From Catonia carolina (taxonomy: Eukaryota > Arthropoda > Insecta > Hemiptera > Achilidae), in NCBI GenBank assembly GCA_035578175.1, contig JAQMRL010000003.1, positions 61,054,672 through 61,118,671 on the forward strand: DNA of 64,000 bases, in the 5' to 3' direction. Below are positions 1-64,000 of the stretch, one piece after another (the stretch's first letter is position 1; every line of letters begins with the position of its first letter). Position numbers and translations under genes: made by a program. Under the pieces are notes generated by a model. The model was not told where the DNA came from. It worked only from the letters and a program-made list of their open reading frames with translations, and did no database searches.

Positions 1-472
1 ACTGTACATAACTGAGTGCATAACACAATACTTTCTACAGTTCAGTAGAAAGAATGGTAGGCCTACTGACTAACCTTCCCAAACGACTCCAAACAAATAA
101 AATAATAGATTACAGTCAAACCTCGACTTAATGGACTAGTCGCCTAAATCAGAGGTTCCCAAACTTTTTTTCTCGTAGACCACTTTTAAAATTTTACTGG
201 TTTCGGTGGACCCCCTGCTGCTACATTTCTACTATATTCTCAAAACTCGTCAAAAAATGTGAAGATTAGATCTAACGATGGAAATTTGCGTCGCGGCTGA
301 GTTCCTACCCTAAATTCGGAGTGGTAAAAATAAAAATAAAAATAGTATATTTTCTTGTGTTCTATTTATTAAAATAATATGATTACAGACTTAATAGAAT
401 TAAAATTAAACATTAATAACGTAACGTAACTTCAACAATGCAAATCAACAATTAAAAAAAATAGTTATAATT

Positions 473-2233
473 TTAATGGGAAGGATGTACTTGATGGACT
501 GACAGCAAATTATCAATATTTGGCTTCAGTTTTGAGAGGAATAACCGCAAATCTCCCCGTTCTGTGATGTTCAATCTGCTCCTTTTTTTGTTAATAGGTT
601 TGTAACAACACTAAAACTTTTTTCGACAAGGTATGACGAGGGAAACGCTATCAAAAGTTTTCTCACAATTTCCCACAGCCCAGGATATTTTTCGGGTATT
701 TCTGCTTGCAGCCAGAATGTTTGATAGCCTTTTTTAAATTTCACCTTCAGCTCCTCATTGGTGCTAAGCTCGAGTAGTTCCTCTTGAAATACCACATTCG
801 CCACTTCCGTTTCATCAAATGGATTTATGATCCATGGTGGTATTTCCATCGTCAGAATATCTTCAAATCTATTTTTGAAGTCATCATGCAGGGCATTTAA
901 AAATGTTGAACGTATGTCTGAATATCCTCATCGACATTCTGCCTGTGACAAGTTTGGAAACTGGGAGAATTCGCGCCGACTAATATTTTGCTTCATAAAT
1001 TTCAATTTTCCAAGAAAAGCCGAAATTACACCCTTTGTTTTTATTAAATTTAGCCCCTTGTAACTGTAAGTTAATGTCATTAAATTTTTTGTACAAATCT
1101 GTCAAATACGCGATGTCTGCTTTCAATTTGATCAGGTTTTCTTTTAAATCTGAATCTTTACTTTCCAGAAACTCTAAAACTGATTCAAAAAGTGAGTAAA
1201 ATCTTGTTAAACATGCACCTTTCGACAACCAGCGTACTTCAGTATGTAAGAGCAATCGTTGGAAGTCTTCATCATTTTCGTCGCACAATTGTGCAAATAA
1301 ACGGGTATTTAACACATTGCTTCTTATTTTGTTAACTGCTTTAATTACAAATTGAAGCGATTGGTGCAATCTATTACTCAAATTTTTCGCTACCAGGTGT
1401 TGTCGGTGGATGACACAGTGAATTGCAGTTACTCCTGGTATAATTCTTTTAAGATGGCTTATAAACCCACGATATCGCCCGAATATGGCAGGAGCTCCAT
1501 CTGCTGCCACCGAAATAATGTTTGTAAATGGAATCGATTTTTCTTTAAAAAAATCACTCAGGACATTAAATATTGATTCACCTTTAGTGTCCGTATCCAA
1601 AGTTTTCGCGAATAGCAGCTCTTCATGGATTTCTTTGTCCATAACAAATTGAACATACGCTAATAATAATGCTTCATTACCAGGTAAAGTTGACTCGTCT
1701 AGTTGAATAGAAAAATGAGTTGTTTGCAGATAATTACACAAGAAGCTTTCAATATCAGAGCTCATTTCATCAATACGTCTTTGTACAGTGTTGTTACTCA
1801 AAGGAATTCTTTTGAGTACCTCAAATGGAGGTTTGTGCAGAACAGTTTTTAAAACCTCTTCAACAGCAGGTAAAATTAACTGTTCTCCGATGGTGTGCGG
1901 TTTTCCAGATTTTGCTATAAGCAATGAGATATTGTAAGATGCCCGCAAGCCATCATCGTTACTTTGAGACGTTGAAGCGAACATACTGTGCACGGTGGGT
2001 CTCTTTTCATATTTTTCCTTCAATGTTTGAAAATATTTTAAATCTTTACTTATTTTATCAGGATGACACCTTTTTAGATGATCTTCGAGCTTTGATGGTT
2101 TCATAGAGTCATTGCTCAAAACTTTGTTGCATAAAAGGCATATGGGCAATCGTTTGTCTGCCTTTGATGGAAGAAAACCAAATTTCAAATAATCAACACT
2201 GTACTGTCGACATTTCTTCTTAGATTCAGCCAT
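473..2233 (-). pseudogene. hAT transposase with BED zinc finger, frameshifted
   Basis: The ATG at 2233 opens a 417-aa frame that ends at 980. An N-terminal BED-type finger is seen at C32, C35, H52 and H57. RNase H-like catalytic candidates are D179 (in QLDEST) and D245 (in ADGAPA). The hAT C-terminal dimerisation region continues in other frames: one piece at 571-849 has YPGLWEIVRKLLIAFPSSYL, and the last ~35 codons run to a stop near 473. The frame is lost near 1030-1045, disturbed again near 895-935 (in-frame stop or paired indels), and lost a third time at a 7-T run near 582-588. Full length would be about 585 aa, normal for ZBED5/SCAND3-like hAT transposases. Homology is judged from motifs. 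Confidence 0.85.
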
Positions 2234-3220
2234 GTTTCGTATCAGTTACTTACCTATAAAGAAAAAAAATGTTTGTTTTAGTAATCATAAGGCGATTTTA
2301 ACAGGATATGGCTATTTTAACAGAATAGAATAGGATTAATTAATTATTGCAATGAAAAAACCAAAATGCCGGCGGCAAAACTGATTTTAATTATTAAAAG
2401 CAATAAACCGCTAAAACCCATATAGAGGTTTTCACAAAACGGCTGAATCTATTGTAATGTAATATAAAACAGTTTTTGATTAATTATATTGTGATATATT
2501 TCTGTAAATTGGAAAGAAAATACTTTTAAAGAATATTTTGACATCAAAACTCCGCAATTTTAATGATTTATTTATTACTTTGATGTAGACTACGTTACGA
2601 GTGGTACATAAAGACAAGTACAATTTATGAAAATATTTTTAGTCATTTAGCATCAGCAACTACTAGGGCACTGAAATATGTATAAACATGCAAGTCAATC
2701 ATATATCTCTCCTTTAGTGAATCACCACAGTCGAGTAAATAAATAATTTTATAATAAAAAATACTAAAAGTTTAATCTTTCTCGGCTTTCTGTTCTTTTA
2801 TAGAAGTATCGAATAATGGCCCTGTTCAGTATTTAATTTTTATTACGTACCTACTACACGCAAACATAACAAATATAATATTATTACAATATAAAATAAA
2901 AGTATGTAGCCTATAACAAATAGGCAGGTACTTACTTTTTTCGGCACTGGCAAACACTGACATCGATTCACTCACACTTTTCTTTTCAAAATTCCGGAAA
3001 ATAATGAGTAACGTTTGTTCTTGGCATTCGTATTTATATTGGTGAAGAATCAAACAAGTTCATGCAAGCACAGCACAAGTCGTCTTTCGTCCCTTTGCAC
3101 GCCTGAACAAGCGCGAAGCGTTGCGGGCGGGCGGGCGGCGCTTTGCAAGTCTCGACACGCGTTGTAATGAATATTGAATATGCAAGTTTTTACAAGTAAC
3201 AGTCGCTGACCTTCTTAAAA
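2234..3220. other. hAT 5' non-coding region
   Basis: This AT-rich stretch lies upstream of the transposase start and presumably holds the promoter and leader. The only contrast is a short GC-rich patch at about 3097-3165 with repeated GGGC units. No ORF or RNA gene is recognisable. Confidence 0.5.
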
Positions 3221-3565
3221 TACACTACTCAAAAAAATTAAGGGAGGTTTTAAAAAAAGGAAATTAAAGCTAAATAAACAGGCTATCTGATCCATATGCC
3301 GGCCTAAATGAAAAAATTTTTTTCAAGCCCGTGGACTAAAAAAAAAGCAAAAAATTTGCGAAATTATTTTTTCGCGCTATCAGTTAGGATTGCACGAGAA
3401 CCGTAGCTCCTAAAAAGTTTTAGCCAAAAAAATCTAAATTAGAATCTTAATGCTTCAAAATGCTTTTTTAAAGTTTCAATACAACCATTTTTCACCGAAA
3501 TACAGCCTGTCAAAAATCACCGAAAAATTTGGAATTTTTTTTGCTCCCTTTTTTTGAGTAGTGTA
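3221..3565. mobile_element. Tc1/mariner-like MITE nested in the hAT
   Basis: TACACTACTCAAAAAAA at 3221 is mirrored by the inverse of TTTTTTTGAGTAGTGTA ending at 3565. The terminal TA on both sides fits a TA target duplication. At 345 bp it is non-coding and rich in A and T runs. It lies between the hAT promoter region and the hAT right terminus, so it is younger than the hAT insertion. Confidence 0.75.
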
Positions 3566-4322
3566 TTATATATGCCTACATTGATAGGTAAAGCTAAGCA
3601 AATATTTTTGTTCTTTACTATCGAAACCAGATAAATTTTCGTGGATCCCCACTTACAACTTGTGAACCCCCATTTTCTTTTCACGCCAACGTAGACCCCC
3701 GTCAAGTCTCCCGTGAACCCCTGGGGGTCCACCTGGACCACTTTGGGAATCTGGGGCCTAAATAAATAAAACGATTCGAACATTACACAAATCTAAGGGA
3801 TGTTAATTTTTGTGAAGAAAAATTACCACTAATAGTTTTTGATATTCGTAACTAATTATATACGCACGATGGATATTATACGAAGTGTTGGAATCGCTAC
3901 TATCATTTTAAAAATCTACATTTTACCCGCCCAATAGAAAATTTCACTGTTTTGCAACTGTATTCCTACTGAGAATTGCAATTTAATACCTAATTAAAAT
4001 TAAAAACAAAATCACCATTAGCTTACTATTCAGTAGTATTGTATTTGTAAAAGCATACAAAATACAATCAGTGTTTTAACTGGTGAATTATTAAATTGTT
4101 TTATTGTATGACGCTTTGCAGCTCTTCCTGTAACATAAATTCTGAAAGTTACAGCTTTTTGAAAGTTGTATGATAAGAAAGGCTACAGGGAAATCTAATG
4201 TTTACTTTAACACATTATAGAAACATATGTGACTGATTGTGTTGACACTGAATTCCTTAATTACTTTCAATTTAACAAACATCGGTATCCTCCAATTAGT
4301 CCGTTAAATTGAGCATTTACTG

Positions 4323-5004
4323 TAGTTAATTTTACCATCACAATTTTTTCCAAAATTAAAAATTATGTAACTCCATTTAAGTTAACAAAAATGTTACTCA
4401 GAGGTCTAAGCTCTCCTAGATTGAAAGCAGTTTTGAAATCGTACATAAAATTTATGAAATTTTCTTGTACAAGCAAATGTTACTTTTTTATAGTAACATT
4501 AGTAAAAACTTTAGAAAGTAAAAATAATTTATTAGAGGGAAAAAGTGAAGCTAAGAGAGGTTGATAAGAATTCTCAGAAGAATTAGTAATATTAAAATTG
4601 GTTTTATGCAGGGTGATGACCGGTCACCTGTTAACTGTGTGTACGGTAATGGAAAATGGAAGTTGCTAAAAAAGATTGTTAAACCTAATACACTTTAGAG
4701 GATCAAAGAATGACATCAAGATCAGTTGTTTTGTTTATCCAGACAACCTTTAACTTTAAATATGATAATCAACGAAAAGTGGGAGTACAGATTTCCTTCA
4801 TGAAACCCAGTACATAACAAACATGAAAGTAGCCATGTGTCAATTGAAGAAAAAGTACGAGAAAATTGGAGAATTTGATAGCTTCAAGTAGCTATACCTT
4901 GGGGAGATAATATAGCACGAGACTAGCAGAGGGAAGTAAACAACGGTGTGTGAGGATAGATGGCCACTGCACTTCAAAGAACTAACAATGTGTTTTTAAG
5001 AAGT
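4323..5004. other. No recognisable feature
   Basis: AT-rich single-copy-looking sequence with no ORF, repeat terminus or RNA gene that I can support. Confidence 0.4.
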
Positions 5005-5165
5005 CACTCTCAAGACAAGTCAAGATCAGATGTTGTAATAGTATATTAAAGTCTGCGTGTCTGTATACTATTGAGTACCTTAGAATGACTGGTGGACGTT
5101 GCTAAGAAAAGCAGAGAAATTTGAAAGAGAGATCCTCCAGAAGGTAATGGAACAGTAGCCCTAGA
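5005..5165 (+). pseudogene. LINE reverse-transcriptase C-terminal scrap
   Basis: One plus-strand reading resembles the K..C/HYNS..KSACLY..EYLRM segment that follows the RT domain in RTE/CR1-type insect LINEs. Frameshifts follow immediately. Similar protein scraps occur at 32.85 kb and 34.4 kb, which supports the reading, but the match here is short. Confidence 0.35.
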
Positions 5166-5212
5166 CAGAGGCTTGTAGATGATGATTTTGGTTGCGGAGA
5201 GGACTGAAGAGT

Positions 5213-5345
5213 TTTCTTTTTGATTTTATGTCAGACTATTACATTCTGGCATTAGGGCTAGTAAAGGGTGATTGATGAAAACCAGCAATGAAAAAGTGCC
5301 AGCCTGACCAAGAATTGAACTCGGGACCCGCAGCATATTAGGTGG
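5213..5345 (-). mobile_element. tRNA-headed SINE, copy 1
   Basis: On the minus strand a B-box-like GAGTTCAATTC (about 5312-5325) is followed by a body and a tail resembling the copies at 5519, 27211, 36866 and 62773. The A-box end is degraded. Confidence 0.5.
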
Positions 5346-5518
5346 TATTCAACTTGTATTTTTTGTACAGAGGGAGCTGAAGCCTCTCACCTCTCAGGCT
5401 TTGTGCCTAAGAGCAAGTAAAAAGGAATAAAAGAACAGTACAAGAAAAACAAAATATTAATGGAGGTGATCAGGAGACAAAAATAAAAATTCTTCAGACA
5501 ACTAAATAAAATGGAAGA

Positions 5519-5695
5519 CAAACTTTTTTGTTTGTTCTACGTCTGATTGTTTTGCACATTAATCCTAATGGAGATGATGATGGGTGATAGATAAAAATGA
5601 TTGATGAAAAAATGTCAAGCCTGACCGACAATTGAACTCGGGACCACTGGCTTAAAAGCCAGTTGTGCTGACCAGTACTCCACGGGCCCGCAAAA
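5519..5695 (-). mobile_element. tRNA-headed SINE, copy 2
   Basis: The minus strand shows a fairly complete tRNA-like head: an A-box-like TGGTCAGCACAACTGG, an anticodon-arm palindrome CTGGCTTTTAAGCCAG, and B-box GAGTTCAATTG. A non-tRNA body ends in a CAATCAGACG-type tail. The body closely matches the copy at 5213. Confidence 0.6.
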
Positions 5696-6001
5696 TGGTC
5701 GCCAGGAAACGTTTTAAGATACTGAACAATAGTACTAAGGTGTCGGATAAAAAGGTTTAAAGTAGTCAGAGAGGATATTGGGAAATTTGGATTAAAACGA
5801 GAAAACTTAATGGATCGAACCAAGTTCAGATTACATACTGATTGCTGACTTTAAGGGTTTCCATGAAGAACAAAAGGAGAACACTGAAGGACGGAAGAAA
5901 AGAGAAAAGCCTTGAGTGAAATATGCTGAGAGTGTGGGCTGCAAAAAAAGCTTCCAGAAATGTCTAAAATTACTTTATGTGGTCTAAAGTAGCCATAAAA
6001 G

Positions 6002-6789
6002 AAAAAATCTGGTGTGAAACACTCACACATCTTTCTCTTGCCAATGCAAACAATTAACAATAAACCTAACATAGTAATAAAACATTAGAAATAAACAAAA
6101 AACTAACCTCAATAAACATAACCTAATTTTAATCATGAGTGAAAGATGCAAAATGAAAATCAACCTCAGTTTGGCTTAAAATACGGAAAATCACTCTTTC
6201 ACGCTAAACTAGGCTCTGTAGAGAAAAATGCTTCAAATAAAAGTTGTAGATCTTTTAATTTCCTATAAATTTGGTTATATACTCTTTTGTCGTAAAATGC
6301 ATACTAAGGCAAAGATCTTTAAAAAAATCGATTTTTCACTTGTTTTGGTGAGAAAAAAAACAGAAAATCGCTAATTACCGCTAAACTAAGCGTTATCCAA
6401 AGAAAGGTTTGGAATAAAAATTGTAGGATTTTAAATTCTCTACAACTTTTATTATATAAATTTTTTGCTAAAATGCATATTAGGCCTAAAGCCGCAATCT
6501 TAAAAAATTTTTTTTACGAGAAAACAGCCTTCCCAAGGAATTCAGCAGACATGGCACCTACCCTATCTTATAGAGCATAAAAAATTTAGTAAATGAGTTG
6601 ATTTTTAAAAAAATCGTAGGACCAGTTTTTGAGAAAATCGTAAAAAAGTTAAAAATTACACGAATAAACAACAACTTCCGGTTGACCGATTTTGATGAAA
6701 ATGTTCGTTCGGGTCCGGTAGTGGTATGTAACTTAACAAATTTCAAGTTCGTACGATGTTCCGTTCTTGAGATATTCTGTATACATACA

Positions 6790-6824
<35 letters not shown>

Positions 6825-7034
6825 GCACGCACACACACACGCGCGCGCGCGCGCGCGCACGCACATACACGCACATACACACACACACAGACCAAATGCT
6901 AAAAACATGTTTTTTGGGTTCAGGGGGTCTGAAAAGGTGTAGATCTGGTGAAAACTCGATTTCGAAAAATTGACATGAAAACAATACTTTCCTTCCTCCT
7001 ATATTATATTCATATAGGCAAGAGAAAGTAAAAA
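6002..7034 (-). mobile_element. Family A element, near full length
   Basis: This is the best reverse copy of a ~1-kb family found at least ten times in the window. One end reads TCTGGTGTGAAACACTCACA followed by CTTTCTCTTGCC; the other ends GGCAAGAGAAAGTAAAAA. The motif ACTTTCTCTTGCC and its complement therefore sit near both termini. Conserved internal blocks include GCTAATTACCGCTAAACTAA and a self-complementary AAAGTTGTAG/CTACAACTTT pair. No protein is encoded. The class is unknown: it could be a TIR element of unusual design. Confidence 0.75.
6785..6890. repeat. CA/CG microsatellite inside family A
   Basis: Alternating purine-pyrimidine tract: (CA)n, then ACGC units, then a run of GC dinucleotides, then CA again. 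Open frames of alternating V/C or T/H across it are low-complexity artefacts. The same internal site carries a microsatellite in the other family A copies. Confidence 0.9.
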
Positions 7035-8429
7035 TAAAGGAGGATAATATTATTTGAGACTGTACTACTATTAGTTGCACAGAACATGTAGTTAATGCGA
7101 TAACCACTAGATGGTGGTAGAAGTAGGAATATAACAGACTAGCTAAAATGCCCGTTCTTCGAGCGGTTTTCTTGGTGCTGTGTACAGTCTGTTGTTGTAC
7201 CAAGTTCGACCCCTGTCAGGTCTGATATTCTTTTATCATTCATTGTTATCTATTCGTACCTCCTTTCACCGTCAGCATTATTATGAATGACAAAACAAAA
7301 CAGTTAGACGTAAAATAAAAGTGAGATCTAGGTGTTTTTAAATCAAAATACGCAGCTCTTTATTATTTTCAGAAGCGTAGTTAATTATTTTACATAAATA
7401 AATAAATTTACTATTTATATAGAGCAATGAAAATGGATGTTTTGAAGTTTAACTCACACAAATCTGTGTGTTATGTAACTGTAGGTAATTTAATTATTCG
7501 CTACAGAGCAATAAAAATTGAAATGAAAGGTAAATCACAATTGGAACACTCCGCGATGGTTAACTATTAAGGTGACTGTCTTTCGTTTTTGACAATGTGA
7601 CCGATGACGGGTGTGTCGTGTAAGGTTAGGCAGTGGTGGAAGGGGCAGGGTACAGAGCTTTGGAATAAATACCAGCGGCACGTAGACAGACCTATGTTTA
7701 TTGTTCTGTTTATTTCGTTTTCTAAAATATTGCTGTTTATTTTTATAAAATTGGTAATATCTCCATTAAGTTATTATGCATGAAAATGAAAAGCTTTACA
7801 TAATCAAACTTATTTGCCTTGAAATGTTTCGTAATTTAGATTAGGCTATATAATAATTTTTGATAGATTGACTTTTAATGGAAATATTTGCAGTTTTATG
7901 TTTACCTCTCCCATCCCTTTGTGATATTAACAAAAATTATAGCCTATTTTCATTTCGATAATGTCCAAAACCTAAATAACGAAATTTACTGAATTTAGTT
8001 CAGCGGTTCTTGCGTGATGCCGTAACATACAAACAGACAAACAGATAAACAGACAAAAATTCAGCTGAACTTATTTTCGGTGATTACTTAGTAGATTTGG
8101 CGTAGAAACAAAATTTGGGGCATTTTGAAAAATTGTACAGACAAAATCACAATTTTATATATATAGATGAGCTGTGTATATCGTTAGGTATTTTAGGTAT
8201 TTTATTAATTTAAAAGATCTTACACTACATTTTCATAAATAAACTCAAACAGTTATAAAAACAGTTTTTGTACTAAAATTGTTAGGAAAACAATTTTGTA
8301 CTATTATTAAAGAATTTATAATATTTGCTATAATTAATTTCTAAAATAAAACTGAGTTTAACTGTATCGTTTGGGTGTACATGTTCATTGAGTAAGTTTA
8401 TGGTAATGAAATATTTTCTTTCTCATCAT
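7035..8429. other. Intergenic; possible LINE tail
   Basis: No ORF. At about 7985-8165, TTCAGCGGTTCTTGCGTGATGC, an ACAAACAGACAAACAGATAA run and a terminal TATATATAGAT resemble the 3' tails of RTE-type LINEs. At 7145-7215 a B-box-like AAGTTCGACCCCT suggests a weak SINE head. Both calls are tentative. Confidence 0.3.
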
Positions 8430-8690
8430 CATCCCTCTTTCAAGTTTCCTTGTGTTCAGGCAGAACTCCTCAGTACCTCTCTCTTTTGCTGAATCTTCTC
8501 TCCTCCATTGCTTTCTTGGCATTGCATCTCTTTCCCAAGTCATTAATAACTGAACCCATCCACTTCACTCTTGGCTTACCCCTTAGTCTGTTACTCTCCA
8601 TTTCTAAATACAGCATCCTTTCAGGCAATCTTCCATCCTACTTACGTGACCAATTCATCGTGGTTTTCTCTGTCCAATTCTTCCATGGTT
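8430..8690 (-). pseudogene. LINE 3'-terminal coding fragment
   Basis: The minus strand reads a stretch with RLPERMLYLEMESNRLRGKP then RVKWMGSVINDLGK, the basic RGRP..RWxDxV..DL segment found near the end of many insect LINE polyproteins. It is followed by a degraded, stop-containing tail. No RT core is attached. Confidence 0.5.
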
Positions 8691-8899
8691 ACTATACTAG
8701 ACAATAGCGCTCACGCGCAGCTGCTGTGAGATATAAGATGACGTAGTTGGTCCCCAGCAACTCGGCCGGTGCGTAGTGACGGAAGGATTTTTGCATTGTT
8801 TTTACAAACATAGCTTGTTTAGGTATAGTAAAGTTATTGGCAAATAACCCAAGTCCCTCATGCGCAAACACAGATATAACTTCTTTCATTAGAAAAATT

Positions 8900-9733
8900 A
8901 AAAAATCTGGTGTGAAACACTCACACGACTTTCTCTTCTTGCCAATGCAAATAATGAAAAATAAAACCTAACATTAGTAATAAAACATTAGAAATAAACA
9001 AAAAACTAACCTCAATAAAGATAACCTTATTTTAATCGAGTGAAAGACGCAAAATGAAAATCAACCTGTTTCGCTTAAAAATACGGAAAATTACTTTTTC
9101 ACGCTAAATTAGCATCTGTAGAGAAGAATGCTCTGAATAAAAGTTGTAGATCTTTCAATTTCCTATAAATTTGATTATACACTTTTGTCGTAAAACGCAT
9201 AATAAGGTTGAAATCGTAAAAAATCGATTTTTTACACGATTTCGTGAGAAAAAAAACCGAAAATCGCTAATTACCGCTAAACTAAGCGTTATACAAAAAA
9301 ATGTTTGAACAAAAGTTGTAGGATTTTAAATTCACTACAACTTTTATTATATACCTTTTTGCGCTAAAATGTATATTTAAAGCCGCAATTTGAAAAAAAA
9401 AATTTTTACGTGCAAACAACCTCTCCAAAAATTTCAGCAGAAATGGCGTCTACCCTATCTTGTAGAGCATAAAAAATTGAGTAAATCAGACGATTTTTTA
9501 AAAAATCGTAGGAGCCGTTTTTGAGGAAATCACAAAAAAGTTAAAAATTACACGAATAAACTACTACTTCCGGTTAAACGATTTTGATGAAAATGTTCGT
9601 GTCGGGTCCGGTAGTTGTGTCTAACTTAAGTTTCAAGTTTCAAGTTCGTACGATGATGAAAAATTGATTTCGAAAAATCGACATGAAAACAATACTTTTC
9701 TTCCTATATATTCAGGCAAGAAGAAGTAAAAAC
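8900..9733 (-). mobile_element. Family A copy, internally deleted
   Basis: It starts with AAAAATCTGGTGTGAAACAC at 8901 and carries the family body. Around 9655 it jumps from TTCGTACGATG directly to the GAAAAATTGATTTCG block, losing the microsatellite segment. It ends GGCAAGAAGAAGTAAAAAC. Confidence 0.7.
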
Positions 9734-9828
9734 AAATTTTGTAATTTTCCCATTGCCTTTGTGAAAACATGTTTTCTTAGTATGGCCTTTATTAATTACT
9801 TCGATATTACTTTATTATTCCGATTACT

Positions 9829-9963
9829 TACGATATTCCGTTCCGCACGGACTGACGGACGCATGCGCGCACACACACAAACCAATCACTAGAAACCTAT
9901 TTTTGGTTCACGGGACCTGAAAATGTGTATTTCCGGTAAAAACTGTACCGAAGAGAAAGTAAA
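9829..9963 (-). mobile_element. Family A fragment with microsatellite
   Basis: It carries the CGATATTCCGTTC block, a short GCGCGCACACACACA tract, the AACCAATCACTAGAAAC block and an AAGAGAAAGTAAA end. It may be the missing part of the neighbouring copy displaced by rearrangement. A further 3' scrap in forward orientation lies at 10018-10056. Confidence 0.55.
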
Positions 9964-10056
9964 CAGTAATTTTACTACTTATTACCTATAGGCTACTGTT
10001 GATAAAAATTGATCTTTTTTACATTGGCAAGAGAAAATATGAGTTTTTCACATTAG

Positions 10057-10774
10057 ATTATTTTTTATAAAAGAAGGACTAACAACGATCTGTAAGTGAA
10101 AAAAAGTGATTACAGTCTATAAGAAAAGAAAAAAGAAAAGTTGATAGTCCTTGCACATTCGTTATTGAATTTACACTGACGTTCATTAGCAGTGATAGCT
10201 GGGTAACTACACAACTCATTCTTAAGTTTTTAGCCTAACCTTACTTACCTACCAAACTCATTCTCCCACACCTAATCTCTTCTGATAATTTACTACTTTG
10301 TCACAGCACCAAAGAACATTTTCTGAGCACTATTGAAATAATTAATCTCTCTGTTACATTTAATTGTTCAATGTGTTACTTTTTTGTGTTTAGTTTAAAA
10401 CAAGGAGATCATGTGGTACGCACAAATACAAACACGCGTGCAGACTCACGTACATAGATTAACCTGTTTAAAATCGTACTTAAAACACGATTTCTTTAGA
10501 TTTCATTAAAATATATTATGTTCAGTGGTAAAGTTCATAGTAATTAGCAGAGAGCAGGTGAATGGATGTCTCCTTTATGTCAACCAGACACTGACAGAGT
10601 ACAGATTGTTACCTGGAAACCATGATAAACGAACAATGGGACAATACACAGGAAATATAATACAATATAGGCAAGGTAAGATCAGTATTTAATAAGATGG
10701 GTCTTATTTTTAAGAGCTGCAACCTTACTAAGCTCCAATTACAAGTTTACGAAGCTCCAAGATTTTGGGCATGT
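10057..10774. other. No recognisable feature
   Basis: AT-rich intergenic sequence. I see no ORF over 60 codons, terminal repeat or RNA motif. Confidence 0.4.
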
Positions 10775-11161
10775 TGTTTGTTGTTTAGGTCAACAGCCGA
10801 AAGACTGGTTTGAACCTCTAGAGGCTTTACTAAGTAAAAACGAGGAGTTGAGGTGGCCTTCTTCACTGAGTTGAAAGAGTATGCTTGTTAGGATGCCAGG
10901 TCCTCCGAAAAGCACTCACTTTCCACCCTGCCCAACACCTTCACTTCATTCACCACAGGGTCTGGCTGTATAGTGAAATTCATTACTTTCAGAGGAGATA
11001 ACTCTGACTAGTGTGTTTTACACCTCTACCTGTTCTGTTCTTAACTAGTTCAGTCGTATAATTGGCTGACTATGTAATAAGAAACAGAACTATTTTTTGT
11101 AGCCCTGAAACCAACAGATCGGGTGTAATTAATTTAACACGCCACCTGCCCGTTATGGACA
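10775..11161 (+). mobile_element. Family B SINE-like element, tandem copy 1
   Basis: It starts TTGTTGTTTAGGTCAACAGC, with the palindromic AACCTCTAGAGG block, the GATAACTCTGACTAGTGT block and the CACCTGCCCGTTATGGACA end. It is almost contiguous with a second copy. The flanks ATTTTGGGCATGT (left) and ATTCTGGACATGT (middle) look like a duplicated target. Confidence 0.7.
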
Positions 11162-11174
11162 AAATTCTGGACAT

Positions 11175-11570
11175 GTGTTGTTTAGGTCATCAGCCGAAAG
11201 GCTGGTTTGAACCTGTAGAGGTTTTTTACTAAGTAAAAAGAGGAGTGAGGTGGTTTACAATTGCCTTCCTCACTGAATGGAAAAGTACGCTTATCAGCAT
11301 GCCGGGCCCTCTGAAAAGCACATATTTTCCACTCTGCAAATGACACCTTCACTTCATTCACCACAGTGTCTTGCTTTATATTGAAATTCATTACTTTCAG
11401 AGGAGATAACTCTAATTATTGTCTTTTACACCTCTATTTCTTCTGTTCTTAAATGATTCAGTCATTTAATTGGCTGACCATGTGATAAGAAACAGAACTA
11501 TTTATTTTAGCTCTGCAACGAACAGATTGAGTGTAAATAATCTGACAGTCCACCTGTCTTTTATGGGCAT
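11175..11570 (+). mobile_element. Family B SINE-like element, tandem copy 2
   Basis: This is a second head-to-tail copy 13 bp after the first, ending TTTTATGGGCA. The following AATTTTGGAG again resembles the target-like flank, so the pair may have arisen by reinsertion into its own target or by unequal exchange. Confidence 0.7.
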
Positions 11571-11599
11571 AATTTTGGAGGAATTATGCGGAATGACTC

Positions 11600-11790
11600 A
11601 CCATAGGCTATTCGTTACCACAAGGCATTGTGCTGGAAGTAATACGTGGAAAACTAGGATCTGGCAGAAGAAATCGTGGCCGAAATTTGAGAACTTAATA
11701 TGGAAAAAGCTCAGAAGAGCTATTTTGCAGAGCAACGAACAAAGTGAGAATTGCTATGGTGGTCGCCAACTTTCGGAACGGATAGGCATC
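11600..11790 (+). pseudogene. LINE polyprotein C-terminal end
   Basis: The plus strand reads a degraded stretch containing SSEELFCRATNKVRIAMVVA and then NFRNG followed by a stop. That is the typical last segment of a common insect LINE reverse-transcriptase polyprotein. Upstream codons contain stops. Only the 3' end survives, as expected for a 5'-truncated insertion. Confidence 0.6.
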
Positions 11791-12077
11791 TGAAGTAGAA
11801 AAAGATTATGTTCAGTGGAACATAACTAGTAAATAATATTATTTTTAAGGCCATTTGCGAATTTTTCCGAAATTCTCACATCTAGCACACTCATAAAAAA
11901 ATGGATCTTAATTCAAAAACGAACTGCACGGTTACAAAGAAAATACCTTTCTGGAAGCTATAAAATAGCAACAAATTAAGTCTCACTCCAGACTTTCTTA
12001 ATATGTTAACAAAACAGAACCAGCTAGGAGAGACGGCAGCCTGGCGGTAGCCCAACACTATGAACCGCTAGGCGAGT

Positions 12078-12360
12078 CCCTAGCACTAAATGTGTTAAGA
12101 ACAGAAGAGGTAGAGGTGTAAAAGACACTAGTCAAAGTTATCTCCTCTGAGAGTTATGAATTGTACAGCCAGACCCTGTAGTGAATGAAGTGAAGGTGTC
12201 ATTTGCAGAGTGGAAAGAAGATGCTTTTTAGAGGGCCTGGTAAGCTGATAAGCGTTTCCACTCAGTGAGGAAGGCATGGTAAACCACCTACTCCTCGTTT
12301 TACTTAGTAAAGCCTCTAGAGGTTCAAACCAGCCTTTCGGCTCATGATTTAAACAACAAT
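12078..12360 (-). mobile_element. Family B copy, truncated
   Basis: Reverse copy ending with the complement of TTGTTTAAATCATGAGCCG at 12360. It lacks the terminal ~100 bp, including the GGGCA end. It abuts a family A copy whose start is missing. Confidence 0.65.
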
Positions 12361-12390
12361 ATGTCAATGAAACGTAAGTGTAGTCTACAG

Positions 12391-13270
12391 TATAAGGAAG
12401 GAAAGTATTGTTTTCATGTCAATTTTTCGAAATCGAGTTTTCCCCTGAACCCAAAAAAACGTGTTTTTAGCGATTGGTCTGTGTGTGTGTGTGAACAGAA
12501 TATCTCAAGAACGGAACATCGTACGAACTTGAAACTTAAAACTTAAGTTAGACACCACTACCGGACCCGACACGGACATTTTCATCAAAATCGGTCAACC
12601 GGAAGTAGTTGTTTATTCGTGTAATTTTTCACTTTTTGCAATTTTCTCAAAAAGGGCTTCTACAATTTTAAAAAAAATTGCCTCACTACATTTTTTATGC
12701 TCTACAAGGGTAGGCGCCATGTCTGCTGAAATTCTTGGGGAGGTTGTTTTCTTGTAAAAAATTGTTTTCTTTAAGATTACAACTTAAATATGCCTTTTAT
12801 CGCAAAAAATGTATATAATAAAATTTGTAGAGAATTTTAAATCCTACAACTTTTATTTTAAACATTTTTTGTATAACGCTTAGTTTAGCGGTAATAAGCG
12901 ATTTTCTGTTTTTTTCTCACGAAAACTTGTAAAAAAATCGATTTTTTAAAGATTTCAGCCTTAGTATGCATTTTACGACAAAAGTGTGTATAATCAAATT
13001 TATAGGAAATTAACAGATCTACAACTTTTATTTAAAGCATTTTTCTTTACAGAGCCTAGGAGTTTAGCGTGAAAAGTGATTTTCCGTATTTTTAAGCCAA
13101 ACTGAGGTTGATTTTCATTTTACATCTTTCACTCATGATTAAAATTAGGTTGTATCTTTTGAGGTTAGTTTTTGTTTATTTCTAATGTTTTATTATTAAT
13201 ATTTGGTTATATTGTTCATAATTTTCATTGGCAAGACAAAGTCGTATGAGTGTTTCACACCAGATTTTTT
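12391..13270 (+). mobile_element. Family A copy, 5'-truncated
   Basis: Forward copy beginning at TATAAGGAAGGAAAGTATTG and running to CACCAGATTTTTT. A short GTGTGTGTGTGTG tract sits at the family microsatellite site (12481-12492). The internal AAAATTTGTAG..CTACAACTTTTA pair is present. Confidence 0.75.
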
Positions 13271-14085
13271 AAATTTGTTTTCCTTCTTTTAATATTAAAT
13301 GCATAGCGGTAATAGATCGTTATTAAAAAAGGTTGTTATAAAATCCGAACTGCCTTTGGTCCCAGTACGTTTGGATTTTCGAATTTTCTAGTGTATTCGT
13401 AATAGTTAAAAACCTTGAGCCATTCATTTCTATTACATATTATGAATGGTAAAATAAGAAATCTGATTGATTTAAATAACACTTTAAATAGGCCTATGTA
13501 AGCAAGAGGTTAAACATTATTTATAGACGGATAACTAGAAAATAGGGTTCGTATGGGAACGATAACTGTAATAAATCTAACGAAGTGTACCGGTAACGGA
13601 ATGAAAATGAACACTTACAACGATTGAAGAATATTGAATCAAATGAACCCTTTCGGTTCGTCTTCATCGTAATAAATAACCGATTGGAAAAAGAGAAAGA
13701 GATTGTTTAAAAGCGAGAAAGAATGGTCAAGTATGGAAGACCAGTCGTGGTGTGATTTGGAAGATAAAGTCTGTGGACAGGCTAACATTACACAACAGAG
13801 GCGTTAAACTGGCTCACGATCTGACACCGACCACTTTCCGTCATCAATCTAATCGTTCGGAGCGGTGCGGCTCGCACAAGCCAAACTTAAATCTAAAATA
13901 ATGCTTCGTTCCATGTTGTAGACTGTAATTATTATTTCAAGAACTAAACAAGAATGACTGAATAAAATGAATATGATAATGTAGAAGAATCGTAGTCAGT
14001 CACTGGACTAGTGGCTAGACTGCTAATTACAAAATTAAAATAAAATATCGTATTAATTTTCATTTAAAATTTTTAATATGTTATA
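13271..14085. other. No recognisable feature
   Basis: Somewhat less AT-rich near 13740-13890, but without a supported ORF or repeat terminus. Confidence 0.4.
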
Positions 14086-14095
14086 ATAATACAAT

Positions 14096-14492
14096 TTGCC
14101 TATAACGGGCAGGTGGAGTGTTAAATTAATTGCACTCGATCTGCTGGTTCCAGGGCAACATAAAATAGTTCGGTTTTGTGTCACATAGTCAGTCACATAT
14201 GACTGAATTATTTAAGAACAGAAAAGGTAGAGGTGTAAAAAACACAAGTCAGAGTTATCTCCTCTAAGAGTTATGAATTTCATCATACAGCCACAACGTT
14301 TGGTGAATGAAGTGATGTATCATTTGCAGGGTGGAAAGTAGGTACTTTTCGGAAGACCTGGCATGCTGATAAGCGTACTTTTCCCTTCAGTGAGAAGGCA
14401 TAGAGAGAATAGTAAACCACCTCCTCCTCGTTTTTACTTAGTAAAACCTCTAAAGTTTCAAACCAACTTTTCGGCCGTTGACCTAAAATCAC
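14096..14492 (-). mobile_element. Family B copy with 11-bp target duplication
   Basis: AATAATACAAT is present at 14085-14095 and 14493-14503. The element starts TTGCCTATAACGGGCAGG and ends ACCTAAAATCAC on this strand. The insertion point overlaps the left end of the Tigger-like element at 14500. Confidence 0.8.
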
Positions 14493-14657
14493 AATAATAC
14501 AATACAATCTCGTTCATCCGGATGCCTGGATTATCCGGACCAATCCGGATAGAAAAATATTCATAAAATTGTGATATCCCACGTAGATTATTTGCATAAT
14601 ATTGCTAACTAGATACATTATTATAAATTCTATATATCCCATACAGTATTGCACACT

Positions 14658-15050
14658 TGTTGAAGTGATCAGCCGAAAGGCTGGTTTGAACCTCCAGAGG
14701 ATTTACTAAGTAAAATTGGATTGAGGTGGTTTACCATGCCTTTTTCACTGAATAGAAAATTATGCTTATCAGCATGCCAGGCCCTCCGAAAAGCATCTGC
14801 TTTCCACCCTGCAAATGCTTTCCACCCTTAATTTCATTCACCATAGGGTCTGGCTGTATAATGAAATTCATTACTCTCAGAGGAGATAACTCTGACTAGT
14901 ATCTTTTACACCTCTGTCTCTTCTATTCTTAAATGCTTCAGTCATATAATTATCTGACCACGTGATAAGAACAGAACTATTTTTTATAGCCCTGAAACTA
15001 AAAGATCGAGTAAAATAATTTAACAATCCACCTACCTGTTAAGGGCATAA
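14658..15050 (+). mobile_element. Family B copy inside the Tigger-like element
   Basis: Forward copy with CATCAGCC-type head, the CTCAGAGGAGATAACTCTGA block and the TTAAGGGCATA end. ATTGCACACTT and ATTGTGCACTT on the two sides look like a target duplication that has since diverged. Confidence 0.7.
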
Positions 15051-15186
15051 TTGTGCACTTATTAAAGTTTAAATACTCAAAGTGTACAGTTATAGTTTAT
15101 ACTGTACTGTCAAAGCATTATTACCTCGAGCTAAAGATCACACACAAGTTACTGTATTGCTGTTTATTGTAGTTGCTGTATTTGCA

Positions 15187-15330
15187 TGGCGGTGTCACAG
15201 CTGGACAACATCAATTTGAAGCAGCAGCCTGACATCACACCGACTGAACTTATGATGGTGAAACAATTGCGCGATCGTGGTGTTTTTAAACGTTGTACTA
15301 AAATAAAGGCAACACTTTTTTTAATAGTGT
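15187..15330 (+). pseudogene. Possible Tigger transposase C-terminal remnant
   Basis: The frame MAVSQLDNINLKQQPDITPT then ELMMVKQLRDRGVFKR resembles the (T/S)D/E-L-M..K..RD..KR ending of pogo/Tigger transposases, after which the frame drifts into a hydrophobic tail. This agrees with the Tigger-like left end at 14500. The match is short and made from memory of the family pattern only. Confidence 0.35.
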
Positions 15331-15481
15331 ATTTATTTTGCAATAAGTTTTTTTTATAAATATTATTATAAACTTTAAGCCAAGATGAGAAAATCTGAGT
15401 AATATCCTTAGAATTGAAATATAAATCACACTCAGTAGTGTGTTTCAAAAAGACTAAACTGTGAAGACAATAATATGTATA

Positions 15482-16410
15482 TACGAGGTGTGGCTATTAA
15501 ATAACGAGACTGACGTCGTAAAAAAAAATATTTTAATTTTATACATAATCACTTATTGTCACCTTCAATATACACTCCTTCTCTATCCCTACAACGCTCC
15601 ATGCGAATTTTCCATTGTTGGAAACAGTGATGGAAGTCATCTTCTGTCAGCTCTTTCAGGACACGTGCCACTTTCTCTTTTACAGATTCAACAGACTAAA
15701 ATCTTGTCCTTTTTAATGCAGATTTCACCTTAGGGAACAGCTAGAAGTCACTTGGTGCAAGATCTGGTGAATAAGGTGGATGTTCTAACTCTGAGATGCT
15801 GTTCTTGGCTAGGAACCTCTTGATAGATAACTCGGAATGAGCTGGCGCATTGTCTTGGTGGAGAACCCATGATTTGTCCTTCCACATTTTGGGGCGTTTC
15901 TTCCTTACTCTTTGACGTAGTTTAGAAAGTACCTCAAGGTAGTAATATTGATTAATTGTTTGACCTTCAAGAACCCAGTGAAGGAACACAATCCCATGGA
16001 TATAAAAAAAGCAATCATCATTGCTTCAAATTTTGACTTGCTCATTTGAGCTTTTTTGGCTCTCGGTGAAGTTCGGCTCTTCCAGTGCATGGATTGGAGC
16101 TTTGTTTCCGGATCATAAGTAAAAACCACGTTTCATCACATGTTATTATCTTCTACCTGTTCCCTAAGGTGAAATCTGCATTAAAAGGGACAAGATTTGA
16201 GTCTGTAGAAGCTGTAAAAGAGAAAGCGGCACGTGTCCTGAAGGAGCTGACAGAAGATGACTTCCAGCACTATTTCCAACAATGGAAAATTCGCATGTAG
16301 CGGTGTAGGGGATAGAGGAGTGTATATTGAAGGTGACAATAAGTGATTATGTATGAAATTAAAATTAAATTTTTTACGTCAGTCTCGTTATTTAATAGCC
16401 ACACGTCGTA
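15482..16410 (-). mobile_element. Rearranged mariner with long inverted ends
   Basis: The terminus TACGAGGTGTGGCTATTAAA at 15482 is mirrored by TAGCCACACGTCGTA ending at 16410, each with terminal TA. The inverted ends are not the usual ~30 bp: about 250 bp at each side (15484-15740 and 16150-16408) are complementary and both derive from the 3' coding end of the transposase. The 5' end of the gene has been replaced by an inverted copy of the 3' end. A deleted relative with the same junction is at 58419-58915. Confidence 0.85.
15553..16140 (-). pseudogene. mariner transposase, N-terminus missing
   Basis: The minus strand retains the catalytic half: a TCDETW-type first motif near 16130, then YDPETKLQSMHWKSR, HQDNAPAH, and YSPDLAPSDF with the spacing expected of a D,D34D mariner. 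The N-terminal helix-turn-helix DNA-binding domain is absent. At least one frameshift separates the ETKLQSMHWK part from the NQYYYLEVL part (near 15960-15990), and stops occur near 15700. Past the first motif the upstream sequence is the inverted 3' end of the same gene. It cannot encode a working transposase. Confidence 0.85.
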
Positions 16411-16439
16411 CATTGTGACTATATCTAACAGGAAAGTGT

Positions 16440-16467
16440 GTTCGAGAATTCTCGAGAAGTATATTTA
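16440..16467 (+). promoter_or_regulatory. Heat-shock-element-like palindrome with TATA motif
   Basis: TTCGAGAATTCTCGAGAA gives four alternating 5-bp heat-shock-factor units (TTC..GAA..CTC..GAA) with one mismatch, and contains the perfect palindrome TCGAGAATTCTCGA. TATATTTAAAT follows at 16460. No ORF follows within 1 kb, so a promoter role is inference. Confidence 0.35.
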
Positions 16468-17412
16468 AATGGTGTTAATGTAAATATTATAGTTAGTATT
16501 AAATAATAAATAGGGTTTCTAAGAAACAGAAATATAACTCATAAATGGTTGAGTATAGTATAGGTCTGCCCATTGTTGAACGGCTACCTAAAGGAGTCGG
16601 GTATCTATTTAGACAATTGGCTCTTTTTGTAACCATTCTATCAGTTATAATGAGTTCTTTATATTTTGTAACAATTTGTATTTTTATTATTAAATAGAAA
16701 ATCTCTGTCCTTTTCGTGACTTCAATAGCTCGTCTAAATAAGGGAGCACGCCGTTTTGGAGTTTTAGTATTGATCTATCATCGACAAGTTTTAATCTGTT
16801 AGTGAGTTCTACTCGGTACGAGTATGTCTGTGAAGACATTCAGCGTAAATTGTAAACACGTACAATCGTTGTTAACTTTGTACGTAGGATTTAGTTTATT
16901 TAATGTTATCAATCTATTTTAATTAGTTCGTTATTTATTCTTAAAAAGAAAATGTTTTAATTTAATTTACAGTAATTTAACTGTAGTAATATTGTAATTC
17001 ATTTGTAGATTTAAGTAGCGTAATTAATTGTCATAGTGCTTATAAATATTTGTTTGTGATTTTAAACGACAATTTGTTAATTATTTAATTTACCCAGATC
17101 CCTAAACGGAGCTTAGAACTAAGTGCCACAATATATAAAACTACACTTGATGAACTGTGAGTCAACAACTTGAAACACAAAGTTGTTAACGTTGAAGATG
17201 ACGATGAGCATGATAGAGATAATAATGATGTCGATTATGAGATGACTATGATTAGTAGTAGAATTGTAACAAATAATAATGGTAGGACAATGAATTCGTT
17301 TAAATAGGTTTTGACAAACGCTTCTCGAAATAGCGATCAAAGTTCATTTAATTGTAGTTGATTGGATGGGTGGATTAGGGTAGAGAATTTTATTATGTTA
17401 CTACGCCTATTG
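16468..17412. other. No supported gene
   Basis: AT-rich. A small inverted motif TACTCGGTACGAGTA occurs near 16810. There is a 33-codon frame at 16823, but no recognisable product. Confidence 0.35.
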
Positions 17413-18364
17413 TTTTTTACTTTCTCTTGCCTATATGAATATATAGGAAGGAAAGTATTATTTTCATGTCGATTTTTTGAAATCGAGTTTTCACCGGATC
17501 TACACGTTTTCAGACCCCCTGAATCCAAAAAGCATGTTTTTAGCGATTGGTCTGTGTGTATGTCTGTGTGTGTGTGTATGAGCAGAATATCTCAAGAACG
17601 GAACATCGTACAAACTTGAAACTTAAAACTTAAGTTAGAAACCACTAGATGACCCGACTTGAACATTTTCATCAAAATTGGTCAACCGGAAGTAGTAGTT
17701 TATTCGTGTAATTTTTCACTTTTTTGCGATTTTCTCAAAAACGGTTCCTACGATTTTATTAAAAATATCGCCTCATTTACTAAATTTTTTATTCTCTACT
17801 ATTTCTGCTACTATTCCTGCTGAAATTCTTGGTGAGGCTGTTTCCTCGTAAAGAAATTGTTGTTTTAAGATTGCGACTTTAATATGCATTTTAGTCCAAA
17901 AATGTATCTTGTAAAAGTTGTAGAGAATTTAAAATTCTACTACTTTTATTTCAAACATTTTTTTTGTATAACGCTTAGTTTAGCGGTAATTAGGGATTTT
18001 CTGTTTTTTTTTCTCACGAAATCGTGTAAAAATCGATTTTTTTAAAGATTTTAGCCTTATTATGCATTTCACGTGAAAAAGTATAATCAAATTTATAAGA
18101 AATTAAAAGATCTACAACTTTTATTGAAGCAGATTTCCTCTACAGAGCCTAGTTTAGCGTGAAAGAGTGATTTTCCGGATTTTTAAGCTAAACTGCGGTT
18201 GATTTTCATTTTGCGTCTTTCACTCATGATTAAAATAACATTATGTTTTTCGAGGTTAGTTTTTTTGTTTATTTCTAATGTTTTATTACTAATGTTAGGT
18301 TATACTGGTCATTATTTGCATTGGAAAGAGAAATATGTGTGAGTGTTTCACGCCAGATTTTTTT
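17413..18364 (+). mobile_element. Family A element, near full length
   Basis: Best forward copy. It opens TTACTTTCTCTTGCCTATAT and closes with GTGAGTGTTTCACGCCAGAT. A GTGTATGTCTGTGTGTGTGT tract sits at the microsatellite site (17553-17580). The central AAAGTTGTAG..CTACTACTTTTA pair and the AATCGATTTTT core are present. Confidence 0.8.
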
Positions 18365-19224
18365 ATTACATTTTGGCTGATCTTATTCATTAGATATTTT
18401 TAGCAAAGTGTAGGAAATACGACTTTCGATTTTTTATTTATTCTCAATTATTCGTCACTATTCTTGAAATTTTATGAAGTGTTACTAATAAAAGAGCTGA
18501 ATTCTCTATTGGTTCAATTCAGTAATAAATTATATGTGAAACCATTGTGATTACAGTGTGTTACTATGTTATAACCTATTGTAAGTAAGAGTTGATGAAT
18601 TATTTAATTTGTGATTGGTCATATTCTTTTTAGTTAAGTTTTGTTTAATTCTTAAATTTTTAATAACATTTTGGCTTAAGTCTTAGTCTATTTAATCTTT
18701 ACGTTTAGTCTGTGATAAAGTTGCATTATTTTGCTCACAGTACTTTTGTAGGAAGTAGGCCCTACTGTTAAACCGATACTGGCTTTTAATATTGAATGGA
18801 AATTTAAGTCGATTGAAGAAGTTGGTGTTGTATCAGAACTTGAAAATTTATAGTACTGACACGAATAATAATTTTTATGGTAACGAACGAATAAACTTGC
18901 CCATAATACCTTATTATACTGAATGGGTGCGCCTGTATTATAGTGTCTGAACCACTCCTACCCCAACAATACATAATACTTAGGCGGATATTACATTAGC
19001 ATCACACTTCTTGGTCAGTTAGGTATTGGTCAGGTATACAAAATCACGGACAGGAAACTATATCAATGAATATTCTTTCACGCAAACGGAATTAAGTAAT
19101 TTGATTCCTTATTCAAAAATAAAATTTAATCAAATTCGCTGCTTAGGGGAGACTGTACGATGGTTTTGAATGAAAATTTCGATTTAATGGAACTTCCAGA
19201 AAACATTATATTACATCAAAAAAA
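18365..19224. other. No recognisable feature
   Basis: AT-rich sequence without a supported ORF, terminal repeat or RNA. Confidence 0.4.
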
Positions 19225-19475
19225 TACGAGGTATGGCTATTAAATAACGAGACTGACGTTGTAAAAAATTTTATTTTAATTTTATTTATAATCACTTATT
19301 GTCACCTTCAATATACATTCCTTCTCTATCCCTACAACGCTCCATGCAAATTTTCCAATGTTGGAATCAGTGCTGGAAGTCATCTTCTGTCAGCTCCTTC
19401 AGGACACGAGCCGCTTTCTCTTTTACAGCTTCCACAGACTCAAATTTTGTCCCTTTTAATGCAGATTTCACCTTC
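19225..19475 (+). mobile_element. mariner end fragment
   Basis: TACGAGGTATGGCTATTAAA starts a copy of the mariner terminal ~250 bp, complementary to the transposase C-terminal codons as in 15482-15740. It stops abruptly at TTTCACCTTC, where family A sequence begins. Confidence 0.8.
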
Positions 19476-19608
19476 GTGAAACGTTCGTGTCGGGTTCGGT
19501 AGTGGTGTCTAACTTAAGTTTCAAGTTTCAAGTTCGTACGATGTTCCGTTCTTGAGATATTTTGTTCGCACACACATACACGCACGCACGCGCGCGCGCG
19601 TGCGCGCG

Positions 19609-19642
<34 letters not shown>

Positions 19643-19775
19643 GAAATCAAACCTGCTTTTTTGGATTCAGGGATCTGAAAACGTGTAGATCCGGTGAAAA
19701 CTCGATTTCGAAAAATCGACATGAAAACAATACTTTCCTTTCTATATACTCATGTAGGCAAGAGAAAGTAAAAAC
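19476..19775 (-). mobile_element. Family A terminal fragment with CG-rich microsatellite
   Basis: Starts at TTCGTGTCGGG next to the mariner breakpoint and runs through a 78-bp CA/CG tract (19565-19642) to GGCAAGAGAAAGTAAAAAC. Confidence 0.75.
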
Positions 19776-20335
19776 GGTTTGAAATAAATGTTGTAAATTT
19801 TTAAATTGTCTTCAACTTTTATTATGCTTTACTCTTTTGCCTAAAATACATATTAAGGCTGCAATCTTAAAAAAAGGAAGCATTTTTTCTACGAGGGAAC
19901 AGCCTCTCCAAAATTTCAGCAGATATGGCGCCTACCGTATCTTGTTGAGCCAAACAATGTAGTATGAGGCGATTTTTAAAAAAAATCGTAGAAGCCCTTT
20001 TTGAGAAAATCGCAAAAAAGTTAAAAATGACACGAATAAACTACTACTTTCAGTTGACCGATTTGGATGAAAATGTTCGTGTCGGGTCCGGTAGTGGTAC
20101 CTAACTTAAGTTTCAAGTTTCAACTTTGTACGATGTTCCGTTCTTGAGATATTTTGTTCACACAGACACACACACACACACATGCGCGCGCACACACCAA
20201 TCCCTAAAAACATGTTTTTTGGGCTTAGGGGGTCTGAAAACGTATATCCGGTGGGAACTCGATTTCGAAAAATCGACATGAAACAATACTTTTCTTTCCA
20301 ATTTACTGTATTCATATAGGCAAGAGAAAATAAAA
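19776..20335 (-). mobile_element. Family A truncated copy
   Basis: Reverse copy beginning in the middle of the family at the TTGAAATAAATGTTGTA block and ending GGCAAGAGAAAATAAAAAC. It has a CA tract at 20157-20195. It directly follows another family A end, giving a head-to-tail pair. Confidence 0.7.
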
Positions 20336-20715
20336 ACAGTATAAGATTTATTACAAATATAATGAAAGACAAAGGTTTAATTTATATTGCTTAACAAAAA
20401 GTCTTTTAAGTGCCTCTATTTTAGCATCTGCATTGTACCATTATATACTACCAATAAAATGATTAGTAAATATTTTTTGTGTGATTCTCGTATGACGTTT
20501 CTCTTATTCTACTCTAAAAATTTTAAATCTCTTTTTTAACTGTTGATATGAATAGAGTTTTGTAAATGAGATAGTTTGTGATTTGCCTGGGCGCTGCTGT
20601 TGGAGCTCGGAGAACCTTAGACTACAAACGCTGAATAATATGGATATTTAAGTTATTGGATGCGCTCCATTACTGGATAAACTAATATTTTTCTGTCCCA
20701 TTCTATTATGTTTAA

Positions 20716-21498
20716 CAGGTTGACTCCCGTGAGACACTTATATGTCTCTCACCAGATCTGTTTAATTTATTTTTGAGAGACTGATCCGTCTCTCACGGAA
20801 TAGTGTTTTTAATAAAATCGTGAGATGGACGGGATGTTCGTTTGCATTGAATTGTGTACTGAGGTGTTGGAAATTAGTTCAAAAAACATATCCCCAGGCA
20901 TGGTTTATGGTTTACTTGATCCGATCGAGTCAAAAATGAGTTGGTGACACTTGAAAGCTTAATATTACTATTACATAATATTTACTATTATTATACTTTA
21001 TTATTGCATTATTAATCATGTTTAATAATATTATATAATTAAAAATCATTTCATCTTTTAATTTTTGATGGTTTTTATATTGCAATATTTTTTGCATTGT
21101 AAAAGTTAACTCTGATCGGTGCCTCTATATAGACAACTGGTACTCAAGTTTACCACTCGCCGTAAAACTGCTTGATAGAGAGACGCATCAACGATATTTA
21201 TGTAGTTTTACTTAAAAGTAGCCCGAAGTAAATTACTTATATAATACATATAATTTTTATAGAAATACAAGTAAAATTTCAGTGAGACACACATCAGTTT
21301 TTCACACTAAATTTTATTTTTTTACTCTTGAGTACCTACCTAATCAGTCTCTCGCCTACAAAAACAGCGCCAAAAAATTAAGCCTTGCAATACTCTAGAT
21401 TTGAAAGAAAATTAAATTAAAAAAAGCAAAGGAACCATAAAATAAGTAGGCTATGGGTTTTTAAGCAAAACTGCAAAATTGTTTTGGGAGTCAACCTG
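20716..21498. mobile_element. piggyBac-like MITE
   Basis: TTAA flanks both ends (20712-20715 and 21499-21502). The terminal inverted repeat is CAGGTTGACTCCC. Repeated GAGAGAC / GTCTCTC motifs near both ends form subterminal inverted repeats. No transposase is encoded in 783 bp, so it is non-autonomous. Confidence 0.8.
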
Positions 21499-21658
21499 TT
21501 AAAACACGTATTAACTAATATTTATATTTAGCGTATGGCTTTCCAAGACATTTAAAAAAATCAGCATCATAATTGTTATATATTGGGATCAAATATGACC
21601 CTCTGTCTAATCTATCTGTCTAAATATGTACATACAGTACGTAATTATAAAAACATGC

Positions 21659-23611
21659 TTAAGCCCATATACAGACATCCAGTCTGTCCAAGTAGGCTAT
21701 TGATTCTGGAGTTGCCATCAGGAAATCCGCTCTTGTCCCTCCTTTAAAGGCAGTTATTCTGCGCTCTTTCACTATGTGATCAATAGTTTGTCTTTGACCA
21801 CACTCACATAAAGGCGATGGTATTTTGCCCCATTTGTACAATAAATCAGCACACCTACCGTGTTTTGTTCTTATTCTATTTAGAGCTGACCATTTTCTAC
21901 GAGGTAGTCCAAAACCTGGCGGTTTTTGTGAAAACCATGGGATTTGTTCTTGCTGCTTTGATGCCCATTCTTGCTGCCATGCACTGGGTATGTTAAATGC
22001 TTCCTCTTTGGCAGTAATTGCAGTTTTTGTAGGTGGCTTTCTTGATCGCAGACGAGTTTTATTTGCGTTTTCAATATCCTCATGAATTCTCAGGTCTTGA
22101 TTGTCGACAATCTTATCATACTCTCTAATGAGGGCATTCTTGCGGCGCAGGTTTGGGGGTGGTATGTGGCTCAATACTGGAAGCCATTCGGTAGGTGTTG
22201 ATCTGATAGCGCCAGTGATCATTCTCATGGTATTATTGAGTTGGGCGTCTACTCTATGAGTGTGAGGGCTGTTTAGCCAGACAGGTGCACAGTATTCAGC
22301 AGCTGAGAACACAAGGCTCAGAGCTGTTGAGCGAAGAGTTGAGGCTGAAGCTCCCCAAGTTGTTCCACAGAGCTTTTGTATAATATTATTCCTTGCTTTC
22401 AATTTCTCTGCTATTCTTGATAGATGATGTTTAAAAGAAAGAGTTCTATCAAGTGTTATGCCTAGATATTTTGGGGTCCTGTTGTGAAGAAGCAATTTGT
22501 TCTCGAACTGGATTTTGAGCTCTCTCTTGGCAAGTTTGTTGTTAAGGTGAAAGCAAGAAACCTCAGTCTTGCTAGCATTAGGCTGCAGGCGCCATTGTCG
22601 GAAATATCTACCCATTCTCTTCAAATCATGAGAAAGAACCTGTTCCGCCTCCTCAAACGATCCACACCTAGTTGCTAACACCCAATCATCAGCATAGCCA
22701 AACTTTTTGGATGTAGTCTTGGGCAAGTCTGCAATGTAGAGGCTGAAGAGGAGCGGGGCGAGCACCGATCCTTGGGGCAGACCATTTTTCAGTTTCCTCT
22801 GTGTGCTTTTGTTGGAACCCATGATGACTTGAAATGTTCTGTCATTTAGCATGCTATTTAAGAGACGAGATGTTATTTTGCATGGAATCACACGAAGAAA
22901 CTTATAAATCAAGCCCTCTCTCCACACTGTATCATAGGCTGCTGATAAGTCAATGAAAGCAGCGGAGGTTTTAAGCTTCTCTTGAAATCCACCTTCAATG
23001 AATGTTGTCAATGAGAGGACCTGGTCACAGCAGCTCCGTTTTGGCCTAAAGCCAGCCTGTTCATATGGTATCACATCAAGAACACTTTGGCAGATTCTAT
23101 TGTAGATGAGCCGTTCCAATAATTTGTAAATCACCGATAGCAATGCAATAGGTCTGTAACTTTTAGTTGAGTCTGCTGGTTTCCCAGGCTTGAGAATTGC
23201 TATTATTTTTGATTGCTTCAATTCCTTAGGTACATTGCCAGTTTGCATTACATCTGTGAAAAATCTGGCCAGCCAAACCCTTGCATATTTTCCACAATTT
23301 ATAAGGAATTCTGGGTTGATGTTATCAAATCCGGGTGCTTTACCAGGTTTCATATCTCTGAGCGCAAGACCAATTTCTTCTGCTGTGAAAGGTTGTGCAT
23401 ATTCAGTCACCACTGCATCATTTTTCATCTTTCTCAGTTCCTGCTTAACCTGGATTGAGTGTTCCTTATCTTTTGGTGCTCTAGATGTTGTCACTATGTG
23501 AGACGCTACAGCATTTGGGGTGACACCAGTTTTTTGTCTTTGAATCGGAGCTGCACTGCCCAATTTTCTTAGCAATGTCCACGCTTGACGGCTTGAGGTC
23601 TGGAAATTCAT
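21659..23611 (-). CDS. Jockey-like LINE reverse transcriptase, 5'-truncated
   Basis: A 650-aa uninterrupted frame from a LINE polyprotein; the frame stays open upstream of this ATG to a stop at 23672-23674. The RT core is clear: KPGKAPGFDNI (88-98), the catalytic aspartate in AFIDLSAAYD (D221), GLPQGSVLAPLLF (277-289) and FGYADDW (304-310, catalytic YADD). A thumb/C-terminal region continues to a CxC...H motif (C602, C604, H612), where the expected last cysteine is replaced within KERR. The apurinic endonuclease domain and ORF1 are missing, as expected for a 5'-truncated insertion, so it cannot transpose alone. The full open RT suggests a fairly young copy. The ATG is probably internal to the original ORF2. 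Jockey-group assignment is from motif style. Confidence 0.85.
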   Translation of the reverse strand: MNFQTSSRQAWTLLRKLGSAAPIQRQKTGVTPNAVASHIVTTSRAPKDKEHSIQVKQELRKMKNDAVVTEYAQPFTAEEIGLALRDMKPGKAPGFDNINPEFLINCGKYARVWLARFFTDVMQTGNVPKELKQSKIIAILKPGKPADSTKSYRPIALLSVIYKLLERLIYNRICQSVLDVIPYEQAGFRPKRSCCDQVLSLTTFIEGGFQEKLKTSAAFIDLSAAYDTVWREGLIYKFLRVIPCKITSRLLNSMLNDRTFQVIMGSNKSTQRKLKNGLPQGSVLAPLLFSLYIADLPKTTSKKFGYADDWVLATRCGSFEEAEQVLSHDLKRMGRYFRQWRLQPNASKTEVSCFHLNNKLAKRELKIQFENKLLLHNRTPKYLGITLDRTLSFKHHLSRIAEKLKARNNIIQKLCGTTWGASASTLRSTALSLVFSAAEYCAPVWLNSPHTHRVDAQLNNTMRMITGAIRSTPTEWLPVLSHIPPPNLRRKNALIREYDKIVDNQDLRIHEDIENANKTRLRSRKPPTKTAITAKEEAFNIPSAWQQEWASKQQEQIPWFSQKPPGFGLPRRKWSALNRIRTKHGRCADLLYKWGKIPSPLCECGQRQTIDHIVKERRITAFKGGTRADFLMATPESIAYLDRLDVCIWA

Positions 23612-23674
23612 ACTCTCTACTGTTGTTGTCCATTTTTGTTGTCTAGCATCATCAAGGCTTTGGGTGTAATGTTA

Positions 23675-24555
23675 GTTCGCCTCCACGTAGTGCACCCTGG
23701 GTAACGCTAAATGAGCTAACAACAATCGGCAGTCAGACAAATCAATTGGTTCTCCTGACTAACAAGACATTGGAAAAGCAACATTATCCCTAAATAGACT
23801 AAATAGCCGATACACGATATGAACCCGTTGCTACATGATACAAACAGTCCTTTTAAGGACTTACCGACAAAAAATCTCGGACCTTTAGTTCGAATTTGCC
23901 ATTTGAACATTAACTAATAATTATTCTGTAACAATTATGTAATAAATGTAGGTTAATTGTTGCGTAAGGAACGTAGGTGTAATTCTGTTCATTAAGGGAA
24001 TGTTTTTTAGCAGTTATATAAGATGTTCACATAGACAATTTTTTTCATTACATATTTTCTTCTTCGGTATTTGTTTTCGACAGATAATGTGGGATTAATT
24101 ATTTGAAATGAACAAGTACAATAAATATTATTGTTAAATTTTGTATGATAAAATAAATACTGCGCGTAAGAGAAAAAGGACATTAGTAACATGTAACGGT
24201 TGACCTTATTCAAAACCATCTTATTAAAAATTTACGCAATTTAGACTGAACCGATGTGTGGTAAGGACATTTAATAAATTAACAATTGTGTTATGTAATT
24301 CTTGTCTCACTAAGTAAATTTATTTAATTTAAATGTCTGACTGGTAGAGATGGTCCAATATTTACTTGTTTACTTATTAAATAAGTATGACAACTGTTAC
24401 TAATCAGAACTAGGAAAGTCAAAAACATAGTTAAATAAATTATCATCAAATGCATTAATTTCTCGTTAATAATGTCCATTAAGTACAATTAAAAATATTC
24501 AGACTGAGTTTTATTGTGCACCCACTGCAAATGTATACTGAATCGAAACAATAAA
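23675..24555. other. No recognisable feature
   Basis: Sequence upstream of the truncated LINE, AT-rich, with no ORF or repeat terminus I can support. Confidence 0.4.
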
Positions 24556-25675
24556 TAAAATCTGGTATGAAACACTCACATGACTGTCTCTTGCCAATCT
24601 ATATAAGTACAGTAAATACAAAAAAATATAACCTAAGATTAATCATGAGTAACGTAAATGGAAACATTACCTAATTCTAATCATGATTTAATGACACAAA
24701 ATGAAAATAAATCTCTGTTGGACTTAAAGATACGGAAAATCACTAATTGACCATAAACTAGGCTCTGTAGAGAAAAATGCTTGAAATATAAGTTGTAGGA
24801 TTTTTAAAGTTTTCTACAACTTTAATTATGCACGATTTTGCTCTAAACTGCTTATGGATCACAAGAGGCACCCCTTTCCAAGAATCTCAGCAGACATGGT
24901 GCTTACTCTATCTTGAAGATAATAACAAATGTAGTCAAAATTATCATAGGAGCCATTTTGAGAAAATCATAAAACTGTGAAACATTGCACGAATAAACTA
25001 CTACTTCCGGTTGACCGATTCTGATGAAAATGTTCGCGTTGCGTTCCCTTGTGAAACCTAACTTATGTTCCAAGTTTCAAATTGTATCGTGAAATATTTT
25101 TCACACACACACACGCTCTTGCTTGCTTGCACACACACATCAATTGCTAAGACATATTTTTTGAGTTTTTTGTTGTTTAGGTCATCAGTCAAAGGCTGGT
25201 TTGAACCTCTAGAGGCTTTACTAAGTAAAACGAGGAGTGGGGTGGTTTACCAGCGCCTTCCTCACTGAGTGGAAAAGTGTACTTATCAGCATGCTCTGAA
25301 AAGCATTTACTTTCCACCCTGAAAATGACACCTTCACTTCTCTCACCACAGGGTCTTGCTGTATAATGAAATTCATTACTCTCAGAGGAGATAACTTAGA
25401 CTAGTGTCTTATACACTTCTACCTCTTCTATTCTTAAATGCTTCATTCATATAATTGGCTGACCATGTAATAAGAAACAGAACTATTTTTTGTAACCCTG
25501 GAACTAGCAGATCAAGTGAAAATAATTAACACTTCACCTGCCTGTTATGGGCAATTTTTTGGGTTTATGGGATCTGAAAACTTGTATTTCCGATGAAAAT
25601 ATGATTTCGAAAAATCAACAGGAAAACCATACTTTCCTTCCCTATGTAGGCTATTCCGGGAAAGAGAAAGTAAAA
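24556..25675 (-). mobile_element. Family A copy interrupted by family B
   Basis: Starts ATAAAATCTGGTATGAAACA and ends AAGAGAAAGTAAAAATT. The body is more diverged than in other copies. A family B element is inserted at 25164-25553 just after the CA tract (25103-25137). Confidence 0.75.
25164..25553 (+). mobile_element. Family B copy with 8-bp target duplication
   Basis: ATTTTTTG at 25156-25163 and 25554-25561 brackets the element. Because the host sequence is a known family A block, the empty site can be inferred, which fixes the boundaries at 390 bp. Confidence 0.85.
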
Positions 25676-25794
25676 ATTTAATTATTTAGAACTTCAAGAC
25701 TAACCTTAATGTCCTACCTATACTGGAACCTAAACATTCTAAAATGGAATCATCGAAAATTCGAATATTTTATAACCCGAACGGTGTCTGGACA

Positions 25795-25910
25795 GGTGCG
25801 ATTGGGGGAAATTTCCGGAAATTTGCGGTCAGGTGATTCCTTTACTATCTATAAGATCCACTTTCGATAAAAATGGAAGATTTATTCGGACTTTTGCGGT
25901 CACCTTTGCT
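25795..25910 (+). repeat. Repeat E, left arm of an inverted pair
   Basis: TTGCGGTCAGGTGATTCCTT followed by AAGATCCA, GGAAGATT and GGACTTTTGCGGTCA. It recurs inverted at 27410-27540 with the same order and spacing. It contains repeated TGCGGTCA units. The family is not recognised. Confidence 0.6.
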
Positions 25911-26056
25911 TGAACTGAATCCCATTACACTTTCTCCAGGTTGTAGACTGGTAAAATAATGACATAGTAAAATAATACAATCATTTCAGCGTATTTAAAA
26001 TCAGTCTTAACGACTTCGTCTTTTGATTATTTTTTATCAATTTCTATTTGATTTAC

Positions 26057-26994
26057 AAAAAATCTGGTGTGAAACACTCACACGGCTTTCTCTTGCCAAT
26101 GCGAATAATGACCAATATAACCTAACATCAGTAGTCTAATAAAACATTAGAAATAAACAAAAAAAAAAAACTAACCTCAAAACGTAACCTTATTTTAATC
26201 ATGAGTGAATGATGCAAAATGAAAACCAACCTTTTTTGACTCAATGCGGAAAATCACTTTTTGACGCTAAACTAAACTCTGTAGAGAAAAATGCTTAAAA
26301 TAAAAGTTTAAGATCTTTTAATTTCCTATAAATTTAATTAAAAGCATTTTTGTCGTAAAATGGATAATAAGGCTGAAATCTTAAAAGATCGATTTTTTAC
26401 AGATTTTCATGAAAAAAATAGGAAATCACTAATTACTGCTACACTAAGCGTTATGAAGAAATGTTTGAAAAAAGTTGTAGTTTTTAAATTTTCTACAACT
26501 TTACTTATGTAATAACTACACTTTAATGCATATTAAGGCCACAATCTTTAAAAAACTATATATCTCTACGGGAGAACAGCCTCCCCAAGAATTTCAGCAA
26601 ACATGGCGGTTACCCTACCTTGTAGAACATAAAAAACATAGTAAATAAGGCGATTTTTAAAAAAATCGTAGGAGCCGTTTTTGAGAAAATCGCAAAAGAT
26701 GACACGAATAAGCTACTTCTTCCGTTTGATCGATTTTGATTTAAATGTTCGTGTCGGGTCCGGTAGTAGTATCTAACTTAAGTTTCAAGTTTCAACTTCG
26801 TACAATTTTCTATTCTTTGGATATTTTGTTCACACATACACAGACACACATACATAGACCAATCGCTAAAAATACGTTTTTTCGGTTCAGGAGGTCTGAA
26901 AACATGTAGACTACAATATATTCGATGAAAACTTGACATGAAAACAATACTTTCCTCCCTGTACAATATATTCATCTAGGCAAGAGAATGTAAA
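26057..26994 (-). mobile_element. Family A copy
   Basis: Starts AAAAAATCTGGTGTGAAACA and ends AGGCAAGAGAATGTAAAAC. A shorter ACACATACACAGACACACAT tract (26830-26857) occupies the microsatellite site. It lies between the two arms of repeat E. Confidence 0.75.
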
Positions 26995-27210
26995 ACTAAT
27001 CCAGTTTCTGAATGTACCAGATGTCCTTTAGGCAAACATTTATGTCGCCGTTTTCTTCATATTTTCTTCAGGGTCTTCTCTAGTCTGGAACCCAGTTTTA
27101 GGTATGCTTGAAGCTGAATACCAAGAAACTGTCATGTTATTAGCGTATTGTATACAGAAGTAATAATATTAGAATAGATAAGACACAACGCTGAACTCTA
27201 CACACTGAGG

Positions 27211-27372
27211 ATTTTTTGTTTTTTTTTTGTTTAACGTCCGACTGTTCTGCAATTACTGCTAATGCAGACGGTGAAGGATGAAATGATTTTTGTAACGTAT
27301 GAAAATATGCCGTGCCTGAATGGGATTCGAACCCAAGACTGCATGATGAGAGGCGAGCACTAAGGATGACCT
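27211..27372 (-). mobile_element. tRNA-headed SINE
   Basis: The minus strand reads CTCGCCTCTCATCATGCAGT, then B-box GGGTTCGAATCCC, a short body with ATTTCATCCTTCACCGTCTG, and the tail CAGTCGGACGTTAAAC plus an A-rich run. It closely matches 36866-37008 and resembles 62773-62960. Confidence 0.7.
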
Positions 27373-27409
27373 GTTTCTATTCAAAGTAGCCTGTACATGA
27401 TAAGATGAC

Positions 27410-27540
27410 CGCAAAAGTCCAAATGAATCTTCCATTTGTATCGAAGATGGATCTTATAAGGTTTAAAGGAATCACCTGACCGCAAATATCCGGAAATTTT
27501 TACAAATTTTCACGGACCGTAATCGTCCGTGACCGCATCT
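27410..27540 (-). repeat. Repeat E, right arm
   Basis: Inverted match to 25795-25910 extending a little further, with additional GACCGTAATCGTCCGTGACC motifs. The two arms enclose about 1.5 kb holding a family A element and a SINE. Confidence 0.6.
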
Positions 27541-27545
27541 GTCCG

Positions 27546-28361
27546 CGATTCACCTGAACAGGCATGGATTTTACGTATTAGTTATGTTTATCAGTTTTTC
27601 TGTATTATACACGATTGACTTAAGTATAATTATAACACAATGATAGGAATTTATATAAAAATAAAAGAATAACTAGAAGGAAAGTATATAGGTTATAATA
27701 ATATTTACTAATACAAATGAAATATAAAGGTAGGTAATTATACAATTATGTAATAAAAATAATCAGGTAACCTTCTGGTTTTGTCAAGAAAAGCACACTC
27801 CGGGAAAGGGTTAATGTAATAATGATAAAATGAACAATGCAAAGAGAATGTTAACAAAATGGTTGTGGTAGTGACATATATGACGTCAAGTAAACAAAGC
27901 TGTGTTATATAACCTATTTGTCAACTGTTATACATACGTTTGTAATATAAATACACTATTGTAAGTATTGCTTATTAAATAAAAGAGGTATCACATTTTA
28001 AAATACTGTATAAATAATTATATTAAAGGAAAATATCGTATTAATATTGTTTATACAACTAAGCTGGAATTAATCTATTGTTTAATACGAAATTAAAGTA
28101 AGGTATCTATGTTAGTAATATTAATACAAGTACCCTACTTCTGGTGTTATTAATAATTACACGTGTAATAAATATTAATAAATTATTGATATGGTATGAA
28201 TAGTTTAATGACTAAATCGGTACAGGAAAATCCCCACGAGAAAAATAAAAGTCTAATGATTTTTTATATGTTTTATTTAAAAAGCAACATCTGGTACGAT
28301 ATATTTTAAATCCAAATTCTATTTTTCCTTAAATACGGTTGCCCTACCGGACGGAATATTA
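27546..28361. other. No recognisable feature
   Basis: Very AT-rich, no ORF or repeat terminus recognised. Confidence 0.4.
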
Positions 28362-28649
28362 CTTTCTCTTGTCCATATGAATATATAGGAAGGAAAGTAT
28401 TGTTTTCATGTTGATTTTTCTAATTCGTGTTTTCACCGGATCTACACGTTTTCAGACCCCCTAAATCCAAAAACATGTTTTTCGCGATTGGTCGGTGTGT
28501 GTCTGCGCGCGCGTGGGTGTGAGATCAAAATACTTCGAGAATGGAAAATCGTAAGAAGTTGAAACTTGTAACTTGAAGTTAGGTACCACTAGAGAATTCG
28601 ACACGAACATTTTCATCAAATCGGTCAACCAGAAGTAGTAGTTTAAAAC
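28362..28649 (+). mobile_element. Family A fragment, forward arm of inverted chimera
   Basis: Opens TACTTTCTCTTGTCCATATG and runs to GAAGTAGTAGTTTAAAAC, where a reverse copy begins. A short GCGCGCGCG tract marks the microsatellite site. Confidence 0.7.
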
Positions 28650-29536
28650 ATTAAAAATAAACAAAAACCTAACCTCAAAAAACATTAACTAATTTTAATC
28701 ATGAATGAATAATGTAAAATGAAAACCAACCTTAATTTGGCTTAATAATACGGAAAATCACTTTTTGACGCTGAACTAGGCTCTGCAGAAAAAGTGCTCA
28801 AATAAAAGTTGTAGATATTTTTTAAACTATATTTCCTATAAACTTAATTATATACAATTTTGTCGTAAAATGCATATTAAGGCTTAAATCTTAAAAAAAT
28901 CAATTTTTTTAGAGATTTTCATGGAAATAAAAAACAGAAAATCACTAGTTACCGCTAAACTAAGCGTTATACAAAAAATGTTTGAAATAAAAGTTGTAGA
29001 TTTTTAAATTGTCTACAACTTTTATTATATAGCCTACACTTTGCCCTAACATGCATATTAAGGCCATTTTTTTCTATGGAAGAACAGCCTCCCCAAGAAT
29101 TTCAGCAGACATGGCGCCTACCCTATCTTGTAGAGTATAAAAAATATAGTAAATGAGGTGATTTAAAAAAAAATAATAGAAATCCTTTATGAGAAATTTC
29201 AAGAAAGTGAAATATGACACGAATTAGCTACTACTTCCGGTTGACTGATTTTTATGAAAACTTTCGTCTCGGATTCTCTATAGGTACATTACCTAACTTA
29301 AGTTTTAAGTTTCAACTTCGTACGATTTTCTGTTATTGAGATACTTTGTTCGCGCGCGCGCGCGCGCGCACACACACACACACATACACACACAGACCAA
29401 TCGCTAAAAACATTTTTTTTTGGGTTCAGGGGGTCTGAGAACGTATAGATCCAGTGAAAACTCGATTTCTAAAAATCGACATGAAAACAATTCTTTCCTT
29501 CCTATATAGCCTATTCATATAGACAAGAGAAAGTAA
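28650..29536 (-). mobile_element. Family A copy, reverse arm of inverted chimera
   Basis: Begins within the AAAACATTAAAAATAAAC block, having lost its first ~110 bp, and ends AGACAAGAGAAAGTAAAAA. It has a pure CG run followed by CA at 29350-29395. The forward fragment before it makes a head-to-head structure of the same family. Confidence 0.7.
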
Positions 29537-30640
29537 AAAAGTAATGCGTGGAGTGAAACCTGGAAAAACAAAAACCAGGTAATTTAATTCAAGCCCTCTG
29601 AAGGCGCAGTGGCTAGTTTTATATAAGTATTAGGGTTTAAGATTTCTTATATCTATACAATAATTATTATTCTACAACTTCTACTTGGTAAAATGTTATT
29701 AAATACTCAGCAATAAATTAATAAACATTATTGAATCTACTTTCAATAAAATTTACCGATGTTAATTAATTGTTATATACTAAAGTAGCAACAAGTAGCA
29801 AAATACAGTTAACGATTTCGTGCAACTATATGATTACTTCATTTATAGTGTTGAGTTAAACAAATAAGAAAAATACAACGCAAGTAAATAATTAATTATC
29901 TTATAGAAGAAAATAAGTGGTTATTATTGTTACAGAGTTGAAATAACTATATTAGTTTGAATTCTTGACTATAATTTAACTACAATGAATTATTTTTGTT
30001 ACGTTTTTACGCTAATACTTCCTTGTTTGAACAAAAATTTATAACGCTTTACTTAAGAGAATAATTTGAAAATCTCTAATGATTTTCTGTTCATTAAATG
30101 AATATAATTGACAAAGGTGTGTTTTACTGTTAAATTGTTGTAATAATTTAATATTTGCTTGTAGTAAAATAAATTTCTCTAACTTTCTCCAATTATAATG
30201 TTATTTATGCTTGACTGTTCAAACATTACAAATTGAGTAGCTAAGTAACTAACCTACGTTCATTTTGTTGCAAATAGAGCAAATTCAAATTATCATTTTT
30301 CTTAATTTATCGTTTAGTATAATTATGATACAATATGTATACCCCGGTCAATCGTTTTTGAACCTTTGCTGAAAGATGCGCAGTATACGTAACGTAAAGT
30401 AATTAGGGTAATTTAGAATTCCTTTCGCGAATTTCAGGGCTCAGGAACACCCGTCAACGGTCTAATCTTATTAAGGGGAGAGTCTGAAAAAAAAAATTTT
30501 TTTTAAAGGAGTAGAAAGCTTATGTGTTATCGATTCATTAGGAACACAAAGAAAAATATTTTCTTAAATTTTCATAATGTTAACTTTATTCAAAAACAGG
30601 GAAAAAAGTAATAAGAAAAGTATCTATCAATAGTGTTGAT
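29537..30640. other. No recognisable feature
   Basis: Very AT-rich intergenic DNA. A TATGTATACCCCGG patch near 30333 is the only break in composition. Confidence 0.4.
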
Positions 30641-30643
30641 AAT

Positions 30644-30717
30644 TTAGTAAGATACACTACTTACTAAGTTTTCACTTCTTACTTAGTAAGTAGTGATAGT
30701 TCTTAGTAAGATACACT
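30644..30717. repeat. Hairpin flanked by direct repeats
   Basis: CACTACTTACTAAG (30655-30668) and its exact complement CTTAGTAAGTAGTG (30682-30695) form a 14-bp stem with a 13-nt loop. TTAGTAAGATACACT appears at about 30644 and again at about 30702. Confidence 0.6.
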
Positions 30718-30849
30718 TTCTAGATACGAAGTTCAAACTTAGTGAAGTGCCGAAATGTTGACTATGCGACAGTGAAGAAGAGGAGCCCATTGCGCTTATA
30801 TTTTTAAAGATATCCCTATTTTGGCCTCGAAAGAATGGAGACAACTGAG

Positions 30850-31380
30850 AAGATTGGCGTTGCACAGAGGATCCCAGAGAGAGTAGGGGCAGCGATGCTG
30901 CGGGATGAAGAGAGCTGGAAGTTAGTCGCTCAGTTTGCGGTGGGGTGATCGGGAGGCAGCGAAGGGAGGAGACATCTGGAGATCAGCGGGATCGCCCTCT
31001 CCTACAGTAAATCAATCCTGTTTCGATCTCATAAAGTAGGCACACTAATTTCCTGAGCTGGTGATGAAAGAGATGAATGAAAGTAAGAGAGTAAGTGTTG
31101 GTCGGTGACAGCCAGAGGGGAATTAGGCTACGGTTCCCTTCCACGCCCCGCTGACAGTGTGTACATTTTTTTTACCCGACATTTCCCTTGTAGTATTATA
31201 TAAACAGTTCCGAGGGAGGTGGAGGGTTCTTTGCTGATGTCGGATGGAGTGGCCAGGCGGCGGATTTTTGGTTGGTAGGCGGTTGCGGCCTCCTTGGGGC
31301 TGGACGAGGACGCCTCAATTGAGTCCAGCACTACTTCCCCCATCGTGAGGGAGTGAACATGAGATTTTCTCGCCGCCTCG
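30850..31380. other. GC-richer island, possible LINE 3' end or exon
   Basis: GC content rises to about half within very AT-rich DNA. A plus-strand reading (about 30870-30945) gives GAAMLRDEESWKLVAQF, which resembles the end of R1/jockey-group LINE polyproteins. On the minus strand a 71-codon ATG frame (31128-31343) is rich in serine and charged residues and matches nothing I recognise. It could equally be a host first exon. Both readings are weak. Confidence 0.3.
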
Positions 31381-32849
31381 GATAAAAAAATACACTTCTA
31401 AGAACTTACGTACACTCAATGTTTTGTAAATGTTTTGCGAAACTTTCAACTTTTAAACTCCATGAACATTTTTCGGCTGAGTCATTCTATTGATTCAATT
31501 TTTACTAGAGAAAAATATGCAAAATTAGTGAAAAAATTATCAAGTTTTCTTAATTACTACTCAATTTATAACTATATTTGTATTTATAAAACAACGAAAT
31601 TACAATTTTTGGAAGTAAGTAATTAAAGAAGATTCAAAAGCAGATTCTGAAATAAAATCAGGTACATAAGCCTTATTTCAACACTTGACTAAAATGTTAA
31701 AAGTGCTGCCATCTGTGTCAAATTAAAACACTAAAAACGAATAACGACGGGTTATTGAATTAAAAGAACCACGTTGAAATATTTCAACTCCAAAAGAACA
31801 CACTAGTTTAAAGTGCAGCAAATTTTTGAGAAGAAAATCATGTAACTTAATTATTAACTTAATCACTTAAATTATCTTCTTTTTACTCTTCTTCTACCGC
31901 CGACGAATTAGGTGCTACGCCTGTTCCAGCCTCAAATTACTTTTTCCTTGGTCTACCCAAGCTTCTTCTTCCAATTAAGAAATATTGCAATGAATAAATT
32001 ATTAATTTAAAAAAAAATCAGATTGCGTTGTAATAAATTAATTATTTCATTCAAATAATTTACAGTCCAGCCTCTCTAAGGTTGCTCCTAATGTAAACAA
32101 ATAATGACGTCACTGAGCATGCGCATTATGTAAAAATATGTACACGCTGATTAAAAAGTAACAACAAAATACTTTCAAAAGTATTTAAATACAAAATACT
32201 TTTAAAAGTATTTTTATAAATGAAATTGCTAGGCCTACATCATATCACGACTGATGTTTTTAGTACTTTAAGTACTTATAATTTAAAAAATAGTTATCTT
32301 AATAGGAATACGACATCCATAAAGTCACGGACTCTAGCGTGCACCCTGTAGTAGCTGGTTTTGGTTTGTTGACAGTAGGAGCAAACTTAGAGCGGCTGAA
32401 CTATAGACTAGCTATATATTATTAACCAAAGAACAAAATTTTCTAAAAAAATTATTTTTGTGTTTCTCAACCCAGACTCCCCCTGACCAAGGAATTTAAA
32501 TAAAGGTTTTCTATAATATTTAATGACATTTTAAAATTTTAATAAATTTTTAGTCTTTGGTGAAAATAAAGTGAATGTGTTAATTACCGGGTGGGAAAGA
32601 AATTAGTTTTTACGAGGTTTGGGATTTTGATAAGCTATAAGAATACTCTTTAGCTAATAAAGGAAATTGTGTATAATTTCAGTTCTTGTTTTACTTAGTA
32701 GAATCTTAAGAGGTTCAAGCTACAATTTTAACTATTGATCTAAGCAAAAAAAAAAAAAAATCCGTCACATGCGTCAGGAATACGGATGTATAAATAAAAA
32801 AATTATACATCAGGAATTATAAAAAATTGAAATCGTAGAAGAAACGATA
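31381..32849. other. No recognisable feature
   Basis: AT-rich. ACAAAATACTTTCAAAAGTA-type repeated motifs occur at 32166-32215. No gene is supported. Confidence 0.4.
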
Positions 32850-33093
32850 GTCAAGAGACGAACAGAAGTTTACGGGCACATGGTTAGGATGATTGAACAG
32901 GGATCCTAAAGAAACAGGAGGAGGATGATAGCAAATTAGAAATCCGAAGAGGATTTCCTAGATAAGAGCGAATTAAAAAAATAAAGTTTCAACGAAAAGA
33001 TTGAACCCACAGGAAAAATAAAACTATCCAAAATCGCGGAAGAAGAAAGAGCTATAATATTAAAGCAGATATAAAGGAAAGATGGGAGCAGAC
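32850..33093 (+). pseudogene. LINE C-terminal fragment
   Basis: The plus strand reads IVEETIVKRRTEVYGHMVRM, the R-R...YGH..RM motif that follows the RT domain in RTE/CR1-type LINEs. Stops and frameshifts follow. It leads into a polypurine run. Confidence 0.5.
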
Positions 33094-33155
33094 CAGAAGG
33101 AGGAGAAGGAGGAGAAGGAGGAGAGAAGAGGAAGGAGAAGGAGAAGAAGAAGAGC
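33094..33155 (+). repeat. Polypurine (GGA/GAA)n tract
   Basis: About 62 nt of almost pure purine, AGGAGG and AGAAGG units, at the end of the LINE fragment. Confidence 0.85.
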
Positions 33156-33959
33156 GCAGAAAAATAAATGAATTTAGAGGTTTCAAAAATCTCAATCGGG
33201 GACATGCATTCTGCAACCTGCATTGCAGATGGTTGTTTCTTTGGATTTATTCATTCATTAACTATTCATTGATTGATTGATTCATTCATAAAAATAAGTT
33301 TGCATCTATTGATGGTAAAATGTATACAGAGGAAGGGCGGGGAGAGAGAGCAAGAAAGAGTGAGGGTGTGGTTATAGTTGTGGCAACTTCACTTATGGCA
33401 TCTAACTTCTATTTTTATAAATCTTTTTTTCTTTCACCTTAGAAGGCCATAGTATCCTTGGTTATTGCGTTATTATACTACGTATAGAAGATGCAACACT
33501 CTTAAGAGACACCTACTCTTAAGAGCAAATCTAATCCAAACCTGGTCACCCACACACGTCAGCTAACTTCTTGAAACTACAGTTGTGTTTTTCAAACCAA
33601 TAATAAGGTACAGGAAATGGTACTCAATCTCCCTTCTTTGTTGTACTCTCCTCCTTTTTCTTTTGTACGGTTACATCAGTGGCGTAATTGTTAACGCAAC
33701 CTGTTCACAGGAAGTGACTATTAATTGTTTTCTAGCCTCACAGTACGGTAAATCATGAATTTTTATAAAAATTTTAAATTTTGATGATGAACGTTATTTT
33801 AAATTTGTCATTTTCAGTATGTGAGTCAAATCTGCAAAGAAGGAAACTTACGATCAAAATTTTCGTGAAAATATAGATTTTCCTGAAGAATAAATAAATT
33901 TCAAATAATGATGTTTAAAAATCTACAGGCGTGTTAAAATATATTTATTAAAAGTAATA
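33156..33959. other. No recognisable feature
   Basis: AT-rich with short GATTGATTGATTCATTCAT runs near 33250. No supported gene. Confidence 0.4.
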
Positions 33960-34700
33960 TTTTTTTTATCTTTTGAGACCACAGTGGATCACCTGAGTGG
34001 ATTTCTAGGCACTCTCTTCTGATTCCTTCCTTTGATTTTCCTCCAGTATTCTTTCATTCTGGCAGATTTTCTTTGCCTTTCTGCTTCTGAAAAGATCACT
34101 TCCTGCTTCCTCTTTTATCTACTTTTCCATCGAATCTAATGTTTTTATCTTTTAATAGTTTCAGCTGTTCTGTTTTATTTCCTAGATCTTCGAAGGTGAT
34201 GCCTAATTCTTCCTTATCTTTCTTGATTTCTCTTAACCATATTACTTCTGTTTGTTTTTCTGGTAGAGTTTTCTGATTATTTGCTTTGTGATTCTATCTT
34301 TGGGTGCTCTTATTATGTGTCCAAAGAAGGATATTCTCTTTTTCCACGTCGTTTCTATTACCGATTCGGTCTCTTGGTAGACCTGTTCATTTGGTAGTTA
34401 TTTCCATTCTCCATCTACTTGGTGTCTTTTTCCGATGCAGGTTCTAAGGATCCTCCCTTAAAGTTTTTGGATTTATCTATTCTGTTTTTCTGGTTAAATT
34501 TGAATAGAGTTTCGCACCCATATGTTATATCGGGTTGTACGATTGTTTTGTAGTGTTTTATTTTGGTTTTGATCGATAGGCATTTTTTATTGTAGGTGTT
34601 TTGGTGATTAGTTGTGATTTTGTTAGTTTCTTGGTTCTTTCCTCCCATGCTTCCTTTTCCTTGTTGTTGTAAGTGATGATTTCTCCCAAGTATTTAAAGG
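33960..34700 (-). pseudogene. LINE RT C-terminal fragment
   Basis: Minus strand pieces in different frames include LSIKTKIKHYKTIVQPDITY then GCETL (34415-34648) and, toward the 3' end, a basic ARMKEYWRKIKGRNQKRVPR stretch (about 34000-34060). These fit the segment after the RT core in RTE/CR1-type insect LINEs. Several frameshifts separate them. It lies in opposite orientation to the fragment at 32850 and may be the same family. Confidence 0.55.
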
Positions 34701-34807
34701 ATTCTACGAGTTCTGTATATTGGTAATATTAAATATTTCGTTCTATAAATATACAGTTCTGTAATTGGTAATATTGGTAAAATATTAAAAGTAAGTTAAT
34801 ATTATTA

Positions 34808-35943
34808 TACCAGGCGTGTAAAAAGTCTGAAACCGGTTAATTTTTTAGTCAAATAGCTTATTGCAGCAAAGAATAAGCAATGAGATTCAGTAGAGATACC
34901 AAAAATGTACTTTTTAACTACCCAAAATTTAGTCCGCCATCTTGGATTCCTCCATATTGAATCTGTGTTGTTTAGGTCAACAGCCAAAAAGCTGGTTTGA
35001 ACCTCTAGAGGTTTTACTAAGTAAAAACGAGGAATGAGGTAGTTTACCATTGCCATCCTCACTGAGTTGAAAAGTATGCTTATCAGAATGCCAGGCTCTC
35101 CGAAAAGCACACATTTTCCACCCTGCAAATGACACCTTCACTTCATTCACCACATAGTCTGGCTGTATAATGAAATTCATTACTTTCAGAGGATATAACT
35201 GTGATTAGTGTCTTTTACACCTCTGCCTCTTCTGTTCTTAAATGATTCAGTCATTTAATTGGCTGACTATGTGATAAGAAACAGAACTATTTTTTTTTAG
35301 CCCTGGACCAAACAGATAGAGTGCAATTAAAATAACACTCCACCTGCCCGTTTTGGGCATATATTGAATATATCTTTTGTTTTTTAAATAAGAAGGTAAA
35401 CTTATTGCACATGATTCGATATAAAATTTCAAGAGAAAACAATGAAACCCGTTTAACGATATCTTTCACCGTTCTTTAGATATTAGCCATTAAATTATCC
35501 ACATCACGGAAAAAACGCTATCGCCAACCTGTCTCATTAATTATTTGCGGTAAAAGGACATAAATGACACGTCTTTAAACATCGTCTTCTCACGCAAAAC
35601 CAATTCTGCAATCCGTTTAAAAATATCCCTTCTAGTTAGTTGATTAAAGGATAATATTTTGTTGCAAATTTGACAACAAATTGCTCAAATAACCAGTGAA
35701 AGATATCATTAAACGGGTTTCGCTATTGTTTTTGTCTTGAAATTTTTCTCCGAAATCATGTGCCTTTCATTAAAAAAAAACATGAGGTAGATTCAATATG
35801 ATGGAATTCAAGAAGGCGGACATAAATTTCGGGTACTTAAAAAGTAGATTTTTTGTATCTACTGATTCTTATTGTTTATTCTTCTTTACAATAATCTATT
35901 TGTCTAAAAATTAACCGGTTCCAGATTTTTTACACACCTGGTA
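34808..35943. mobile_element. Long-arm palindromic MITE with family B inside
   Basis: TACCAGGCGTGTAAAAAGTC at the left and, inverted, TACCAGGTGTGTAAAAAATC at the right, both with TA. The complementarity continues inward for roughly 300 bp on each arm, for example AACCGGTTAATTTTT, the CGCC(A/T)TCTTG block and AAACCCGTTTAA. A family B element interrupts the left arm. Without it the palindrome is about 0.74 kb. Non-coding. Confidence 0.75.
34963..35360 (+). mobile_element. Family B copy with 9-bp target duplication
   Basis: ATATTGAAT at 34954-34962 and 35361-35369. The intact right arm of the host palindrome carries the empty site CATATTGAATCTAC, confirming the insertion point. Length is 398 bp. 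Confidence 0.85.
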
Positions 35944-36120
35944 TAACTAAATACCACCATTAACTGACATATTTATAAATTAATATGTAGGTGTACGGAA
36001 ACAACAACAAAAAAAAACAGCTTTAGAGTTCACATCATCTCATAGATTTAAAGGTACTATATTATTACTTTCGTATTCTGCAAACTGAGGCTAAATAGTC
36101 TTTTCTATATTTCCGATTTA

Positions 36121-36510
36121 AAATAAATGAGTTTTAGTAGCCCCTCCTAGGGAGTACAGGACCTTGTAGATGGTGGAGGGGCTTGCGTGCTCCCAAGACC
36201 CGGAGAGCTATGCCGGCGGTAGTGTAACTACCAGCAGGGCCTCCCAAGCCGGACAGGTCAAAGGGTAGGAGCCAGACGAAGAAGTACTCCAAAAACGACG
36301 TCGTTGGGCCAATCACCCACACGTTGAGAAAGCGGATTCAATGTCACATAAATAGCCTCGGACAGGACAGGAATTTTCGGAATAAAAGACTGGACAAACC
36401 TAATTTGCCCTTGGGCAAATGAGACGATTGGCGGTGGATAGAGTACAATGGAGGAAGTTGTCCGAGACTACCCCGACGCTGTAAGGCACATGGGGAGAGA
36501 GAAAGAAGAA
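36121..36510. repeat. GC-richer dispersed-repeat-like segment with GAA tail
   Basis: The block at 36130-36480 is far more GC-rich than its neighbours and ends in GAGAGAAAGAAGAAGAAGAA. A minus-strand frame with FDLSGLGGPAGSYTTAGIAL resembles low-information translations of insect LINE 3' ends. I read it as a LINE/SINE 3' end rather than a gene. Confidence 0.4.
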
Positions 36511-36667
36511 GAAGAAGTTTTAGTAGTATCCTTCTACAATTTTTTGAAGCAGATTGTACAATTTGGGGGAGGGGTCAGGTAATAGATATATCTTTGAAAT
36601 AGTGATTTAGTAACTCTGAGTATGGGAACCAAAAGCTCATTTCTTATAATGTATTTGTAGAGTAAAC

Positions 36668-36745
36668 TAGAGTGATACCCCGATTATCCGGACAAATTAG
36701 AACCGGAAGTGATCCGGATTATCAAAAAACCATATAGTAAACAGG
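36668..36745 (+). mobile_element. Tigger-like terminal scrap
   Basis: CCCCGATTATCCGGACAAAT and GATCCGGATTATC repeat the CCGGAT motifs seen at 14510 and 51000. No opposite end found. Confidence 0.35.
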
Positions 36746-36865
36746 AAATCGATAAAAACAATATAAATAATGAAAAACTTACTGCTCATTTATACTTCTA
36801 TGGAAAAAATACACTACATTTTTTTATAAACAAAAATGTACAAGTCTTTAGTTCTTCTCTACAAA

Positions 36866-37008
36866 GAACTCGCCTCTCATAATGCGGTCTTGGGTTTGAA
36901 TCCCATTCAGGCACGACATATTTTCATACGTTACAAAAAATCATTTCATCCTTCACCGTCTGCATTAGCAGTAATTGCAGAACAGTCGGGCATTAAACCA
37001 AAAACGTC
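36866..37008 (+). mobile_element. tRNA-headed SINE
   Basis: GAACTCGCCTCTCATAATGC, B-box GGGTTTGAATCCC, body TTTCATCCTTCACCGTCTGC, and tail GCAGAACAGTCGGGCATTAA. Direct match to the reverse copy at 27211; the 5' A-box part is truncated. Confidence 0.7.
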
Positions 37009-37335
37009 TACAAATAAATTATTTATTTCTTTGATTTACTTTTGGACTTCTACGTCATGTGAATTTTGAGGCGCTGCAACTCCTTGATAACTCAGACGAA
37101 ATGAAAAGACTTAAGTGCCAGAAAACCTTCGAATTGGTTTGATTCAGGAAATATCTTATATCAGTCTATTTTGTAATTTTGTAAATAACCAAATGTAATA
37201 AATTATCCTGTAAATCAGTTGTACATCAATTAATTATCTTGTAAAATCTTATGTTTTGTTTTAAAAAGTAAGAATATATATATATATATTTTTAAAAAAA
37301 TAAGAATGGTTTATTTTAGAAAATAATAATAGTCA

Positions 37336-38530
37336 TGTATTAAATAAAATTGTAAAAATTAATAAAATGAATGAATTGAATTGGTGCTGTAATAAAATTA
37401 AAAGATAGATTGGATTATTAAAAATGTACCGTGTTTTACACACGAGAATTAGTGTTTCCTTTGAACAGGATTTAATTTTTAAAAAAAAAATTCTTTAATT
37501 TTATTTAAGGTATGATTTTGTTGTTCGTGAGGTAGTGTGAGTGATTAAAACGTATTCCAAGTAGATGTCTCCATTCTTCTACTCCATTCAGCGGTAATAA
37601 CCTGTAAATTTCACTCAACCACTTACCTGTTTTAAAATAATCTATATTAAAGGTTGCCTCCACCAGGACGTCGTAGAACGGCCCAACGTCCAAGACCTGA
37701 AATTTCCTACGAAGGAATTTAAAAAAAAAAATACTTTGGGGGAAGTTTTGATTGGAGAGTCAAAACCCTGTTTCAAGTTGTTACTGTGAAATATCAGCTC
37801 AGATTTCTCTAGAGAGCCACTGTTCTCGCTTTGTGGTTTGCGAGAAAGTACGGCTGTTTTCAGATTACGGAATCCTTTCAGACAGTGAACATAAATTTTG
37901 TAACCAAAACATATTGCAACTTAATAAAAATCACCATACAAGGCCATTGGTGAATAAATCTTGGAGAAACAAGAAATTTTAGTAAATTCGCCAAGACATA
38001 TACCTTTTTGTGTTTATAAATAATCAAACACGGTGCAGTGTTTAATATGGAGGTTCAAAAATAAATTTGTAGGTACAGTAGCTCTAAAACAGTACCCAGA
38101 AGCGTTATAACTGTACTGAATAACGTTCATTCAAGTATCACCCATTATGAATACAATTCAATGTTGGAGTACATTCATCTGAAAAACTTATTTCTAAGAC
38201 TAGACTAACAAAACAGGAAGATATTCTTTTAAAATAAAAAACAAGAGACGAATTTCAGTTTAACATTTTAGATTTATTTTTATAAATTTATATTTTTTTA
38301 AACGTTTTTTTTTTGGTATTTAATTTAAAGTTTTTAACATTTTATAATTAAAATTTTAAATAATATTTCTTCTTTTTTTTTTAAATTTGAACAGAATTAA
38401 ATTATTTTTGTTAATTATTTTTATTTTTATATATTTTTAACGTATTTAAAGTAGGTATTTAATTTAAAGTTTTTAACATTTTATAATTAAAATTGTGTTT
38501 TTATTATTAGCCCATTATTATTATTTTTAA

Positions 38531-38588
<58 letters not shown>

Positions 38589-39401
38589 TAATCAAAAAAA
38601 CTAAATGATTTCACTAATTCTACATGAAATTTTTTTTTTATTTACTATTATTTAACTATATTTTTGTTTTATATTTTCCATTTAAAATGGTTCTAAAAAA
38701 AAAGGTTATTTTTTTCTTTTCTTCATTTTTTTTTTTATTTAGTTGTACAAAAGAAAATTAAAAGAAAATTACCTTTTTTAGTGAGTATCCAATCACAGCA
38801 CCTTAGAAAAACGAACTTTTCGCGTACACAATAGGAAAAACACTCAGACGATCTTCTTCACACACACGGCTGACCGGGGCGCTAATTACCGGCGTACGGA
38901 GGGGGAAAACCAATCAAACTAGCCGTTATGAAAGACGTTGACAATCCGGCGTAAAACAAACGCGTTAATTGGCCGCAAAAAGTGCTGAAGTAACGGTAGG
39001 CCCCTCTACAAAAAGTACGTAGAGATGGAACTGAAAAATTGTTCCCAGGATCCAGAATTGCCAAGTAAGGGTTTTAAACAGTGAGAACTGAAAATAGGCC
39101 TTTAGGCTTTCTTATTTCCCACGAGAAAACGCGATGTAAAAACATGTGTAATAAAACCAACTAGAATGAACTAATAAAACGTGATTTCTTTATGAAATAA
39201 TAAAAATTATTGAAAAGAACAATGCTATGTAAAATTACAAACTTTATTCATAATAAAATAATATTTTTCTTCCTTAACGAATAAAGAAAAAAAACACCAT
39301 TTTAATTATTTTAAAAAGACAAAATTTGATCAACTCCAAGGGTCTAGGGAGATTTCCAACAAAAGTCGAAAATTTGGAATAGTAAAGTCAAAAACTTTAC
39401 A
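37336..39401 (-). repeat. 3' LTR, 2066 bp
   Basis: On the sense (minus) strand it begins TGTAAAGTTTTTGACTTTAC, a terminal hairpin, and ends AATACA, giving TG...CA ends. It contains an ATT microsatellite (38530-38589) and several T-rich runs. It matches 48121-50191 base for base apart from one T in two homopolymers, one ATT unit and the last base. Short frames inside it also occur in the other LTR. Confidence 0.85.
38530..38589. repeat. (ATT)n microsatellite in the 3' LTR
   Basis: About 20 ATT units; the homologous tract at about 49316-49378 has one unit more. Confidence 0.9.
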
Positions 39402-39413
39402 TTCCCCCACTCC
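39402..39413 (-). other. Polypurine tract
   Basis: GGAGTGGGGGAA on the minus strand lies directly against the TG of the 3' LTR. This is the expected place for plus-strand priming and sets the element's orientation. Confidence 0.75.
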
Positions 39414-40077
39414 GGTATATGGAAAACCCAAAGAGTGGCTGAAAGGGGGAAAACTAGGAAAAAAAAATTTACGGGAATTCGGGAACACTAATTGGATTGT
39501 GTAGAATCAAAGATTTCTATGCAATCATCTCCCTTGGAGGGGGGTGTGTAAAAAAAACTGAAAGATAAACGAATCGTTTGGCAGTGTGTGTGCTAAGAAG
39601 TTGCCTAACATTAGTAAACTTTAAATTGCTGGAACCTGCAATGTCCATCGAGACAAACAGACCGCTATAGAAAGACGAATAGGTCAAGTAATTATCCTTG
39701 AATCTTAAGTTAATAAGACAAAAAAGGTAAGACAAAAATAATAAAGAACAATTCCCATTTTTAGGGTTAGAAGACTGAAAAAACAAAACTGTTAGCAATT
39801 CAAAGGTCTGTTTATTGTAGATTTGCATTGCAGATTGTACATTGTAGTGTGCTGTATGCTTTTTGAATTAATTAATTAATTAATAAATTCGGAATTTAAA
39901 ACAACTAGCTTTCTGAGACGTAAAAGTATGATGAATGAACGAAATTATGTTCTCCGTATTATTATTGCTTATTACTATCTTATTACTATTTACTACTTCC
40001 TTATTACTATTTAAATCTCTTATGCCCATTTCTCTGAATTTAGATGATAAAGGTAGAAATTTAGTAGTTTCTTAAAC
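39414..40077. other. Spacer between env and 3' LTR
   Basis: Non-coding, with further purine/pyrimidine-rich runs near 39440-39460 and 39525-39545 and an ATTAATTAATTAATTAAT run at 39869. A 103-codon minus frame at 39517-39828 shows no family pattern. Confidence 0.5.
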
Positions 40078-41997
40078 TCAATCTAACCTACGCAATTCAA
40101 TATGAGTTGGCTTGTTTACCTTTGCGGTTAGTATTTTAATTTTGATATATAAGTATAACTGTATGATGAAAATGATAATTAAGGCTGTGTATACTACAAA
40201 TTTTGATACATGATCGGCAAGAATAATGTCTTTCCATGACTTAGGTAGGCTGCTCTCTTGGAAAACATAATCAGGGGTTTCATCATGAATGGAAATTTGG
40301 GGGAATGATAAGTTCCACTTGTGGTTCACAAGGTCAGGGAGTGACGAGATGGAAGGATGGAAATCTGTGTGAAAGGAAAACTTATAATGGTCGAAGGTTG
40401 ACCAGGAAACGGGTAGCAAATGAGTTACCCCCGGCGACTTCGGAGTCCTGGAATCACACGGCACAACCCTGTTGATGATCGGTAACTCTCCTTCCATGAC
40501 TTCACATTCGCAGGGCACTTGAATGTCCAAAGCACCGGCAACATTGACTGGAAGTTCGACTGTTGTTGTAGGACAAACTAGACGAGTATTGTGTTGTGGA
40601 TTGGTGATGTAGTACCTTGATATTTGCACTTCTGTTATGTAAACTTCTGTCGTTCGCTTATGGCAGACGAAATGGCATTTATGCATTAATTGTTGCAGTG
40701 AACTGTCTGTTAACATTTGCTTGATGCAATCTGTGTTAATGCTGGAATGCTGTTGGAACCTTGGAATGAAACATAAGCCATTATTATTCAAGTCGCAAGA
40801 AGATGATGGTGATAGAGTTCGCACTCGTGGTCCACTCCTGATTACGTAAATATGTGGTGTTTCCAGTGAACAGATCTGGTTTTCCCATAGTAGTGGTATT
40901 GGAGCAACTTGAAACAGTGTATGATATACCGATGTGGTAATGATGGGTACTTGTAGTTTTAATAGAATTTTCGTTTTTGAAAAAACGCAAGTTGTTATTG
41001 GCTTTTCATAATAGAGGTGAGCTTCTTGTATAGGCAATACTAATTGTTGATTGCCTTTGTGAAGTTGGGAAGACAAATTTCGTAGATCAGCCTGTAGCAT
41101 ATCAGGTGTTACTAGTTCCCTAGGTAGCGTCTTCTGTTTGCAAGACATTTGCACTGAAGTCATGTGCGAATAATACGTGTTCAGGAACGATTGCCAATGT
41201 ACACTATGCAAAATAGTCAGTAGATGATATAATTGTATTAGTTCAGTGTTTTCAGTGTCTTGAATCATTTTAGCGTATAGATTTAATTCTTCTTCCGTTT
41301 CTTGAAGGATGGATTGAACTCGGTGTGTTACCATGTCTATGTTTTGTGTAGATTTTACTAAATTTTGGTGGTCGGAGTGTACTGTTTGGGTGAGGTGGTT
41401 ATAATGTTGCATTAGATATTTTTCGTTATGGAACGTTTCTTGTAGTTGATGTTGTGTCGCAGTTCCACAGCAAAAGTTTAAAAATTCGCCCACAAAGTCT
41501 AGGGCTCTGCGTGTGCGTGAAGGATTCAAATTTGAAATTGGCAGTCCTGTCGTGAGGAGAATATTGAAGGTTTCCTTTGATAGTGTAGTTATACGTTGGA
41601 AAAGTTGACATGCTGGAGACGAGTTGTTGTTGTCCTTAATTGCAGTAGCGAAGTGTTGTTTGAAATCCAGCGGGGTTTTTAAGGTTTTACTAGGAAAGGA
41701 ATTTAGTTTAGAGTAGTCGGTGTTTTGGGATTGTGAGATATTAATGAATAGTGTTAAATCTGGAAATGGGCAGGATAAATTTTGGAATAGATTTGAGGTT
41801 TTCGGTAAATCAGGCTGTGAGTTAAATGGGATAAGGTAGGTTATCGGAATAGAAGAGTCGTAAAGGTACACATCGGAAATATTTCTGATATGGAAACCAG
41901 AGAACAGTTTAATAACGTTATTTGCGCAAGCTACATTTTTCTCGAAGAGAAATAGAAACGCGGACAAGATCAACAATTGCTTTAGTACGGGGGACAT
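40078..41997 (-). CDS. env: Envelope-like fusion glycoprotein (baculovirus F/errantivirus env type)
   Basis: Intact 639-aa type I membrane protein. Signal peptide about residues 1-24; N-glycosylation sequons near 39, 73, 86, 124-125, 307 and 562; furin-type site RTRR at 161-164. A hydrophobic fusion-peptide-like segment starts at 165 with the FVG...CCG pattern of the baculovirus F, Iris and insect errantivirus env family. A heptad-like helical region spans about 183-250, then a cysteine-rich ectodomain, a transmembrane helix at about 600-618 and a 21-residue tail. Known relatives mediate membrane fusion; here that is inference. It is the only long ORF between the LTRs and is less AT-rich than its surroundings. 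The ATG follows a good splice-acceptor sequence by 11 nt, so expression from a spliced LTR transcript is likely. No disruption is seen. Alternative: a domesticated env-derived gene. Confidence 0.9.
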   Translation of the reverse strand: MSPVLKQLLILSAFLFLFEKNVACANNVIKLFSGFHIRNISDVYLYDSSIPITYLIPFNSQPDLPKTSNLFQNLSCPFPDLTLFINISQSQNTDYSKLNSFPSKTLKTPLDFKQHFATAIKDNNNSSPACQLFQRITTLSKETFNILLTTGLPISNLNPSRTRRALDFVGEFLNFCCGTATQHQLQETFHNEKYLMQHYNHLTQTVHSDHQNLVKSTQNIDMVTHRVQSILQETEEELNLYAKMIQDTENTELIQLYHLLTILHSVHWQSFLNTYYSHMTSVQMSCKQKTLPRELVTPDMLQADLRNLSSQLHKGNQQLVLPIQEAHLYYEKPITTCVFSKTKILLKLQVPIITTSVYHTLFQVAPIPLLWENQICSLETPHIYVIRSGPRVRTLSPSSSCDLNNNGLCFIPRFQQHSSINTDCIKQMLTDSSLQQLMHKCHFVCHKRTTEVYITEVQISRYYITNPQHNTRLVCPTTTVELPVNVAGALDIQVPCECEVMEGELPIINRVVPCDSRTPKSPGVTHLLPVSWSTFDHYKFSFHTDFHPSISSLPDLVNHKWNLSFPQISIHDETPDYVFQESSLPKSWKDIILADHVSKFVVYTALIIIFIIQLYLYIKIKILTAKVNKPTHIELRRLD

Positions 41998-42008
41998 TAT
42001 TCTTGGAT

Positions 42009-42026
42009 CTCACACAGAGAAAGAAT
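42009..42026 (-). promoter_or_regulatory. Candidate env splice acceptor
   Basis: On the minus strand TTCTTTCTCTGTGTGAG precedes ATCCAAGAATA and the env ATG. A pyrimidine-rich run followed by AG is a strong acceptor pattern. It pairs with the consensus donor in the 5' LTR. Confidence 0.55.
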
Positions 42027-44099
42027 TTACTTTGGTAGTTGTTATAGATTGATATAAATTTAAAATTGCTCGTGGAAGAGAATACAATTTAAATTACTTA
42101 AAGCGTGTTCAAGATACAATTACTATGTAATAAAACTAATTAGCTTGTTTGTATATTATGTTGTCTTGTTTATTACTGAGACTTCGTTGGCCTTATCTTC
42201 ATACGGTTAACTTAGATGTTAAGTGAAGCCTTATCTTGTCTTAAACGAAGTGCTGATTTGATTCTCTATCTCACTGGTTTATCAATCGCTTAGCCACCGG
42301 GATATGGACAATATTATATGATGCTTACATGAACAAAATTTTATTTAAATCTAAAAACAGAGGAAATGAACAATAGTGAGTTTTACTCTTAAACTAAAGT
42401 AATTTTAAATAGGGGTGTTGAAAAACAGAATCGTCCTTCATGCCGTTTATGCGAAGAACGGGAGACAAACAGAATTTGCCGTATAGTATTGTACTGTAAT
42501 TATAATTCTAAGTTTAAATGAGTTGTCATAGCACTATTATATACCAACATTCGGATACAACTCTGAATTGTTGTTTGTCTGTCCGTTGAAATTATAAAAA
42601 AAAAATCATCAATTCATATTTCAATTAAACTGTGGTTGCATTGTGGTACTGTCAAAATATGAAGAGAAAAAAAGGTTGAATAACCGAAACTAGAAATCTA
42701 CCACCACTGGAAAAGGCAAGTCACCAACCATAACGGGGTAGCCTAGCCTACTTTTCGTTAGCAAAAACTACCAAACTTACTGTTGTACGGTATATGCCGC
42801 AAATATAAGCCTACTCTTCATGCGATACTGTAAATATTAAAACGCTCAAATTCCTACTGCTACAAAACTTCAATATCCTTAGTAGATTAAGAAAAATATA
42901 TTACAGTGTAGCAAATTATGAAATATGAAATTACGAAATACCAGATGCTCTGAGTAAGAAACACAAACAAACTTTCTACTCAGCAAATCCCTGTACATCT
43001 CTACTAAATTGTTCACAACGAAATATCAGTAGTGATTAATTAAGCAATACTTCAACGTAATATTAAAGTATGAAACCAAAATAGTCTTAAAACGTATGCT
43101 CAAGATAATTTTATAATTGAACAAAATGTAACCTTTTGCTGAAACCTATCGATGCGAAACCATCTAAAATTTAACATACTGTCCAGTTCAAAACCTGCTG
43201 AAGAAAATCCAATCTGAAACTTGCTGCAAAACTAAAACTCCTGTACTTGAAATCCAACACAAACAAATTTACAACATACAAAAACCAGCTCTTTAAAAAC
43301 AAAATCCTTCACAATCCAAAAATCCATTTCCATTGTAGGGTTAAATAAAGTAAACAAAAAAAATCAAATGGGATGTCTTAGCAAGGAATCAGTGATAACA
43401 AAAAAATCAAAACTTGACAAAGGGTTAGAGCGGAAAGAACCCTTTGTGTGATAACCAAAAAACGAATTGGGGGGGGGGTCGTCCTAGTAATAAGTGAAAC
43501 AATGAAAGAAAAAAAAAGTGTAGTTAATGAATAAAACAAAAACACAGGGCCACAAACAAAAATATTCCACTATCCAGCCGTCGACCTAACGGGAGATTTT
43601 CTGTCGAACTTTTCCTGGAAAGCGACCATGCATACCGGCCAGGTACTATCCGACTAAAACAGTGACTGCCTGCTAGCTGTACGCAACAGACCGCAGATCA
43701 GCCCCGTACAAAAATCAAGGGGGAAACGAATTTTGAAGTTATGAAATGGATGAGACTCACAGAAAGAAATCCACTAACTCGTCTTGAAAAGCAGATTTTC
43801 CCACATTCACACATCATTCAAGAGGCCCCTTTCATACAACTCATTCACTCGTCAGATTCGGGCCCATTCGTACGCGAAAATCTGGTCTTGGAAACAGTAT
43901 GGGTTCCTCTATGTATCTGAACCAAATCAAAACTGTGACTGCGTTACCGGAACTGTACGAAGGGTACCACCATACACCACCGCAAACTCCGATAACCAGT
44001 CAAAGTGGTAAAGAAAAATGAGGCCGGTTAAGCTAACAACCAGTAGCGAAATTTAGTAACTGAAAGACGGATTGAGCGGACGAAATGTAACTCTCTCTC

Positions 44100-44345
44100 A
44101 TAAAATCCTCATAGACTCCAAAAATCAACATCAAAAACTCATCATAAACTCCAATAATCATCAAATAATCTCCATCAACTTCAAAACTCAATAACATCAT
44201 TAATCATCATATAACTCCATTAAACATCAATAACTCTTCATCAACTTCAATAATCATCAATAAAACTCCATTCACTTCAATATCATCGCAAAAAAATCCT
44301 CATTATAATAATCATATAATCTTCAGAACCTCACAATAAAGTTTG
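44100..44345 (+). repeat. Degenerate tandem repeat (CATCA/AACTCCA units)
   Basis: Irregular reiteration of AACTCCAATAATCATCAATA-like units of about 20-35 bp, with frequent point changes. Confidence 0.6.
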
Positions 44346-44391
44346 CAAACAAAAACAAGAAAAAAAAATCGTATTCCATAAAGTTCAGAAA

Positions 44392-44483
44392 GCAGCACGT
44401 TATCTATAGCGCTACTCAAAGAAACTAACTAACCAACCTCCTTAACTCCAAAGTGTAGGGCAGCACGTTATATCTAGCGCGAC
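44392..44483 (+). repeat. Short direct repeat GCAGCACGTTAT
   Basis: GCAGCACGTTATCTATAGCG at about 44392 and GCAGCACGTTATATCTAGCG at about 44462, spaced 70 bp. Purpose unknown; could be a binding-site pair or duplicated sequence. Confidence 0.6.
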
Positions 44484-47400
44484 CCTAAAATTAATCCTGT
44501 ATTAACTCAAAAATAAAAAAAAACTTCGCACACGTGAGTAATTGGTGTGAAAGAACTTTATTGTGAGTCACACTGTATTGCACTGACCGGCTAAGACACT
44601 CCTGTAATAAAATTGACAATAAAAAAAAATACCCTATATCCTAACTCTAGCAATCACGAAAACACTCCAATACTTAAACCTCTTTAAAACAACAACTTAA
44701 AACATTCCAAAACATCGATTTTCATTAGTTATTAATTGGCAAGGCTATATATAAATATAAAAAAATTAAAAAATCATACTGACGGCTAAGAGAAAATAAA
44801 ATGTGAACAACTTGTAGCTAACTGAAAGCAAACTTACCCCAAAAAAAAACAATAATGTATTCGACAGTCCACAATACAACATGCAGTAGGCCTGCGTTAA
44901 GATACGAGGCAAAAGAGAAATAGTGAATAAAAATACCTATTATATTAAATATATACTAGTACAATTATATATATTGTACATAATACGGGCCTTGAAACAT
45001 TTATATAATTGCTATGAGACGTAAAGAAAGAAAAAAAAAATAAAAATATTGACTATAAAAAGATTTAAGCAATGACTTTCGTGATTCTGACAGTCCAAAC
45101 GCAAAATACAACCAAATGTTTCTAGTACATTATATTTAAACCAAAACCCATACATCAAATCACGTAATGTGATCCAATACACGGACATTATCCCTATTGA
45201 AGACGTTAATTTCTTTATAAAAAAAAAATGTTATAAGTCCCAAAATAAACACATTTAAAATATCGAGGACAGGAACCAAATATCGTTCTATGGCGTTAGT
45301 TTAAAATATTTAAAAATTAAAAATAAAACCAATACTATAGTTAAAAACAACGTTTTGTTAACAAACTCAGCAGAGGACCTGCAATTTGACATGGATATGT
45401 CCACAAAAATAAAACGTGATACACAAAATGCTATTATAAATTTAAAAAAAAAATAATTGTAGAGACAAAGCTGTAAAAAAAAATCAACGAGAATGCGACT
45501 AAAATAGGCCAATAGTCAAATGTTACAAGCAACAGAAAAGCTTCTTAAAAACAGCGCAGGTAGGAAGAAACACTGTTAGCAAAACTGGAATCTAAAAGTG
45601 GTCAAAAAAAGTCAGTAAACAGAAATATGATTAAGAGTGGTAACAAAATTTTGTTAAAAAAAAACGGAATTTAACGGATATATAGCAGATAAAGAAACGA
45701 AAAACACAATTCAAACAAACACTAGTACTAAAATGAAAAAAAAAATCGCCCTGAAGTAATAGAAAAAATAAAAATACAAAAAGAATGGCTGCTAAAAAAA
45801 AAATGACACGCCTAAAAAAAACATCTAAAGTATCACCGAAGTACAAAGAGACTGTAAACAGATGTGCAGAATTTGATTGGAAAAATAGCTTGAATGGATG
45901 AAACACAATTAAGAAAAACTACGGAGAAAGAGAAAAAAAAAATTTAAAAACAACAATTACAGAATTAAGGAAATCGCTTTTAGCTAAATAGAACAAAATA
46001 GAACCCTGATATTGTGAAAAGTCGTGTTAATACCAAATGAAATATTAAGCAGAAAGAGACTTGAGTGTGTTGTCCCTAACATGAAAATAAATTACAGTTA
46101 GTCGATGATGAAGAAACAGAATCCAACGGCGTAAACACTATAAAATTAAAAATTTTGGTGGTAAAAAACCACCATCGGCACCTGTTTTGAAAGATAAACT
46201 GAATACTTACGCTATCAATACAGATTGTAAATGATAAAGTTGTAAAGCCAAAATGTAATACCACACAACACCCAAAATAAAATATTCAGAAAACGGAAAA
46301 GATATTTGTGATAGTAAACACAAAAATAAATTGAAAGTGTAAGTGTACAAAAATGAAAAACAAAGATTAAATTAAAAATACATTTCAAGGGACTGAATCG
46401 AAAAAATTATAACTAAACAGAAGCGTAAATAAAACTGCGAACAACTTGCCGCTGATATCAAAGTGGCTAAGGGTCTGGAAAATTTGACGCATTGTGACGA
46501 ACGAGAATTAAAAATTAATTCCTTTGGATCTTAGGGAACCAGAACCTAAATCAAACGAAACTCCTACTATAGATTGGACGTTATTTGGCCAGAAACTGGG
46601 ATGACCTAGTTGAAAATCTCATTGTAGTTCATTTGATTAAGCCAAAACATGAAAATTCCAACGAAATTTTTATTGAAAACATTACGGGGTAAAACTGTTA
46701 ATGGAAAAAAAACGAAGCACAAAATGCAACAAAACATTATAGAAATATAGGATAAAAAAAATAGAAGTAGCTACAAACTGAAACAAAAATACTATGAAAA
46801 ATTTCAACTTGTACTATTGGGTGTGTGACTATGAAAACGAGCGCTATTTTACTATACAAGAAAAGTTGAAAAAAAAATTGATCTCTGACGACCTTTACTG
46901 AAGACAAATCCTTGAAGGTGCTTGAGTTCCAAAATTGAGAATGAGGACGGCAGTGCACCGTAGTCGAGGACTACGACTTATGCTAAGGATTAAATATATC
47001 TTTACATACCAGGAAGATCGAAAAAGCAGAATCCTTATGGCAGGAAATGCTGGGTTTTCCAGAGATGTTAAACTATGCTGATTACAGGTGTAGTTGCGTG
47101 TTAAGCTCATCTGATATGCGAACTTTAGTAAGACTTCATTAGATTCTCGGCCATTAAATTAAAATGATCATTCTCGAACTTATATAATACTAAAAAAACC
47201 ACACAAAAAAAAACAACTATTAGTATAACTTCGAATTATTGCTATTTCATTATTAAGTATAAAATAACGTATAATTTTAAAACATAAAATTTCAAAACTT
47301 TTCATTTTTTAAGTTAAATAATTGTAAGAATAGCGTATTATTTGCATTCCGTGTATAATTGATAAAAATAGTTCACTTCGAACCTCGAACTGCATAACAT

Positions 47401-48097
47401 GACTATTATATCAAAAAAAAATTAGTCATTGCCATGTCTATACTCATTTTACTCACAAGAAACACGCAAAAATTATGGAAACTTTATTTTGCCCAAAAAT
47501 CCATGTCCCAATAAACAAAATGCAATCAAAAATATTGCATAAATCATTCCTATAAAATACGTCAGAATAACAGCTGATTTTAAATTCAACGTGATGGTTA
47601 ATTATGTCACGTAGTTCGATAAAGGATATTATCTTTCATAGTAGTATCCGCAATGTTGTGATATACCATGTATTAAATACTATGTATTGTTAAACACATA
47701 CAATAAAAAAAAATTATGAATTCCTACATGTAACTCTGATATTGTACGCTAATTACATCAGAAATAAAACTCCACAGGCTGGCAATTCCACAATGTTGCC
47801 ATGTCTACACTGTAAAAAAAATTAACTTATAAAACTTATTTACATTGAATAATTATAAATGTAATGTAACTGCTGAAAGAAAACAGAATTATTTACTAAG
47901 ATCTTATAACGGTAATATAAATCCACAATATTTTCATCTCATAACGACGTTAAAAGAAAACAATACAATTATACACATTCCAAAGCCGCATATCTTGTAC
48001 ATAACCCTGAAAAAAGACCTACATTAACATAAAATATAACTCCATAATTTCTGGAAAAGAAATTTATTTCAAAAAAAAAGATCACTGTCTAGAATCA

Positions 48098-48115
48098 ACC
48101 TTGGCGCTTCCACCA
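48098..48115 (-). other. Candidate primer-binding site
   Basis: Minus strand TGGTGGAAGCGCCAAGG begins 5-6 nt inside the 5' LTR edge. The TGG start is required to pair with a tRNA CCA end. I could not match it to a specific tRNA. Confidence 0.45.
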
Positions 48116-48120
48116 TGTCA

Positions 48121-49316
48121 GGTATTAAATAAAATTGTAAAAATTAATAAAATGAATGAATTGAATTGGTGCTGTAATAAAATTAAAAGATAGATTGGAT
48201 TATTAAAAATGTACCGTGTTTTACACACGAGAATTAGTGTTTCCTTTGAACAGGATTTAATTTTTAAAAAAAAAATTCTTTAATTTTATTTAAGGTATGA
48301 TTTTGTTGTTCGTGAGGTAGTGTGAGTGATTAAAACGTATTCCAAGTAGATGTCTCCATTCTTCTACTCCATTCAGCGGTAATAACCTGTAAATTTCACT
48401 CAACCACTTACCTGTTTTAAAATAATCTATATTAAAGGTTGCCTCCACCAGGACGTCGTAGAACGGCCCAACGTCCAAGACCTGAAATTTCCTACGAAGG
48501 AATTTAAAAAAAAAAATACTTTGGGGGAAGTTTTGATTGGAGAGTCAAAACCCTGTTTCAAGTTGTTACTGTGAAATATCAGCTCAGATTTCTCTAGAGA
48601 GCCACTGTTCTCGCTTTGTGGTTTGCGAGAAAGTACGGCTGTTTTCAGATTACGGAATCCTTTCAGACAGTGAACATAAATTTTGTAACCAAAACATATT
48701 GCAACTTAATAAAAATCACCATACAAGGCCATTGGTGAATAAATCTTGGAGAAACAAGAAATTTTAGTAAATTCGCCAAGACATATACCTTTTTGTGTTT
48801 ATAAATAATCAAACACGGTGCAGTGTTTAATATGGAGGTTCAAAAATAAATTTGTAGGTACAGTAGCTCTAAAACAGTACCCAGAAGCGTTATAACTGTA
48901 CTGAATAACGTTCATTCAAGTATCACCCATTATGAATACAATTCAATGTTGGAGTACATTCATCTGAAAAACTTATTTCTAAGACTAGACTAACAAAACA
49001 GGAAGATATTCTTTTAAAATAAAAAACAAGAGACGAATTTCAGTTTAACATTTTAGATTTATTTTTATAAATTTATATTTTTTTAAACGTTTTTTTTTTT
49101 GGTATTTAATTTAAAGTTTTTAACATTTTATAATTAAAATTTTAAATAATATTTCTTCTTTTTTTTTTAAATTTGAACAGAATTAAATTATTTTTGTTAA
49201 TTATTTTTATTTTTATATATTTTTAACGTATTTAAAGTAGGTATTTAATTTAAAGTTTTTAACATTTTATAATTAAAATTGTGTTTTTATTATTAGCCCA
49301 TTATTATTATTTTTAA

Positions 49317-49377
<61 letters not shown>

Positions 49378-50191
49378 TAATCAAAAAAACTAAATGATTT
49401 CACTAATTCTACATGAAATTTTTTTTTTATTTACTATTATTTAACTATATTTTTGTTTTATATTTTCCATTTAAAATGGTTCTAAAAAAAAAGGTTATTT
49501 TTTTCTTTTCTTCATTTTTTTTTTTTATTTAGTTGTACAAAAGAAAATTAAAAGAAAATTACCTTTTTTAGTGAGTATCCAATCACAGCACCTTAGAAAA
49601 ACGAACTTTTCGCGTACACAATAGGAAAAACACTCAGACGATCTTCTTCACACACACGGCTGACCGGGGCGCTAATTACCGGCGTACGGAGGGGGAAAAC
49701 CAATCAAACTAGCCGTTATGAAAGACGTTGACAATCCGGCGTAAAACAAACGCGTTAATTGGCCGCAAAAAGTGCTGAAGTAACGGTAGGCCCCTCTACA
49801 AAAAGTACGTAGAGATGGAACTGAAAAATTGTTCCCAGGATCCAGAATTGCCAAGTAAGGGTTTTAAACAGTGAGAACTGAAAATAGGCCTTTAGGCTTT
49901 CTTATTTCCCACGAGAAAACGCGATGTAAAAACATGTGTAATAAAACCAACTAGAATGAACTAATAAAACGTGATTTCTTTATGAAATAATAAAAATTAT
50001 TGAAAAGAACAATGCTATGTAAAATTACAAACTTTATTCATAATAAAATAATATTTTTCTTCCTTAACGAATAAAGAAAAAAAACACCATTTTAATTATT
50101 TTAAAAAGACAAAATTTGATCAACTCCAAGGGTCTAGGGAGATTTCCAACAAAAGTCGAAAATTTGGAATAGTAAAGTCAAAAACTTTACA
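48121..50191 (-). repeat. 5' LTR, 2071 bp
   Basis: Direct repeat of 37336-39401. On the sense strand it starts TGTAAAG and ends AATACC, the final C replacing the A of the 3' LTR. TATAAATTTATAAAAATAAA-type TATA candidates lie near 49067-49090 and would start transcription upstream of the splice donor at 48411. Confidence 0.85.
48406..48414 (-). promoter_or_regulatory. Consensus splice donor in the 5' LTR
   Basis: The minus strand reads CAG|GTAAGT, a perfect 5' splice-site consensus, about 1.78 kb into the LTR. The same site at 37621-37629 in the 3' LTR has no downstream partner inside the element. Paired with the acceptor at 42009 it defines a 6403-nt intron. Confidence 0.55.
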
Positions 50192-50724
50192 GTAGGCCTA
50201 TGTTATGTTTGAAAATAAGAAATGTGTAGCCTGTTTAGAAAATAAGGTAACTGATACATAGTTGTTCCATACATGTATTTTGTGTATTTCTTACAAATTT
50301 TATGAATCAGTTACAAATTTTGTTAATTTCTTAATGATTATGTAAATATGCAATAATAAGTAAGATTAACTTAACTTTTTTGTTTATGTGATTAGCTGTA
50401 GTCTACTTAAGTAAATTTAATGTAGAAAATAAGAATAGGAATAGGAAATACTAATCTTAAAAAGGTAGAGTAGCATTAAAGTTATATCTTAAATAATTGT
50501 TATTGTTAGAAAATGAGAGTAGCCATTGGGTTTTATTTCTCTTATGACAATATAATCCTTAGGTTGTTTAAGTTTGAATAAAATTGTTCGTTAGTCTAAG
50601 TTCTAGTTACAATAAAAAAAACTTTTGTATGGTGTTTAAAGTCTGTACGATCGAGCAATCGTTTAACCGCCATAAGTTTAGTCGGTGTGGCGTTGGGCCG
50701 CTGCTCCAAGTACGACATAAAGTT
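50192..50724. other. Right flank of the LTR element
   Basis: AT-rich, no gene. It begins GTAGGCCTATG; the left flank ends AATAGTCA, so no target duplication is seen. Confidence 0.4.
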
Positions 50725-51030
50725 ACCCAGTCATCTTGTTACCATGTCTCATTTCAAAATACTGGAACGTTTATGTGATCCTTAGCTCGTGACACTAATG
50801 CTTTAACAGTATACAGAACATACTGTAACTGAACACTCTGAATATTTATACTTTGTTAATGTACAATACTGTACAAGTTATACTGTGCAAAATGTATTGT
50901 ATCTACTCATAGATTGCAGTGTTGTTCAAAAATCTCTATGTGGGATTGCGATTTTATGAATAACATTTTTCCGATCCAGATAAATTCGGATTATTTGGCC
51001 ATCCGGATAAATGAGTTATAGTACTGAACC
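50725..51030 (-). mobile_element. Tigger-like element fragment
   Basis: Inverted relative of 14500-15145: the same CTGTATACTGTTAAAGCATT, GTACAGTATTGTACATT and TTCATAAAATCG blocks, then CCGGATAAATGAGTTATAGT at the terminal end. Confidence 0.6.
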
Positions 51031-51816
51031 TGTAGAATATCGATATCTTTCTACATTATTATATATAATAATTTAAAATTATAGACATTTAATTTGTTAA
51101 TTTGATTTATTTAACTAAATAAATAATATCTAAAATTATTTAAATTATTTCAAATAAAATATTAATAATCAGTATTTAATTTTTATAAGAAAAATGTTTT
51201 TTTTAAATTAATTACTGTTAAACAGTTGATTAATACAAATTAAATACCTATTTATTATTTTTTTATTTTAAATAATTTAGCTAAACTTTTTTTTTTAAAT
51301 TTAAATTATCATTTTTTTGCCCATAACGGGCAGGTGGAGTGTTAAATTAATTGCACTCGACCTGTTGGTTCCAGGGCTACAAAAAATAGTTCTGTTTTTT
51401 ATCATGTAGTCAGCCAATTATGACTGAACTATTTAAGAACAGAAGAGGTAGAGGTGTAAAAGACACTAGTCAAAGTTATCCCCAGTGAGAGTAATAAATT
51501 TCACTGTACAGCCAGACCCTGTGGTGAATGAAGGGGAAGTGTCATTTACAGGGTTGAAAGTAGATGCTTTTCGGAAGGCCTGGCATACTGATAAGCGTAT
51601 TCTTTCAACCCAGTGAGGAAGGCAATAGTAAACCACCTCACTCCTCGTTTTTACTTAGTAAAACCTCTAGAGGTTCAAACCGGCTGTTGACCTAAACAAC
51701 AGTAATTGTTTAAATATTATTTATTTATTTATTTAAATAAATAAAATTATCAAATTAAATGTCTATAATTTTAAATTATTTTATATAATAATGTTGAAAG
51801 AAATCGATCTTCTACA
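51031..51816. mobile_element. AT-rich foldback element with family B in the loop
   Basis: TGTAGAATATCGATATCTTT at the left pairs with inverted TGTAGAAGATCGATTTCTTT at the right. Both continue into TATAATAATTTAAAATTATA and GACATTTAATTTG blocks. Arms are about 100-200 bp. A reverse family B copy occupies the middle. Confidence 0.7.
51318..51702 (-). mobile_element. Family B copy in the foldback element
   Basis: Starts TGCCCATAACGGGCAGGTGG and ends GTTGACCTAAACAACA on this strand. No clear target duplication, because both flanks are simple A/T sequence. Confidence 0.75.
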
Positions 51817-52925
51817 AACCTTTTTCTTCTTCTTTTCTAACGTTCAGTTCACTGTGTTTTATTCATATTTGTGTTCCGGTATTTTATGATACAGATGTGG
51901 TTTTATTCAATATTTTTCCAATCAGAATCAATGTTTATTGAACATAGATTAATATAGGCTTAAGTTCGAAATATAGAAAAAAATATATATTATAATGCGC
52001 AGTAAATTTAGATAGGCAATAAAATTAACAAAGAACAGATATTATGAATGAAGGAGATATAGAAAGGGAATTAATGCGTAGGCATATACTATTTCTTGAG
52101 TGACTACGTATTCTTAAAACGAATTTTATTAATACACACAAACAGCTGTCCCATAGAATAAACGACGAACAAAACGCAAAAAGTACAACGGTAGAACGCC
52201 TCCATTTTATGTCGTCATAAGAACGTCATAATTATCACAAGGAGAGGTCATATTTCAAGGCTTTTGTTTATCCCTTCCATAAAATTTAAATAACGAACAT
52301 AACATATTTGTTAACAAAAATATTAAGAAAAAGATAAGAGAGGGGGTAATAAAGAAAGAATGAAATAAGAAGAAGGGCGAGGTTAGGGAGGTTAACATAT
52401 CCAATTTGTTGCAATCATCGTTATCGATTCATGGCTGCGATATGGAATATCGATTACCTTGCATCTTTAATTTTGTATCTAATAATATTACATTTTACAT
52501 ACATTATAATACATTATCATAAACCTACATTGTCTGCAATTTATTGATGAATAATTGATTGAACACATACAATATAAACTTTGTGCTAATCGAATTCTTA
52601 GGTTCGGTATTAAATATATAATACCTGCAATTTTGTTGTAAAACAGAACTGTAATTGTTTATTGTAATTACAATGGAACATGGTTTACATCCTCTTATGA
52701 ACTGAAAAGATTCAATGGATTTTTTATGAATATTTTAATCCGTCCGTAGTGTACAGTATCTTTCCTTTCAAAAATTGTTCACGGTTACTCATTAAGAAAA
52801 TCGTTTTGACAAAACTTATTCTTATCATCATCATAAACAATACGGTTTAGGCCGCTTGGTTTGTTCCAACTGCAAATTTAGTTACTTATATGTTATTTCT
52901 CAATGAAGTTGGGATACCCATCTCT
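51817..52925. other. No recognisable feature
   Basis: AT-rich intergenic DNA without a supported ORF, repeat terminus or RNA. Confidence 0.4.
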
Positions 52926-53680
52926 TCCGAGGTCATTCAATACCCCGTTTCCCGATTGGCTTGTAACTAATCTGTTTGGAAAATCGATCATCTGGCATTC
53001 GCAACAAATGACAATAAAACTATTTTCTGTATTTCTGAATAATTTAATATTAATCCTAACACACTAACTCATGTCTAATATCTTTATTTTTTAATGGTCC
53101 AACAATCTATACCCTGTTAATATTTTTAGAAATTTCATCTCAGCAGCTTCTATTCTTGTTATCTACTGAGCAGTCATGATCGAATACTCTGAACAATCGA
53201 ATAGATTAAAACTGGCAGAATCAAGGTTTAATAAATTTTTAAAACAATCTCCCTCAGCAGTTACTGACCAGCGTTTTCCTCAAGGTGTACATAAGCTATG
53301 AGAAGCTTTTCCAGTTTAATTTTTGGATCTCTTGATTCCACATAAGACATCACACCGTGAGAAAACGAATGTGTCGAATAGGTTTTGTCATTCAAAACTA
53401 CATTGCTTCTGAGAATATCTGTACCCTTGAAAACTATCAACTTTGTCATCTCTAAAAAACCCCCGACACAAGGTTATATCGTTGAACAGTTAAGCAGCAT
53501 AAGAGTTTGAACAGGCCTCTGTAAATCACACCAGACTTTACAATGAGGACTAAAGTAGTTAAACTAAGTTTAAACAATGGTGTTCGTAAAGAGGCTCTCT
53601 GCTAACATCACCAAATCATCAGCGAAAGCTGAAATTTTGAATGGGGTTAAACTTTTTTTGTCTTTAATTACGATACTATA
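52926..53680 (-). pseudogene. Degraded RTE/CR1-type LINE, RT C-terminal part
   Basis: The minus strand shows the RT catalytic motif AFADDLVML at about 53600-53631. A badly frameshifted reading (about 52980-53210) then follows the pattern LPVLIY...MTAQ..TRIEAAEMKFLK, then DIRHELG and LRMPD.RFP, typical after the RT core in these LINEs. Many stops interrupt it. It lies head-to-tail with a different LINE at 53880. Confidence 0.6.
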
Positions 53681-53879
53681 CATTGAGCTTCACAATTTCC
53701 GTAAATGATATTTAATTAGTGGTGGGGAAGTTTACTTTAAGGAGATAAGGTACCCAGTGGTATATTCTCCCTTTAGAACTATGGGTGTTGTCCGTTATTC
53801 AGACCAAGAGGTCTCTGCTCTATTTTCGCTTTAGGCGTCACAAGTTCGAAAGTTCCTTTTGACTAGATCACGGGTTAGT

Positions 53880-54860
53880 TGGTTTGGATGGTCATCTAGT
53901 CGTTCGCGAAATTTACTATAGAAGGACGCAGTTAGTTCCTTTACCGTCGGAATCGTGAAGGATTTTATTGCTTACATGAAAAGGTGCGCCAAAAGCAAGT
54001 CTCAAGAATTTTAATTGAAAGGCCTGGATCGACTTTAAGTTACTCTCTGCCGCTACTTCAAAGAGTTGGACACCATAAGTCCAGATTAGTCTCAAAATAA
54101 TTTTGTGTATTAAAGGTTTAGAACTGAGGTTCAATTTTTGATCGAGGGTTAATTAAACAGAACTAACAAAACTCTTTTGTTGCATGCAATTATTCCATTC
54201 AACAACTACGGCGTCATAAATGCAACTTCTAAACAGGAGAATAAGGTGACATATCAGACGAATAATACTCTGTATTACTACTCTAATTAAAACTCCAAAG
54301 GTATTCCTTTTATACCATCACCCATCATAAACGATTTCTATAAACTTCATTAAAGACCTTCTGGACACGTAAAAATGCCACAAACGTATGTATGTACCTT
54401 TAACTATCTGTTTCTCGGTTAATTGTGAGCGCAAAAAACCGTACAAGATCTTTCAGAATAAAATCCAGCCTGTATTTCTAAGAGAATCATAGTATACGTA
54501 TGTTATTTCACTTAAACCATTTGAAATTAGTTTGGCATAATTCTTACAACCTGTGTTTAATATGGCTGTAATTGGTTAGGATCGTTCATTTCCCCTTTCT
54601 TATAGAGTGGTACGATGACTTTGTTAAGCCAGTCGACTGGAACATGGGCATTACAATCAAAAAATTCAGAAAGCGACTTAAATACCAATTAGAACCATAT
54701 TTGAATAGCACAAAAGAAAAACTGTCACGTGATCCAGGTGCTTTACGATTTTTAGAGGATTCTAGAGCAGAGAGAATTTCTGTCATTATGATTTTGTCTA
54801 CATCTCCTTTTATCTGGTACAATTTATTATTTTATAGGCTACTAAATGTACACATCCCGA
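53880..54860 (-). pseudogene. Degraded jockey-like LINE
   Basis: Minus strand pieces: an RT start segment with SSKNRKAPGSRDSFS (54586-54822), then a post-RT segment with IIRLIWTYG-like LRLIWTYGVQLFEVAAESN and IQAFQLKFLRLAFGAP (53916-54134), and the terminal reading PTVKELTASFYSKFRERLDD followed by HPNQL. The RT palm between them has been deleted or is unreadable. The sequence differs from the intact RT at 21659, so it is another subfamily. Confidence 0.65.
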
Positions 54861-54880
54861 AATTCATTGAAGAAACTTGT

Positions 54881-57411
54881 ATTTCATTTAAAGAATTTTA
54901 TTTTTCTGACAAGTAAAATTTAAAATTCCTTTAAATTAAAAAAAAGTTCTACAAAGACTTTTTAAAACTTATTTAAAAAAAAATTATTTAAAATTTAATA
55001 AAATAAATAATTCAAGATGAAATAATTATCAATGCTCAGAATTTTTTCTGCACGTATATAAGTGGGCCTAAATATATATTATTATTATAAAAATATTAGC
55101 CTATAATTTTGGTTCAGGAGGAGATTGTGGCTAATATATATTTAATAATATGGTGATAAAAAATTTGTTTTTACCAGCCAAAATTTATTATTGTTTTCAT
55201 CAAAGTTTACAATTTTGGCAATAATTGGGCTTTTTTAACATTTCATTTTAGAGAATATTCTGAATAAAAATAATGATAATACCTTACTAATAAGGTATTT
55301 AAAGCAATTTCATGAATTATTCTGATAATGAAAATACAATTTTATTTATTTTTTTGGTTGGACTTCCAACTCCCCTCATAGCTAACCCTATCCACACCAA
55401 GGGAATACCTAAAATGGGGGATGGGAATGGCAGGTCGATGGCGGAGATCACGGCAGAAAAGCAAATGCCTTAATATGCCGTTAGTCAAAAAATTGGAGGC
55501 CTCGATAGTTAATTTCACATTCAGAATGCAGTACGAGAAGTCCATAAGCAATGTATTTCATATGGTAGTTTGAGCGCTACTACACTAAGTAAAAATATCG
55601 ACTCCACGCCACACGTTCTCAATTACAAACTGCTATTGAATAACGTAATGCGAAAACATCAGTGATTTTTTATACTCGTTTATTATTTCTGCTTCCTTCC
55701 ATGTATCAAATCACAGATAAAATTCTATATTTTATAACAAAAAAAAAAAAACTCTAATTCGTCGTTAAAAGAAAAAAGTTATAGTCTATGATGTGAAACG
55801 CAAAAAAAGTGACGAGATTTAAACGTCCAACTTTGTACGAGCCTATCTTATCTAAATATCATAGTATAATAACAACATTAGTAACGTAATAAAATATAAT
55901 TCATTAGGAAGCGAAAGTAATTTTTTCAGAATTTTTGATGAAAATGAGCTTGTTAGAGCGTGATAAGCGAAACTCCAAATATTTTTTCCCGACCTTCGGA
56001 TGGTGTCGGCGGAGGAGGGTTATTTTATTGGCTGTGCCTGATGTTTTCCGTACGCCTGATAACATGACGGGTTCTCATAAGAGCTGTACTGCATTCTGAA
56101 CGTGAAATAGAGTATATTAGGCAGCTAATGAAAACCAAACTAAGGACCATTAAAATCAAATAAGAAAAGGGACACAGTCTGAAGAGGACCTTATAGAATT
56201 AAGCCGAACATAACTATATCACATGAACCCTACCGGAACAGTTACAACACACTCTAATAGAAAAAAAATCAGTTGAAAGAATACAAGGCCAAAAACCAGG
56301 AAAAACAGAAGGAAATATAGAAGTATGGAAGTAAATAAGGAATATGAAAAGTTTAATAGATTTTTTAGTTTATTTCTTTTAAGTTGCATCAACAGCTCGG
56401 TTGTCAGCGACTACTTAAGGTTAAGAAAGTTTGAATATAATTTCTCGTATATTAATTTTTTATCCAGCAGTCGATATTTTCCAAGCTACAGGGTCTAATG
56501 TCGGTGGTATCATGACAGGTGCTGATCTTTCAGGGTACTACAATCTGTACCACATGTTAAAACTGGTAGAACCAATGTGAATTAAAACTTTAAGATTTTT
56601 ATATTTTGCACAAAATACCGATAATTTTTTATAGTAATTGACCTTATAAATTTTTAATACTAGTAGTTATATTTGCTTAAATCACCATTATTACAATTAT
56701 ATTAGCGTAAAACAGAAAGGCCTCACTTTTGAATTTGTTATAATTAATAACCTTTAGAGAATAACACGATATATTAGGGAGTTATCGAACGTCGTTTTAT
56801 AATTAAAAAAATAAAATATTACAGCTCGAAGAATATTTATAGATATTTTGACCTATTTAAATTATATATCCCATAAATTTGATTAATAAGTAATAAATTT
56901 GATTTTTTTTGTTTTATGAAATGGCATTTGCTATCTGTCAGCGATTTACTTATTGTACTAATCGAATGTAGTCCGCTGTCGGGGTACAGACTGGCTCCAA
57001 GGAATATACCACACCCTTTGTCCCGTTCCTCAGTTAATGCAGCTGCAGGCGGTTTAATCTATATATGGAAAACCGATGCTATTAACAGAAACAACAAAAC
57101 AATGTTCAAGGACTTGTTGTGTATAGCCAATAAAAAATAAATATGTTCACTAGAAATATCAGCAACAATCATTAGACAAATGCGGATCTAATTACAATCC
57201 ATTAATTTATTAACTGATTTAATTATTGAAATATATTTAAAAAGTGTAATAAATGTCAACTTATTCCGTAAGAAAAACCAGTTGTTTCAGTATAGCCCTG
57301 TAACAAACAAAAAACATGTGGGAAATGCATTTGCAAAATTTTTGTTACGTCGGAACATTTGTAGATGTTTCATGTAGAAGCAGGAGTAGAATTTCATTAT
57401 TCAGCTTTTTT
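54881..57411. other. Mostly featureless; two GC-richer patches
   Basis: AT-rich. A GC-richer patch at 55355-55560 and another at 55980-56110 break the composition. Short frames such as 56916-57140 are unrecognised. Nothing can be assigned. Confidence 0.35.
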
Positions 57412-57637
57412 TATTACTTTCTCTTGCCTCGATTTTTTGAAATCGAGTTTTCAGCGGGAAATACACATTTTCGGGACCCCATAACTCAAAAAACGTGTTT
57501 TACCGATTAATGTGTGTGTGCTTGCGTGTGCGGACGCGCGTTCGTGTGTGTGTGAACAAAATATCTCAAGAACGGAATCGCGTACAAAGCTGAATCTTAG
57601 ACCTTAGGTTAGGTACCACCAGTTGATCCGACACTAA
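57412..57637 (+). mobile_element. Family A 5' fragment
   Basis: TTACTTTCTCTTGCC joins directly to CGATTTTTTGAAATCGAG, losing about 40 bp. It continues through a GTGTGTGTG/GCGTGTGCGG tract to the GATCCGACAC block and stops. Confidence 0.7.
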
Positions 57638-58418
57638 GAGAAGGTATATAAATTCTATAAATTTTCATATAAATTAGCCTAAATTATCCTTTTAACTAGA
57701 TAATTTTTTAAAGAACGTCTTGAGTAGGCTATCTATTACAATGAAGAAAACTATAAGAAATTTATCTGTTAGTATGATGTTTGCTCTAATGATAATCACA
57801 TTTTATTTTTGTTTCAGACATTTTGTGATTCCAAATAAATAAATATTAAGATAAAAGAGTTTCAAATTTTAATTTCAATCAATTTGGTTTCCAGTTATTG
57901 GCTATTCTAATATTTTTAAATACGTCCTATTGGTTATGGAATCAAAGATTTTCACGAAGACTAAAAAAATGGGACAATTTATTGGACACAATTAAATAAA
58001 GAATTTTCTGCAGAACTATTCCTCATACTTGGAGAGTGTAGTATTTGATCAAATCTTACGTACCTGCTTATATCTGCTTATCCCTCCCGATTCATATTTT
58101 ACTGTTTAAAACTTCTGAAATTATTTGCTACCTTCCAGCGCAAGAAGGTTGTAAATTAATAATAGTTTTCTCTCAAAAGGTTATTTTATAATTAATATTA
58201 ATGTACTTTTCAAAATGTAATATCTAACATTCCGAATTTATTTAATTATCATATCAAAGAAAACTATATAAGGTTAACCAATGTCCAAAATGAACATACA
58301 GTCCATTCGAAATAGCATGGTAGTCAGTCTGTTTTTTGTTTCCGAATGGTGGTAAATTTTTAAAATAAAAATTCCCTTTTCAAAAGTAAATTTCCCTTTT
58401 AATTCATCTTACAAAATG
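57638..58418. other. No recognisable feature
   Basis: AT-rich intergenic DNA. Confidence 0.4.
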
Positions 58419-58915
58419 TACGAGGTGATGCTATTAAATAACGAGACTGACGTAAAAAATTTATTTTTATTTTATACATAATTACTTATTGTCACCTTCA
58501 ATATACATTCCTTCTCTATCCCTACAACGCTCCATGCGAATTTTCCATTGTTGGAAACAGCGCTGGAAGTCATCTTCTGTCAGCTCCTTCAGCACAAGCT
58601 TTCTCTATTACAGCTTCCACAGACTCAAATCTTGTCCCTTTTAATGCAGATTTCACCTTGGGGAACAGGTAGAAGATAATAACATGTGATGAAACGTGGT
58701 TTTTTACTTATAATCCGGAAACGAAGCGGCACGTGTCCTGAAGGAGCTGACAGAAGATGACTTACAGCACTGTTTCCAACAATGGAAAATTTGCATGGAG
58801 CGTTGTAGGGATAGAGACGGAGTGTATATTGAGGGTAACAATAAGTGATTATGTATAAAATAAAAATAAAATTTTTTACAACGTCAGTCTCGTTATTTAA
58901 TAGCCACACCTCGTA
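58419..58915. mobile_element. Deleted palindromic mariner derivative
   Basis: TACGAGGTGATGCTATTAAA at the left and TAGCCACACCTCGTA at the right, each with TA. Arms of about 200 bp are complementary and both correspond to transposase C-terminal codons. The centre keeps the unusual junction AACAGGTAGAAGATAATAAC seen at 15482-16410, so both come from one rearranged ancestor. At 497 bp it has no coding core and is MITE-like. Confidence 0.85.
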
Positions 58916-60786
58916 TAGTAACTTGAGTCACGAGTTTGCCCTTGTTTGCAACGAGGGGTAAAGCGGGAAAAACATCAGTGCGCATGCGCGACTGCTTTAA
59001 TTTCACTAAAACAAACACAACAACTTATATTATACCCAGAGCATATACAGTATATTGCGAAACCTTTTTTTGGTTAACTGTACGAATATAACTGTTTTTT
59101 TACCGTAAACAAAAATTTTAGTTTCTCAAAAACGTGGGCAGACTATTCACAGTGCTAAACGAAATCTAATATGCAGTGTAATAATGCTGTGAAGTTGAAG
59201 CTAAACAAAAATGCCTTTCCCTGCCTCTTAACAAAAGCCATGAGTGAGCGGCTAAGTATTGTGATGTTTCTCTTTCCACAACTCAGAATATAAAGAAGGA
59301 AGTTGTTAAAGACAGTGAAGAAGCTAATTTTTTAACAGTTTTGTTGATACCTGGAAAAAAAAGGAGACGGTTAGGTAGACACTTACGAGACTGATAGTGA
59401 AGACGGCGGTGACAGCGATAGTAAAATAGGCGATTCATTCGTAGAAAATTTTGTTCCAATCGAATAAGGTAGCTGGTAATTACAGTAAAATCATTTTTAG
59501 TCATGTAATTAAGCTATAGGCCTAGGCTATATTACAGGTCACATTTATTTTTTTAACGTTTATGAAGAAAACATTTTCTCGGAATAAAGCACAGCTTACA
59601 AAATGTCTGTAGAAAGTGCACGGCAGTGAAATATAGTGTCTCACTGTTGAGGTTGGCAGCACTGTCAAATTTTCACTTCCCTTCCCCACAGCCCATCCAT
59701 ACGCAAAAGGCAATCTCGTGACTTCAGTATCTATAATATAAATCTTTCTTTTTCAATTTCTGAAAACCATATGGAATTAATTATTCTACTCTCATCTGTT
59801 ATTATTGCATTCAATAACCCATGAAATTCAATACTCGGCAATTCAAAATTGTGTATTCAATACACAAGGCGTGATTAATAAATACATCATTATTTTATAA
59901 TAATTTTTTAATTAATAATAATATAATAAAATAACAATTAATTAATAAATTTGATTTCCATTTTCCGTGTGTTATTGGAAAAATCATTATTGTTTCTTTT
60001 CTTTATTAATTTATCTTATAAAACGCTTTCATTCACTAACAGGGAAAGCTAACAGAAAGAAAAATTTCTTAAGTGGTTGCACTGATTCATGAGCACATTA
60101 CATAACTCCCTCTGTTCTTTATTCCATTCAAGTAATACCATCATGCTATTTTTAATGGACTGTAATTTCGTTAATAAGAAACTAATCATTTTTAGAACTT
60201 AATATAATGTATTTTAGTAGTAATATTTTTTAAAGGTTGTAAATTGGAAAAATTCGAGGGTTTTAGAAACTTACCTACTAGTGGTAATCCAATTACTTTG
60301 AAAATACTGAATCTTAATGTTGCTGTGTTATGTAACGTTTTCTCTGTAATAATAACATAACTCATTAATTATGTTACGATAAACATATTTTGAAGGATAT
60401 TTAGTCTTAGTAACATATACTACAGTTATCTATTGAATTGTTCAATTTATAAAAAATGACAAGGTTATCTATAGGTACATATTTTTACCTTGTCAGGACA
60501 TATGCAAGGATGAATTAGTTAATATTGCACACTGTTATATCAAGTTCTGTAACAATTTTATAGATAGTAAATAACATTTTATTTTTTAAACTTTTAAAAA
60601 CTTTTTATACCACTCCACAATTAATTTACACAAGTTATTTTGTAATTTTTCTCCCCGATTTACAAAGGTAGACTTTTATGTAGTCATTTTAAGTTATTAC
60701 TTTTTATTACATCAACAAGGGCGGACTGGGGAGTTGAGCCGATCCGGGATTTCAGCATAAACGCAACCAAATATTAATAATAATAA
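58916..60786. other. No supported gene
   Basis: AT-rich. At 59185-59466 a plus-strand reading, with one frameshift, gives a basic KKRRRLGRHLRD then an acidic TDSEDGGDSDSKIG stretch ending in a stop, perhaps a decayed coding fragment of unknown origin. Confidence 0.3.
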
Positions 60787-61190
60787 TAAAAAATCTGGTG
60801 TGAAATACTTACACGAATTTCTCTTGCCAATGCAAATCATGAACAATATAACCTAATATTAGTAATAAAATACCAGAAATAAACAAAAAATCTAACATTA
60901 AAAAAATCTATCCTCATTTTAATCATGAGTGAAAGACCTAAAATGAAAATCAAACTCAGTTTGGCTTAAAAATACGAAAAATCACTCTTTCACGCTAAAC
61001 TAGGCTCTGTAAAGATAAATGTTATAAATAAAAGTTGTAGATCTTTTAATTTCCTTTAAATTTGATTATATACTACACTTTTGTCGTAAAATGCATAGGC
61101 TACTAATACTAAAATCTTGAAAATAAAATCGATATTTTTTTTACTCATTTTCGTAAAAAAAACATAAAATCGCTAATTACCGCTAAACTT
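60787..61190 (-). mobile_element. Family A truncated copy
   Basis: AAAAAATCTGGTGTGAAATA start, then the usual order of blocks up to CGCTAATTACCGCTAAACT, where the match stops. Confidence 0.75.
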
Positions 61191-61507
61191 TTTGGAAAGG
61201 TTAACTGTATTATATCATTTATTGCATCTACAAAATTTACTTAATTTTGTAGTCAAGTACGATTCAGTAGACCTACTAGTCGAAAACATGTAAACTCCTT
61301 TGCATAAAGCGCATAAAAGCTGAAATAACATTTACTTTTCCCTTTTTCTAAAATTTCTGAATGTTTTTTACGGAAAAGATATCAAAAAAATTCTCATATC
61401 CGATTTTATTTCATAGAAGCTTCCAAAAATCAAGAGCACCATTTGTTTAAGAAATAGGTTTTACCTACTTTGTAAAGACGTTTTAAATTTAATCTCAATT
61501 TAATTAA
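61191..61507. other. No recognisable feature
   Basis: AT-rich sequence, no gene or repeat seen. Confidence 0.4.
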
Positions 61508-61575
61508 TTTCGCCACCCAGTGGTTAGTGTGGTAGGCTGAAAAACGGAGGTCCCGGGTTTAGTTTAAAAAAAGTA
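61508..61575 (+). mobile_element. tRNA-like SINE head
   Basis: GCCACCCAGTGGTTAGTGTG contains an A-box-like element and GGTCCCGGGTTTAGT a weak B-box. No cloverleaf closes, so it is not a working tRNA gene. Confidence 0.35.
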
Positions 61576-62772
61576 CAAAGTTCAAACCCACTGTTGTTCA
61601 ACCTAATTTAGCCGCTAATAACCAAGATGTTTATCCGACTTAAAATAAACTAAAAAAAATTATTAGAAGCTATGAAGCGCATTGAGTGAGGGAAGGTGGT
61701 GTGGTGTTATTACTAGTGTAATAAATAAGGAAAGAGAACAATATTATTAATGAGAAACAAATTGAAAAATATTTTTCAAACTATTTGATAGTAGGCTTTA
61801 TTCGTAAAAAAACACATTAAATTAATTGCAAAGCCCTACAACTAATTAAAATTAACTGTACATAATTTATAAAGGATTGAATAAAAAATATCCCTCAGGA
61901 TTAACGATTAAAATGTAAATACTTAGATAAATATTATACAAAAAGTGTACACCAAGTAATCGAACAGCTGAAAAAACTAAAAAGATATTATTTACTTTAA
62001 AACATGTAGAGTAAGATTTATTTATAGTATAAATTGACTATCTTTTATCTTGTATTTGTTTTTTATTTTATTGATAAAAGTAAAACAGAAGGAGTATAGC
62101 TGTTGAACTACATAATCGATATAAATCGAATAAATCTCAGTTTTATTTTATAAATAGAGACTATAAAATTATCTATCTATTTAATTTGTAGCTTATTTTT
62201 ATATAAAAACTCGTTGGATGGTTAATTTATCAGAGAAATTATCAGTGATTAGGTAATAGTTATCAGAGATTATTGGTAGGTAATACAGAAATTTACGAAT
62301 ACAAAATACTCAGTTCTTATCCAGTTTTCCGATAATGATCAATTAAAATGTATGTTAATACGTCAAGACTCATTGTAAAAAATTGACGTTTACGTATGTT
62401 AAAGGTCACAATTTTCTCAATAATTTTCACTAATTTAAAAATAAAATCTGGCGGTTCATTTTAATATGGGTCCGTTTTAAGACAAAAATTCTATTTCACT
62501 TCCACGTAAAGGTAGCTAAATAATTGTTAAACTGAAATATGAATTTTTACAACACTATTGAGCTAAGATCGATTTTTCTATTAATAGTAAATATATTTTT
62601 ATTATCTAGATAGAAAATTTATGTTCTTAGATTCAAAAACATGAATAATAAGTTAATAAATTAACGCAAAAAACATAAACTAAAACAATATTATCTAATA
62701 ATAATAATAAAAAATGTTACAGATCAAAGGAGAATAAAAAATTAAATATTTTTAAAAAATTAAAAATTAAAA
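61576..62772. other. No recognisable feature
   Basis: Very AT-rich, with short repeated TTATCAGAGATTA-like motifs at 62225-62280 only. Confidence 0.4.
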
Positions 62773-62960
62773 TTGCCGGTCGCATTGGCGTAGTTGGTAA
62801 CGTTCTCGCCTCTCGTCATGCGGTCATGGGTTAGAATCCCGCTCAGGCACGGCAAATTTTCACGTTACAAAACTTATTTCATCCTCCATTGTACACAGCT
62901 ACACCCCAACGTCGTCACTAATGACCGTTGTAGTTGATGCGGGAGCAGTCATATTGGGCC
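62773..62960 (+). mobile_element. tRNA-headed SINE, best head
   Basis: The head 62773-62854 has A-box TTGGCGTAGTTGGTAACG, B-box GGGTTAGAATCCCG and pairing ends TGCCG/CGGCA. The body TTTCATCCTCCATTGTACAC and the GGAGCAGTCAT tail relate it to 27211 and 36866. It is not a tRNA gene because the anticodon arm is imperfect and a SINE body follows. Confidence 0.65.
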
Positions 62961-63489
62961 AGGGGCCGAAAGGGCCAAAAACCCCCGCTGTGTGTATTGA
63001 CATGTTTGACTTAATTTTAATGAGGATCTCCTTTGTCCTCCTTTAGATAAAGGTGGTCACTTTTTTCCGACAGTGTTCTCTCTCTGTCACTCTTCACAGT
63101 GTTCTCTGTCTTCTTCTACTCTACCTGCTACCTGCTCAACCCTTAACAATTCCATAACTGTTCAATAGTGATCAAACCACTTTAACGTAGCAATGCTTAC
63201 AGAGCTCATTTTAGAAAAAGATCTTCTAAATTCATGCTATTTGAATGTGTGCTGATTTTTAACTATGATGTGTTATTAAACAGCATAATTTTGAACAGTA
63301 CGCACTCATCTTTAGCGGCATTAATTCCAACTGCCGCTAAATTATTTTTCTCAGATTAAATGACTTGGTTTATTTAAATTATTTTAAGAAATGAAACCAT
63401 AATTTTTTCTGTGGGTTATCAGACCAAGAAAATACAAATTTACACGGACAGATCTAATGGTTTTATACAATTAACATAAAACAACTTTT
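62961..63489. other. No supported gene
   Basis: Less AT-rich at 62960-63150 with pyrimidine-rich runs; nothing recognised. Confidence 0.35.
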
Positions 63490-63774
63490 TTTGTCATCAG
63501 TCTCTCGACTGGTTTGATGCAGTTCTCCAAGTTGTTCTATTTTGCGCAAGTCGTTTCATGTCTACATACCTGTAACACACTACATCTTTTGTAATTTGCT
63601 TTGCATATTCTAATCTTTGCCTCCCCCTACAATTTACTCCCTCAATATTACCCTCCATTATTGATAGCCCAATACCTGGATATCTTAGGATATGCCCACC
63701 AGCCTATCCCTTCTTCTGGTAAGATGCTTCCATATACTTCTTTTTTCATCCACTCGCCTAAGAACCTCTAAATT
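63490..63774 (+). mobile_element. Arthropod-type dispersed SINE/LINE 3' repeat
   Basis: GTCATCAGTCTCTCGACTGG then TTTGATGCAG is a widespread arthropod repeat head, followed by CTTTGCCTCCCCCTACAATT and CTCCCTCAATATTACC pyrimidine-rich blocks. The first 30 bp resemble the family B head, suggesting a common origin. Confidence 0.6.
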
Positions 63775-64000
63775 ACCGTATTTTCCGGACGATAAGACGC
63801 ATTTTTTTCCGTAGGAAAATGACCTAAAAATTACCATGCGTCTTATGGTCCGAACGCTAGCTATATTTCAGGGTAGATGCTTTCTATAATAATATTTAAT
63901 ACTACCGTACTCTACTTAAACACGTTCAATAACTAGGGATTTCAAAACAAAACATACAATGATATAGGATGTACCGTAGTTTTTAAATTGTATCGTCTTG
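63775..64000 (+). mobile_element. DNA-transposon end running off the window
   Basis: ACCGTATTTTCCGGACGATA then AGACGCA is mirrored 50 bp on by TGCGTCTTATGGTCCG, a complex terminal structure typical of a widely dispersed DNA-transposon type. The other end is outside the window. Confidence 0.5.

What the first reader, a model, noticed from the sequence alone, without database searches (positions are those of the whole stretch)
37336..50191. LTR element that keeps an intact env but has no gag-pol
Seen: 2.07-kb LTRs identical except for homopolymer/ATT slippage and one terminal base; a polypurine tract; a 639-aa env-type ORF with signal peptide, RTRR site, fusion-peptide pattern and C-terminal membrane helix; no ORF in the 6.1 kb where gag-pol belongs. 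Known non-autonomous LTR elements (LARD, TRIM) usually carry no coding DNA at all. An element young by its LTRs that has lost everything but env is the opposite of normal decay, since env is usually lost first in errantiviruses. Inference: mobilised in trans while spreading an env gene, or env kept by selection.
Basis: partly seen in the sequence, partly recalled or inferred. Interest (0 to 1): 0.88.

Follow-up and report, generated by a model that had tools for sequence, protein, structure and literature searches.

The report
Retrovirus-like element carrying only envelope
A virus-like jumping element in what looks like an insect genome has kept an intact cell-entry (envelope) gene but shows no detectable trace of the genes it would need to copy itself, so it probably travels on the machinery of other elements.

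Summary
Confirmed and sharpened. The element lies on the minus strand: 5' LTR 48116-50191, 3' LTR 37332-39401 (1 substitution, 6 gap columns in 2,076), a PPT (CCGGAGTGGGGGAA) against the 3' LTR, and a PBS-like TGG right after the 5' LTR's terminal CA. The 639-aa ORF is an F-type envelope: it belongs to a family with Baculo_F members, one of which (click beetle) is fused behind a Ty3/gypsy RNase H-integrase. Its predicted fold matches chuvirus-type and baculovirus fusion glycoproteins and paramyxovirus/pneumovirus F. In the 6.1-kb interior, none of 106 open pieces matches a gag or pol Pfam family; a relative's Pol finds only chance-level matches. Near-identical LTRs with no recognisable gag-pol imply that gag-pol was already missing at the last reverse transcription, so replication came in trans, unless the LTRs were later homogenised. 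Weaknesses: no 4-6 bp target-site duplication; no other copy could be sought, because the genome search did not complete (22 tries). Best reading: an 'envelope-only' non-autonomous errantivirus derivative, counterpart of plant TR-GAG elements. A split gag-pol/env pair is the boldest reading not excluded.

The parts
48116..50191 (-). 5' LTR, 2,076 bp, TGTAAAG...TACCTGACA (TG...CA)
   Evidence: 1 substitution and 6 gap columns against the 3' LTR over 2,076 columns; first seen
48098..48115 (-). primer-binding-site candidate, sense TGGTGGAAGCGCCAAGGT, immediately after the LTR's terminal CA
   Evidence: position and TGG start read from sequence; the tRNA partner was not identified
41998..48097 (.). 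6.1-kb non-coding interior in the place of gag-pol; strongly strand-asymmetric (on + strand 30 A-runs of 7 or more and no T-run)
   Evidence: open pieces no longer than chance; 0 of 106 pieces match gag/pol Pfam at E 1; chance-level matches to a relative's Pol; run counts
40078..41997 (-). env ORF, 639 aa, F-type fusion glycoprotein, intact
   Evidence: relatives; Baculo_F in relatives; predicted fold
41506..41517 (-). RTRR cleavage site of Env (residues 161-164), followed by fusion-peptide block ALDFVGEFLNFCCGTATQ
   Evidence: R164 in 28 of 29 rows; C176, C177, G178, A180, T181 in 29 of 29
40129..40200 (-). C-terminal transmembrane segment of Env (about residues 600-623)
   Evidence: Kyte-Doolittle maximum 2.43 in the 19-residue window starting at residue 600; helix 596-626 in model
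39416..40077 (-). untranslated stretch between the env stop and the polypurine tract
   Evidence: read from sequence
39402..39415 (-). polypurine tract, sense CCGGAGTGGGGGAA, abutting the 3' LTR
37332..39401 (-). 3' LTR, 2,070 bp, ends TACATGAC where the 5' LTR ends TACCTGACA

Best explanation
A non-autonomous derivative of a Ty3/gypsy errantivirus-like retroelement that encodes only Env. Shown: paired near-identical LTRs, PPT, PBS-like site, intact F-type env, no recognisable gag-pol. Inferred: full-length RNA made from the LTR is packaged, reverse transcribed and integrated by Gag-Pol supplied in trans by another element that recognises the same ends. The long interior serves as RNA leader or spacer and may carry packaging signals. 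A spliced or internally started RNA gives Env, which goes to the surface, is cut at RTRR and fuses membranes, so particles formed by the helper can enter other cells, including the germ line.
For: LTRs differ by 1 substitution in 2,076 columns, while none of 106 open pieces of the interior matches a gag/pol Pfam family. The same kind of scan saw RVT_1 in 3 of 6 forty-residue slices of an intact RT domain in this window (E 5e-6, 2e-4, 0.09). In one relative pol sits directly before env in one frame (P0033), and that Pol finds only chance-level matches here (tblastn best E 0.09-0.20; phmmer best E 1.4). Env is F-type by homology and predicted fold and intact, with 16 of 17 cysteines kept in 26 or more of 29 rows. 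Trans-mobilised defective ERVs are documented (PMC10924933 passages).
Against: No exact target-site duplication of 4-6 bp in the registers tried; a fresh insertion should have one. Only one copy is known: the genome search did not complete. LTR identity can also come from gene conversion. No helper with matching LTRs is known. The PBS primer tRNA is not identified. The gag-pol scans would miss a gene saturated with changes.
Confidence: 0.55

Rival explanations
1. A private, one-off lesion: an ordinary gag-pol-env provirus inserted recently and, at this locus only, gag-pol was replaced by unrelated DNA (a nested insertion plus deletion, or recombination). It is then not a family and not mobile.
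For: The interior has a composition unlike the rest of the window (30 A-runs, 0 T-runs), as foreign DNA might. No TSD would fit a rearranged locus.
Against: The replacement would have to remove gag and pol completely up to just before env: no integrase remnant was detected upstream of env. No long repeat pair that would bound an inserted transposon was listed in 39400-48120: inverted arms reach 24 nt at 79%, and the direct families shown (20 of 25) are short or A-rich.
Confidence: 0.2
2. A co-opted env (syncytin- or Iris-like): an old provirus whose env is kept by host selection while gag-pol decayed beyond recognition; the LTRs look young because of gene conversion between them or with other copies.
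For: Env intact, with conserved cysteines, cleavage site and fusion peptide. The missing TSD fits an old locus. Gene conversion of a selected ERV env in primates is the subject of PMC2567338 (title and start of abstract only, in the listing).
Against: Conversion would have to erase all but one substitution over 2 kb of A/T-rich LTR. A neutral interior decayed past recognition needs very long times. Neither selection at this locus nor expression has been tested.
Confidence: 0.15
3. Assembly artefact: the two LTRs or the interior come from mis-joined reads or haplotypes.
For: LTR differences are mostly homopolymer and microsatellite indels, which assemblers get wrong. No TSD.
Against: PPT, PBS-like site, TG...CA ends of the 5' LTR and env orientation all agree with one retroelement in one orientation. 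The element has no blastn match (E 1e-3) in the rest of the window.
Confidence: 0.07

Closest known systems
Insect errantiviruses (Ty3/gypsy with env-F, e.g. ZAM, gypsy; Metaviridae)
   Same: LTRs, PPT, F-type Env with furin-like site, fusion peptide, conserved cysteines and C-terminal anchor; a relative of this Env is fused behind a Ty3/gypsy RNase H-integrase in a click beetle (P0033)
   Different: No gag or pol detected; 6.1 kb of non-coding DNA in their place; LTRs about 2.07 kb; no 4-6 bp TSD seen
LARD (large retrotransposon derivative)
   Same: Long LTRs, long non-coding interior, non-autonomous
   Different: Keeps an intact 639-aa env; LARD is defined as carrying no domain (PMC6022998 passage)
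TR-GAG elements of plants (PMC6022998, passages)
   Same: Non-autonomous LTR element that keeps one structural gene
   Different: Keeps env instead of gag; found in what looks like an insect genome
Defective, trans-mobilised ERVs of mammals (bovine D-type ERVK[2-1-LTR]; MusD/ETn, IAP delta-1, RecKoRV as listed in PMC10924933, passages)
   Same: Interior without replication genes, presumed help in trans
   Different: The bovine D-type elements lack intact ORFs for all four genes, env included (passage)
Co-opted env genes (syncytins, from recall; Iris of Drosophila, seen as a cited title)
   Same: Env intact where gag-pol is gone
   Different: Here the LTRs are paired and nearly identical, so the last copying looks recent
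Env-bearing BEL/Pao elements of mosquitoes (chuvirus-like glycoproteins; PMC13172572 passage)
   Same: The best viral-library fold matches of this Env are chuvirus-type glycoproteins
   Different: By sequence this Env falls in a family with Baculo_F members and, in one relative, a Ty3/gypsy Pol

Membership tests
Errantivirus (autonomous Ty3/gypsy with env) | paired LTRs with PPT at the 3' LTR | tested here: met
Errantivirus (autonomous Ty3/gypsy with env) | PBS complementary to a host tRNA next to the 5' LTR | tested here: inconclusive
   TGGTGGAAGCGCC directly after the LTR's CA; no host tRNA in hand; 0 tRNA genes found in the window
Errantivirus (autonomous Ty3/gypsy with env) | gag and pol | tested here: not met
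   0 of 106 open pieces match gag/pol Pfam at E 1; a relative's Pol finds only chance-level matches
Errantivirus (autonomous Ty3/gypsy with env) | F-type envelope | tested here: met
   9 of the 32 rows carry PF12259 Baculo_F in the precomputed column; 2 of 8 scanned do, 0 of 2. Predicted fold matches baculovirus F among others and paramyxovirus/pneumovirus F. The query itself has no Pfam hit
Errantivirus (autonomous Ty3/gypsy with env) | 4-bp target-site duplication | tested here: not met
   no exact 4-6 bp match between the flanks in the registers tried; a 3-bp TAC is possible by eye
LARD | long LTRs and long non-coding interior | tested here: met
LARD | no coding domain | tested here: not met
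   intact env
LARD | multi-copy family with shared interior | not tested
   The genome search did not complete (22 calls)
TR-GAG | only a GAG domain | tested here: not met
   no gag match
Co-opted env gene | purifying selection on env at an old orthologous locus | not tested
   no orthologous DNA could be fetched

The most novel reading that the evidence does not exclude
One half of a split (two-part) endogenous retrovirus: env rides on its own LTR replicon with shared packaging and primer signals, while gag-pol rides on one or more env-less partners. The two depend on each other: the partner copies both RNAs, and this element gives the particles their entry protein. The strand-asymmetric 6-kb interior would be a conserved RNA part that lets it be packaged.
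Probability: 0.12. Interest if true: 0.88.

Novelty: new variant of a known kind. Interest (0 to 1): 0.6.

Why it matters
In the Drosophila lineages described, env is the gene that is lost while gag-pol stays. An element that moved recently with env alone would show the reverse division of labour: an Env donor that depends on foreign Gag-Pol. That would give a natural source of Env for env-less retrotransposons and make the question of pseudotyping between insect retroelements testable in a genome.

Tried and rejected

Rejected: a decayed antisense gene in 45-47 kb. The + strand pieces look lysine- and asparagine-rich, as A-rich DNA gives; no Pfam match was found and open lengths are at chance. 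Period-3 signal is not consistently raised in the interior, but three of its 702-bp windows exceed the 90th percentile of the whole window (2.15 and 2.30 at 43723-44775, over the tandem repeat; 1.92 at 46882-47583), and some windows inside env score low, so this test is noisy. An isolated RNase H-like stretch at 43292-43399 minus (40 columns, E 0.09-0.20, one stop inside) was left as chance: nothing else of Pol is near it, and in the whole-window search with low-complexity masking off a flank stretch scored higher (1551-1712, 25.8 against 22.7 bits). The reversed interior gave a best E of 4.0 with the same settings, so I cannot fully exclude it. RNA structure: 12 tiles folded, 11 with z between -1.32 and 1.39, one (43866-44015) at -2.94; not pursued.

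Literature: ten searches (118 rows listed in all, several lists cut) showed no title or start of abstract about an env-only LTR element. I read passages only of PMC10924933, PMC12992720, PMC13172572, PMC4276936, PMC6022998, PMC11952523 and PMC6085415, and saw PMC2567338 only in a listing. The library leaves out most subscription journals, so this is weak evidence of novelty.
Full report
Observation. The element lies on the minus strand. The two LTRs align over 2,076 columns with 1 substitution and 6 gap columns: two A-run indels of 1, one ATT unit and the terminal base. The next letters, TGGTGGAAGCGCCAAGG, start with TGG as a primer-binding site should. The 3' LTR ends TACATGAC. The polypurine tract CCGGAGTGGGGGAA (11 purines of 14) abuts the 3' LTR. 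No exact 4-6 bp target-site duplication was found in the registers tried; a 3-bp TAC is possible by eye if the LTR ended earlier.

Envelope. The ORF at 40078-41997 has no Pfam, NCBIfam or meaningful PDB sequence match of its own. A protein search gave two relatives, P0002 (40% identity, 99% coverage) and P0003 (29%, 71%); an alignment search gave the same two. A search from P0003 gave 32 rows, itself included. The hosts named among the rows are beetles: Leptinotarsa, Hypothenemus, Abscondita, Pyrocoelia, Aquatica, Tenebrio, Ignelater, Gonioctena; most rows name no host. The precomputed column lists PF12259 (Baculo_F) for nine rows. In my own scans 2 of 8 relatives matched it (P0015 E 2.5e-9, P0021 E 2.7e-16) and P0002 and P0003 did not. 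P0033 from Ignelater luminosus joins a Ty3/gypsy RNase H and integrase to the start of this env in one frame.

In the 29-row alignment A4 (P0001-P0029; the weaker, partial or fused rows P0030-P0034 were left out) R164 is kept in 28 of 29. L166, F168, C176, C177, G178, A180 and T181 are kept in 29 of 29. Of 17 cysteines in the window's protein, 16 are kept in 26 or more of 29; C24 is private. P0001 and P0002 form a clade with 100/100 support on a long branch.

Fold. With these relatives the model rises from mean pLDDT 37 (3 sequences) to 68.8, pTM 0.46 (29 sequences). Foldseek against viral models gives 23 matches at E 0.001 or below. Glycoproteins of a chu-related virus and of myriapod and beetle viruses lead the list. 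Baculovirus F proteins are among them (E 1.2e-11, 1.2e-10, 7e-10, 1.4e-9). Others are glycoproteins of lispi-, arli- and rhabdo-like viruses, a torovirus S and a few unnamed or uncharacterised proteins. Against the PDB the 21 matches at E 0.001 or below are paramyxovirus or pneumovirus F. TM-scores by query length are low (0.18-0.33), and VIA-align Z (up to 6.6) does not stand clear of unrelated helical chains. So I claim the class (F-type fusion glycoprotein), from sequence family and fold together, and no details. The chuvirus-type matches leave a BEL/Pao-like history of the env open at the fold level; the sequence family and P0033 point to Ty3/gypsy.

Interior. In 41990-48130 the longest stop-to-stop stretch is 95 aa; 200 second-order Markov sequences have a median of 106 and a 95th percentile of 146. 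The 106 open pieces of 30 aa or more were scanned against Pfam at E 1. Nineteen families matched one piece each, best E 0.0074, none of them gag, protease, RT, RNase H or integrase. Control: six 40-aa slices of the intact RT domain of the window's own RT ORF gave RVT_1 in 3 of 6, at E 5e-6, 2e-4 and 0.09. So a moderately decayed pol should have shown itself; one saturated with changes would not. P0033's Pol part gave best tblastn E 0.09-0.20 in the interior, while the reversed interior gave 4.0 and a flank stretch scored higher in the unmasked whole-window search. phmmer against 294 pieces of 15 aa or more gave best E 1.4.

A feature not in the finding: the interior is strand-asymmetric. On the + strand there are 30 A-runs of 7 or more and no T-run. 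In 79 overlapping flank windows of equal length the difference of A- and T-runs lay between -5 and +7. The LTRs are balanced (5 and 6 each).

Argument. gag-pol decayed past recognition after insertion cannot coexist with LTRs that differ by one substitution, unless the LTRs were homogenised. So gag-pol was probably gone before the last reverse transcription, and the enzymes came from elsewhere. Documented parallels exist in mammals (PMC10924933, passages). Drosophila elements known to have lost env are the opposite case (PMC12992720, passages). In plants TR-GAG elements keep gag (PMC6022998, passages). An env-only counterpart did not turn up among the 118 rows listed by ten literature searches, which cover open-licence papers only.

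Limits. The whole-genome search did not complete (22 calls), so copy number, helper and insertion age by orthology are open. The missing TSD weakens the claim of a fresh insertion.

Verdict. A real and well-formed LTR element with an F-type Env and no recognisable gag-pol. Best reading: a non-autonomous, trans-mobilised env-only errantivirus derivative (0.55). Interest 0.6 until copies are shown.

Noticed in passing
window 41998-48120: Extreme strand asymmetry: 30 A-runs of 7 or more and 0 T-runs on the + strand; highest 2-kb AT skew of the window (0.33). Cause unknown.
   Followed up: partly
window 43866-44015 (-): One of 12 folded RNA tiles is unusually stable (z -2.94; 1 of 200 shuffles as good).
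   Followed up: no
window 44097-44280 and 44392-44488: Degenerate 30-bp tandem repeat, and a 29-bp direct repeat GCAGCACGTTAT... 68 bp apart.
   Followed up: no
P0033 (Ignelater luminosus): Reading frame that joins a Ty3/gypsy RNase H-integrase directly to the start of an F-type env.
   Followed up: partly
P0001 and P0002 against P0003, P0004, P0008, P0014, P0015: The window's Env and P0002 end shortly after one membrane segment, while the other five carry a further hydrophobic stretch and a longer tail (by eye).
   Followed up: no
window 21659-23611 (-): Intact 650-aa reverse transcriptase ORF with RVT_1 only (E 1e-35) and no integrase match: looks like a non-LTR element.
   Followed up: partly
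window 980-2233 (-): 417-aa ORF with a BED zinc finger just under the curated cut-off; elsewhere in the flanks single pieces match Transposase_1 and DDE_3.
   Followed up: no
window 6002-61114, many copies: Dispersed repeat families outside the element, e.g. AAAAAATCTGGTGTGAAACACTCACAC....
   Followed up: no
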